DNA of 64,000 nt from Purpureocillium takamizusanense (lineage: Eukaryota > Ascomycota > Sordariomycetes > Hypocreales > Ophiocordycipitaceae), in the NCBI RefSeq assembly GCF_022605165.1, contig NC_063081.1, forward strand, positions 186,001 to 250,000, given 5' to 3'. The notes under the pieces were generated by a model. It did no database searches, was not told where the DNA came from, and saw nothing but the letters and a program-made list of their open reading frames with translations. Shown one piece after another: positions 1 through 64,000 of this stretch. Position 1 is the first letter of the stretch; each line of letters opens with the position of its first letter. Made by a program: the position numbers and the translations under genes.

Positions 1-2258
1 CGGACCAGCCTGAGCGATGTAGGGAGGGAGAGAGAGAGAGAAGAGAAGTCATTTACCTACGTACGTACTAACGTTAGACTCCGGAGTCTTCGTTCGCACC
101 GACAGTTGTGGTGTCATGTTCATCCCATCCAAGAGGCCCGTGGTTCAATATCCGATCCGTGCGCTTGTGACGAGAAAGGCCCCGACGCTCGGACGCCATG
201 CTATCTCTCCGAGCCGCAACAACACGATCGCATGGTGTTGGCTTGCCTCTTGCCTCCGGCGCCAGAAACACCAGCAGGACCGCTCATCTCCCCCCTCGTG
301 TCGTGTTTGGGTTTGGCCGTCTCGTTTGGTAATTTCCCGTTGCGCGTGTGCGTCGTGATAGTGGTGCCCGCCTTGACTCTGGTCTGGCTTCTTCAAGTCG
401 GCCGCGGCGCAGGGTGCGTGTGTTGTTGGTCGCGCGGCGCGTGCAAACCACGTCGAGAAATCCTCTCAACCACCCTCTCCTCTCGCCTTTGCGTTCCCTT
501 CCTTGCTGACCTGTTTCTGTTCGGCCGTCTTCCGCACGTTTGCTGCCAACGCACCTATACGTACCTGCTGCCGAACGACACCGCCACCCCATGCGCCCTG
601 CGTGTATGTACTCGCGCAGGCTTGTTGCTCCACGACCCGGGCATCTATGGAGGCAGTCCTCCCCGCAAGCCCCTCCGTCACACAAGATCGGGAAAAGTAG
701 GTTACTACGATGTGCAGGGGGCGGGCGCGGGTTCAGGGCACTTTACACGGCCGAGACGCAAAAGGTTCTCCGGAATCTAGCCTTCCGCTCCGGGTCTCCC
801 GTGAGGCGGACTGCTGCGCAGACGGCACATGCATATGCATGTGTCGGACATCGTCCCATCTTTAATCTTACTTCTGCACTCGCCTTCCGGCGGAGCTGTA
901 TCCGTCGCTCGGGATTAAACTGTTGTGAGAGCAATAATGTGTTGCGGCGTTTTAAGACACCATACGTGTTATGACAGAGCCCTGGTGCAGACACGGAGCT
1001 TTCGCGAGCATCGCCATCTCGAGCAACAGTGTCAGCATCTTGAATGACAATAATTTCCCCCCAAGGCCCGTATGCGCATACATCACACTGCAAAGGTTCC
1101 GGCAATGTGGTATCTCGGCTCCCACTGGAGCGCGCGCATATTCCCCCCTTACATATGCATGAGACTCTTCAGCTAGGCTTGGCGCATATCCTCTGGTGGC
1201 GAGAGGGCCCGTCGGCCAGATCAGTCCATTCGTTGCAACGATGTTTCCAGTTGCGGGCATTCTTCCAACATGCCCATGATCTTTGGGGTACTCCTGAGCT
1301 TGCAGTCGATGGCTGAGGTTGGACGGTTGTCGCGAGACGCCCGGCCGAGTAGACGGTGGGCTTGTTGATGTCTAGCACCTGTGACGAAAGTGCATGCCAC
1401 TCTTTTTGACATGACCAAATGGTGTGACGACGGGGAAAGCATCGAGATAATTAGGAACTGCTTGGGCAGCGGTTTTTTTCGGATAGCTTCATAGTACCAC
1501 AATATCATATCTTCAATGATTCCGATGACACACGATTGTAGATGTTGTGTTATGAGGTGGTTCAGTGATTCTCCACTATTGCAGTATACTCGACTTTTAC
1601 TCGACATTAGTAAATCCATGACCAATCCGACTCAATAGTGTAATATGGACGTCAAACGGACAGGGTGGTGGCAGCGTCAATCTTGACCGACCCGTTGTCT
1701 ACAGTCTCGACGCCTTGATAGCTATAGGGTAGGTGCGTATTTTTGAAACACGTCAACGAAGAAGCGTCGTCAGTCTCAGGTTCAACTGAGCAGATTCCAT
1801 GCTCAAGCGGCAGACAGGGCCGGGAAGTGTATGAGCAGCAAAGCAAAAGGCATGGGCTTGTGAGCCTGCCAACAGAACGACCCTCATCAGGCTTCACGGC
1901 TTGCGTTGGCCAAAAAGTATGACGCCCGCCTTCCGGCGCCTCCGAAAACACGGCGGCCGATGTCAGCGGGCTCGGAGGCTCCAGCGGCTCTCCACAGGCG
2001 CCCGTTGGGCGGGCCGGACGGCCGCCCGGAGATCCCTGCGCGTGTGGAAGGGGGCCGCTCTGTCATTGAGGGGGGGGGGGGGGGCCACCTACTAGCGCGC
2101 TGGTGGCCTGACTGAGACGCAAACCGCCCGTCCGTGTGTCTGCTTGCTTTGTCTGTCATCTCGCGCTTCTCCCGACATTCGCAATCCCATCCGCCCCAAC
2201 GTCGTACATACAGTACGGGAGGAGCAAGGAGCGCCGCCTCTTCGAACCGCAGTTCGCC
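1..2258. other. Intergenic region, left edge
   Basis: No coding exon could be supported. Open frames here are arginine/serine/cysteine-rich readings typical of GC-rich non-coding DNA, with no recognisable domain. A GA-rich simple repeat lies near bases 28-44. A run of 15 G residues lies at 2070-2084, about 175 bp upstream of the ERV2 start codon. The last few hundred bases are presumably the ERV2 promoter and 5' leader. Confidence 0.6.
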
Positions 2259-3040
2259 ATGGCGCGCCGGCAGCATCTCACCGCGTCGCTCATCCTGGGG
2301 CTCGTCGTCTTCTTCAGCATCACCTTCTTCATGACCGCCGGCTCCACCAGCGGTCGCAACGTCGCCGATGTGTCCCCCGGCGCCGCGCGGTCTGCCCCGG
2401 AGAAGCCGCTGAGCAGGCCGCCCGACACGCAGCACGGCAGTGCGTCGTCGTCGCCCTTCGCGGTCGACCTGGAGAGCGCCGGCGATCTCTTCGAGGGCGA
2501 CTCAATAGCCCCCAAGATGGAGAACGCGACGCTGAAGTGAGTGCCGTGCCCCCGAATCCACACCCATGCCGCCGCCGCCCCCTCGTGATCTTCACTTATC
2601 TCCCCGTCAAAACCGGCAGTGGCTGACCGTAAAACCTTCCGCCTAGAGCCGAGCTCGGCCGCGCGACCTGGAGGTTTCTGCACACCATGGTCGCCCGCTT
2701 CCCCGAGAAGCCGACGCCCGACGACCGCAAGACGCTCGAGACCTTCATCCACCTCTTCGGACGGCTGTACCCGTGCGGCGATTGCGCGAGGCACTTTCGA
2801 AGCCTCCTGGCGAAATACCCGCCGCAGACGAGCAGTCGCAACGCAGCGGCCGGCTGGCTTTGCTTCGCGCACAACGTCGTCAACGAGCGCCTACAGAAGC
2901 CCGTCTTCGACTGTAACAACATCGGTGACTTTTACGACTGCGGCTGCGGCGACGAGGGCAAGAAGGACAAGAAGAAGGAGGAGGGAAAGCGAGACGATGA
3001 TGCGTCCGCTACTCCAGGAGACGTTGACAAGACATCGTGA
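2259..3040 (+). CDS. ERV2: FAD-linked sulfhydryl oxidase of the ER (Erv2 type)
   Basis: Two exons, 2259-2536 and 2647-3040 (donor GTGAGT, acceptor CCTAG), encode 223 residues. Residues 8-26 form a hydrophobic signal anchor, so the enzyme should face the ER lumen. The ERV/ALR fold begins near residue 94 with the ELGRATWRFLH helix. The redox-active CGDC pair is Cys136/Cys139, next to the FAD. Cys165 and Cys182 probably form the structural disulfide. Cys191-Gly-Cys193 matches the C-terminal CGC shuttle pair of yeast Erv2. The family passes electrons from dithiols to oxygen and makes disulfides for secretory proteins. The tail after Cys193 is very Lys/Glu/Asp-rich and has no HDEL signal, so retention would rely on the anchor. 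The reading frame is open upstream to 2136, but the ATG at 2259 places the anchor at the N-terminus and is preferred. Confidence 0.93.
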
Positions 3041-3540
3041 CTTTTGTATTGGCTACAAAATATTGAGCATTGAGCGGGTATGGCGTTATCTACTATCAAT
3101 CCCAAGTACTGGTTTGTAAACTGCAGTGTCGGAATAGATCATGGCTTCTGCAAGCTATCTCATGATGTCGATGGTGCGCACCGTTGGCGTTTGCGAGCGC
3201 CACGCAGCTGAGAGCCGTTGGGACCCTCCAGGAGTCTGACAATCGAGCGCATCATGTTGATTAATGTGGCAAACAACTTCATGCATGAGCAAAGGGTATT
3301 GTCGAGGCGACAATAGCCTGTCTAGACTACACGTGATTGGTCACGTGATAAGCCTGATCGGAGCTTGGCGCGGCTGCGCGTACCCAGAGCTGCCTGAGCT
3401 TCACGTCGAGCTCCAGCCTTCCGGCCAACCACCAGCGGCGCCGCCTCAACCTTCGATTCCCGCAACGACATCCCCCCATCTGCCCCTAGGAGCGACGCCA
3501 GGTCCCCATCTATCGTACTCTCACACATACGCTTTCAATC
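3041..3540. other. Intergenic region ERV2-PRE3
   Basis: This 500-bp gap holds the ERV2 3' region and the PRE3 promoter and leader. It contains a tandem CACGTGAT element at 3330-3349, listed separately. No further gene is visible. Confidence 0.7.
3330..3349 (+). promoter_or_regulatory. Tandem CACGTGAT element with an inverted CCAAT between, upstream of PRE3
   Basis: The sequence CACGTGAT-TGGT-CACGTGAT is two direct copies of an E-box-type site (RTCACRTG, Cbf1-like) spaced 12 bp start to start. ATTGG, the complement of CCAAT, lies between them, and GATAAG follows directly. It sits about 190-210 bp before the PRE3 ATG. A regulatory role is inferred from sequence and position only. Confidence 0.5.
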
Positions 3541-4505
3541 ATGGAGTTTGGCCACAAGGGAGTGTTGAACGAGGGTGAGCAAGCAGATCCCAGAACGGGT
3601 TGTGCCGGCACGAGGCCGACGTTTGGTGACTGACTTCTGGGTAGATGGCATCCACGTCGACATGGACCGATTGAAGAAGGGCGAGGTCAAGTGAGTGCTC
3701 GACTGCCAACGAGTCGCCCGTAAAGCAGGGAGGTGACTGACCCGCGCTAGCCTGGGAACCTCAATCATGGCGGTGACATTCAAAGACGGCGTCATTCTGG
3801 GTATACTTCCGCCCCTGACCACGACGACCCCGTTGGCCCATGACTGACCGGGCTCTTGCAGGTGCCGACTCTCGGACGACGACCGGCGCCTACATTGCGA
3901 ACCGAGTGACGGACAAGTTGACGAGGGTACACGACACCATCTGGTGCTGCCGGTCAGGCTCGGCGGCGGACACACAGGCCGTGGCGGACATTGTTCAATA
4001 CCAGCTGGGCCTGTTCGCCATGCACAGCGGGAAGCCGCCGATGACGCAGACGGCGGCGTCGATATTCCAGGAGATTTGCTACTCCAACAAGGACCGCCTG
4101 AGGTGAGCCACCGCCCAATGCAGACGCTCGGAGCGAGTATGGCTGGCGATTATTGGGCGTTTGCTGACAGGGTTCGGTGCGTACAGCGCGGGCTTGATCA
4201 TTGCCGGTTGGGATGAGCGGTTTGGCGGCCAAGTCTACTCCATCCCGCTTGGCGGCTCGCTGCACAAGCAGGCGTACGCGATTGGCGGCTCGGGTTCGAC
4301 CTACATCTACGGCTACTGCGATGCTAACTGGAAGGAGGGCATGGAGGAGGCGGATGCCGTCGACTTCGTCAAGGGCGCGCTGCGAGAGGCGATCAAGTGG
4401 GATGGCAGCTCAGGCGGCGTGATCCGCATGGTGGTGCTGACGAAGAAGGGAGCCGACAGGCACCTGTACCTGCCGGACACGGACTACAAGGTGCGGCACG
4501 AGTAG
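3541..4505 (+). CDS. PRE3: 20S proteasome subunit beta-1, caspase-like active site
   Basis: Five exons, 3541-3574, 3645-3690, 3751-3800, 3862-4102 and 4187-4505, encode 229 residues. A propeptide of 29 residues ends in Gly29, and Thr30 is the expected N-terminal nucleophile (LG/TSIMAV). It is followed by the conserved [20 protein letters not shown] stretch that carries the catalytic Asp and Lys of Ntn hydrolases. The later motifs SGSAADTQ and [13 protein letters not shown] are typical of beta-1 rather than beta-2 or beta-5. The family subunit cleaves after acidic residues and matures by autocatalysis inside the assembled core particle. Two of the exons are only 34 and 46 nt long, and all joins keep frame with GT-AG borders. 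No key residue is missing. Confidence 0.97.
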
Positions 4506-7500
4506 AGCAGAGCGGGCAGTGGGATGGTAGGGCGGGCGGGCTTGTCGACATGTCAGATGGCATGCTTCCCAAGGGGGTGCTGTCGACGTGCGCCATGCTT
4601 GTTGCGTGGCGGAGGTACGTGGAGGCTTAGATACGACTGCGTCTGTACAATAGATTTCCGACAATGAGACGAGACGAGACGACCGACTTGCCTGCGAGAT
4701 GTGCCCGCCGTACCGCCAGATTACCTAGGATGCGACGCTCGTGGCGGACGCACGAGATGCAGATGGCGTAGGGCCCGGGCTGGTCACGGCTGACGGATAT
4801 TATGCCAAGCAGCGGGAGGGGTTTATCTGTATGAAGTGTGTTGGACCCGGTCAAGCAATCGACCATGGGGACCAGCTGCGTGAGGTCAATCAAGAGTTGA
4901 CTGCAGACTGAGTGAGGCACGACGAGATGTGTGTGTGTGAGTGTGTGTGTGTTGTGTTCCTCAAGTGCGCAGTCGGCCGATATCGCGACGCTGACCTACC
5001 ATATCTACCCACTCACCTACCTAGGTACCTACCTCACCTTCCCTACCTGCCTTATCTCGATGGCATGTGAGGGCGAGTGACGTCGCACGAAGGCATTGAG
5101 CTACGTACCTTACCTAGGTACTGTATATACATGGCGGCTGGGGGGGATTGGGCGCGGCAGATCACGCGGGCTCCCCCTCCGTTGTGGGCCAGGTCATCGT
5201 ACTGTATGTATCATAGGGGAGAAGAACCCCCCCCAAAAAAGGAAAAGGAAAAGAAAAGAAGAAGAGGAGGAGTGAGGAGGAAGAAAATGATGGCGGCAGG
5301 CAGGGAATGCTGGTTTGGCGGGCGGGCGACGACGACGAGGGGCAGCATCCTGGTCCTGGCGGCTTCTAGAACAACGGACGGGCATCGACCAGCCAGGCCA
5401 GCACTCATCAGTGTTGATTGAGGCTGGAGAGGAGGAGAGAGGCCCCCCTGCATCACCGACTACCCCCTCGAAAGAGACAGATACCTTTCATACTATACAG
5501 GATGGACTACACAGCAGTATCAATGGTGTGATCAGATACCGTAGGTAGCTCACCTACATAGCTGGTACCTTAGGTATTAACGAAGCACGTGGTACAAAGC
5601 ACCAGAGTAATGGGCCAAAATCGGCGCGTGCCTGCCTGGACTTGCTGCGTTGGGGGCCGGGCTCCGTCAAGACGTTGCGGTCGCGCACACTTCCATCATC
5701 ACTTCATTCACATCCATCATCCTGATTCCTCCTCCGCTCCCCCCCACCCCACGCCCGTCGCCGCCGTCGCCGCCGCCGCCGAAACGGGCTGGCCCTGGCC
5801 CGGGCACGCCAACACCCCACGTGCTGGAAGCCTTGGCTGCGGCGCATCGCCTACGTACGAAGTACTGTTATACTAGAGACCCGGCTTCATCATCCGTCCA
5901 TCCCCGTCCTCCCCTGCCTTGCCCGGCCCCCCACTACCTTATTAGTAGGTACTCTCTATCGCTAGACGTCAGTCAAGAAAAAGAGGCTGACGGCCCGGCG
6001 GGCGGGCGGCCGCCTTGCTTGCCGCCATCGCACACCGCCGTACGTCGTCGTACTCGTATTATGTACAGTATTGTAGGTACCTAGATAGGTAGTAGACAGC
6101 AGGGCAGGGGGAAAAACGCGCCGAGACCTTTTCTTTTCTTTTCTTCTCTGTCTCGTCAGTCAGTCAGTTGTTCTTGTGTGCGCGTGTGTGACAACATCCG
6201 CCGGCACTCCATCGCGCGGAGGAGGAACAAGCACAACTTTTTTGTTGAACCACGCCCGCACCCTCGCCTGCCTGTCGTCGTCGTCGTTGTTGCAGGCACC
6301 ACCGTCCGTTCATCCATCTATCCGCCTCCTGATTATATCTTTTCTGCTGCCAGCATCCCATCCGGCTCGAGTCTGGAGAACCCTGCCGCCCGGCGGGCAC
6401 CCTTCTCGTTTTTGACGTTACGTTGGGCAGAGAGAGACAGACAGACCCCTTCGTTGGTGGTGTTGCGGCTCCTCGCGGCGCGGCTGGCTCCAACGACACG
6501 GGGGCGATCAACAGGGGGAGGGGGACATCTTTCATCATCTGAAGTCGCCACCGACTGCGTCACCCGCGAGCGACCTGATTCCCGCCCGGGCGGCCTCGCC
6601 TCGCCACGCCTCGCCTCGCCTCGCCGCCCTCTTTCACCTTGTTTTGTATCCTATCCCGAGCCTGCTGTCTTGCGCCGCCGCTGCTGCACCGTCTCTCTTC
6701 GGGTCAGGGAAACAAACACCTTTCAGGATTACCTACTACCTACTACGTTACTTGGTACTCTACTACGTACCTTGCTTGCCGCGTTTGATATACAAAGGTA
6801 CCCGCTTACACCTTGCGTCACAAGAGACGACGGACAACGACAAACAACTACCTACGTTGCGACCTTTACACGACGACGACATCAGATACTACTACTACAT
6901 CTTACCCCCCGCAATCGGACGTCACATAGCTTGCAGGTGGGTGGCGCATCTCTCGCATCCTATCATCTGTCTTAGCTTTTTCGTGAGGCTCCCCCTTGGC
7001 GTCTCATATCATGCACTCCCTCGCTGGCATCCCGTTGTCATCGCCCCGTGTCGTGGTGTGCCCCCCCCCCCGCAAAGCTCCATCATCCCAAGTGCAACAA
7101 GATTCTCTGTATCATGTCGTCCTCGAGTGAGGAGGGAGGGGCCCGGCAGAGAACCCCGGAAACGGTCCTTTCATGCATGTCCATACCCGGCATGTCCCAT
7201 AACTGCCCCCCCGGCATGCACAGATACAGGACATACTCCTGCACTCTGTATGTACATGCATCCTCACGCGGCGCATCGCGGCCACGACCCCGGCCACGTG
7301 CTCTCTCTCTCTCTCCCCATCGGTCTGCACGCACGCAAGGGGGGAAAAAAAATCAGCAGCCCAAAGACTCGCCTGCGTGACGTCCATGTCCCGCCGCCGC
7401 TGCCGTCATGACGCGGGCGCGCAAGCACACAAGCACGCATGCACGCACGCACGAAACGTCTAGGGTCGGTCGGGTACGACGGGCGCGCTGTTGCAACGAT

Positions 7501-9159
7501 GATGCCATGTACACAATCAATGGCCGGCGAGCCCGCCGTCTACGTGGCGCTGTCTGTGCTGTCTGACCTCCAACGGACGTCCACGTCCTGAAGCTGCCCC
7601 GTCAGAGAGACTTTTGTCAGACAGAGAGCAAATCTTGCTGCTGCTGCTGCTGTTCCTGCTGTTCCTGCTGCTTGCTCCCAAGGTGGACAGGTGCATCAAA
7701 AACCACAGCTGACAAAAGCGACGACACCGACGTTGGAGGCGCGGGGCCGTATGCGACCGACAAGCGACGGATTGGAATCAAGGGTCCGTCCGTCCGTCCG
7801 TCTGCCCCCCCCCCCCCCCTCCGCCCATCCGGCAACAAGACATGGCCCCAAGGTTTTGGGTTGTGGCGCCGCCCCCCGGCGCACGCGGTCGCTCGGCGCC
7901 TCCGGGAATTTGTCGTGCGGGCGGCGGTCGTCCCTGACGAGGCTCGTTCGGGTGTGTGCACTGGCATCAACAGATGATGCTGCCGTGCCAAACGGGACGA
8001 GGGGCCATCGTGCTGCTGGCGGGCCACGCCTCGGACGGGCCGACAAGCGAAGGCACCCCCTTTCCCCCGACGGGCGATCCAAACTGAAGCATCGAAAGCG
8101 CAGGGTCGTGCAGGAAGTCGGCTTGCCTCGTGTGCTCTGCTCTGCTCGGAGTCCTAGATCCAAGGAGACTGCCTCTTTATCTCTCGGTGGTGCTCCGCCC
8201 CACTGGGCTGGTAACTATCGCGACCGCGAGAAAGAAAGGGTCGGACGCCGCATTCAGCACCTTCCTGGAAGGATTGAGTGGATGGATGCCCGCCTATGGA
8301 ATGGATGGCGCGGGCTTGTTATTAGGAGCCTTGCGATGCCTGAGCTGGCCGCCCATTCTGGAATTCACCCGGACGGCTTCCAGTGGAGGTTCCAGGTTGA
8401 GCCCAGCGGCCCGAGGTTCATTGCTAAGTTGATAGCACGCGGAGGGCCGGGGCACCCTTCCTTGGGCGCCTACAGTGGCTTCCATAGTACCTCAGGTACC
8501 GGGCTGGGAATTGAAGGTGGCTCCCGCACCGAGTCCGCCAGCAGGGCCCCCCATTTCTGCCCAGCACAGCCTGAGCCTGGCCTGAAGCATGGACGGACGG
8601 GCAGAACCTGCCCGGAACTGAGCGCCGCCCCTCACCGTCCATCCTGTGCTGCGCTGAGGCCTCTGGGCCCCGCTGCCGCCGCCCGCCCGCCGCTGCCACC
8701 ACCTTTCCCATGGATCTCTCCCTTTTTCATCATCCTGGCAACAACACAACACAACACAACACCACCGCCACCCTCCCTCATTGTTTTCTCCTTTCGCGCC
8801 CGGCACCCACACCTTTGTCCATCTTCTTTCGAGGCGCCAGCGTCTACTCTGCGCGTCTTGTCCTGACTTTTTTTCCAATTACGCCTTTGATGCTTGTTGC
8901 CCGCGCATTCGCTTTCGTACGCTAATCTTTATTTCCTGCGCGACCTTTGCTGAGGCTAGACAAGCACCAAGCTACATCGTCGTCTCCATTGTCGTCATAG
9001 TCTTATCTCGCCACCCGTCAGGCTCCGTCCTCATCCTCCTCCTCCTCCTCCTCTGCCGCCGCACCCGCCGCCGCCTCGCGTCCTCGACCGACGACGCAGC
9101 GCAGACGCACGCCCGCAGCTCCCCACCGCCCCCTCACCCGTGGCCGCAGCTACGATGCC
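4506..9159. other. Long intergenic region before PREG, pyrimidine-rich
   Basis: This 4.65-kb gap has no exon I can support. The plus strand is C/T-rich over about 5690-6980 and again over 8650-9150, as in long fungal promoters and 5' leaders. It contains TACCTAGGTA-type words near 5020 and 5110, a CCTCG repeat near 6596-6630, C-tracts at 7061-7071 and 7805-7819, and a CTG-rich block near 7634-7675. Open frames of 250-390 codons read through low-complexity sequence and show no domain. A long leader or a non-coding transcript is possible but cannot be shown from sequence. Confidence 0.55.
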
Positions 9160-9172
9160 ATGGCAGCTGTAG
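9155..9172 (+). promoter_or_regulatory. Five-codon uORF overlapping the PREG start codon
   Basis: An ATG at 9155 opens a frame of five codons plus TAG (M-P-W-Q-L-stop). It lies five bases before the PREG ATG at 9160 and in a different frame. A ribosome using it would terminate inside the PREG coding region. The next in-frame PREG methionine is codon 18, at 9211. The overlap is seen directly; any translational effect is inference. Confidence 0.5.
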
Positions 9173-10863
9173 TCGGCGAACTCGTCTCCGATCTGTCCCG
9201 CTTCCATGATATGATCGTCACCCCCTCGTCGACTTTACACCAGCAAGCTCAACATCAACACCGCCGCCCTTCGTCTCCCTCCGTCTCCCCGCGCCCGTCC
9301 TCGCGCTCGCGCTCCTCGCATCGTCCGGCACACGCGACGGCCTCGACGACGTCGCCCTCTCCGCGCCGTCCCGCCCATTGTACTCAGTCGTCGGCAAGGA
9401 CGGTGCCTGGTCGCCACCGGCAGCGCGAGCCATCCGCGGCTCCCTCTCCCGCCTCTGTCGTCGCCGATAGCCTTCACAGCGAAACGACTCGCATCACAAC
9501 CGACGACGTGGCCGCCACCACCACCGCCGCTCGCAAGAGGGGCTACGGGCCGTCCACTACGGGCGACTCGCGCATCCCTTCCCCGCCTCCCTCATCGTCG
9601 CCCGCTGTCGCCGCCGGTCCTGCCGAAGCTGACGATGCAAAGACGGCATCTATGGCATCACAGCTCGGAGACCGCGTCTCCGATCCTCGCTCGGCTTTGC
9701 CCCCTGATACAGCCGACATGAGTGCTCCCGCGCAACGGCAGCAACCGTCGCCACCCGACGACGGCCTCCAGGCCCCCTACACACCCGCCCCGTATCTGGT
9801 ATCGACTGCCGCAGCAGCTCCACAGCAGACCGTCGTCCACGTCCGCGATCTCGCCCACATACAGACCCTCGCGGGCGCCAACGTGTTGGGGGGCACCGGG
9901 GCCAGCGCGGCGGGCGATGCCCCCATCAGGTACGAGATCAGCGGCATGCCCATCAGCGACATCATCGAGATGGTCGCCGCTCTATTAACAAAAATCACTT
10001 CCACCAACGACCTGCAACACGATGCCATGCAGCGCAACGTTGCCCACCAGCAGCAGGCCAACCAAAACAGCGACAACGCGGGCGGCTCCCAGATGAGCCC
10101 CTTGAGCCATTCGGTACTCGCCTTCCACGGCAAGAATGTGCCTGCCATTACCATCCTGAGCTACCTGTCTCGCATTCACAAGTACTGCCCGACTACATAC
10201 GAGGTTTTCCTCAGCCTGCTCGTCTACTTTGACCGCATGACGGAACGCGTCAATGACATGGTCATGAAGACGGAAGAGGCGCGGCGACAGCCCATGTCCC
10301 GCCCTGCGTCATCCCACCAGCCCACCACTCAGCATGACACCGCGATGCGCGACGACCCGCCCGCCGCCCGCGGTTCGGACGAGAGCGACTCGGACCTCGC
10401 TGACGATGACGACGACGACGACATGGTCGACTCCCCCACTAGCTCTGCTCGCAGAGAGGCCAGCCGGATCATCACGGTGCCTGACGAGCAAGCCCCCGCC
10501 ATTGGACCTGCTACGTATTTCGTCGTTGATAGCTTCAACATTCACCGACTAATCATCGCCGGCGTCACCTGCGCCAGCAAGTTCTTCTCAGACGTCTTCT
10601 ATACCAATTCTAGATACGCCAAGGTGAGCAACGGCTACTCCCCCGACTCGGTCAAGCTGTGCTCGACTTCATGCTAACCCCCCCATCAGGTCGGTGGCCT
10701 GCCTCTTGCCGAACTCAACCATCTCGAGATTCAGTTTCTTGTTTTGAACGACTTTCGTCTCGCTGTGCCCGTTGAAGACCTCGAAGCATACGCGACGATG
10801 CTTGTCGAATTCTATGCCCGTGAGGTGGTTGCGCACAAAACGGCACCTGAACCGGCGTCCTAG
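9160..10863 (+). CDS. preg: Pho80/PREG-type cyclin, negative regulator of phosphate-starvation response
   Basis: Two exons, 9160-10623 and 10690-10863, encode 545 residues. The first 250 residues are low complexity and rich in Ser, Pro, Ala and Gln. The stretch around residue 265 (YEISGMPISDIIEMVAALLTKI) precedes the cyclin box, which starts near residue 322 (FHGKNVPAITILSYLSRIHKYCP). The box continues after an insertion with SFNIHRLIIAGVTCASKFFSD and ends in the second exon (AELNHLEIQFLVLNDFRLAV). This is the Pho80 subfamily signature. Family members bind a Pho85/PGOV-type CDK and keep the Pho4/NUC-1 transcription factor inactive when phosphate is plentiful. Residues about 369-437 form an acidic, disordered insertion inside the cyclin fold, with an Asp tract. 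A very short overlapping uORF lies at the start codon. Confidence 0.9.
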
Positions 10864-11872
10864 GGATCCGGAGCCATGTCGTTTGACTGCGGAATGAGCT
10901 CTGAGCGTTCTCTGAGGGCACACAAAGAACGTTATAGACTAAGAGAAGCATGTCTGAGTACTGTTGAAACTCATTTACCCCTCGTCAGGCGGAGGCGGAG
11001 CATTCCACGACCGAGACGACACCATACAGTTCGCTGGTAGGGTTTGCGCTCCGTCAAGGTGCCGCCTCCTGTCACTTGACCAGTGCCAGTCCTGGGGCTG
11101 CACATTGGGAAGCATGTGAAGACAAGCAGAAGTTGAGCTGTCGGGGACAACAAGCACTGACTCGGAGGACCGAGGCTGCCACCAGCGGACCCAGGTCGCA
11201 CTGGCCTAGAGTTGACCTCTTCAATGAGTTGGACAGGCGGCAATTTGGTTCGTTACGGCGCATTGGTTGGACAAGACCTTGGGCATCCATTGGACGTGCA
11301 TCAGTGTCGAGGCTCTGAGCGTCTACGAGGGCGAACGTCGTCGGCCTTTCTTGTTTGAGTCTTTTCCCCTCACGTGGATCCACAGAGGGGATCTATACCA
11401 AGAGGCCGTGGAAACTGGAAGGCATGGGCGTGGCCTTTGGCGGCATGAGTTGGAGGATCACGGCCCCCCTCCTCTCCTCCCCCTCCTCCACAACAAGGTC
11501 GCACGGCGGGTGGTCTGAGATTAGAAGGCGCATTATCGCATTTGGGCGGACGGGCGGGCGGTCGGTCGGTCGGTCGGTTGGCGGGCATGGGCCAAGGTGT
11601 GGCGCTGGAGGGCTACTGGTTATATAGATGGACACTTTCTCCACGGAGCCCCATTGTGAAGAGAAGAGACAAAAAAAAGGGCCCAAGCGGAAACAAGAAC
11701 AAGGAATATTTCCAAGGCTAGCAAGGAGGAGCCTGCGAGCGACCCGGAACGTGACGGTGCATGCATGCATGAAACGAAACCCCATGTCCGACGTAAATAG
11801 AATCCACTTCCCTTCTTTCAACGTCCCTCCTTTCTCACCTCGCGGACCTACACAGTATACGACACAAGACTG

Positions 11873-11893
11873 CACACACACACACACACACAC
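11873..11893. repeat. (CA)n dinucleotide repeat
   Basis: About ten CA units in non-coding DNA between PREG and the decarboxylase-like gene. Confidence 0.9.
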
Positions 11894-12165
11894 TAAGTAC
11901 CTATGCCGCGTACGCCATACAACGCCACGCAATAATATAATATTCTATTCCCAACAGGAAGCATGTGCGTGTGCATATCCGTGGGGTGGGTGATTGGTGG
12001 GTGGCCGTGATGGGAGTTTTGCCTGCGTGCGTGCGACCTGCTGTCCCCCCCCCCCCGCCGTGTAAAGCAACAAAAACGGACGGCGCGGATGGGTGGTCGG
12101 CACGAGGCAGAAGCTGTTGGCCCCGCGCGCCTGACCGCCTGAGCAGCGCTCGGCCGCCCCTCTCC

Positions 12166-12204
12166 CGGACCCGGACCCGGACCCCGGGTCCGGGTCCGAG
12201 TCCG
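12166..12204. repeat. GC-rich inverted repeat, 19-bp arms, one-base centre
   Basis: The left arm CGGACCCGGACCCGGACCC (12166-12184) is followed by one C and by a right arm (12186-12204) that is its reverse complement except for one G-to-A change. The element contains repeated CGG/CCG triplets. A related GGGTCCGGAC word recurs about 120 bp downstream, near 12324. It could form a cruciform or bind a Zn2Cys6 dimer, but no function is shown. Confidence 0.8.
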
Positions 12205-13099
12205 GGGACCTTATGCGCTTGCCTTGTCGTTGGTCCAACCCCTCCCTCTCCCTCCCTCCCGGAGCGACGGTCTGCTCGGAGCGGTTGCGGCGGCGGACTG
12301 GACCGGAGCGGAGCGGACGTCCCGGGTCCGGACTGCCCCCCCCGCCCCAGGACTCGGGGAGCTGGCGGTGGGAGGGGCAATGACAACAGACAGGACGGGG
12401 CTGAATGAATTGAGAGGCCGACGCAGCAGGCATAATAAAGCCCAACAACCCATCATGCGTCACGTCACCACAAGAGGTTTTTGGTATCGGCCAGTACAAG
12501 AGGTGCGTCGGCGTCGGAGGCATATACTAGATCTTTCATGTAAGTTGTGATGTATATGTTATACATACTATATCTATAGTGCTCGCGCAGGGCACGCCCA
12601 CCGCTTCCTCGTCCTCCTTGATCGTCGTTTCACACTGTTCTGTCGCCTCCACTGCCGTGTTTTCAATGCGGCAGGTACGAAGGACGTAGGTAGATGGCTT
12701 GAACCCTCTCCACCTCCTGCTGTTGGAGTAGGCAGAGACACGCCTGCGCCTGCGTAAGAGACTGCCGCTGCCTGTAGGCTCTGGCCAAAGCCGAGCCGTC
12801 CTGTTTTGATCGCAATATATGCGACCTATGCGCAGTGAACAACGATAGCCGGAGTCGAGCGTCTGAAGCGCAACCCATCGCCGTGCGTTCCATGCTGGGA
12901 AAAAGTACATATCGTCGCGTAGTTCCGTCGTGATATCGTTGAGCAAAATAAGCATGCACACCACAAACGCCCTCTCATCGTACAAGATGATGCCACAAAT
13001 CGCGCCCAAATTTCAACGCTAAATCCGCCCTATGCAAAATTACGAGTGAGTTGGCTGCCACAGCGTGGGTTCATGCAAATGCCGACCGGGCTCTGGAGC

Positions 13100-14294
13100 C
13101 TAGAGGTGCGCTCTGGATTTGTGCGGCTTCCAAGTCTCGGTGGCATGGTCGAAACTCAGGTCGGCATTCTCCATCTTGACACCGAGCTGCCAGCGGCCCA
13201 TGCCTGGCCAAAAGTTCTCGTACTCGCCGATAAGCTCGCCCTTGTCGTCGCGCATAGACATGTCGAACCAGCCAGCGCGCGTCGTTCGGCTGTACTGCAG
13301 TGGGATGACCTTGCACCATATGTCTGTGCTCGGAAGCTCGCCGTGGCTGCCTTGGCCCTGCGGCACCGGAGGCATGGCAAGCGTGGTCTCGAAGCCAAGG
13401 TAATTGGCCCACCGCGTGGCGAAAGGGAACGAAGGCACGTAGGATACAGGCTTGAAGGTGGCCTGGAAGAAAGGGACCGTGCTGGGCTTCGATTCGGTGA
13501 TGTCGTCGGTGGTGTCGTGAGGATAGACTTTGACTGACACCGAGTCATTGGGGCCGTAATCCCAATCGAACTTGGCCAGATGCTTGGGACAATTCCAGTC
13601 TAAGACGGCGACGTGTTATCATCCGGCTGTGTGAGGAGCGAGGCCATCCCAAGCACACTTCGATGTCGTCGGCCCCCGACATCACATCGGGTGCGCGACG
13701 GATGCGGACAGACAGTATGCGGGCAGCAGCAACCGCGGGATACGAGGGTACAACTGCATGAGGTAGAGCGAGCATGGCAACAAACTTACTGACGCGGCCG
13801 TTGTAACATGTGTGTTTTTGAGAAACGTAGATGCGAGTAATTCGGGGGTTGCGCCCCACCTCCGGGCGGCCGTCCGGGCCGTCACGGCGCCAATCGAAGG
13901 AGCCCGGGACGACCAACAGCTCGTCGTACGGGCCGACGGGAGAGTCTCGGTATCGGATAATCTGGATCATACTGAGGCCCCCCACGGGATGGCTGCCGGG
14001 CGGGTTGGCGAATTCGGTGCCTGCCTCGAGTGGCGAATAGGCGTGCTGCGGCAGCTTTCTAGCGGCGGCCCCCGACGTCCAGAAGGAAATGCAATAGACA
14101 TCGCCGTTGAGCGTCCATGGGGGCGGTACGACTTTGATCGGATCCGGGTCAGGCATCGACGCCGCGGCTGGCCAAATGTCCCTGTCCGATGGCAACGAGA
14201 CCGACGACGAGGTCGCGTTGTGCGCCGTGGACGACGACGAGGCCGCGTCTCTGCGAGAGACGGTGGTTGACGTGGTGGTTGTGATGGAGCTCAT
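13100..14294 (-). CDS. Acetoacetate-decarboxylase-like beta-barrel protein, function unknown
   Basis: Two exons, 14294-13790 and 13599-13100, joined by a GTAAGT donor and a CTTAG acceptor, give 334 residues. The N-terminal 50 residues are Ser/Thr-rich and probably disordered. The fold starts near residue 57 with PPPWTLNGDVYCISFW. It continues through GGLSMIQIIRYRDSPVGPYDELLVVPGSF and RITRIYVSQKHTCYNGR, and across the splice to NWNCPKHLAKFDWDYG. This pattern resembles a widespread fungal group related to the acetoacetate decarboxylase superfamily. I do not see a confident equivalent of the Schiff-base lysine, so enzymatic activity should not be assumed. Met47 (ATG at 14156) is an alternative start that would keep the whole domain. 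The reading frame is open upstream to 14453. Neighbours give no functional hint. Confidence 0.72.
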
Positions 14295-14487
14295 GGCCAG
14301 AGGCTCGACATGAGGACAGGGGCTTGTTGGTGTGAAGCAGGCTTCCAGACTTCTTGGTACGGAGCAGTGATAAGTGCAAGGAGCCGGAAGATGGATGGAT
14401 GATGGGGGCGGATCGGAGGCGGCGAAGGGGGGCCTATTTGAATGCTCTGCCAAGTGTCAAAGCATCGCAAAGGCACAAGGGTAGATA

Positions 14488-14515
14488 AGTGAGTGAGTAA
14501 GTGAGTGAGTGAGTG
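14488..14515. repeat. (GAGT)n tetranucleotide repeat
   Basis: Near-perfect GAGT units with one interruption (GTAA), in the region upstream of the decarboxylase-like gene. Confidence 0.85.
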
Positions 14516-15040
14516 TAATGGTGCCGGGACGATCGGGCGCAACAAGACGGCGACGGTAATGGCGACGGCGAGGACGACTGGTGCTGGAGCAGCGCAACAA
14601 GAGAGATCGCGCGGATCCTCGGCGGGCTCCTCCCTCGAGGCCTATCTATTGGGGCCAAGGCGGAGCAGCCTAGCCCATTGTCCGAGCTCTCGCGAAGAGG
14701 CAGGCGGACAACCAAGGTGGGCTAGGTGGATGGTGGTTGTTCCGCGGGTCCGCCGCCGCAGCAGCAAGACGTGAGGAGCTGACGACGAAGCAAGCGGCAT
14801 GGGTGGATGGCGACAAGGCCCGCCAAGATGGCCCAAATCAGGGACTGTACGGCGCTGGAGTCGTGCGTGTTTGGAACCCAAGAGGTCCCTCTCTGTGCCT
14901 GGACCTGCACTGGACTCACGGCCGTCGGAGTGCCGTATGGGGGGGTTCAGACGCGGCGGCAGGGGACTCATGGGGTTCCAGCATGGCATGGCATGGCATG
15001 CTAGTGAGGATGGAGTCGGTGGGGTGGGATGGGAGGGATT

Positions 15041-15108
15041 GGTGGATGGATGGGTGGATGAAAGGATGGTGGGTGGATGGACGGATGGACGGATGGATGG
15101 ATGGAGAG
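15041..15108. repeat. (GGAT)n-rich minisatellite
   Basis: Interrupted GGAT/GGAC units over about 70 bp in non-coding DNA. Confidence 0.85.
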
Positions 15109-18100
15109 GACAGAGACTGCTGGTGAAAGGGGGTAGGGGGGCCGCCTAGAAGGGGGGGGTGTGGATGGATCAGCGTCGGTCTTGCAAGAACATGTCAAGA
15201 GCATGTGCATGAGTTGGTCGAAAGGTGCTGCATCGCCAGCAGGCAGTCGATGAAGCAATGCCAAGTCATGATAGCGCCGGTCCCGTCATGGTCACGCCTC
15301 CGTGATGCCGGGGCCCCGATGCGGTTGTTGCAGTGCACTGCACGCCGCAGCTGCTTGGCGTTATTTTGGACATGCACTTGCTCAGTCAAGGTAGGGATCG
15401 GGGGGGGGGGGGCCTCGGGGGCCTCGAATCGAGTCGGGCGGAGGGCAGAGACGGGCGAGATGGGGCGCGGGACGAGGATCCATGGCGTCGACGGTGCCAA
15501 AGTCGGAGGTGACGCACCTGAACCTAGACAGGACATGAAGTAAGTATCTTGGCAGGTGTAGAGGCCCTCATTACAAGGTCTGGTAGGATCTTGGGTACCT
15601 ACAGTGAAAGTACTGCCGACCTCGGCATAGTGAGGTAGGTACAGTCCGTGGGAAAGGGACCTGGAAGCTTTCCGTCGCCGCCAAAGACGGGAGAGGCAAA
15701 CGGGGACGGACTGGGCTGGAACGGCACGCCTGTCCCTTCTGGGGGCTGACGATGATGAATCCCGCCCGCAACGGGAGCTGGGCTGGGCTGCTGCCCTGAA
15801 GAAGCCGAGGCCAGCGCGGCGGGCTGTGATTCCCTTCTTCAACTAGCGTCACACGGGTCCTGCTAGCTTATGCGACGGCTCGCCATGAGGCGCCCGCCGG
15901 TGTCTTTTGCTTCCCTTTTTCTCCGGCCCCCACTGGTGCTCTGGTCTTGTCTGGTCTGGTCTTGCTTGTCGAGACCTGTCGAGGTCTGGTGCGGTGCTTG
16001 GGTCGAAAAGCGCACGCCCGCCTCTGCAGGGGACCGGACCGGCACGGAGAGGGAGCCGCCATGCGGCGGCCTGCATGCAAAGGGCCGGCGGCGCGCGCAG
16101 TCCAAAATCTCATGGCCCAAAAGACCCCCGAACGCGTCGACGGTCTGTGGGCGTTTGGCGGACACACGGCATTGGACCTCGTCCGCCCGGTGACTGTCCG
16201 AGTGCCACAGCCACAGAAATCGACACTCCGGGTGGCTTTCGACAACGTGCGTGGGCGGGCGCAGGGGAGACAGACACAGGCAAGACAGGCAGGCCATGCA
16301 GCCCAGCCGGTGGGGGAGACGGACTGTCGTCTGTGCTTCTGCCATGCCTGGATGTTATTAGCCATCCGCGAACGCAGAGCTGCAGGCCGACCAACATACG
16401 ACCCACGTTGCCATGCTGCTGGCCCGCCACCCACCGGGCCGTCGTGTGGCATCGCGGGGCCCAGGTGCCCGGGTCCATGAGCCCTCGTGCAGTGGCGCTG
16501 CTTCTGGCAGGCTGGCGGAGAAGAGCTCTCGTTCAGCCCCATCCAGACACGACATGCATCCTGGCGGGCATTGGCGATGGATGGAATGCGATGAGGAGGA
16601 AAGTGACTCGTCAAAAGTTATTCGAGCAGTGGGACATGCGCTGCCAGCATCTAGAAGTACTATACCTACTATACAGTACCTTTAGTAGTCCTCATTCTAC
16701 ACTTGAGTAAGTGCAGCAGGTGCCCTGGGTGGCAGCTTCCCGGACCAACTCAACTCAAGCACCTTCCTTCGCCTCCCAGCCCAGGCGGAACGAAGTACTT
16801 AGTGTACAGTACGGAGTACGTATACCATTCGTTTCATTGACAGGGCTAGAGCCAGATAGATGATGGGCAGGAGTGACGCCCCACAGATTCCTTTCAGCCT
16901 TCCACTCTCGGCCTCACGGCAGGCAGGCCTTCATCGATAACTACCTTACTTGACTAACAGCCAACCGTGACCTGTCCCATCAGTTTTGTTGCCACCAGCC
17001 CCGTGCTGCCACGTCGTCAATCGAGTACCGTGATAGATTGATCCATTCATTTCTCTCCGCACGCATCGCGAGCGCGGACGCCTCGGTGGCGTTTCTCTTC
17101 TTCATTTGCAGCAATCCGCCCTACGTACAAACCAGCGAGCTCGCCCCTCGAGCACAGTACGTACGAAGTACAAATAGACGAAACACTTACACGACGCATC
17201 TTGCAGACTGTCCCTCTGCGGCACAGGCCCCCGTGCATCTCCGTCTTCTTTCCGCCGATTAGGTGCAACTACCTTGTAGTAGCAGCACGAGCTCAGGGCA
17301 TCCTCCTCAGTGGACAAAAGGCCCCAGATCCTGACTCGATCACCCGCCCCAATACTACCTACGTACTACCAGGCCTTGCTCGACCCCCAGCAGCGCCACC
17401 TACCCCTGCGGGCTCGTCCGAGGATCGCCTTCGCTTGCGCCATATTCCCTCTCTGGGTTGGGTTGCGGCATCAGGCGACCCATGCCATCCTGGAACCAAC
17501 CGATCAGCCAGAAATCGCTTGTTGTTTGGCCATCACGGTCATCTCCACAGCTTCGCGCAGATGCACCAAGCGTGCATACGTAACGTACGAAGTATGCGCC
17601 GCCGTGTCCGCCAACCACGTTGCGCTTGACTTGCGTGTGGCCTGGTCATATACCTACTGTATGTGAGTGCTTGATACGGACCCTCACTGCAGTGCACCCC
17701 TACTAAGAGTTGGTTGCCTTGTCACAGCTGCCTTGGACCCATCAGACACGTCGGTTCGACGGGTTGAGTTGCCATGTGCATCTACGTACTGCAATGACTC
17801 TCAACCTGGCATGCGTCTGACCCGCGCGATTCCTCCCTGCAGCAACTCGTTTCCGCCTCACGGATGCAACAAGCACGAGACAGGAAGATTGTCGTTGGCT
17901 GTGATGCCATCATATGCCCCCCTCAGGGGTACTAGAAACTCATCGGTGTGCATGTGCGCTTCCAAGGTGCAGGCATGTCCTACTGGCCAACGAAGCTACA
18001 TCATAACTACTACGTACAGTATACGTGTAAGCGCTTCTCTCGGCAAGATAATGCCACTGTTTGACGCACCGGTGCTCGCTTGCTATGTGCTGTTAATTAG

Positions 18101-20796
18101 TATCAGTCAGTCCCAAGGCAACGGAAACCGCCCGGCTCTGTGTCTCAGCTCTGCCTCTCCATTTCAGCCGCACGCTGGCGTGACCGGCAATTTGGCATCG
18201 TCTCAATGCTGTCAGGTGTACCAAGTGCATGTCCGTCGTGGGTACGTAGCCTACAACATGTTCGTGGCTTCCCGTGCTGACAAGGGCCTTGACTGCACAA
18301 CAACGTCCCACCCCGGCAGGCAGGATCTTTGGTTTGGTGTCTATCGCCTCGGTGTCCATCGTGGCAGCCCAACACCCCGGCTCAAACAAGTGGGCGACAC
18401 GTCCCTCACTGTCAGTCTGCAATTACTCGTTGCACAGGTTGGCAGGGCTGATGGGTCATTCAAACGCATCCTGGTGCCAACACTCATACCATGGGTGCTC
18501 CTTGGATGCCATGGTCAAAGTCAAGCAGTTCCCAACGTCCTGCAAAACCTGCTTTTTTCTTTCGGCGCTCGCGACACAAGTCGCCGATGCGAATGTGTTC
18601 GCCTGCGACTTCAGGGGTCAGGGGAGACCATGCACCCGCCGCCTGCCTTCGTTGGGTCGCTGATGTGAGTGCATTGCAGCTTGAGATCTTGGCTTCTCAA
18701 CGTCCGCCACTCAGAGCCTACATACTTGCAGCAGAAAACAACGTCATTCGCTCCGCCGGCCCGGCGTCCTTTCAGGGTACGGCCACGGCTCCATCAGCAA
18801 TGTAATCGCTCTGCTTTGTAGGGCGGCAACGTTTCGTCCGCTGAGGCCAAGTCGCGAAGCAGGGCCCTCCGGTGTCTAGCGCTAGGTCCATCACACCGCG
18901 ACCTAATTATGTGTCGTACAGTCGTACTACCTGTTTTAGTAGTTTCTCTCCATCCGGGGTACAGGAACGACCGACATAACTAAGACACGGGGCGGTAGGA
19001 GACGACGGGCATGACATATGGCTCGATCGATCGACAATCCACTCCCAAGGACACGTCGGAGATCTCGCCCCTGAAGTTTACAGCGGTCCCGATGCGACAA
19101 GGCCCACGGGAACCACGGCTGCGCAACATACCTACATGTGCGCAAGCAACCATGCTCGAGCTGTGCGGACGCTAGTATCGCGCACGCGGTTTGTCAGTGC
19201 CACCAAGTATATACTGTGGCCGCACATGCTATACTGTACAGTAGTAGCACTACTACTATCCCATCTCGTACAATACTTGTCGACAGGCGCTTGTTCTGTG
19301 CGTTTCCGCCATAGGCCGCAGGCTCGGCGCCACCCCGCACTCACATCATGGACAGCACACACGAAAACTAGGCACTCCCCGCCCGGAAGCCGGACTTTCG
19401 GCGTGTCCCACTAACACCGGCCGAGGCGAGCCTCCTGATCGAATGCGTGTTGCCTGTCTGCTTCAGATCCAACGGGCTTGCATGCCGGTTGCTGCTAATT
19501 GCTCCTTCGGTTGCCCGTTTTGCTGTTGGCTCGAACCGCACCGCACTCGCGCCGCGCCGCACCGCACCGCACCGCACCCACGCGCGCGGGAAGCCTTTCC
19601 TTGTCGAGGCCCCAATGTCCGCTCCGCATTGCGCCGCCAACGGCCTCTTTTGATCTTATCGCCGGCCGTGCGGTGGCGGCTCCGAGGCTGGCCGGAGGCA
19701 ATCCACCGCTCCTCGCTCAGCAGCGGATATACGAAGGGAAATGGGAAACAAGAAACAGGGGGGAAGAAAACAAAAACACCCTGTGCACGCTGCACATTTT
19801 GTATCCGTGCCTGCCGCCTGCGGACCAGGTGATCGTGTTGGTTGCAACGGCCCGACTTGTTATAAAATACGGGGGAAAAGAGATGCCATCAGAAACGACG
19901 AGGCAGAGAGCCATGCATCAGAGCAAGACACGCCACGCCCCCCTGCCTGCCTTTGCCCTTTTCGCTCCGCGACACCCCACCACGGCGCCGTTCACTCGGG
20001 TTGCCACCCAGCCCCCGTCCGTCCGTGGGTAGCCATTCCAAGACATCAGCGCGCACACCGCCGTCGCCGTCGCCGCCGCCGCCCACGATGGCTGTCTAGA
20101 ACCAAGGGGGAAGGGAAGGAGGGGCGGCGCCGGGACGAACGCCCGAACAAACGAGCGACGCAAAGTACCAAGGTACGTACAGTATACGCACGTAGTTAGA
20201 GTAGCGAAATTCGATGTGGAAACAAACGCACGTCTGTCGCGGGCCCCCCGTCGGTACGTCCGGCTTGCGACGCTGTTCCCGTCCTGTACGTACGTACGTG
20301 CTGCTGCGCGCCCGTTCGGTCGACTCCCGAGCGTGCAACGACACAACGACGTGGGGAGGGAGCGACGGAGAGATCTTCCCGAGGACTGTCGCACAACGGC
20401 CCGACGCGTTTCGTCGTCTTCCCTCGTGAGCAGCTCTTACATGTCTGTGTCTGTCTCAACGAGACCCAACAAGCTTCCCTCGTCATAAAGCATCCCGTGG
20501 GATTATGAGCTAGAACACACCTCTGTATAAGCCTACATAAGCATTTGGAGGAAGGCGCAGTCATCAGCCTTCCTCGACGTGAGATTACGCAACTCACACA
20601 AATCGTTCGAGGCGACGACCCATCATCAAAGCCACGACAACTCTTTGCAGGCGGCCATGTGCTGCTGCAACTCGTCGAGCGATGCTCTACTATTACTTTA
20701 CTCGACCTCTTGCAAGACACAATGCTTTAAAATAACGGCCAACATGCCAGCCGCTCGTGCTGTCTCGAATCCCCGAGCCCGCCGGACCTCTGACCC

Positions 20797-22870
20797 TCAC
20801 ACCCACATCTCCAACCTCGTCTTTGAACGACCCCATGTGGGAAGCTCCTTTGCCCGAGGGATTTTGACATCTGCGCTGCTGATAACAACATGAAGCCCCT
20901 CTACCGTCTCTGCCTCAATCTCCCGCTCGTTGCTCCCCAGGATGCGAAACTCTAACGTCTCGCTGAGGAACGGTACCACTGCAGTTGGTGACAAATCTGC
21001 AATGTACCCCGCTGCGACCATCTTCATCACAGCCGAGGTCAACGGCAATGCCCCCGAAATCTTGGACTGTGACCCGTTGGTGTGCTTCATCGAAAACATG
21101 CCCACGGAGCCTGCCAAGTTCTGAGCCGATTCCCAATCGAGCGCATTTGGTGGCGGCTGCCCCAAGAAAAAATAGACCGAGTATGATCCATCAACAGCCT
21201 CTGTGTTGACGCGAACATTGGCGGTCCATTCTGTATACCCGCCGTTCTTGATCAGGCGTGCGCTCGAGGGGTTTTGAGCGCTCAACTGGATGTTTGGTCT
21301 GAAAGCACCGCTTTGGACGCCCGCTTTGGCGGCATGTCCTAAAGGCCTCGGCTGACCACCTCCGTGCTGAGCGATTGCCATTTGACCGAGGGGGCTGGAC
21401 GAGCCGTACCACTTGTTGATCTTGTCGATTAGTGAGTGGCGGATGGCATCCTCAGATCCGCGAGAGGGGTCAGTATCTGCATACGTATAGCCGAATACCT
21501 CTGTGATCCTCGACATGTCGGAGTCCCAGAACGTGCCATCTGAGGCGAAGTAGAATGGGGTTAGGGGTGTCTTGGATGTTTGGATCGTTCCCTTGATTGC
21601 AGTGAATGTGGTCTCGCCCGCTGGCATCGGTGTGATCCACGCGGACGGGTTAAGCATCTGCCATATGGCTATGAGACGATCCGTCATAATATGGTGAAAG
21701 AAAAACAAAGGATCAAAGGCGGACAGCGGGACATATGTCATGTGGCCCTTGGATCCGCCGTATATGTGAATCATGTCATGTATGGACTCGATAGAGTCCA
21801 TCATTGATAGACCTTGTGATGGGGCCCAGGCCTTGTTGCTGAATGCATTATAGTCATGGTAACTCGAGAACAAGACATAGAGACGCTGCTGGATTTCGGG
21901 TAGCTTGGATAATAGCGCGTCGTTGACTTTGGAGTTGTTGGAAGGCGGCGATGTGATACTGACTGCCAGTTCGGGCCCTCTTTTCGTCTCGTTCCACTGC
22001 TTGAGCTGTTCCATTGTCAGCCGCCGCGAGAACAACGAAAGGTGGAAGCGGTACCGGATTCCAAATGAGCGCGTCTTCGTCAAGAGGATGGAAATGGTAG
22101 GAAAATAACGGATTCTTGATGTTTTGAATGCCATTAGGACCGCTTTGAGCGATGATGGGACTCCAAAATACGTCTGGGAGATGTGTCTCTCCAGGAGGCG
22201 GGCTTTGGGACCAATCCCAGTAAGGAGCACGAAAATCTGAGGCCGCAATTTGGTACAGCCGTCTTTCGGTGGCATTCGTAAACAATGCCGCGATGGCGTT
22301 GGCCATTGTATACAATTGTTGCTGGAACGGACGTCAGAGATGCCAGCACTGCGGTCGGTGTCCCAAGATGCGGATGCTACGTACCTCGTAGAGTGCTAGA
22401 TATGGTCGGTGCCATGTGGGAAAGAGAACCGAGTTATGAGGGCAGTATCCGGATTGACTGGCCCCAGAAGAGGCCTCGACACCGTTCCATGAAACGAATG
22501 GGACGCCGTGTATGCCTGCCAGTGGATTGTCAGTCGCACGTTCAGAGGGCTTGGTCATCGAGTTACGCAAACCAGTGACTTGGTAATAGGACAAAGGGTC
22601 TTGTTGATCAGCAGTTTGAAACATGCTCATGGAAAGAATGAAGAGGTCCCATTTGTGTTTGTCTGCCCTCATCTGTCGAATCTCCTGCCGAACCGGAATG
22701 GTACCGTTGGTGGCCAGCGGCAGTTTGCCGACCAGGATCGGGCTGGCGGTCTGCCGCCGAGTGAGACGAGAGACATCGACACCGAAGTCATATCCCTGAC
22801 AGCAAGCCAAAGGGATTGCGATGGCGAGGATGGTGACAAGGAGAACGGGGTGTGTCGCTGCTCGCAGCAT
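20797..22870 (-). CDS. Secreted tyrosinase (type-3 copper polyphenol oxidase)
   Basis: Four exons, 22870-22573, 22515-22385, 22321-22055 and 22005-20797, give 634 residues. Residues 1-25 form a signal peptide ending near ACCQG. The CuA site is IHG (His102), then CPH (Cys124, His126) and WHRPY (His135). Cys124 and His126 have the spacing of the tyrosinase thioether bridge. The CuB site is HDMIH (His308, His312) and FFFHH..TDR (His337). After about residue 420 comes the C-terminal domain that in this family caps the active site until proteolysis. The enzyme oxidises monophenols and diphenols to quinones, for melanin or cuticle and cell-wall chemistry. Intron 1 (57 nt) is a multiple of three and stop-free. 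Intron 3 is only 49 nt; an acceptor nine bases further on would also keep frame. No pigment-pathway gene lies next to it. Confidence 0.95.
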
Positions 22871-23899
22871 CGTGTGTCTCTGAAACGGTCTGCGAGATGG
22901 GGCTGGAAGCAACGGCTGCGTTTCTTGTACGACCACGGACGGACACGAAAGGACGGCCCAGACGCTGACCGTGATCTCAACAACGAAATTAGTGTAAATG
23001 ACAGTGGCAATGAATTGAGCACGATCCAGAAGTACCAAGGTCTTGGGGGAGAGCCTTGTCCAAGAGTGCAACCGGAAGAGACAGATTCGGGGCACTACGG
23101 GCGAGAGAGGCAGCCGTTGGAGAGGAAAGCGATTGACTGATGGGATGCTGCTTTGCTGGTGGGTGGTAGAAGACTCAAAAGAAGGGCGGGCGGCTCTGGA
23201 AGAAACAAGAAAGAGGAGCTAGAAAAGCGAGCGAGCGGTCTGGAAAGGAAAGAGAGACGTCCATCCGTCGATGATGCAGCGAGTTGGGAAGGAGCGACTG
23301 GCATCTAAGAATTCGCTCCTGCCTCCTGATGGTCATACTCGTGGACTATGACAGAAGCTGGCTCCAGTGCCCCTCAACGGCCGTTCGATTTCCTCAGCTG
23401 ATGGTGGCATCACCTCACACTTTCTTACCCTTCAGAGCCTCGTCCGGACGCCCACGGCGAGCGCCTGCGACGAAGACCTGACCAATACAGCCAGGCAAGC
23501 GCGGAAATGCAAGCCGTTGTTTTTGACACACAAACAGGCGACCAAAACCGACAGCTCTCTTGCCAGGTGCGCGGCGGCATCAAGGCCCGTTACACCAGTA
23601 CGACACGCAACGGCTGCCGGCAGCTTTCGAAACGATGGCACACGTTCATAACCGTCATTGGTAGCTGGAACTTGGGCAACTCGAAGAATACCATTGCAAC
23701 GCCACAGTCCCCATAGATGCGTTGGGCTACCACGACATGTTCTGGACACAAGCAGGAGGCACCGTCAAGGCATCGAAAGGGCCGGATGGGACGACAAGCA
23801 CGACTGTGAGCATATACTCCCGATATTCCGACACGCATGGACCGATGATGCGCACCTAGGTGTTGACTTTTCGCTTCAACTAAATCGGATGGCCAGCCG
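22871..23899. other. Intergenic region between GLY1 and tyrosinase
   Basis: About 1 kb holding the tyrosinase promoter and the GLY1 3' region. An open frame extends upstream of the tyrosinase ATG, but the signal peptide fixes the start at 22870. No other gene is seen. Confidence 0.65.
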
Positions 23900-25306
23900 T
23901 TACGACTTGTACATGCTCCTCTCCCCAACCTTGGACACTCTCTTCTCTTGCTCAGCAAACGCCTTCTGAAAGACCTGTCTCAGCCGCTTCAGTACCTCAT
24001 CACAATTTTGCGCAACCTGATAGTGAGTCACGAGGCGGCCCCCCATGACTTTGAGGCCGGCCTCCTCGCTGAGCAGCACGAAACGGTCCTCACTGCAGCC
24101 TGCGGCCTCCAGATCGAGCCAACACATGTTCGTGTGCGCCGGATGGACGAGGGTTCCACCCATCTCTTGCCAGAGGTGCTCGACCTTCTTAGCCATTGCG
24201 TGAGATTCCCTGAGTAAGCCGTCACTGCCATCGGGAGCTCGGCCAAATGTCTCGTCGACGGCTACCCTCGCGGCCGCTGTGACGACACCAGGCTGCCGAA
24301 GGCCACCGCCGATGGACTTGCGTACCCATCGAGCATGCTTCAAAGTCTCCTCGGTACCAACAAGCATGCTGCCGACCGGGGCGCCGAGGCCCTTGGAGAA
24401 ACAAAGGCTAACCGTGTCAAAGTGGGAGCAAAAGTCGGGCAGCGTGCCGGCGCCGGCCACAACGGCTTCCCACAGCCTGGCACCGTCGCAGTGCAACTTG
24501 ATGCCATGCTGCCGGGCAAACTTGGCAATGCGCTCGACTTCGACCAGAGGCATAATCATACCGTTGAGAGTGTTCTCAAGGCTGATGACCCTGGTGGGGC
24601 AGGCATGGACATCATCACTGAGCACTACATTGGCCATGACGTCCTCGAGGGTCAGATGGATGCCGTTGTCGGGCACAATGGGCTTGACTGTAGCACCCGT
24701 CAAGGACGAGACCCTGAGATTCGCGTCAGTTTGGGTCGTGCATCGGCAGTTTCCAGGAGAGGCGGTGGGCAACTGACCCGCCAGCCTCATACTTGACGAT
24801 GTGTGACCGGTGGTCGCACAAGACGCCGTAAGGTGGTTGAACGAGGAGGCTCCTCAGCGCAAGTTGATTGCCCATGGTTCCTGACAGTACGAACAGGCCT
24901 GCTTCTTTGCCAGCAAGAGCGGCGACATGGGCCTCAAGGTCGATGGTCGTCGGGTCCTCTCTGAAGACATCGTCCAAGAGTGTGCAGGACTGAACGGCGG
25001 CCAGCATTGACGGGGTAGGAGTGGTCATGACATCGCCTGGGATGAGTCAATGCTGCGCTTTCACACAAGACGCGTAGGCTGCGGGAGGAATGCCTTACTC
25101 CTCAAGTCCAAAGACCCAGGGCCTTTGGCCCCAATCCAAGCGTTGTGCACGCCTTGTGGGGGTTGCGATGTGCGAATACTGCCGTCCATGGCTGCTGACG
25201 AACTGTGAAGGGACCGAGAGGGGGCGATTCGAAGCGGAATGTGCAACGGCGACAGCTTCCACAGACACCGGGACCTCAAGGCTAACGTGGCTGCTGTGGT
25301 GGCCAT
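23900..25306 (-). CDS. GLY1: L-threonine/L-allo-threonine aldolase (PLP-dependent)
   Basis: Three exons, 25306-25099, 25036-24778 and 24713-23900, give 426 residues. The catalytic fold runs from LDLRSDVMTTPTPSM (residue 65 on) to the C-terminus. Lys263 in the SLCFSKGLGAPVGS motif is the expected PLP Schiff-base lysine. Asp232 in HCDGARLWEA should bind the pyridine nitrogen. His148, just before the KYEAGG motif, fits the ring-stacking histidine. The enzyme cleaves threonine or allo-threonine to glycine and acetaldehyde. Residues 1-39 are Arg/Ser/Leu-rich without acidic residues, as in a mitochondrial presequence. Met40 (ATG at 25189) would give a cytosolic form like yeast Gly1. The gene is divergent from the GT17 gene with 1.1 kb between the two starts. 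Confidence 0.95.
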
Positions 25307-26429
25307 GTCAGGTTGGATGAACAGAACAGCGCTGTCTAGAGCAACTGCCGCCGCACCGGACAAAAGTTGAAAGCCGGGCCGTCGAAACAGGCAGAATGTC
25401 ACGCTGCCGAGTGCGCACCCAGCAGGGAGGGACCCCACCAACGCCTTGTCTGTGATGCGCCGTCGCCATCGGAAGGGCGTGGATCCACGGCACGATGCGT
25501 TTGACCAGGCAGGGAGGGCACCGGGCCGGGTCAACGCACAGACAGACGCTGTTTCTCGGCATAGACGTACCGACCGCAACTCAAAGTCTTGCCGGCGTCG
25601 GCACGGGTTTCGCCCGACCGTGTCACCGACGTGATCGGGGCGTCGGCGGCGTGCCTGGGTCTGTTTGCTCTTTGGGTGGTGCGGCGGGACTGCCGCGCAG
25701 TTTGCTCTCACTGTGAACAATCCAACGAGCCTCGGCCAACGGGCCGGCCGGCTTGCTTGCATTCCTTGCATGCCAGAAGGGAAGGCAGACAGGCCCGACC
25801 AAAGCACGGACACGTGCGCAAGACCCCGCGGCAGCAACCAACCGCGACGCCGGCGGGCAACATTGCGATCATCTGCCCTGGTTCCCCAATGCGACGTGTT
25901 CCAAGATCGGATCGGCTCGCGCGACCCCAGATTTCCGGTTGTGGCACTCCATGTCCCGCAATGGAAGTCGTCGTCGTCTGCAACCGTCACCACATCCCTT
26001 TGCGGAACAACGTTGGCATCATTGAAGAATGTCTCACCACGTCTTCTCCTACTACTACTACCGCCAAGCCTCGCCCGCACAGAAGAGAGTTGCCGCCAGC
26101 AGCAGCCTAAAGCGCTAAATACGTTGATGGAGTCGGCAATCATTGGTGGGAGCGAGGATGGAAGCGACCCCGGCCTAGCCTGCGGCGGTGCATGGCATGA
26201 TTCCAATGTCAATGCCTCCGCCCGTACCTCTTTGCTTGTCAGCTACGTGGCGCTGGGTCCGCGCGCTTGGGCTTGGCTTAACCAGCGGCCCTGGTCCAGG
26301 AGATGTCTAGACTCTACGGTGAACGCGGCTCCTTCGCGAAGCTGGCGACCGATCTCGTCTTCAACATCCATTCCCGCCGCCATGCGTCGGTCGACGCCTT
26401 GAATCGCCAAGGGATCCTCTTCCAGCGTC
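25307..26429. other. Shared divergent promoter region of GLY1 and GT17
   Basis: This 1.1-kb region lies between two divergent start codons. The GLY1-side open frame continues upstream but has no conserved content. I see no gene within it. Confidence 0.6.
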
Positions 26430-27572
26430 ATGGCAGCGCGGCCGGTCTTCAACCTTGGCGCCGCCGCACTCGTGGGCTTTGCCCTTTTAATTTTCATCTC
26501 GCGACTGCCCCTTCGAAGCGCCTCAGCGGTGCACCGCATCTCACCAACCGACCTCGGTCTGCGGTTGCCGCGCCTCAACTTCACTTCGTCTTCCCCGTCG
26601 ACCAGCCGCCACAAGGAATATTACGCTTCCGAAGCAGCCGCCGAGTTCTGCGCCGCCCATGGTTACTCCGTCTTTTCGCCCGAGTCCGACTCGGGGGAAC
26701 GCAAAATTTACGACCTCTTCATGGCCAACTCGGAGCTCGACTTTCTCGAAATCCGCCTCGGAACAATGTACGAACACGTCGACTACTTCATTATCGTCGA
26801 GTCGCCCGTCACCTTCCAGGGGACGTCGAAAAACCTCACGATTCGAGACAATTGGGCCCGATTCTCGCAGTGGCACGACAAGATGATATACCACCTCCTG
26901 GAGTTCCCGGCTGGGTTCGCTCCCAAGCTCACATGGGACTACGAGGATCTCCAGCGCGACGCCACGTTCAAGCAAGTCTTGCCGAAGCTGCAAGGGAGAC
27001 AGGCCCCCGTACAAGGGGATGTGCTCATCGTCGCCGACGTGGACGAGATTGTTCGTACGGCGACGCTGCTGCTGCTGCGGACCTGCACCTTTCCACGGCG
27101 CCTGACGCTCGCCTCCAAGTTTTACTACTACTCGTTCCAGTTCCTCCACGTGGGCGACGAGTGGCCCCACCCGCAGGCTACCTTTTATCAGGGCGAGAGG
27201 GACACGATCCCGCCGACCAAGCTCCGGAGCGCCGACGGGGACAGCCGGCTACAGCGGATACGCGAGTCGGGCACGTTGAGCAACGCGGGGTGGCACTGTA
27301 GCAGCTGCTTCGCCACCATGGACCAGTTCCTGAACAAGCTGGCGAGCTTCTCCCACATGTGGATGAACGAGCCCAAGTATCGCGACAAGGCACGCATCGC
27401 GGCCGCCGTTCGCGAGGGCAGGGATGTATGGGGGCGGGCAAGCGAGGTGTTTCGTCGCATCGAAGGAAACACGGATGTCCCGGGCGTCCTGATGGAAGCG
27501 GAAGGGCGCGAGAGGTTCGGGTACATGCTGAGTCGAGACGGCGAGAGCGCAGGCTTCTCCGACTATCCATAG
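26430..27572 (+). CDS. Glycosyltransferase family 17 protein (MGAT3-like)
   Basis: A single exon encodes 380 residues. Residues 8-25 are a hydrophobic signal anchor, so a type II Golgi membrane protein is likely. The lumenal domain shows GT17 hallmarks: KIYDLFMANSELDFLEIRLG (residues 92-111), the VDYFIIVESPVTFQG block, and VADVDEI with the Asp203-Val-Asp205 DxD motif for a metal-bound nucleotide sugar. Also present are the YYYSFQFL block and GWHCSSCF. Animal members add bisecting N-acetylglucosamine to N-glycans. Fungal members share the fold, but their acceptor is not established, so the substrate is left open. No intron is needed. The start is supported by the anchor directly after it. Confidence 0.9.
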   Translation: MAARPVFNLGAAALVGFALLIFISRLPLRSASAVHRISPTDLGLRLPRLNFTSSSPSTSRHKEYYASEAAAEFCAAHGYSVFSPESDSGERKIYDLFMANSELDFLEIRLGTMYEHVDYFIIVESPVTFQGTSKNLTIRDNWARFSQWHDKMIYHLLEFPAGFAPKLTWDYEDLQRDATFKQVLPKLQGRQAPVQGDVLIVADVDEIVRTATLLLLRTCTFPRRLTLASKFYYYSFQFLHVGDEWPHPQATFYQGERDTIPPTKLRSADGDSRLQRIRESGTLSNAGWHCSSCFATMDQFLNKLASFSHMWMNEPKYRDKARIAAAVREGRDVWGRASEVFRRIEGNTDVPGVLMEAEGRERFGYMLSRDGESAGFSDYP

Positions 27573-28526
27573 GGGCCCGTCAACGGCACGAACGGCATTG
27601 CGCGTGTCATGTATAGCATTCTTGCGGCGGCGTTAGGGTTGGCATTTTGGGTGGCCTGGATTAGATCTTTGCAGACGCGTATATGTATTTATATAGGACC
27701 TGATAGACCATGGCGGTTAAATGGAGTTTTGGGTTTTCCTACACGCTCGAGGACACGATTTGGCAAAAGGACGCCTTTGCAATCTCATCGATATAGCACC
27801 GAGGCTTGGAGCGAACAACGGCACGTGTCGGTCACTGACTTGTGGTGTGCGTCCATCCATGCATTCTGGGCGTCGTTGTATACAGTCTACATAGTGGGAG
27901 CACCGGCGGAGTAGGCTGAGACACGACAAAGGCCCATTCGTACGTACGTAGTACGTAGCGTGCGAGACAGTAGCAGCAGCAGCAGCAGTTTGCAGCGGGA
28001 GCGTGCATGAGTCCCCGACGCAAGCCTCGATCGATATGCTTTCGTACAGGTAGTTTTTCCCACATTATGCATCTGCCTAGGGTGCTTGGTGCTTATTCTT
28101 GACTTTCTTGAGCCGGATCTTGGGAGGAGATGGGTTTCATAATGGTTACATGATGTGTAGAGAACTCTTTTGAATGCTCTTTTCTATTTTTCCCCTTCCT
28201 TTGGCCTGTCCGCCCTGTTATGTTTTCGGCCATTATTTTTTTTTCTGGGTTAGGGGTTGAAGTCCTCCTAGTAGTAGGAGGAGGAGGAGAGAAGGGGAAT
28301 GTAAAAAACTTTTTGGTATACTGTATATTCGACGAGCGTACGACGATGTCAATACCTTGTGGTGGTACTGTACAGTATAGATGACGTATCAGGGCACGCA
28401 GCGACGAGAACAGGTAACGTCAATGCAAAAGTATGGAGGGCTAGGGTGTGAATTCTACTTGCCCTCCTTTTGATCATATTTGACCCGACCCGACCCAATC
28501 CGATCCGATCTGACGCGTGCGTTGTC

Positions 28527-28548
28527 GGTGGTGGTGGTGGTGGTGGTG
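28527..28548. repeat. (GGT)n trinucleotide repeat
   Basis: Seven perfect GGT units in non-coding DNA. Confidence 0.9.
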
Positions 28549-29431
28549 CAGCTCGCTACTACATACTGCCGTGTCCTGTATCAGACGCACATCTCCTCCC
28601 GCCGCCCGTCGCAGCGATAACCCGTACATGTATAACGGGTGCTTCCGCACGTAATATAAGGTAATGTACCTACCGACCTACCTACTTACGCACTATACGT
28701 ACTTCGTACGTACGTAGGTACTTTGCCGGCATCTCTCTCCCACTGTCCGTACAGTACTATAGGTAGTCAAGTCATGGAGCACGCGTGCTACTACTAACTT
28801 ACGTAGGTACTTACTGTAGTTATCAAGGTGGAAGGGCCGGGCGGGGGGGGGGGGTGGCGCGGCCCGCACCGTCTTCGCTCGCTCGCACCGCCCCTCGAGC
28901 ACGGGGGCGACGCGCCCGCAAAGGGGACAGGCACGCACTGCCCGTAATAATATCTCACCCTTTTCCTCACAACCCCCTTTCTTGCAACATTTTTTTTTCT
29001 TTCCTTTCATTTTTTATTCTTGGTCCCCATTTATTAATTTATTTGTTTCAACGAAAAGAGCAAACGTCCTTCTGCCATAAGTGCAAAGCAGAGCAAAGCA
29101 AAACAAAGCAAGCCCCCCCAACCAGCCAGCCAGCCAGCCACATACATCCATGTATCCATGTACCCATGCATCTACTAGGTACCTAGTATGCAGCACGCAC
29201 GCACGCACGCACGCAGTCGGCGTCGGCGGCAGCAGCGGGCGCGAACCCGACGCACGAAAACGACGAACCCTCCTCCATCATCAACCCAGTCATTCATCAC
29301 TCCCCCCTGTATGCAGTTACTATACATACAGTAGGTAACTATATCTCTGCGCTATTAGCCCCCCCGTACCCTTACTACCTACCCCCTTACCTTTCTTTCT
29401 TCATCTTGCCTTCCCACCTTCCCATTCCAAA

Positions 29432-29464
29432 TACCTACCTACCTACCTACCTACCTACCTACCT
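29432..29464. repeat. (TACC)n tetranucleotide repeat
   Basis: Eight TACC units. Shorter TACC/GGTA clusters recur across the window near 5000, 28670 and 58921, so this word seems to be a seed of local expansions. Confidence 0.9.
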
Positions 29465-30125
29465 TTGGTGACAGCTTACTCGGCTTTACTCATGTGTATA
29501 GTACGCAAGGTGCATAGTAATGTACATATACTACAGCACCTACTACTACCTTATGTATACAGTATGCGTATCACTCCGGCCTTTGTTGTTATACAGTACC
29601 CGCTGGACGGACGCCCAGAGGATGTCACGGATGAGGGACCCGGGGGGAGGGGCAGGAGAACCCTGATTCCCAGGTAGAAGAAGAGCAACGACAAGATCAC
29701 CAAAGGGACAAAGAAAAAAAAACAGAAACCCGAAAAGCAGATAAGAAAAAAAGAAATACAACTACTAAAATCACCACCATCTTTCTGGTGTCTCTTCCTC
29801 TCATTCCAGAAAAAAGAACCCTCAAGCTGAGTGAGTACTAACTAACTTGGTCCGACGGCAAGGGACCCTGGGCCATCATCATATGTATCATACCCGTGCA
29901 CCACCACCACCACCAGCTCCGCTCTGCTGCCCCTCCCCCAAAATGATTCCCATCCCATCCTCTCCCACCACGCAAGCCTATGCCCGTATACTGTACAGTA
30001 CTTCGTACCCCCCCATCCCCCATTCCCACCCACGCGCCTCGCCCACCCCCTCCCTCCCTCTCTCTGCCTCTCCCTCTCCCACACCCCCATTTGAGGGTCC
30101 CGAGCTTGCCGAGGCACAAGAGAAA

Positions 30126-30127
30126 GT

Positions 30128-30170
<43 letters not shown>
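30126..30170. repeat. Compound (GT)n(GA)n microsatellite
   Basis: About 13 GT units run directly into about 9 GA units. Confidence 0.95.
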
Positions 30171-30171
<1 letters not shown>

Positions 30172-31322
30172 ACAGACGGGGGGGAGGAGAGACGGAGGCG
30201 ACGTGGGCGACTATCTGCTGGCCCGGGACCTCGCCTCCTGCTGCTGCTGCTGCTGCTGCAATGATGTGTTGGCCAACGCATACATACATGCTCACGTACA
30301 TACCGCATCAAGGACGCAGCAGAAGGAAAACAAGTGGCCCGCCCGTCTGCAGTAGCTCCCTCGCTCCCACAGCCCTTTGCGGTCGCCCCCCCAAGCCCGG
30401 TTGAGAGAGAGTCCTTGTCGCCCGCCCACTACGTACGCGAAAACGAGTGCCAACGCATCACCACCACCTGGCAATCACTTACACGTCGGCAGCCTGCGTG
30501 CCTCTCTGCATTACATATGTACATATGTTGCCGTCACTCCCTCCCAGCAGCGTCGCCCGACACTGCCTCGCTCCTCCTCTGGACTCTCTCTTCTCCTTGT
30601 CGGACCTGGGAACCGTCAGCCTCGGCTCTGCAGCTCATCGCCAAGGCCACCTCGAGTCCGCTCCCCCTTCATGCGGGCCGTGACAGCCGGACACCACTTT
30701 TCGACATCTTCAAGGACTTGCTTGCTTCTGCCGCCCGCCGACATCGCCTCGGGGCCACTTCTACGCGCGTCTATGCAGCGCCTGTCGTCAGGCCACACCA
30801 GGCGAGGCCCGCGGTCAAGAAATAAAGTCGACAAATAGGAGACTATGGCAAACAAATACGGGCAAGTGTCTGCATGCCGTCAGGCCCGATACCCTGTTCT
30901 ACTCCCGTTTCAAAAGCCTCGCTATGCTTTCCAAACCAGCAAATGAACCAAAAGGAGGCCAAGGGACCGTTCCGGCACCTAGTGGCCGCTCGCCCGCGCC
31001 CGCTGCACCCCGCGTCGGCCTTTTTCGTGACTTCGTGAGAGGAGCAAGTTTTTTTTATATATTCTCTGCCGTTTTGTCAGCGCCCCGTGGCCAGCGCCGC
31101 CGGTACTGCGCCGTCCTGGACCTCGTGCTCCACGGGCACGGCGCTTTTGCGCCATTATGCTCCTCCGCTCGGAAGAGCGACGTGCCCTGCGGCTGAGTGC
31201 GTCTTTGGTCGTCGTCATGGTCGTCGGTCGTCGTCGTCATGAGGGGGTCGCTGAACATGTTCCCTGTTGAGGAGGGGGATCCTGCCATCCGCAAGAGGGC
31301 GAGTGCGGCCGCGCTTCGCCTC

Positions 31323-32181
31323 TCAACGGCCAGCCCATTTCACCAGAAACTGCACCACGGCGTCCAGGTTCGTCTCCTCCTTGGCGCTGATGCCATAGCA
31401 GCACACCTCACGGCCCTGGATGCTCTTCAGGTCCAGCTCGTCGATGAGCTCGTCTACCGAAAGCTTCTGTGGCAAGTCCGACTTGTTGCCCAGGACGAGG
31501 AGCGGGATCCCGGCCAGTGTCGCATATTCCATGAGCGAGTGCAGTTCGTCTTTGGCCTGCGGAATGAGCGCTACATCCGCAATGTCTACAATGAAGACGA
31601 TGGCGTTGACGCCCCGACAGTACCTCTCCCACATGCCCCGGAACCGCGGCTGGCCTCCGATGTCCCAGCACTTCAGAGTGACGTGTCCACGTTGCACGCG
31701 CTTCATGTTGAAGCCCACTGTCGGGATCGAGCTGAGAGAGCGGTTAGCCAAGGAACTGCTGAGGAGGTCTCGCGTTGGAGGCCCAAGCACTTGAAGCTTG
31801 CGGTTCATCATGGAGTGCACCCTCAAGGGGGGTCACTCGCGCATGCATACTCGGTATGGCTGACTTACTCTAGAGTGAATTCGCCGCCCTTGATGTTCGG
31901 CTCAGTTAGCGACTGACAAACTCACGGAGCATCAACCTGGGCGTGGACGAGCTCACCGCCAACACGCGCAATAGCGACGTTTTCCCCGCATTCTGCAGGC
32001 CGACCAGAGTTACCTCCATTTCCATGGCCCTGGTAGAAGTCTCGTCAGCACGACAAGTCATACGAGTCGCACAGTAACAGCACGCAGTCCTGGGACCGCG
32101 CGCGCATTGCTGTCGCTAAGCTCGAACCTACCAAAACGTCCTCAGCAACCAGTCGTATACCCTCCGAAATAACCCCGCCAT
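31323..32181 (-). CDS. ARL8: ADP-ribosylation factor-like GTPase Arl8
   Basis: Four exons, 32181-32132, 32029-31957, 31888-31869 and 31731-31323, give 183 residues. The N-terminal amphipathic helix [17 protein letters not shown] lacks the Gly2 needed for myristoylation, as in Arl8 proteins, which are N-acetylated for membrane binding. The P-loop is GLQNAGKT (residues 27-34), switch 1 contains [13 protein letters not shown], switch 2 is [18 protein letters not shown], and NKSD and SAK complete the guanine pocket. Arl8 acts on lysosomes and vacuole-related organelles and links them to motors and tethers. The third exon is only 20 nt and supplies GGEFTL. It is required to keep the conserved sequence, and its acceptor is AAG rather than CAG/TAG. 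The spacing to RPA2, which is divergent, is about 4.2 kb. Confidence 0.96.
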
Positions 32182-35100
32182 GTTGAGATCCGGTCTGGAT
32201 AAGTCGCTGTGAAAGGGACCTCGTCGAACGACGAGTGAGCGGGCGAATGCGGGTCGATGGCGTCGCGACGGCTCGCACGCACGAGCAGGGCGAGACGGAA
32301 TACGATGCGGCGGCTTCGAGGATCGAAGGATTTGCGAGGGGCGCAAAGCATTAATCAAAGGACATTAACACAGCCGGTAGCGCCGCTGCGTGGTCGAAAA
32401 GAAAGACAATAAAGTTACGCCGTTTCGGATGCAAAATGGTCTTGTGGTGGGACAGTGGGGCGAGGCGAGAGAATGTCTGTCCGTCCGTCTTGTCTGTCTT
32501 CCGCTGGGCGCGAGCTCAGCGTCGGGGGGCGTGCTCGTGCGTCGGTTCGAGAGTGGACGGGAGAGCTGTCGATGTCGCACGAGGTGACGGGGGGGGAGAG
32601 CTGAGGGCGACGAGAGGGGGAGAGGGTTGTCGCGCGCGAACGGGACGCCGAAGCGGGAGCGGGAACTTGGACTGGCGGCGGCGGATCAGAAAGTGGACAG
32701 AACAAGAGCAAAGCAGCGCAAAGCAGAGTAGCGCACTGAGAGGGAAAGAGGGCGAAGTCCTGGGGGGGTGGAAGCACGAAACTCAGGTCCAGGACCCCAC
32801 TCTAGACGGGATGGCGGGCACAAGGGTAACTTACCAGGTTGCCAGGCAAGCCTTGGGCGGGGACGACCCGTGCCTCGAAAGCGTAGCGTCGGCAGCGGAG
32901 GGCGATGGTGCGGGCGGCGGCCGGGCGAGCGACCTCGACTTGACCCGGGGGGTCCAGCAGGTACTTGAAGTAGGTGCTGGGCTGCTGCTCACTCGTGCGT
33001 CCAAGGTCGCAAGCCGACGAGAGTCGAAGCGACGGCGGGTGTTGTACTGGGAGGTTGCGTACAGAGACTGAGTCTGCGACAAGGACCCCTCCCCCCAATG
33101 CGAGCACTTGTCTGTCGTGACGTTTGTCGTCTGCTGCTGTAGGTACGGTGGTATGGTAGGGTAAGGTACCTTGCGTATTGCCGCGAGAGGTCTGAGGGTG
33201 GTGCCGAGTGCGATCCCCGGTCCCCGTTCCAGGCGGTACTTGGTGCCTCCGCTCCACCCCAACAACCTAACGGGGAGGTACCTGTTCGGGCACCCTTCTG
33301 CAGTGGTGGCGGGCGGCCGTGCAAGGCGCAAGGCGTCGCGGGGCCACGTCTCTCAGTACCTGACTGCCTGTCAGAGAGCCGCAAATGCTGGCTGCGCTGG
33401 TGAATTCTGACCGGCAAAGGAGGTGCCTTAGGGGGTCGCTGATGGCGGCACGGCCTTTGCAGACGGTGCAGTACAGTGCTGCTTCTGCTGCTCGTCAAAG
33501 TCGCAGGAATCCCGTGTGGTGTGTGTGCGTGTGCGCGCGCGCGTGTGTCGCTTTCGAGTCACCGGACCCTGTTGCAAATGACGGGTAACCGCTGCGTTTC
33601 ATCCACCTACCGAACCAGGGTGGTGATCAACGGGCCAGTGGCCGGGGTAGACTGCTGCTTTGCCTCAATGTCGACACTGTCGTCGACAAATACGGACCCA
33701 GACGGCAGCGGGGACGGACCAATTTAGCATGTGCAAGCAGCTCGTCGCCCAGAGAGTCTATCAATCTGCCAGGGTCAACAACCGTGCGGCTCCAGTGGTG
33801 CAAATCGCGATGATGGCTTCGTGACGGCCTGCCTTGGGCGTCGTCCGGGGACGCGGCGCTGGACAATGTCACGGTGTTGTTGCTGACCGGTAAATGCTGT
33901 CTGCTGTGGAGAAGGGTCGGGAGAGCAGACGGCATCTCATCAGACACGGCCGGTAGACGTTTCCAAGGAAGCCAGAGACCGTTTAGGTGCTGACGTACGT
34001 CGTTTGTTTGTTTCTGCCGTGCAGGCGGGCGGTTGGGAGAGGAGAAAAACTGGAGGCGTCGAGACGCGGGAGGTTCGGCCGGCAGAATGGAAGCTGAATT
34101 CGGGCAGTTGGTAGGTCGCGCCTGCCAAAGCAATGGGCTCCCGTCATGAGCACCCAAGCAATGCACCTTACCGGACAGGGCTGTAACTACGCAGGTACTT
34201 TTTAGGTGACCGCCTAACTCAAGGTACCTCGAGTATAGTGAGTGCGCAGGCGTGTATTGTCGGAAGTATGAGTCTTCATCGTAAGGAGACCCAACGCTTG
34301 GACAAGACGAGTCGATGGCTGACGGCAGACTGCGGCTCCCATCAAGCCTCTCGGTCAAGCATGGTTCAACAACCAAAAGAAAGAACGACGGGAAGCGAGC
34401 CGACGTACCGACGCCTTCACGTATCTACAGACTACTAATATTGTATACTATACTTCGTACACCCTCGACACACGAGTCGATGATGCTGGTGCGGGAATAA
34501 TCACGACACCCAACGTCCATCAAGCCCTCATCAGCGTCTAATACCTACATCGAACAAACAGCACCGCGACCCTTGGCCTTGCAGGACGTTTCAGTCCGTG
34601 CCCACACCCTGGGTCTGGGCGCGCGGTTGGGCTGGCCTCAAAGGGCTTGCAACCGGGATGGAGGCGCGCGGGACGAGGCGGGAGCTAATTGGGGGCCCGC
34701 TGATCTGCGAATTCGAACAGGAGGAACGATGACGGCCCAGAGCACACCAGCGCGATGATGGATGACGACGAGACGCCATAATGAAGAAACGGGACTTGCT
34801 TGGTTGTTAGGTTGCAAGCTCCCAACAGGCTGCCAACCATAACCCCAGTGCTTTGCTGCGCAGTAGCTGACTTGCTGCTCCCCACGCTTCGTCCGCCGTT
34901 GCCCCCGCGCTTTGTCTCCATGGTCCGTCCCTCCACGGGACGCCATGCCTGACGTTCTGCAGGTGAGAAGTGCATCAGGTCCCTGTCCTTGTACTCCGTA
35001 CGTGTGTACTACGTAAACTTGTGGTTCTGCCGTCCACTTTTTGCTGCCCGCCTTGCTGCCTGCTTTGCTCTCCAGCCAGGCCTGCGCGCACCCAGTCCTG

Positions 35101-36416
35101 AGATGGTTACGGTCGTTTGATTGACCCGCCGTCACGGGGGCCGTGTTAGTGGGTGGTGTGCGTGCGTGGGCGCGCGTGCGACGACGCGGGGATCTGTCGC
35201 GCTGGCCCTGAGGGTGGTCAGTGGCCCGCCGATGATGGTGGGCACCAGAGACATGCCACACGATCAACGGCTCCTGCCGCAAGACAAGCATCCACGGGCA
35301 GCGCCGCTGAAGATGAAGCTTTATCAAGGGCATGGTCTGGTCCGTGGCGTTGTTGGGCCTCGTTGGGCGTCCAAGTTGCCTAACCCCGTGACGGATCATG
35401 GCGTGGGTGCGTTACCGAGACACCGGACGGGACGTATTGCACACATCCAGACGTCCACCCCTTGGCCGGCGGCAGAGAGGGGGCTGTGCAATTCTCTGTG
35501 CCTCCCACGCTCAGCCAGGGGCTCTGTGTCATCAAGTCATGCAGAGCTCGAGGCTGTATGAGTTCCTGGCCTTTTCAGAATGGCAAGCTGAGCAACCACG
35601 CCGGGGCAACAGATGGTTACGCCCACTCGCCCTCCCCGTCTCCTCTCTCACGCACGAGGGCTCAAATCCCAGGCTTCTTGCCGCACCTGGGGCACCATGT
35701 CCCCCGCATACCGGCCGAACTTCCATGCCGTGCATCCCACGGGTGTGGCAGCATTGGTACGACGCGACGGCAGTCCAGTCCAAGAATCAATGCGCTGAGA
35801 CAGCTTCCCCCCCGAGACATCGACTTTGCCGAGGCGTCCCGACTGCCGTCCTCGGCGCCCTATTGGCTGGGCCGTGCTGTCAAAAATCCTCGCAGCTTGG
35901 CAGGCGTCGAAGGTTTGGCACGAGTCTCGCTGTAGGACTCGGACCATGCTCGTATATGTACTTGCGCTCAGCGGTCAGCTGCTTGAGTGTCTGAGGTGAG
36001 GGAGGCCCAAACCGAACGGAACCTTGGTGGGGCCGGACTTTGTTTCCAGAGTGTGGGGCAGTCAGTGCCTCCACTGACTGGCATGCAGGCCCCGCTTACA
36101 GTTATCGATAATGCCAGCGCTCATGTGACCACCGCTTATCGGCCAACTTTTTTTTTCCTTCGGCAGCGATAAGCCCGAGCGGCCTGGGCGGGCTCTCGAT
36201 AGCTTCGATTTTTCGTTCCCCGTGGCCAACCTTGTCGCTCCGAAGTAACCAGACCTCGCCCTTGCCTAGAATCACCAGGCACCGGTGCCGTCTCAATTGG
36301 ATATAGAGCGCCTACAGTTTGAAGTGCAGTTCAAGCTCGACCCGAGCTCACCACTGCCAGCGAAGCAGCATTCTTTGCACCCGCCGGCAGGTCGCCGAGG
36401 CCGGGTCTTTGCCGCC
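32182..36416. other. Intergenic region between divergent ARL8 and RPA2
   Basis: A 4.2-kb gap. Open frames up to about 250 codons on both strands (for example 32436-33071, 33627-34376 and 34638-35399) have unconserved Arg/Ser/Pro-rich content. GTAC palindromes occur at 34450-34460 and 34991-35001. I cannot identify a gene. Confidence 0.55.
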
Positions 36417-39400
36417 ATGGCTCCCTCAGCCACGAACACGGAATGGGACCACGAGTTCAACACCCTTCGCCGTCAGGATCTTTTCCGCAATCCTCCGAAA
36501 GATCATAGTGCGTATCCCGCGCTGCAACTAGCCGTCAACCCCCACATCGAATCCTTCAATGGCATCTTTCGCGACGATGGCAGACCCGGGCTGTTGGCGC
36601 ACGGCCTCGCGGACATTGGGACCAAGACATTCCTTGACGGCGACGATAGGACCGGGCCGGAAGGCAAGAACACACTCAGCATCCGCGTCAAGGACGTGAC
36701 TCTGCAAAGGCCTCAGGTCCCGCCTTCAAACAAGATGGCGCGCAACAGGGAGGTTTTCCCAGCAGAGTGTAGGGAGAGGCACGTTTCATACAGAGGCAGA
36801 CTGTCCGCAACCTTTGAGTACTCAATAAACGGAGGCGATCCCGTCGAGTTCGTGCGGGAGCTGGGTCAGATGCCAATCATGATCAAGGTACTACTCCCAT
36901 GTCCCCTCGCTTCTTTGCCCTCTTCCGCTCACCACTGATAGTCTAATCGTTGCCATCTCGAAAACAACTCTCCCGCTGTATTGGTGCAGCGCAAAGAAGA
37001 ATCCGAAGAGCTTGGAGGGTACTTTATTGTCAATGGCATTGAAAAAGTCGTTCGACTGCTGCAGGTCAATAAGAGGAACTTCCCCATGGCCATTCAGCGA
37101 CCGAGCTTTCAGAACCGCGGTGCAGGCTACACCCCCTACGGCATAATTGTTCGGTCCGTACGGCCAGATGAGACGTCACAGACCAACGTTCTGCACTACC
37201 TTAATGACGGCAACGTCACCTTCCGATTCTCATGGAGGAAAAATGAGTACTTGATTCCCGTCATGATGATCCTCAAGGCACTTGTGGAGACGAACGATCG
37301 CGAAATCTTCGAGGGTCTGATCGGCCCCATTGGATCCAAAGCGGCCGGGAACACGTTCTTGACCGACCGGGTCGAGCTGCTCCTGAGGACATACAAGGGC
37401 TATGAGCTATACAGCAGAGCGGAGACGCGAGCCTATCTTGGGCAAAAGTTCCGAGTCGTTCTAGGTGTTCCCGAGAACATGTCCGACTACGATGTCGGCA
37501 CAGAGTTCTTGCGGCGCATTGTTTTGGTCCATCTCGGCAATGTGGACGTGACGGAGCAGCAGGATCAGGACAAATTCCGCATGCTGCTGTTCATGACCCG
37601 CAAGCTCTACGCCTTGGCCGCCGGAGAGTGTGCAGTTGACAATCCTGACGCAATCCAGAACCAGGAAATTCTGTTAGGCGGCTTCCTGTACGGACAGATT
37701 CTCAAAGAGAGGATTGATGAGTTCCTCAGCGTCGGCGTCCGTACGTCGTTGAGAGACTACCTCCGCCGAAACCCGACCATCCCCTTTACATCAGACGATT
37801 TCCGCAAGGAATTCCCAACGACAATTTTCAGGAAAGCCAACGAGAACCTGGGCAATGCGCTCGAATATTTCTTGTCTACTGGCAACCTACAGAGCCCTTC
37901 CGGGTTGGATTTGCAGCAGACGGCTGGTTTCACTGTCGTTGCCGAGAAGCTCAACTTTCTCCGCTTCATCAGCCACTTCCGAATGGTGCATCGTGGCGCC
38001 TTCTTCGCTCAGCTCAAGACAACAGCCGTGCGAAAGCTGTTGCCGGAGTCTTGGGGCTTCATGTGTCCTGTTCACACTCCCGATGGCGCGCCCTGCGGTC
38101 TGCTCAACCACATGGCCCACAAGTGCAAGGTCATGACGGACTCGCTGGACGTCTCCACCCTGCCTGCCCTGGCGAGGGAGCTCGGCATCGTCGAGACTTC
38201 ATCTGCCTCGACGGCCGAGAGCGTGGTAGTCATGTTGGACGGAAAGATCCTCGGCTGGTGCACGCCCGACGAGTCGCGACGGATCGCGGATTGCTTCAGA
38301 TACTGGAAGGTTGAAGGCACCCACGGCGTACCGCTACACTTGGAGATTGGCTACGTGCCACCGTCAAGGTCAGGTTCGTACCCCGGAATCTACATGTGTT
38401 CGACGCCATCCCGCATGGTGCGGCCAACAAAGTACCTGCCGCTGCAGAAGGAGGACTTTGTTGGACCGTACGAGCAACCGTACATGTCCATTGCGGTTGT
38501 GCCGCAAGAGATTGAATCTGGCATCAGCACGCACGTCGAGTTCGAGCCCACCAACATGCTCTCCATTCTGGCCAACATGACGCCCTTCTCCGACTTCAAC
38601 CAATCCCCTCGTAACATGTACCAATGCCAGATGGGCAAGCAGACCATGGGTACCCCTGGCACAGCCATCAGGTACAGGACGGACAACAAGTCGTACCGGC
38701 TACAGACTGGGCAAACGCCAATCGTGCGTGCTCCCTTGCACAACGCGTACGGCTTCGACAACTTCCCCAACGGCATGAACTGCGTCGTGGCTGTTATCTC
38801 ATACACGGGCTACGACATGGACGACGCCATGATTATCAACAAGTCTGCGCACGAGAGGGGCTTTGGCCATGGCACCATCTACAAGACCAAGAAGATCTCG
38901 CTCAAGGACGACTCGAGAACAAAGGCGAGCAAGAGCGTATCCAAGGCCTTTGGCTTCGCCCCGCACAGCTACGTCAGTGCAGCTTACCAGGGCATGCTGG
39001 ACGACGACGGCTTACCTTATGTCGGCCGACTTGTGCAGGAGGGCGATGTCATCTGCGCGTGGCACACGGTGACGCAGGATTACAACGGCAACTTTGTGAA
39101 CCTCGACGGCATCACGCACTACGAAAAGTACAAGGACGCGGAGACGGGCTTCGTCGAAGAGGTGCGGCTGATTGGCGCGGAGACGGGGTCGGAGCCTCTG
39201 CAGACTGTGTCGCTTAAGCTCCGCATTCCGCGCTCTCCCATCATCGGCGACAAGTTCTCGTCGCGTCACGGCCAAAAAGGTGTGTGTTCGCAAAAGTGGC
39301 CGGCGGTCGACATGCCGTTTTCCGAGTCTGGCATCCAGCCGGATGTCATCATCAACCCGCACGCCTTCCCGTCTCGAATGACGATTGGCATGTTCGTGGA

Positions 39401-40184
39401 GTCTCTGGCGGGCAAGGCTGGCGCGCTACACGGCCTCGCACAAGATTCGACGCCGTTCAAGTTTGACGAGACGAACACGGCCGCGGATTACTTTGGACAC
39501 CAGTTGATGAAGGCGGGCTACAGCTACCACGGCAACGAGCCCATGTACTCGGGCATCACGGGTGAGGAACTAGGCGCGGACATCTACATCGGCGTGGTAT
39601 ACTACCAGCGACTGCGACACATGGTCAACGACAAGTACCAGGTGCGCACCACGGGCCCCGTGGTGCCGACGACGGGCCAGCCCATCAAGGGCAGAAAGCG
39701 AGGCGGCGGTATCCGAGTCGGCGAAATGGAGCGCGACGCGCTGTTGGCGCACGGCACCGCCTTCTTGCTGCAGGACAGGCTCCTCAACTGCTCCGACTAC
39801 TCCAAGTCGTGGATCTGCCGGCGCTGCGGCTCGTTCCTGTCGGTGCAGCCGACGGTGTCGCAGTTTGGCTCGTCGTCGTCGTCGTCTAAGAAGAACAGGG
39901 GGGCGCCGAGCATGGTCCGGTGCCGCAGCTGCGCGACCCGGCTGGACGAGACCGAGGGCGTCGACCTGACGGAGATTCAGGGAGAGATCTGGGAGGACGG
40001 GCAGGGCCACTGCTGGGTCGGCGGCGACCAGACGACGCAGGTGGTGGTGCCGGGCGCGCTCAAGTACCTCGACGTGGAGCTGGCGGCCATGGGCGTCAAG
40101 CTCAAGTACAGGGTCGGGCGGGACGACGAGCCTCGCAAGGGGCCGATGCGGCCGATGGCGACGCCGAAGCTGATCAAGGCATAG
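36417..40184 (+). CDS. RPA2: RNA polymerase I second-largest subunit (RPA2/RPA135)
   Basis: Two exons, 36417-36887 and 36942-40184, encode 1237 residues, close to yeast Rpa135 (1203). The 54-nt intron (GTACTA...GATAG) restores SNRCHLENNSPAVLVQRKEE, which is conserved across Pol I. Visible family blocks include GGYFIVNGIEKV, RFISHFRMVHRG, SWGFMCPVHTPDGAPCGLLNHM, GYDMDDAMIINKSAHERGFG (active-site region) and GDKFSSRHGQKGVCSQKWP (hybrid-binding). The C-terminal zinc ribbon is CRRC...CRSC. The subunit forms one half of the Pol I cleft that transcribes 35S rDNA in the nucleolus. No residue loss or frameshift is seen. The upstream frame is open to 36285, but the ATG at 36417 sits in a good GCCGCC context and matches the family N-terminus. 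The gene is convergent with the trehalase. Confidence 0.98.
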
Positions 40185-40500
40185 ATCGGTAGGGCAGGCC
40201 TACTTTGTGGCTGCGTTTTTCTGTTCTGTTTCTTTTTTTTTTTTTTTCGCATACCCCCTGATGGGAGGGAGGAAAGGAACATTTTTGTTTGTCGGCCCAT
40301 GCATAGGTACTAGGTAGTACTCTTTTTTTTTTAACGATTTGTGTACATTGATCAATGCATGTTCAGTGGTTTGTTGACTCTATCTATATACATGGTGTGT
40401 TTCCCACTCGGCCCACTGGTCCCTACATACATAGAGGTAGCGCCCTCCTCCCCTTTTTCCCCTTCGCGACGATGACCGCCCGTTGATCCAGCCAAACGAT
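40185..40500. other. Short convergent 3' region RPA2/trehalase
   Basis: About 316 bp between two stop codons, with T tracts near 40230-40247 and 40322-40332 on the plus strand. The 3' UTRs of the two genes probably meet or overlap here. Confidence 0.6.
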
Positions 40501-42819
40501 TTATGAACTTTGCTTTGCACCATCGGCGGCGGCATCGGCGGCGGCGGCGCGGCGACCGAATCTCTTGGTCCTGCCCGCGTCGGCGGGGTGCAGCTCGACG
40601 GCGCTCCTCTCACGGTGGTGGTGGGCTTGGTGGTCGTCGTCACGGCGCGTAATGGCGGGCTGTATGTCGCCGCAGTCCGGCCTCTTGAGGTCCGTGGCGA
40701 AGATGTCGGCGACGAGGATGAGCAGGCCGTTCGTCCAGCCGAACCCCTCGACGACCTCGTACTCGCCGCCCGCGCCCGCCCCGACGAGCGCCCTGGCGCT
40801 GTACTTTTCGAACATGGCGCCGACGGCGCGGTCGGGCAGCCCCCCAAGCCGCGGGGTCTGGGCCGTCGAGCCGCCCGTGGCCCACCAGGTGCAAAACGTT
40901 GAGTCGAGGTACCGCTGGGCGAGGCGCAGGGCGAGGTCCTGCACGTCGCGGTGGGCCGGGTCGTCGACGCCAAAGGTGGCGGGCGTGTTGAGCAGCCCCT
41001 GTATGAGGACGTGCATCAGGGGTGGCCAGACGTTGGGCTCGTCCCACTGCTGGCCGGAGCGCAGGTTGGTCGCGGGCACGCCGCCGGGGAGGCGGTCGAG
41101 GTAGCGGGCGACGCGGGAGAAGGCGGTGCGGACGGCGTGCGGGTTGTCGCGCAGGTGGCGCGGGGCGGCGCCTGTCCAGAAGGGGAAGAACTGAGCGACG
41201 TGGAAGAAGACTTTGTGGCCGGGCGGCGGCGGCGGTGGCAGCGGCGGCGCATGGTGGTTGTAGTGGTTCTGCTTGTGCTTGCAGCGGCCGTTGACGTTAT
41301 TGTCCACGTCGTTGGTGTCGCCCATGTCGTCGTCGACGTCGTCGTCAGCGGACCACCGCACGTACACTTGCTGCGACGACGACGTCATGTTGTAGTCAAA
41401 GTAGCTAAAGTGCGTCTCGTTCCACATGAGGGCGTGCATGGCCTCGCTGCGGCGCTCGGCGGCCTCGTGCCACGCCTGGCGGGCCGAGTCGTTGCCGCGC
41501 ATGGCGAAGAAGTCGCCGATGGCGCGCTCGTTGCCGTAGAGGATGGAGTTGAGGCAGACGGGCACGACGTTGCGCGTGTTGAGCGAGCGCAGCGGGAAGT
41601 AGACGTCGCGGGCCGAGTCGTCGGGGCGGGCGAGCCAGCGGCTGCTAAAGTCCCAGCCCGTCTCGGCGGCGGCGGCGAGGTCCGAGTAGAGGAGGGCGCG
41701 CTGCGAGTCGTTGAGGGCCTCGCCGGCCCGCGGCGGGTAGATGATGCCCGAGGTCGGGGACCAGTACGACTCGTTGGTGGCCTGGACGTAGTCCTCGCGG
41801 AACGACTCGGGGCGCGGCTGCGTGTTGTCGACGGCGTAGCGGCTGAGCGTGTACGTGTGGTCTGCCACCGTCACCTCGACGGAGCGGTTGCGCGTCCAAA
41901 ACTCGTGCTCGCGGACCAGCAGAGGCAGGGCGCGGTCGAGGATGGATGTGTCGTTGGTGTGCGCCAGGTACGCGCGCACCATCTGCGACAGCATGGGCGG
42001 CTGCGAGCGGTTGAGGTAGTAGATGCGCGCACCGTTGGGCACGAAGCCGAAGCGCTCCACCAGGTCGAGGAAGTTGTCGATGGCGTTGCGCGCGATCTCC
42101 GTAAAGGCGCCGCGCGTCCGCAGCAGGCCCTCGAGCACCCAGTACGTGTCCCAGTAGTAAGGCTCGCGGAACCGCCCGCCGGGGATCACAAAGGTGCGGT
42201 TGATGGGGATGAAGCTGTTGGGGCAGTCGGCGCACGACGACGAGTCGGCGCCCGCGTACGAGCGCGTCAGGTCCGGCCAGATGCCCACCACCTTTTCCAC
42301 AAACTCACGCGTGACGGGGTCCTCGATGCGCTTCAGGAACTCCGCGTCCGTGTGCAGCTGCTCCTTGGGCACCGCCTTGAGCTCGCCGCCCGCGTCGTCA
42401 AAGTACGTCTCGAGGAAGTCGTGGAGTATGCTGTCGTTTCGCAGCGGCTTGGGCAGCTGGTCGAAGGCGGCCTGGATCTCGCGGAGAGGGCGCCGCGCCG
42501 GCCTTGCATGGTGGTCATCGTGTAAGTCAAGTTGTGTATGTGTGTGTGTGGTATATTGTAGTGGTGGGCACCAGGGGGAAAGATATGTGGCTTTCTCTCA
42601 TCTTCTCATCTTTTACGGGGCCGGGGGCACATGCACTTACATGTCGACAAAGTGCTTCGAGTCTTCAAACGGGCGCGCCAACTCAACCTCCTCCAGAATG
42701 CTGCCGTGACAGTAGATGGGCGAGTCGCAGGGCGCAACGACGGAGCCATTGACGTATAGCGCCGTCGCCGTCGACGCCGTGGCCGCCAGCACGGCCGCGA
42801 GGCGCCTCGCGGGAGCCAT
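40501..42819 (-). CDS. Secreted alpha,alpha-trehalase, glycoside hydrolase family 37
   Basis: Two exons, 42819-42641 and 42502-40501, give 726 residues. Residues 1-22 form a signal peptide (ending near TATA). Both GH37 signatures are present: PGGRFREPYYWDTYW and QWDEPNVWPP. Asp344 in GWDFSSRW and Glu625 in MFEKY match the catalytic acid and base of the family. A GFGWTNG motif follows. The enzyme hydrolyses trehalose to two glucose molecules outside the cell. Many N-glycosylation sequons fit a secreted protein. Residues about 444-487 are an insertion of Asp/Asn, His and Pro runs in a surface loop, read in frame. The intron ends in CAAG, an unusual acceptor, but the join restores DMPARRPLREIQAAFDQL. 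The C-terminal 50 residues are Arg/His/Ala-rich and unlike the rest. Confidence 0.95.
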
Positions 42820-45800
42820 TGCGGACTGGCAGTTTTGGGAATGGGGGAGAGGGTCTCTGTCGTCGGAGCACCTCGCCTCACCGAGGAGTAGAAGGGATGA
42901 GGATGCCCGAGCAACAACACACGTGCTCAATGGATAAGGTTGGCAGTGAGCGGCCTATGCTTGTGGGAGAGCACGGGGCAAGGTGATGGGGACCCCAAGG
43001 GGAAGGGCGAGAGGGGCGGGGGATGCCGACAAAGATATACCTGACGTGTATAGGATCACGCGGGGAGAGGCAAGAAGATGCGCGCGCCCCGAGCGACGAC
43101 GGCAGCCATATCATCGTCCTCGTCCGCATCCGCGTCCTTGCCTCGTCGTCCTCGTCGTCGGACGCGACCGGGGGGGCCCCTGCCCAAGCAGCCTAAAGCG
43201 GAAGGCTCACGATGCGGCCAAGGCAAGCTACGGCGTCAAGCTTCGATGCAAAAGCAGCCTGGGCGGCATCGCCGGCGGCGGGAGAGCAGATGATCATCAT
43301 TGTACGTAGTGGGATGTGAAGCGGAGTAGGGAGGGAGGGGGGGGTGGGCGTGGGTCGTGCCGAGATGATGGCGATGCCTTGGCAAGAAATGAAAGAATGA
43401 GTTGGGTATGGAAACTTGGGCCCCATGCGTACAGTGGCTCTGTGAGTTGTGTGCATACCTGTACGTATAGGTAGGTATTGATTGACGTGTCTGGTAGTAT
43501 GAAGGCAGGTACTAACGTTACTATGCTTCCTTCCCCGGATGGTGCGCGCGTGAGCAGCGAGTATGTAAAAAGTACATACCCTGCGTATGAACTCGTCACA
43601 CCACCATGTGCACCGACTGACTCGCGGCATCGAGCCGCCCGCCTCGAAATGCCAAGGCCGCGGGTCACGATGCCTGGGAGAGAGCTTTGCGGAGGTTGCC
43701 ATGTGGGTTTTCGTCCCACAGCCGGAGAGCACCACCACCCTGCTACGTACTAATTTACTACCGAGTAGTAGGAACCTGCTCCATCCATGCCCCCTCAAGC
43801 AAGGCGCGAATGCGACGCTGAGGCTGCTGCCAGAGTGGCGTGTACCGGTCGTTCTTCAGATGCCGAACAACGAGGGCGGGACTGGCAGTTCTGACGCGGG
43901 CGAGATGTAACATGCTTGGACACTGGATGCACCGTCGCCTGCGCGGGACAGTTGGCGGTTCAAGAACTCATTGGTACGGGCATGTACGAATATGTACTAC
44001 ATCCATTAGTACGAACTGCCGTGTCAACAGACTGGAGCCCGCCCGCAACCGAGCAGGAAATCCATGAGCTCCAAAGTTGGCCAACAAAGCGCGTGCGTAG
44101 CAAGAATCGGACAACCCATCGACTCGGGACTGGGGAAAGAAAAAAAAAGGAAGGGCGGTTCCCACCTCATGCGTCTGTTATGCATGCATGCCATGGATGA
44201 TGGCTGCATCTCGGGGTTCGTCTGCCGCCGCGGTAGAGCCGCTGCTTGCACGCTTCGGGACTGGCGGCCGAGAGGACGTGACGTCAAGCATCGCCTGCAC
44301 ATAATAAATTCAGCGTTATGGCACCTTGTAAGGTAGGTACGTAGTAAGGTACTAACCCCTACTGCCGGCTTGGCTCTGCCGCTGAAGAAGCCCCAGAGAC
44401 AGGCCCGCGTGGCCGGTCGATTGCGCCCCAACTTGGAAATCCCGCCGGGTGCCACTGCCGCGCTCCAGCACACCCACCCGACTGGAATCGCCGCTCGACA
44501 GGGGCCGGCAGTGCAAGACGCCACCAAGGAATAAGCATAAACACACCCATCGACACTAAAATAACTGACCTTGCAGGTCACCCGACTGACCCCAGCACAT
44601 GTGGTACTGGAGGTAGTAGTAACTACCTAGGTAGTTAGTCGAATGACTCTGTAAAACTCAACATGTCTGCATACTGTCACCGTCTCGTAATGAATCCGCA
44701 CTCCCCCGCTGCTTCAATCAGCGGTGAAGGCGTACGTATATTGAAGCATACCTTGTTCACAATGGCGCGAGGGAAACATGTGCCTGGTCTGGCGTGACTC
44801 TGCCAATTCCCCTTGCCCATCTCGTGACGCACGCCCGCCCGGAGCAATCCCCGCGGAGATTGATTGATGCTGGCGGATGGGATGCGGGATCCAGGGTCTC
44901 AGAATTTCCTAGCCAGCCATGGTGCCGATTTCCTGGGGCCTGATTGATGCGAGAAACGTCGCCACGTTCGGAGAAACGGCGCAACATGATGACGAAGTGA
45001 CGGAGGCCACGTACCGGCGTGCAGCACGCATATGCACCTTGCGAGCGCCACGGTGGGCAAGCTGTACGAGGGCTTGCCGAGCCGCTCGTCTCGTCGTGAA
45101 TCCTCGTCGATGCCGCCCCAACACCGCGCCAAGGTTCGCCATGGCGCTCGCTGCACATCATCAACAACGAAGAACAAGCCTTCAACGCTGCCCACCGGAC
45201 TTCCCACACCCACAGACACCAGCGTCGTGGTTATCCACTCATAAACAACGACGACGGACGCTGAGACGGCACGCAACGCTCCATCCCCTCCACATCTCCC
45301 CGCCAAGCCCCCCCTTTCCTCCTCCTCGTCCCCTTCAATAGTCTGACTGCGGGGCGCCTGCGGGGGGGAAAGCAATATGGGGAGTTGCAAATTGATCCTG
45401 GGCACGGGACCAAACTGGGGGGGCCATGATCACCTCATTCACCTCCTCGGCGAGCTGCGCTGCCTTGCCCAGGGGAACGCAGGGACGGGGGGACTGGCTG
45501 CCGGCCCGAATTCCCCCATCTCTCGATGGCGTCTGAGCACGCGAGCCCTTTTTCTACGTGCTCGTTCGTGCGTACTTTTTTTCGTGACGGGACATGTGCG
45601 CTCGTGAAGAATCTGCTCATGCGAAGAAAAAGTCTTCATCCTTCAAGTCTAGCTATGCGGTATTGCCGTCGGCCGCATAACAAGACCCCGGAGCAGCCAT
45701 CATCATTGACTTTCCTCCACATCCTCCTGCCTGCCAGAAGGATTTGGTTCCTATGCGTCACCGTGCCTCTTCATCTTCTAACGTGTAGGTTACGCGAGCT

Positions 45801-47613
45801 CCATGAGGAACCTCTGAGATACCATCCCATATATTGGGTGTCTACTGGGGGCGAACTAGGGTCCCTGCTAATTGCCGCCCTGTGTTATTATCGTCTGGCT
45901 CATGCGACGACCAAGGACGGATTCGTCCGGATGAACGTAGTAATGCGATCCGTCCCTATTCCCACCAACAAGCGGCGTGGTCTCATGGTTTCCTCCGCAC
46001 CGCAGTGACAGCAGTACTGCAAGACCCTCTGCGTTCTGTCAAACTGCTGATCGCCGACATGTTATCCGGCCTAGCACCTCGGGGAATCATTTCTCACACC
46101 AGCATGCTGCTGCTGCTTTATTTGTCCAGCTGCATCTCGGTCTCATCCACGAGCTTTACGGGATTGCACGAGCCCGAGAGGAACGCCGAATTGCAGACGA
46201 GCGGGCCACACACGACACATGGCGTCGCTGAGAGCTAGCCGCCTCTTATCTCAGCTCGACCACCGTTTTTTTGAGCTCTCGCGCTGCAACACCTCCCCAG
46301 CTTCCTATACGCGTCCCGGCTCCCTTGCTGTGAAGACAGGTTCGCGCGAAGCCACCCACAAGTGTAGGGTAAGGTAGGTACAGTCGAGTTTTTGGCAAAG
46401 TACGGATTCCATTGAGTCGAGACCGTAGCCTGTTCCTGCAGAGTGTGGCTCCGTTCGTCTCGACTAGGACTGAGACATGCATGAAGAAAGCCATGCGCAA
46501 CACGTGACCTCGGCGGCATCAATCGGTAGCTACGTACGAAGTACGAAGTATACTGTAGGTAACAGACGCGGTGCCGGCTTTGGATAACGACGCGCATCGT
46601 GTATGTATGTGTGTGAGTGAGTGGGTGAGCGTCGATGGCGAGTTGGCACCCATCTGCGGGCTTATATCCCTCCAGCCACGAAGCGGTGGCTCAGCATTCA
46701 ACACAACGCGCGCCGGTGTTGCGAATTCTTGCAAACATGCTCTACTTCGTACTTGTGCATCGGTGCTCGCGCCGCTCAATTATACAAGCAAAACCGTCAC
46801 CGCATCATATCATAATACGGGTTGGGAGGGAAAGAAAAAATTGTGTATAGTCGGGCGTCAACACAGCTTGCATCTTCTTTTCTTCCCCATTCACCTCACC
46901 CCCAACTTTGCCTGACGGCTGGGCCGACGGTACGTACCGCCACACGGGCCCCCCTGACACGACGCTGATGACGTTGCACGTGCCCCAGGTTATAGCGGAG
47001 CTGCACAGCTGCGCACCCAGCACAGTGGCGGCGGCGGCGGAACTTCCTTGTTCCGATGCGCTGAGGACTCGGATTGGGCAGCCGCGCAGCTTACCTCGTG
47101 TGCCAGCTTCCCTGTTGGCCCGCCAAGACCCAATCGCGGGAAGGGAACAGGTTGCCTGAAAGGAGAGACCTGCCTGGCCCGGCCTTTCTCCTGATCAAAC
47201 CTCACAAACACCAAACCGCCCCATCCATCCATCCGTCCATCCACCACCACCGCATTGCAACGACCACGCGTCTCAACTGCTCGCCATCAGCAGCTTGCGA
47301 CGCCGAGTCATCCCACCGCGTTTCCTCCCATCTACCTCCCTTCCGGTCCTTTCCCCCCTTCCCCCCCTTTCGCGTTTGTTGCCTTGTTGCTCCCTAGCGC
47401 TCCTCGTTATCCCGCCCGTCCCGCACGGCGCATGGAAGCTTCCGCCAGCTTCTCCTCGAATCGTCGCCCGAGTGCCTGCCCCGTGCCTCAACATCCATCC
47501 GCCCCACGACCGCGCTTGGCAGCTCCCTCCCGCGTCGTCTGACTGCGTTCGAGCTTTCAAGGGCATCATCGGCCTTGCGCCCCTCTCGTCAAGCAACGCG
47601 AACCACCGGCGCC
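42820..47613. other. Intergenic region between divergent trehalase and clathrin genes
   Basis: A 4.8-kb gap with no supported gene. A pyrimidine-rich stretch at about 47165-47610 is probably the clathrin promoter and leader. A repeated GTACGAAGTAC word occurs at 46534-46551. The segment 45650-46240 has several overlapping frames with helical-looking peptides but no recognisable domain or consistent frame. It might be a decayed gene, but I do not call it. Confidence 0.5.
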
Positions 47614-50600
47614 ATGGCGCCCATACCCATCAAGTTCCATGAGCTTGTGCAGCTCGCCAATGTCGGCGTCGACACGCAATCCATTGGCTTCAACTCCTGC
47701 GTAAGTCTGACGTGCCCCCCCACCCGGCCGGCGGAATGAAAAACATAGAGAGATGTCGTCTACTAACCGCGCCTTGCTCGCCTGCAGACCCTCGAGTCCG
47801 ACGCCTACGTTTGCATCCGAGAAAAGAAGAACGAGGCCGCTCAGCCCGAAGTCGTCATCGTCGAGCTCAAGAATGGTAACAACGTCACCCGCCGGCCCAT
47901 CAAGGCCGACAGTGCCATCATGCACTGGAGCCGGCAGGTCATTGCCCTCAAGGCCCAGTCCCGGACGTTGCAGATCTTCGACCTCGAGCAGAAGAAGAAG
48001 CTCAAGTCTTGCACTATGAACGAGGACGTCCAGTTCTGGAGATGGATCAGCGAGTCCACCCTGGGCTTGGTCACCACCAGCAGTGTATACCAGTGGGATG
48101 TGTACGATGCCTCCCAGGAGGCTCCGACCAAGGTTTTCGACCGCAACGCCAACCTCAATGTATGTTTATTTCCAATTCTGCCTGACTCCTGCGTTCTCCA
48201 ACAGACTGACCATGTGTTTTCTTCTCGCAGGGCTGCCAAATCATCAACTACCGCGCCAACGAGGATGGCAAGTGGATGGTGGTCGTTGGCATCTCCTCCC
48301 AGCAGGGCCGTGTTGTCGGCGCCATTCAGCTGTACTCAAAGGACCGTGGCGTTAGTCAAGCCATCGAGGGCCATGCCGCTGCTTTTGGCTCCCTGCGACT
48401 CGAGGGTGCCCCCCAGGACACGAAGCTCTTCAGCTTCGCCGTCCGCACCGCCACCGGCGCCAAGCTCCACATCGTCGAGGTCGATCACCCAGAGTCGAAT
48501 CCCGTCTTTCAGAAGAAGGCGGTCGACATCTACTTCCCCCCCGAGGCGACCAATGACTTCCCAGTGGCTCTTCAGATTTCCCAGAGATACGGCGTCATCT
48601 TCATGGTGACCAAGTATGGCTTCATCCACCTCTACGACCTGGAGTCGGGGAGCACCATCTTCATGAACCGCATCTCGAGCGAGACCATCTTCACCAGCTG
48701 CGCTGACAGTGACTCTTCCGGCCTCGTGGGTATCAACCGCAAGGGCCAGGTCCTGTTCGTGACCATTGATGACTCGACCATCATCCCGTATCTCCTCGAG
48801 AACCCCGCCAACACAGAAATCGCCATCAAGCTTGCCTCTAGAGCCGGACTTCCTGGTGCGGACAACCTCTACGCGAAGCAGTTCGACCAGTTGTTCAACT
48901 CCGGCAACTACATGGAGGCTGCCAAGATTGCGGCCAACTCTCCCCGAGGCTTCCTACGAACGGCCGAGACGATTGAGAAGTTCAAGAGGCTGCCTGCCCA
49001 ACCCGGCCAAATGGCCTTCACTCTCCAATACTTTGGTCTGCTGTTGGACAAGGGCGCCTTGAATCAGCAGGAGACTATCGAGCTGGCCCAGCCGGTTCTC
49101 CAGCAGAACAGGAAGCACTTGCTTGAGAAGTGGCTCAAGGAGGGCAAGCTGGACTGCTCCGAGCGGCTCGGCGACATGGTCCGCCCTTACGATGTCGACA
49201 TGGCCCTGTCAATCTACCTCAAGGCCAACGTGCCCCAAAAGGTCGTTGCGGGCTTCGCTGAGACCGGCCAGTTCGAAAAGATCCTACCGTACGCTGCTCA
49301 TACTGGTTACCAACCCGACTATATCCAGCTCCTCCAGCACATCATTCGCGTCAGCCCCGAAAAGGGTGCTGAGTTTGCGACAGCGTTGGCCAATAGCGAG
49401 CAGGGCCCGTTGGTCGACTTCGAGCGGGTTTGCGACATCTTTCAATCCCAGGGCATGATTCAGCAGGCCACCGCCTTCCTGCTCGACGCGCTCAAGGAGA
49501 ACAAGCCCGAGCATGCGCGCCTGCAGACTCGTCTCCTGGAGATGAACCTCATGCACGCTCCCCAGGTCGCCGAGGCTATCCTCGGCAACGACATGTTCAC
49601 CCACTTCGACAAGCCCCGGATCGCTCAGCTTTGCGAGCAGGCTGGCTTGGCCCAGAAAGCGCTAGAGTTGTACGAGGACCCGGAGTCTATCAAGCGTGTC
49701 ATCGTCAACATTCCGGGAAGCGCCAACTTCAACCCGGAGTGGTTGACGACCTTCTTTGGCAAGCTCTCCGTCGAGCAATCCCTGGACTGCCTCGATGCCA
49801 TGATGAAGCACAACATTCGGCAGAATCTTCAGTCGGTTGTTAATATCGCGACCAAGTACTCCGAGCTGTTGGGCCCCGTCCGTCTGATCGATCTCTTCGA
49901 GAAGTACAAGACGGCCGAGGGTCTCTTCTACTACCTGGGCAGCATTGTAAACTTGTCCGAGGACCCCGATGTGCACTTCAAGTACATTGAAGCCGCCACG
50001 CGCTCCAACCAGCTGAACGAGGTCGAGCGAATTTGCCGCGACAGCAACTCTTACAACCCTGAGAAGGTCAAGAATTTCCTGAAGGAAGCGAAACTGCCGG
50101 AGCAGCTGCCTCTCATCATTGTGTGCGACAGGTTCAACTTTGTTCACGACCTGATCCTCTACCTCTACCAGAACCAGCAGTTCCAGGCCATCGAGTCGTA
50201 CGTTCAGCGCGTCAACCCCTCCCGAACTCCGGCCGTCGTTGGTGGTCTTCTGGACGTCGACTGCGATGAGAACATCATTAAGCAGCTTCTTGGTACCGTC
50301 AACGCCCAGCAGATCAACATCGATGAGCTGGTCTCTGAAGTCGAGTCGCGCAACCGCCTCAAGCTTCTGCTTCCTTTCCTGGAGGCCACGCTTCAAGCTG
50401 GCAACCAGCAGCAGGCCGTCTACAACGCTCTGGCCAAGATTTATATCGACTCCAACAACAACCCTGAGAAGTTCCTCAAGGAGAACGACCAGTACGACAC
50501 CTTGACTGTCGGCAAGTACTGCGAGAAGCGCGACCCCAACCTGGCGTACATCGCCTACTCCAAGGGCCAGAATGATCTTGAGTTGGTGAACATTACCAAC

Positions 50601-52874
50601 GAGAATGCCATGTATCGTGCGCAGGCTCGCTACCTGCTTGAGCGCGCCGACGCAGAGCTTTGGCGATTTGTCCTGAGCGAGAACAACATCCACCGACGCT
50701 CGGTCGTGGATCAGGTCACATCTACTGCCGTGCCCGAGTCTACTGACCCGGGCAAGGTCTCGATCGCTGTGTCTGCGCTCCTTGACAACGACATGCCTCT
50801 TGAGCTTATCGAGCTGCTCGAGAAGATTGTCCTGGAGCCTTCGCCATTCAGCGACAACCAGAACCTCCAGAACCTCCTCCTCTTCACTGCTGCCAAGGCG
50901 GACAAGGCTCGCGTGATGGACTACATCCACAAGCTGGACGGCTACAATGCTGACGAGATCGCCTCGTCCTGCATTGATGTTGGGCTATTCGAGGAGGCCT
51001 TTGAGATCTACAAGAAGGCCGACAACAAGGAGGCCGCTGTCAACGTTCTCGTTGAGCATGTTGTTAGCATCGACCGCTCGCAGGCCTACGCCGAGGAGGT
51101 TGACATCCCCGAGGTCTGGAGCAAGGTTGCCAAGGCTCAGCTGGACGGCCTGCGGGTGGCGGACTCCATCGACTCTTACATCAAGGCTGACGATCCCAAG
51201 AACTACCCCGAGGTTATTGAGATTGCTACACACGCCGGAAAGAACGAGGAGCTCATCAAGTATCTGCGCATGGCCCGCAAGACCCTGCGCGAGCCCGCCA
51301 TCGATACCGCCTTGGCTTTCTGCTACGCTCGTCTGGACCAGCTGGCCGAGCTCGAGGACTTCCTGCGGGCTACCAATGTCGCCAACATCGAGGAGTCTGG
51401 CGACAAGGCCTACGAGGAGGGCCTGTTCGAGGCCTCCAAGATCTTCTACAGCAGCATCTCCAATTGGGCCAAGCTTGCCACGACACTGGTGCATCTCGGC
51501 GATTACCAGGCCGCCGTCGACTGCGCTCGCAAGGCCAACAATATCAAGGTCTGGAAGCAGGTTCACGAGGCCTGCGTTGAGAAGAAGGAGTTCCGCCTGG
51601 CCCAGATTTGCGGCCTGAACCTCATTGTCGATGCCGAGCAGCTGCAGACGCTCGTCAAGGACTATGAACGTAACGGATACTTTGACGAGCTCATTAGCCT
51701 CCTGGAGCAGGGTCTTGGCCTGGAGCGTGCCCATATGGGCATGTTTACGGAGTTGGGCATTGCGCTCGCCAAGTACCATCCGGAGCGGTTGATGGAGCAC
51801 ATCAAGCTCTTCTGGTCCAGGATGAACATGCCAAAGATGATTCGTGCCTGCGAGGAAGCTAACCTCTGGCCCGAGCTGGTCTTTTGCTACTGCCACTATG
51901 ACGAATTCGACAATGCCGCCCTCGCTGTCATCGAACGGCCCGAGAACTCTTGGGAGCACCAGCAATTCAAGGAAATTGTCGTCAAGGTTGCCAACTTGGA
52001 GATCTATTATCGGGCGATCAAGTTCTACGTGGAGCAGCACCCTTCGCTGCTCACGGATCTGCTTGCGGCGCTGACTGCTCGCGTTGATGTCAACCGCGTC
52101 GTCAAGATGTTCCAGAAGAATGACAGCCTGCCGCTGATCAAGCCGTTCCTTCTGAATGTGCAGTCACAAAACAAGCGCGTCGTCAACGAGGCCGTCAACG
52201 ACCTTCTCATCGAGGAAGAGGACTACAAGACGCTCCGGGACTCTGTTCAAAACTACGACAACTACGACGCTGTCGAGCTGGCTGGCCGTTTGGAGAAGCA
52301 TGACCTGATCTTCTTCCGCCAGATTGCCGCCAACATTTATCGCAAAAACAAGCGTTGGGAGAAGTCGATTGCGCTGTCGAAGCAAGACAAGCTGTTCAAG
52401 GACGCAATTGAGACCGCCGCAACGTCGGGTAAGACTGACATTGTCGAGGATCTCGTCCGATATGTGAGTTACCGAGCCGTCGCGATTATTGCCGTTGCGT
52501 ACGCTAACCATCTGCAGTTCGTCGACATTGGACACCGCGAGTGCTACACTGGCATGCTGTACGCCTGCAACGAGCTCATTCGCCCGGATCTCGTCCTAGA
52601 GCTGTCGTGGCGCCACGGACTCACAGACTTTAGCATGCCTTACATGATCAACATGCTTGCCCAGCAGACCAAGGAGATCGCACTCCTCAAGTCGGATAAC
52701 GAGGCTCGCAAGGCCAAGGAGAAGGAGCAGGAGAAGACGGATGACAACACTCCGATCCTCGGCGCCGGGCGGTTGATGATCACGGCTGGGCCCGGCGGCA
52801 TGGGCGGCGCCTCGCCTGCGCCGTACGGCCAGACCAACGGTTTTGCGCCGCAACCCACCGGCTACGGATACTAG
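47614..52874 (+). CDS. CHC1: Clathrin heavy chain
   Basis: Four exons, 47614-47700, 47788-48159, 48231-52463 and 52518-52874, give 1682 residues, the usual length. The N-terminal beta-propeller starts with PIKFHELVQLANVGVD and includes the ADSAIMHW, LQIFDLEQK and VFDRNANLNGCQIINY blade sequences. After the linker (near residue 330-490) come the repeated alpha-helical clathrin legs, with motifs such as NSGNYMEAAKIAANSPRG and HCRQ-type repeats, and a trimerisation region near HGLTDFSMPYMINML. The C-terminus is Gly/Pro/Gln-rich (APYGQTNGFAPQP). The protein forms triskelia that coat vesicles at the plasma membrane and Golgi. Intron 3 (54 nt) is stop-free and a multiple of three. If kept, it would add 18 residues near the trimerisation domain. 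Confidence 0.98.
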
Positions 52875-53498
52875 ATGCACTTACCCGTGTGGGTCTGGTT
52901 CCCTGCGCACCGCATGCAGGCGCCGACCTACGATGCCAACGGCTACGGAGGATTCGGGTCGCGGGCCTGCTCTGCGGTGTCACGGAGAATGGATGATTCA
53001 GGAATTTCACTTTAAGCTTACGACTGTACCCATTGATGCCCCCTTGATTTGCTCTTGATTGTCTTGCGGAAAAGGGAAAGTTGCGGACACGTGCTCTTGG
53101 GATGGCACAACAAGGGCGGCGGTGTCCGGATTTGCCATCGCGTTTCGATTTGAAAGGATGACGCTTGGCCGTCACGGGGGGAGGGGGGGCACGGCTTTGC
53201 CTGGCATGAAGTGTTTCACGTGGCTCTTGCCACGGCTAGACTAGAGGCGAGGCATACTGCGAGCCAGACGCGAGGACGATGGGGCATGTTGTATGATAGT
53301 AATCAAGTCTTGATTTGATTGTTCAATAACGCTTTACAAGCACTGTGCCGTGCCTCTGCAGATGTATATGCATAATGAGAGAGAGATGGATCCCTATAAG
53401 CGCCGTGTCAATCCCCACAGTAGAGCGACATCCTATGCATGTAGGATTGATGTTGGTAAATCATATCCTATGTGCATGATGTCGGGGTTAATGGACTT
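52875..53498. other. Convergent 3' region CHC1/dapB
   Basis: About 620 bp between two stop codons. Nothing beyond presumed 3' UTRs is seen. Confidence 0.65.
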
Positions 53499-56429
53499 TT
53501 ATGCCGTGTCCTCTGACACGGTCAACTGGCCGTCTCCAGCCCCGCCGAGCTGGCGCTTACGCCGCTTCTTTTCGTCCTTGGGCTTCGCGTGCGCGACCTT
53601 GAGCCACTCGCCGTTGAAGGCGTTGACGAGCCAGTTGCTGAGCTCTGCGGCGGGCGAGCGGACGTCGTCGGTTAGCCGGCTTCTTTCATGTACCCATGTA
53701 CGTACGTACGGGAGGAAGGACGGAAGAGGATGGTGGTGGTTGTGACAGCCAAAAAAGAAAAAGGGGGACTCACTGTCAAAGACGACGTGGTTGGCGTGGT
53801 GGAAAAAGATGCCGTGGTCGCTGTCGGGAAAGACGTGGACGTCGTAGTTTTCGACGCCGGCGAGGTCGAGGGCGTCGAGCAGGGTGAGGGAGTTTTGGAA
53901 GTGGACGTTGTCGTCGGAGGAGCCGTGCATGACGAGGAAGCGCTTGTTCTGGCCGAGGGCGGTGGCGTTGGCGACGCTGGAGGCGCGGTAGCCGTCGGCG
54001 TTGTCGGCGGGGAGGCGCATGTAGCGCTCCGTGTAGACGCTGTCGTAGAAGAGCCAGTCGGTGACGGGGGCGACGGCCATGCCGTACGAAAAGGTGCGGC
54101 CGGCGTCCTGCTCGAGCGTCTTGAGCGTGGTGAAGCCGCCGTAGGACCAGCCCCAGAGGGCGAGGCGGTCCGCGTCGACGTAGTCGAGGGAGGCGAAGTG
54201 GCGGGCGGCGGCGATGTGGTCGTGCGACTCGAGCGCGCCGAGCCGCGAGCGGACGGCGACGCGGTGCTTGCGCCCGAGGCCGCCGGTGCCGCGCGGGTCG
54301 ACCGTGACGACCAGGTAGCCGAGGTTGGAGGCCGCGTAGGACTGGAAGTCGACGGCGAACTTCTTGGTCACCGTCTGGGAGTTGGGGCCCGAGTACTGCT
54401 GGAAGAGGACCGGGTACTTCTTCTTGGGGTTGAAGTGCGGCGGCCGGCGCTCCACGTAGTTGACCTCGACGCCCTCGGCCACCTTGAGCTTGCCGTACTT
54501 GAGCACGGGCAGCGCGTGCTTCTTGGCGCTGTCGGCCAAATCGCGGTTGTCCTCGATGACGCGCTCGTACTTGACGGGGTTCGAGGGCGTCGAGATGACC
54601 TTTTGATAGGGGATCTTGGGTCCATGGTACGTGAGGAGCGCGTAGCCGGCGCCCGACGAAAACGACGCCGCATAGTATCCCTCGGCGGATGTGTCCGTCA
54701 GCGGCTTCAGGCCCGAGCCGTCCAGCTTGACCACGTATACGTGCCGCTGGATCGACGACTCCTTGGTGGCGACAAAGTACACGAGGTTGTTTTTGAGATC
54801 GACGGCCGACGGCGCGCTCTCGACCTCCCAGTCGCCCTTTGTCAGGAGGATGGGCTTGGGGTTGTCCACGGGCGTATAGTACGCCAGGTGCTCAAAGTTC
54901 TCGTGGATGATGGTGTCCACGTAACCGTCGTGCTGCCGCCCGTTGGCAGGGTCGGCGGGGATGTAGGTCATCTTGTGCGATATCTCAAACCAACCGCCGT
55001 CAATGTCCGCAATGTTGATGTCGTTGATCGTCTTGGCCGAGCGGGTCCGGACGTCGACGAGGATCACCTTGAGGTGATCGCCGACGCGGTTCGTCTCCTT
55101 GACAATGACGTTGTCGCCTGCCCACAGCACGTTGTTGACGATGCGATTGTCGTCTGAAAAGTCAGAGTCGACGGATGCGGAGAAGACCTCGGCCTTGGCG
55201 ACGTCGTAAAACTGCAGGTCGACGACGGGGTTGTGAGAACCAGGCTTGGGGTACTTGATTTTTCGCACCTCGGGGTACGCCTCCTCTCCCTTTGGCGGCT
55301 GCTTGCCGCTGGGGCGCGAGACAAAGTACTGGATCGGGAACTCCTTGACGCCGGTCTCGTTGGTGCGGAGGAACGAGATATACTTGCCGTCCTCGGACCA
55401 CCACGTAGCGTCGCGCGCGCCAAAGACCTCTTCCTCGTACACCCAGTCAGGGATACCATAGAAATACTCGGGACCACCATCCTTGGTGATTTGAACGACC
55501 TCCTTCTTGTCGTTGATGCGTCGAATGTACAGATTGTTGTCGAGGGTAAAGGAGACGGCGTCGCTTCGCGGGCTCCAGGTCGCGAGCTGCACCTTTGCGT
55601 CTGCCCTGTCGGGATGCAGCGCTTCCACATTGCCGGAGGCGACGTCCAAGATGTAGTACGAGGCCGTGAAGGAGTGTCGCCAGTTCTTCTCCCGGTCGAC
55701 GCCGATGAGGACCTTTGTGAGGTCTGGGCTCGGCTTCACCCACCCCGGCCTGCGCGGCTTGCCTTTGTACTCAAAGTACGCCGTCTTCATCAAGGTCATT
55801 GAGTTGGGCGGCGCGGCGGCGGCGGCGTCTCTGGGCAGCGCATCTTGGGCCAAGGTCCGGACGTCCTCGACGACGAGGTAGTCCTTGTCGGGGGCCCCCT
55901 GTTCCAGCAGGAGCCCGTCCTGGCCGTCGGGGTCTGCGATCCAGCTTATGGATTGCGAATTGGGCGACCAGAAGCCCGTGACGACCTGATCCAAGGTCAC
56001 GGCCTTGCCGGAGCCGCGGCTGCTGGCGTCGGGGTCGTGGTCAGAGTCGCTGGCGTGCTTATAGGACCCGGACACGAGGAAGACGCCGAGGGCGGCGAAC
56101 CAGCCGCCGACAAAGACGACGCCCACGATCCAGAGTATCTTGCGCAGGCTGCGGTCCATCGGCTTGCGCTGCTGCAATGGAGCGCCTGACGTGCCCAGAA
56201 AGGGGCCCGACTCGACGGCGTACGGGTCGTCCTCCAGCTCGGCGGCCTCTTCCTTGTCCCGGTCAGCATTGAGGCGATGCTTGCCGTTGGACTTTCGCGC
56301 TTCGGGGCCCTTTTCCATCTCATCGTGCAGGCGGTCGAATACGAGGCTCGTGGTCGACACGGAGGAGAGGGAGCCGCGGGACGAACGCGGCGGCTCAGGC
56401 GCAACAGGGCCTGGTCCGGATTGGGCCAT
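53499..56429 (-). CDS. dapB: Vacuolar dipeptidyl aminopeptidase B (DPP IV family, S9B)
   Basis: Two exons, 56429-53774 and 53644-53499, give 933 residues. The protein has a cytosolic N-terminus, one transmembrane anchor at about residues 97-121 ([20 protein letters not shown]), a beta-propeller, and a C-terminal alpha/beta hydrolase domain. Ser762 in GWSYGG, Asp839 in [11 protein letters not shown] and His872 in DSDHGIFF form the triad, with spacing like human DPP4. The [13 protein letters not shown] motif carries the Glu pair that holds the substrate amino group. The enzyme removes X-Pro or X-Ala dipeptides in the vacuole. The intron is 129 nt, has no stop in frame, and lies 11 codons after the catalytic His. 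The spliced join reads [18 protein letters not shown], as in the family. The gene is divergent from ISU1. Confidence 0.96.
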
Positions 56430-57553
56430 CGTGTGTGCAGGCAGAGAGATGCGGGTTGGCGACAGGACGAGGCGCTGCGGGCGCGATGGCTCAATCTCAT
56501 CCGACGCTTTTCGACAAGCCCATGCTGCTAGGGAAGCAGAAAGCGGATGCTCCGATGCGAAATGCCCCTGGCTGCGACGAAACGAAGGGCTCCGCGACGA
56601 TGGATGTCGGGACGGGTTGGTGGTTCAGTTGATTGAGGCGGGCTGCTGATTCGGTGCTTCCCGTCATTCACAGCGTCTCAATAGAGCTGAAGGTCCCCAC
56701 CCCAATAGGTAGGGCGACCGCGTCCACGCTGGGGGGGCCAGCGGGCGCGGGTCCTCCATGTCCATGCCGCGACCAAAAGAAGCCACAGTGGAAAGTTTGC
56801 TACCCTGCACTAGTCCACCTCTCTTGAAGGCGCGGAGACGTGCAACGTGCATCGCAAGTGTGAGGGGGGTCTTGAGGAGCGAAATGAAGGAGCGAAATGA
56901 GGAAGGGAAATACCCGTCTCGAATGGAGTACGAAGTAGTTAGTGGCTGCGGCGACTTGGTATATAGTCGCTGCGAGCATTGGGAAAAGGATACTTTTGGT
57001 GCTGGGCTGGGGCCGTGCTATCAGGTAACTACGCAGTTAACTATTAGGGTGCTGTGGAGGATGCGCCGAAGTCGGCGGCGTCTCTCCCATCGCTGTGCAC
57101 TGCCGAGTAGGGGATGCCCCAGCGAGGAACGTCGGCGTGGGCCATTCTACCACCAGCGAGGAAGGGGAGAGGATCCCCGAGGTCCGGTCCCCTCCTTACC
57201 CTTGTCCCTGCCCAACGACGACGAGCCGAGTCCCATGTCCTGAAGCTCATCTAGTTCGGACTCTCCAGGGCACACGGGGGCTGGCTCGCTGCCGGGGGAC
57301 TCCATGGCAGCGCTGCCGAGAGATGCCAGCACTAGCCGAGGTTTCTACTGCTGCTGCCGCTGCCCGAGACGGCATCTGAGACCAAGTACGGAGTACAAAA
57401 AAAAGTTTCCGCATCCTTGTTCTCCTCAGATGGTTCTGCTCCGCCTCAGGAAAAACACCGCGATGACAGCTCTCGTCCGTCCGCGGAGGGTCGGACAGTG
57501 GACGAATGGAAATGACCGATTCGGCCTATTGTCGTACATACGACACGCACACG

Positions 57554-57570
57554 CACACACACACACACAC
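57554..57570. repeat. (CA)n dinucleotide repeat
   Basis: About eight CA units in the dapB/ISU1 intergenic region. Confidence 0.85.
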
Positions 57571-57856
57571 GCATCGCCGGGTGGGTGGTGCTTGGAGCTC
57601 AGCGCGCCTGCGCCCAATTGGCGATGCTCCTTGTAGCGCCCCCGGAGATGAGATAATCTGTTACCTCACTGGCCGACGCCCTCTCGCACCCGTTCGCACC
57701 GTGACGTCGCCCCCATCTGCACCGGGCCTTGCAACAGTGTCAAGCGAGGCCCCGCACGTTGGTCTCGCCCCCTCAAAATGCATGACTTCACTCCCCCCGG
57801 CTTTTACAGCGGGGCCCCCCCCGGGGCGCGGCGACGGACTGCGCGCGCTGTAGAGT

Positions 57857-57862
57857 CACGTG
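57857..57862. promoter_or_regulatory. CACGTG E-box upstream of ISU1
   Basis: A GTCACGTG word about 375 bp upstream of the ISU1 ATG. It matches the core of the tandem element before PRE3. Binding by a Cbf1-like or other bHLH factor is inference. Confidence 0.35.
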
Positions 57863-58234
57863 CACGCGCCGGTTTCGCGGACTTTGTCGGCGATTTCTAC
57901 AATGGATGGTTGGTGGTTGTGCCCGGCGAGTGGGCGCGGCACGGCGCTAGGCTAGCCCAGCTGCCGGTGCTTTTTGGCTCTCTCCCCTCCCACTGCCTTA
58001 TCAATCTGGTAAAACGGGGGCGACCCAGGCCCGCCAAAACCGGGTCTCTCTCTCTTTCACGCACCTCTTTTTCCTCTACTCGCCTCTTCCCTCTCTCTCT
58101 CCATCGCCACCTCGCATTCCCAATCAACCACCGCCTCCTCGAAAGAAACCCCGTAACCCAAAAACCAGAACAACAAGCAGAAAAGCATCAGCGACGACAG
58201 CAACGACCGTTCGCCCGCCCACCCCGCCGTCATC

Positions 58235-59124
58235 ATGCTTCCCCTGCGCGCGTCCTTCCGCGCGATTCGGGCCCTGCCGTCGCCCGCCGCCGTCGCCACC
58301 ACCGTCGGCCGCAGAGCCGCCGTCACCTCCCGCGTACCGGCCGCAACCCGCTCCTACCACGACAAAGATATGTTTTCCCTACCCATCACATCGCATGCAT
58401 GCCCCTTTCTGGCGGTGGCGGCGACCTTTGTGTGAACAACGATCATGAGAAGGAGCAACCTTAGGCTGACATGCGCCCCGGCCAGCACTCATCGACCACT
58501 ACAGCCGGCCGCGGAATCCCGGGTCCATGGACAAGAAGGACCCGTCCGTCGGGACGGGCCTCGTCGGCGCCCCCGCCTGCGGCGACGTCATGAAGCTCCA
58601 GATCAAGGTCGACGAGAAGACGGGCACCATCACCGACGCCAAGTTCAAGACGTTTGGCTGCGGCTCTGCCATCGCCAGCTCCAGCTACCTGACCACGCTC
58701 GTCAAGGGCATGCGGTGTTCGTCTTGCCTGCCTACCCGCCCGCCCCCAGCACGCCCTCTCCTCACACAAATGCTGACGTTGATATTCTCATCTTCATAGT
58801 GGATGACGCCGCCAAGATCCGCAACGTCGACATCTCCAAGGAACTCTGCCTCCCTCCCGTCAAGCGTGAGTCGAATCTCCCCTGCCCCCTACCCCCTTCT
58901 CCTCCAAGATTATGATATCCCTACCTACCTACCTACCTACCTGTCCCACGCTGACACAACCCGGCCGCGCGCGCCCCCCCACACACACAGTCCACTGCTC
59001 TATGCTCGCCGAGGACGCCATCAAGGCTGCCATCGCCGACTATCACGGCAAGAACCCCAAGGCCTCCATCTCCGACCTCGCCGGCACCGCGCGGACGCTG
59101 GAGAAGGAGACGGCCGCGGCCTAA
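58235..59124 (+). CDS. ISU1: Mitochondrial iron-sulfur cluster scaffold protein (IscU/Isu1)
   Basis: Four exons, 58235-58367, 58489-58716, 58800-58865 and 58991-59124, give 186 residues. Residues 1-40 are an Arg/Ala/Ser-rich mitochondrial presequence. The scaffold starts with YHDKVIDHYSRPRNPGSMDKKD. The three cluster-binding cysteines are Cys75 (GAPACGD), Cys102 (FGCGS) and Cys145 (LHCSM), with Asp77 nearby. LPPVK (138-142) is the Hsp70 (Ssq1) recognition motif. The protein builds 2Fe-2S clusters with the cysteine desulfurase and frataxin. Intron 1 has no usable GT donor. Only removal of ATATGT...CAC (58368-58488) restores the conserved KVIDHY in register. Intron 2 uses a GTTCGT donor and intron 3 GTGAGT with a CAG acceptor. 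Intron 3 holds a CTAC repeat. Confidence 0.94.
58368..58488 (+). other. Probable AT-AC intron in ISU1
   Basis: The intron starts ATATGTTTTC and ends CCAGCAC, and is 121 nt long. The donor is a GTATGT consensus with G changed to A at the first base. The branch-point candidate GCTGAC (58465-58470) lies 19 nt before the end and matches the normal fungal U2-type consensus. The U12 consensus (ATATCC donor, TTCCTTAAC branch) is not met. Every GT donor in reach gives the wrong phase, and an in-frame TGA at 58466-58468 blocks a longer exon 2. Confidence 0.8.
58921..58942. repeat. (CTAC)n repeat inside ISU1 intron 3
   Basis: Five to six CTAC units within the third intron, upstream of a short AC run at the acceptor. 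Confidence 0.9.
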
Positions 59125-60185
59125 GTCGGAGAAAAAAACGTTTGACGACGATGACGATGGTGATGCGTCGTCAGGTCAGCAGCGAGGGAGGACTTGTCAC
59201 GATACAGTTGCGTAGTGGGAAACGAAACTCGGCATGGTTCAGGGCGAGTTGCCTTTTGTTTTGGTCGTTTGTTTCACCAGAGCGGAGTGGAGTTTATCTT
59301 CAAGGCATGGTGCGGATTGACTGTACGCAATCACGCGCGGCACAGGGATACCGGGATATGTTTGCTTGTTACTGCGTCGGACGCGCGGCACCTCTCCCAA
59401 AAATAAAAAGAGCTCGAGGTCTTGATGATCCCAGAATGAACATGATTTCAATGGGAGTATGGATGGATAGCATCGTCAGAAACTGAACCTCAATTGTGCA
59501 TCCCCCTTCTAACAGTGTGTCTGCTGGCACTCAACGCATTGTCTCATTTCCCGTTGCGCATGTTGACTGTTGACGCAACAGCCTACCTACCGACTGCTCT
59601 CATACCGGACCCATCCGCGGGCCTGTCCTGGTCAACGTCCCGACTCCGCACAATGATCGATGTATCCTGTGTCTCGCCAGGAGCATGCCCTGCCACACCC
59701 CCTCCCTTCAGCCAAGTATGCCTGATAAGGTACCAGGTGACCAAAACTTGGTGTGAGCGCACCTGGCGCTCTGCCTTTTGTAGTCTCGCGAGAGCATCCC
59801 CTAGTATCCTGTACAAGAAACGAACCATAAACGCATCCCAATCATCCCATCTCATGAGCCGTGAGCCGTAAGCCTACTGGTCCGTAAAACTGGCCGTAAT
59901 TCTTTCCCACCTACATAAGGGTAGGGGGAGGGGGTGTTTCTGCTGTGAAGCGCTTTCTGATCAAGGCAAAATGGATATCGAAGCGACGCAGCCATGCCAT
60001 AATGAAACGAGGCTAACATTCCAACCGAAAGCCAAAAGTCCGTCCGAAATAAGGGTAGATGTTCAGAAAAAAACAACGCTGTGCGTGCCATCCAAGTAAG
60101 TGTAAATGTGCCCGATCAAATTAGTGTGGCGGCAGGGTATCCAAGAAACATGTCCGTCGTGTAGTTAAGAGATTGGCCAAAAAAA
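59125..60185. other. Convergent 3' region between ISU1 and the zinc-cluster gene
   Basis: About 1.06 kb between two stop codons. No additional gene is supported. Confidence 0.6.
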
Positions 60186-62654
60186 TCATGATGTCAGCCA
60201 CTCGTCGAATGATCTCTCTGTAAGATTTCCTTGAAACAGCGGTGGAGGGACAGGCTGCGTCCAGTCGGTCCACTTGCGCGCCCACTCCCGTTTGTTAAAA
60301 TATATGTTCGCTAGGCTCAAGCAGAGATCCCGAAGGTGCTTTCTGTGGAAAGCGTTTCTGTCTCCGGGAGCACTCCGGGAGCACTTGCGAATGGCAAGAC
60401 GCATTGTGTAAAGTCTTCGGTGCAGGCATCTCAGGCCCGTGATAGTCGCATCAGTCTTTCGACCCTGTTTCAGATTCTCTGACAAGGCGAAATATATCTG
60501 ATGCTCAATCAGCCGCCCGAACATGTGGAAGAGAACAGCGCCGAGCCCGTTGAGCCGTGTGTCCGCGTCAATTCGTCGGCCATCCCCCAGAAGCTGGAAC
60601 TGGAAGGAACCGCCAGACGAATCCTCCTCGTCGTCGATCAAAGAGCCCCAGTCGAAGGGGTCATCATCAAGTGTGGGGATGCAGGCTGCCAGGCGAGCTC
60701 TGCTCGTTGCTCGAAACCCGCTTTGGGCCATGAAGTCCCGCAACGTGGGGAAGAGATGGCAGGCGGCGCTGGCCTCATCGATCAGCTCGAGACATGCCCT
60801 CAGGTCGAAAGTACATTCAGACTGTGCCTGCATCCTGGTGCGGTACAGGCTCATATGCGACCAGCCTCTATTGACACATTCGCCAAGATCGGTCGTGATC
60901 TGCGAAGTTGTGCAGCCCTCCAAAGATCGGTAGGGGACCAAGGCATGAACGCCATGGTGTTCTTGGAGATTGGTGTTAGTTGGGTGGTCTCTACAGACAG
61001 GGTCGGTGGATGGCGAGGAAAATGTACGTACCAGTGAACTGAGTAGCGCCACCCCCTTCTAGCAGGGGCATGAAGTGGTGTCTTGTACAGACACACGTGT
61101 TGGAGCGACCCGTACTGCACGTGGTGCATCGTGTTTTGCCGTCCTCGCCCAAGTCACACTGTAGCAAGAACCACGAGTTAGGATAAAGTGCCATCCGCTT
61201 GCTAGGATTAGGTGCATTTCTTACGCCACGGTTCTTCCATTTGCATCGGGCACATATGCTGAGGTTGGTCTTGCGTTTCTTGGCGTCATCCTTCTTCTGT
61301 CTCGACAAGGGTCCCTTGCGAATACCCTTTCTCTTCTTGCCCGTCGATGGGCCTGCTGGCTCTGGTTCGTCTGTGGCGACGGGGGCTTGTGGAGTACCAT
61401 GGGGCGCCGCCCGGACCGGTGTGTTGACAGACGGGCCCGGCTGCCCGGGCCATGTAGATGAGCCGGACCCGGTTGGGTCATTGACATGTATCCGAAAAGG
61501 ACCAGTCGCATTGACGGATTGATCTGTCTCCGTGCCTACTGTGAACTGCGTCGTGCTTGATACGGATCGCTCTGTGGGCAGCAAAGCTGGTGCTACGAGA
61601 TGGTTGTATGAATTGTATGTGCTCGGGGATGTGCCGACTTGAGGGTCGGTCATGAGGTTGGAAGAGAGGCTGGCTTGTGACAGTATTCTCGGCCGATGGG
61701 GAATGCTTGCCCGGGTCCAATGTTGACCAGGGATGCCCACGGGCTGTGCGGAGACTGGAGGAGCCCTAGAGGCACCATGTTGCCACTCCAGAGAAGCTGG
61801 CTGGGGTTGGACTGGCTGGCCCTGGCCCTGGTCCTCTTGGTATTGCTGGTACTGCGCTTGCTGGCATTGGTCCTGCTGGTGTTGACCTTGTTGGTATTGG
61901 CTCTCTTGGTCGTGGTTCTGCTGGCTTGGCTGATATTGACCTTCTTGGGATTGGCCTTGCGTGTATTGGCCATGCTGGTGAATGTGTGGGTTTGTTGGGT
62001 TAGGTGATGGCCCGCCGGGCATCCCCTGGGCAGTCGGATATACCACTTGAGACGGTACCCCAGCAGGGTCAACAACCATCATTGGTGGGTCAAAACCCCG
62101 GTGGCTGCTGTGGAAGGATATGCCAGGATCATGTGTGCCGCCTTGAGGATTGTTCGCAAGGTTGGTGTCAGTATAATCATATTGGGATAACTGGTCATTG
62201 GCAAAGAGGGACGCCATATTGAATGCCCCCGTGGGCTGCCCTGTTGTGTCCATGGACTGGGAACCAGGTTCATACGCGTGTTGGGGGACATAGTCGACGG
62301 CTTGGTCCTGTGGATCGAGGAGGGAGGGTGCGAAATGCGCGGTCCTGTTGTCCCACCGAGAGAACAGCTCCAGCGGACGTTGGCTCCAGCTACTGTCGAA
62401 TTCTTGAAGGTAGCCCTGGATCTCGCCAGGTCGACTGGACGCGGCGGCATTTCCCTGAGATTCGTCGAGTTCCTCATTCATCCTGAACGAACGCATGAGC
62501 CTCTATTGATCGAACAAGGAGAGCTGGAAAGCCAGCGTCATACTTACGTGAACGGGTAGGTGGAAGAACTGTTGAGATGGTGGCCGTTCGCCATGTCGGT
62601 GGTCATGAACCCCGGCAGCATCCCGTGCCCACGGCCGAGCTCGTCCTCAGCCAT
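60186..62654 (-). CDS. Zn(II)2Cys6 fungal transcription factor, target unknown
   Basis: Four exons, 62654-62548, 62482-61225, 61158-61032 and 60961-60186, give 755 residues. The first 400 residues are low complexity, with a Gln-rich tract at about 205-263 that suggests an activation domain. A basic stretch (KKRKGIRKGPLSRQKK) just before the cluster may be a nuclear signal. The cluster is Cys446, 449, 456, 466, 469 and 477 (C-x2-C-x6-C-x9-C-x2-C-x7-C). Here it sits in the middle of the protein rather than at the N-terminus. Intron 2 (66 nt, stop-free) interrupts the cluster between Cys449 and Cys456, directly before Cys456. The C-terminal 270 residues are mostly helical and resemble the regulatory region of other members only loosely. 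Intron 3 ends in an AAG acceptor, which fits the reading frame and a CTAAC branch point. Confidence 0.85.
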
Positions 62655-64000
62655 AATGGTGGCGAAGTATTTCGTTCGTATGGGGCGTCTCGGAGAAAAA
62701 CGATGATCGGGGGAGGTGGCAGGACAAGCCCGTGGTGAGTGTAAGTTGCTTGCCGACGCTGGGGCAGCTGGTCTGGTATGGCGGGCGGAGCGGTGACAAA
62801 TGGGCACAAGCAGCAGGCGGGCGAGGATGGATTGGCAAGAGCACTTGAACGAGCGGGGTCTTGTCCCAACGATGGTATGGCCGCCAGACGCCGTGACAAG
62901 CGAGCAGCTGTGGCGGTGTCGAATGGTCTTGGAGATGTGGGAGGTAATAGAATGGCTGGCGCGTTGTCGTGCCCTTTCGCCGTGTCGGTCGGGATTTGCT
63001 CGTCTAAGTCCGCACGGAGCCAGGCGGAGACGGGGAGCGACGACTGGGGCAACGACGTTGGCCGCTGGAGCGTTGGTGTCGAAGCCGCGTGCCTCTCGTC
63101 GACGTGGCCTAGGTAAGGTACTGTATCCTCGGGTGACGCAACGTAGATGGGAGAAGCCAAGCCAAGGTAGTAAATAGTGCCCAAAAGCTCGTACTTCGTA
63201 GAGTGCGGTCAAGTCGCAGATTCGACGGCCAAGCAGACGGCAAGACTGCAGTAATAATATATTTGCAGCGACGAAACGGAGCGCCTCTGCGGGGGCGGCC
63301 AACGACCTTTAAATTTGGTCGCAGGTGCTGCGGCCGCCGGGTGGTGTGTGGTTGCAAGGTAGAGGGACGAACCGTGTGGGCGGCCGGGGGAGCTTATGAA
63401 CGGCTGCCCAGGCGGCCCACCGTTGGCAAGTGTAGAGATTTTTGGGGATTGGGGTGGGAAGGCGACGAGACAGACAGACACCCTGGAAGGAGCAAGGAGC
63501 ATACAAGCCCGGGAAGGCGGTATGAATCGTTTTTGGGTGGCGGGACGCGTTGGGTAAGTGGAAGGAAGAAAGGAAGGAAGAAAAGAAGGAGAGGAGGAAG
63601 GAGAGAAGAAGGAAGGAGGAAAGGAGGGAAAGAGACAAGGAGGCTAGCAGGCAGTGCAGGCGACGGGCGTGACAGCGGCGGGTATGGTGAAGCTTCACGA
63701 CACACGTCTGGTTGCATGCAATCACACAGGTAAGTTGACGTCCGAGTCTGGAGAGCAACGGGAGTGACCCCACTAGGCGAGAGAGAAGAGGAGGCGGATG
63801 GGAACTGGCGAGACGAGGGGCACCATATACATGGCGCCTAACGATGGGTAGGGAAGGGTAGGGCAGGGGCAAAGCCATTGTCGACGACGCAGCAGGCCTC
63901 GCCTCCAGACCACCGCCTGTCGACCGCCGTTGTGCTCTTCGCTCTGGACGGCGCCCGCCCGCCCCGGCAGACGCGTTGCGTCGGTCGAGCTACGGACAGT
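62655..64000. other. Upstream region of the zinc-cluster gene, right edge
   Basis: This region holds the promoter and leader of the zinc-cluster gene. A purine-rich block (GGAAGGA units) covers about 63560-63650. A GTACTTCGTAG word lies at 63191-63201. No exon could be supported up to the edge. Confidence 0.55.

Follow-up and report, generated by a model that had tools for sequence, protein, structure and literature searches.

The first intron of ISU1, a gene on the + strand of a 64,000-nt stretch of Purpureocillium takamizusanense DNA (hereafter the window), reads ATATGT...GCTGAC...CCAGCAC, which raises the questions of whether it truly runs from AT to AC, which spliceosome would remove it and whether it is peculiar to this genome. 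The gene comprises four exons (Table 1), and when the AT-AC join is used for intron 1 its 561 nt of coding sequence specify a protein of 186 residues. This protein is an IscU/Isu1 scaffold: it scores 208.5 bits against the TIGR01999 profile (cut-off 192.4), covering profile positions 1–122 of 124, and its residues 38–164 align without gaps to PDB chain 5t0v_a (iron sulfur cluster assembly protein 1, mitochondrial), the yeast protein. Its best-scoring named relative among the matches listed is that of Purpureocillium lilacinum. A 78-residue piece used as query found ISU1 as a single match in the whole genome (35,574,015 bases, 14 contigs); yeast requires Isu1 or its twin, Isu2. Elsewhere in the gene, the donor of intron 2, GTTCGT (58717–58722), is unusual, and intron 3 contains a run of CTAC repeats as well as a short CA run immediately 5' of its acceptor. 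A comparison of the whole window with Rfam gave no match at the gathering cut-offs.

Table 1. Features of ISU1, with positions numbered from the first letter of the window
Feature	Positions	Strand	Basis
Exon 1 (from the mitochondrial presequence through YHDK; phase 1 at its end)	58235..58367	+	
Intron 1, AT-AC, 121 nt	58368..58488	+	sequence and register
Intron 1 donor ATATGT (A in place of the first G of the fungal U2-type GTATGT)	58368..58373	+	
Intron 1 branch motif GCTGAC, branch A at 58469	58465..58470	+	
Intron 1 competing CAG, 3 bases upstream of the AC end (product KALIDHY)	58483..58485	+	
Intron 1 acceptor CAC	58486..58488	+	
Exon 2	58489..58716	+	
Intron 2, GT-AG, donor GTTCGT	58717..58799	+	
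Exon 3	58800..58865	+	
Intron 3, GT-AG	58866..58990	+	
Exon 4, including the stop codon	58991..59124	+	

The last letters of exon 1, which closes in phase 1, are ...GACAAAG, and the letters ATATGTTTTC come next. Its frame stays open until a stop ending at 58435, and the first-pass annotation had claimed that no GT donor in the right phase occurs before this point; scanning the frame from 58235 to that stop confirmed the claim, with zero phase-1 GT. Among GT...AG joins with donors at 58238–58435 and acceptors at 58440–58490, none leaves IDHYSRPRN in frame. In the same scan range seven GC...AG joins do so, all to the AG at 58485, and the residues before IDHY differ from those expected in every one. 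The canonical joins enumerated in these ranges were rejected. When any end letters were allowed (donors 58355–58435, acceptors 58440–58499), seven joins yielded a gap-free YHDK-x-IDHYSRPRN; with GT-AG, GC-AG and AT-AC taken as the established terminal pairs, 58368..58488 is the only one of the seven to have such a pair, and it alone yields Val at the variable position, giving YHDKVIDHY. By comparison, the forced GT-AG join in the window, from 58372 to 58505, gives the product YHDKDIRPRNPGS, whose TIGR01999 score of 191.4 bits falls below the cut-off. The AT-AC ends first proposed for this intron are therefore borne out by the sequence together with the enumeration of joins, and so is the argument from register, since joining 58367 to 58489 restores YHDKVIDHY in a protein that passes the IscU profile.

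A second acceptor has to be considered, because a CAG lies three bases upstream of the AC end, in frame and 16 nt after the branch A. Splicing from the AT to 58485 would produce KALIDHY, and either this AT-AG form or the use of both acceptors might be the true situation. The resulting protein also exceeds the TIGR01999 cut-off, so that the profile alone is insufficient to dismiss it. However, its score of 203.5 bits is lower than that of the AT-AC protein, and it contains, as had been predicted, one extra residue, which is missing from 171 of the 231 Isu1 proteins listed from relatives (see below). In addition, AT-AG forms splice poorly, a result obtained for U12-type introns (PMC3584512, in the passages available). 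We regard AT-AG splicing here, alone or alongside AT-AC, as very unlikely.

The internal signals of intron 1 were examined with respect to spliceosome type. Its donor, ATATGT, matches GTATGT in five of six letters and has the G at +5 of U2-type sites, and its branch motif is GCTGAC, with the A 19 nt ahead of the intron's final base. An identical GCTGAC is present in the GT-AG introns 2 and 3 of the same gene, 23 and 36 nt before their ends, and of random 45-nt stretches taken from the same window, about 2% contain a perfect GCTRAC. These data uphold the first-pass description of a U2-type donor combined with a branch motif 19 nt from the end. Could the intron nevertheless be a true U12-type intron, excised by the minor spliceosome? 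Its AT-AC ends and a donor that agrees with the U12 consensus in seven of nine letters would be compatible with this, but the U12 donor rule, RTATCCTT with T tolerated for one C at +5 or +6 (excerpts of PMC2846911), does not allow the G at +5. Nor does the intron have the U12 branch site CCTTRAC near its 3' end: the best match is five of seven letters, a chance level reached in 55% of random stretches. The donors deduced for relatives (ATAAGT and ATGAGT, see below) likewise speak against a U12-type intron.

In the genome as a whole, U2 and U6 snRNAs are present, above their cut-offs, whereas U11, U12, U4atac and U6atac were not found genome-wide; the minor families had no positive control in this search, and since they matched in no control genome their absence is weak on its own. 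In a survey of more than 3,000 genomes (PMC10639083, parts consulted), neither Ascomycota nor Basidiomycota yielded convincing minor introns, and, taken with the failure to find minor snRNAs in our own search, this agrees with the first-pass remark that Pezizomycotina are generally held to lack the U12 spliceosome. On the donor, branch and minor snRNA results we rejected a U12 identity for the present signals of intron 1, and a role for the minor spliceosome is exceedingly improbable. The pairing of A and C ends postulated at first pass does have a precedent in yeast, where AT-AC is the most efficient terminal pair after GT-AG (PMC6726248, in part). Counting against our reading, AT-AC introns are described as poorly recognised by the U2-type spliceosome (in the portion seen of PMC7367187).

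In order to look for traces of the intron in relatives, three protein searches were performed, and the best 120 matches were listed of the 7,997, 7,998 and 7,996 scored, together representing 231 different proteins. The junction at the intron 1 codon is intact in 171 of these and not intact in the other 60, which divide into 26 models reading YH[DE]KD, 25 starting after the junction and 9 others. The 171 intact proteins are uninformative as to which intron, if any, their genes have, and best matches listed in this way are no measure of intron frequency across fungi.

Among the 231 listed proteins, the YH[DE]KD models come from Sordariomycetes (18, all Hypocreales), Dothideomycetes (5), Eurotiomycetes (2) and Lecanoromycetes (1). 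Lineages were looked up for every genus outside Hypocreales and for Purpureocillium and Claviceps; Ophiocordyceps, Hirsutella, Metarhizium and Pochonia were assumed by us to belong to Hypocreales. An Asp after the Lys, where YH[DE]KV is expected, needs a codon made of the final G of exon 1, an A and a T or C. Such models therefore reveal A as the first intron base and a pyrimidine as the second, but not AT itself. The deduced donors of relatives, ATATGT, ATAAGT and ATGAGT, would fit U2-type sites with A in place of G1. One P. lilacinum model (P0002) carries exactly the YHDKDIRPRNPGS product of the forced GT-AG join from 58372 to 58505.

The other end of the intron can be approached through models that read into exon 2. 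Nine such read-through models were recognised among the 231 listed proteins (P0011, P0014, P0018, P0022, P0193, P0206, P0218, P0221 and P0222), and all nine have Leu at the Val position, which makes C or T, and not G, the final base of the intron; AC itself is not read from these proteins. An AC end requires the preceding codon to finish with A, and this is possible in every case for the residue found before that Leu (A, L, P or S). Models that join inside exon 2 (P0199, P0187, P0195 and P0210) were left out of the nine, as were two that begin at the Val position itself, with V (P0211) or with M (P0224). In the Claviceps (P0018) and Venturia (P0218) models the whole intron appears to be translated. 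In P0014, P0022 and P0221 a Leu-Thr site can spell CTRAC, which would place its A 12 nt before the intron end.

After two of the searches, 24 of 28 named models from Ophiocordycipitaceae and Clavicipitaceae were not intact, while all 148 others were (145 by pattern, 3 by eye). The 28 were put in these families by their names, and P0003 (Cordyceps sp. RAO-2017) was assigned to them by similarity. The impression that broken models are confined to the two families, an effect of ranking, was discarded when the third search, made with a short query, added 53 new proteins, 19 of them intact, and revealed the signature in three further classes. As a separate observation, Isu1 of Purpureocillium, Ophiocordyceps, Metarhizium and Claviceps shares YHDKV and PRNPGS, in which it departs from the Isu1 of other Hypocreales such as Fusarium and Beauveria, with YHEKVLDHY and PRNVGS.

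Viral and prokaryote contigs were also searched for contaminant fungal DNA with a degenerate exon-donor pattern. It occurred at 2 and 26 places, none of which has [IL]DHY in the next 260 nt, and all 28 were therefore taken as chance. A comparison of IMG/VR with fungal Isu1 gave at least 597 stretches encoding IscU relatives, of which 80 loci were kept (L032–L111); two of them (L060 and L065) align from residue 3 of mitochondrial-type Isu1. These stretches may be cellular contigs filed as viral.

Are the broken models related to one another at all? They might be unrelated annotation accidents, with no ancient intron behind them, whether the AT-AC ends in the present genome are real or erroneous. 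Conservation is seen here at the protein level alone, 171 of the 231 listed proteins are intact, and the 25 models that start after the junction may have many causes, all of which would sit comfortably with this explanation. Unrelated accidents should scatter, however, whereas all 26 models that diverge immediately after YH[DE]K do so with Asp, and all nine read-through models have Leu in place of Val. As for an assembly error at the locus itself, one wrong base could not create both the AT and the AC end. We consider coincidental accidents to be distinctly unlikely.

We conclude, with a probability of about 0.86, that the first intron of ISU1 is an old U2-type AT-AC intron, common to much of Pezizomycotina, which persists because it is trapped and which is often misannotated. 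It does not appear to be peculiar to this genome, since its putative signature is found in the gene models of four Pezizomycotina classes, and traces in four fungal classes suggest that it is very old. It would have been inherited once, from the common ancestor of these classes, and its RNA would be spliced from AT to AC. The major spliceosome would recognise it through a donor, ATATGT, that is otherwise normal and through the normal branch motif GCTGAC. The first and last intron bases would then interact in the second splicing step, which could be completed at AC because an A at the first position works with a C at the last. Since a change at one end alone would make a poor pair and spoil splicing, the intron would be trapped. 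Gene finders that insist on GT-AG would in turn produce broken ISU1 models, and our comparisons suggest that some public versions of ISU1 are wrong owing to the AT-AC intron.

An alternative history is that the intron is the fossil of a U12 intron: with the loss of the minor spliceosome in ancestors of Dikarya, it would have been rescued by a change to a U2-type donor, leaving the A and C ends trapped across Pezizomycotina, and slower splicing may now limit or tune the supply of the Fe-S scaffold. We hold this to be doubtful. Human ISCU has an exon boundary at the same point of the protein as ISU1 intron 1, so the position of the intron may predate fungi.

The first-pass annotation had further suggested that splicing efficiency might be coupled to Fe-S assembly, and this suggestion is left unsupported, the sole hint of slow splicing being start-truncated proteins that have other explanations. 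One of these (P0123; 13 members on 5 contigs of up to 1,154 nt) starts just past the junction and has exons 2–4 joined, and eight others on short jgi or lgn contigs (P0181, P0184, P0189, P0200, P0204, P0214, P0219 and P0226) likewise start just past it; the contigs of all nine are about 1.0–1.4 kb long. Such proteins could reflect retention of intron 1 or merely the start chosen by a gene caller. Splicing at the junction itself would agree with a transcript-like contig of 1,166 nt (P0007), which reads KVIDHY with all exons in one frame. Among the matches listed, KVIDHY is also read by four named models assigned to Ophiocordycipitaceae or Clavicipitaceae (P0003, P0004, P0008 and P0009), the last being from O. 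camponoti-floridani, and KDI is found in O. sinensis and two other Ophiocordyceps models (P0010, P0019 and P0044). Intron hints from RNA were used in the paper on the O. camponoti-floridani genome (PMC7341126, in the sections seen), from whose annotation the P0009 protein probably comes.

A literature search, with most subscription journals outside its coverage, found no earlier report of an AT-AC intron in ISU1; the label 'AT-ac' in the part of PMC11719821 retrieved denotes a protein domain and not intron ends. The class of U2-type AT-AC introns is already known, but rare, and the explanation that such introns persist because both ends must change together (PMC2831892, as excerpted) has so far been built on few examples. 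An intron common to several classes of a subphylum without the minor spliceosome, in a single-copy core gene, would, if true, be a strong natural case, which existing RNA reads could test; those of the published strain are deposited as SRR16888993 (PMC9302088). For annotation, the YH[DE]KD models lose or alter residues conserved in other Isu1 proteins, and several public Isu1 models among the 60 non-intact ones of the 231 listed are worth re-annotating. The main interest lies in the apparent age and spread of the intron, as judged from sequence comparison, and in the broken models that indicate its presence.

ISU1 intron 1 can be set beside several known systems. With U12-type AT-AC introns it has the terminal dinucleotides and part of the donor in common, but it lacks the ATATCC donor and the U12 branch site, and the minor snRNAs were not found in our search. 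In Saccharomyces, the AT-AC protointron of SUT635 and the AT-AC use in RPL30 similarly depend on the major spliceosome of an ascomycete without U12; these cases are non-coding or alternative, unlike the normal coding intron of ISU1, and no standard yeast intron normally uses AT-AC (all from excerpts of PMC6726248). Within Hypocreales, RNA data of Trichoderma longibrachiatum include AT-AC at 69 of 14,305 junctions, as counted by one read mapper (PMC4324775, partial text), so that the order was already known to contain introns of this class; the available passages of that paper name neither ISU1 nor conservation. A further parallel is found in the sodium channel genes of animals (SCN4A intron 21 and its relatives), whose U2-type AT-AC introns are derived by the authors from U12 introns and for which trapping of both ends has been proposed (PMC2831892, same excerpts). 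ISU1 is a different gene in a different kingdom, in a group without the minor spliceosome, and its intron is known here from sequence alone. Like those introns, it has AT-AC ends, a G at +5 and the signals of the major spliceosome, and it would likewise owe its persistence to the trapping of its ends.
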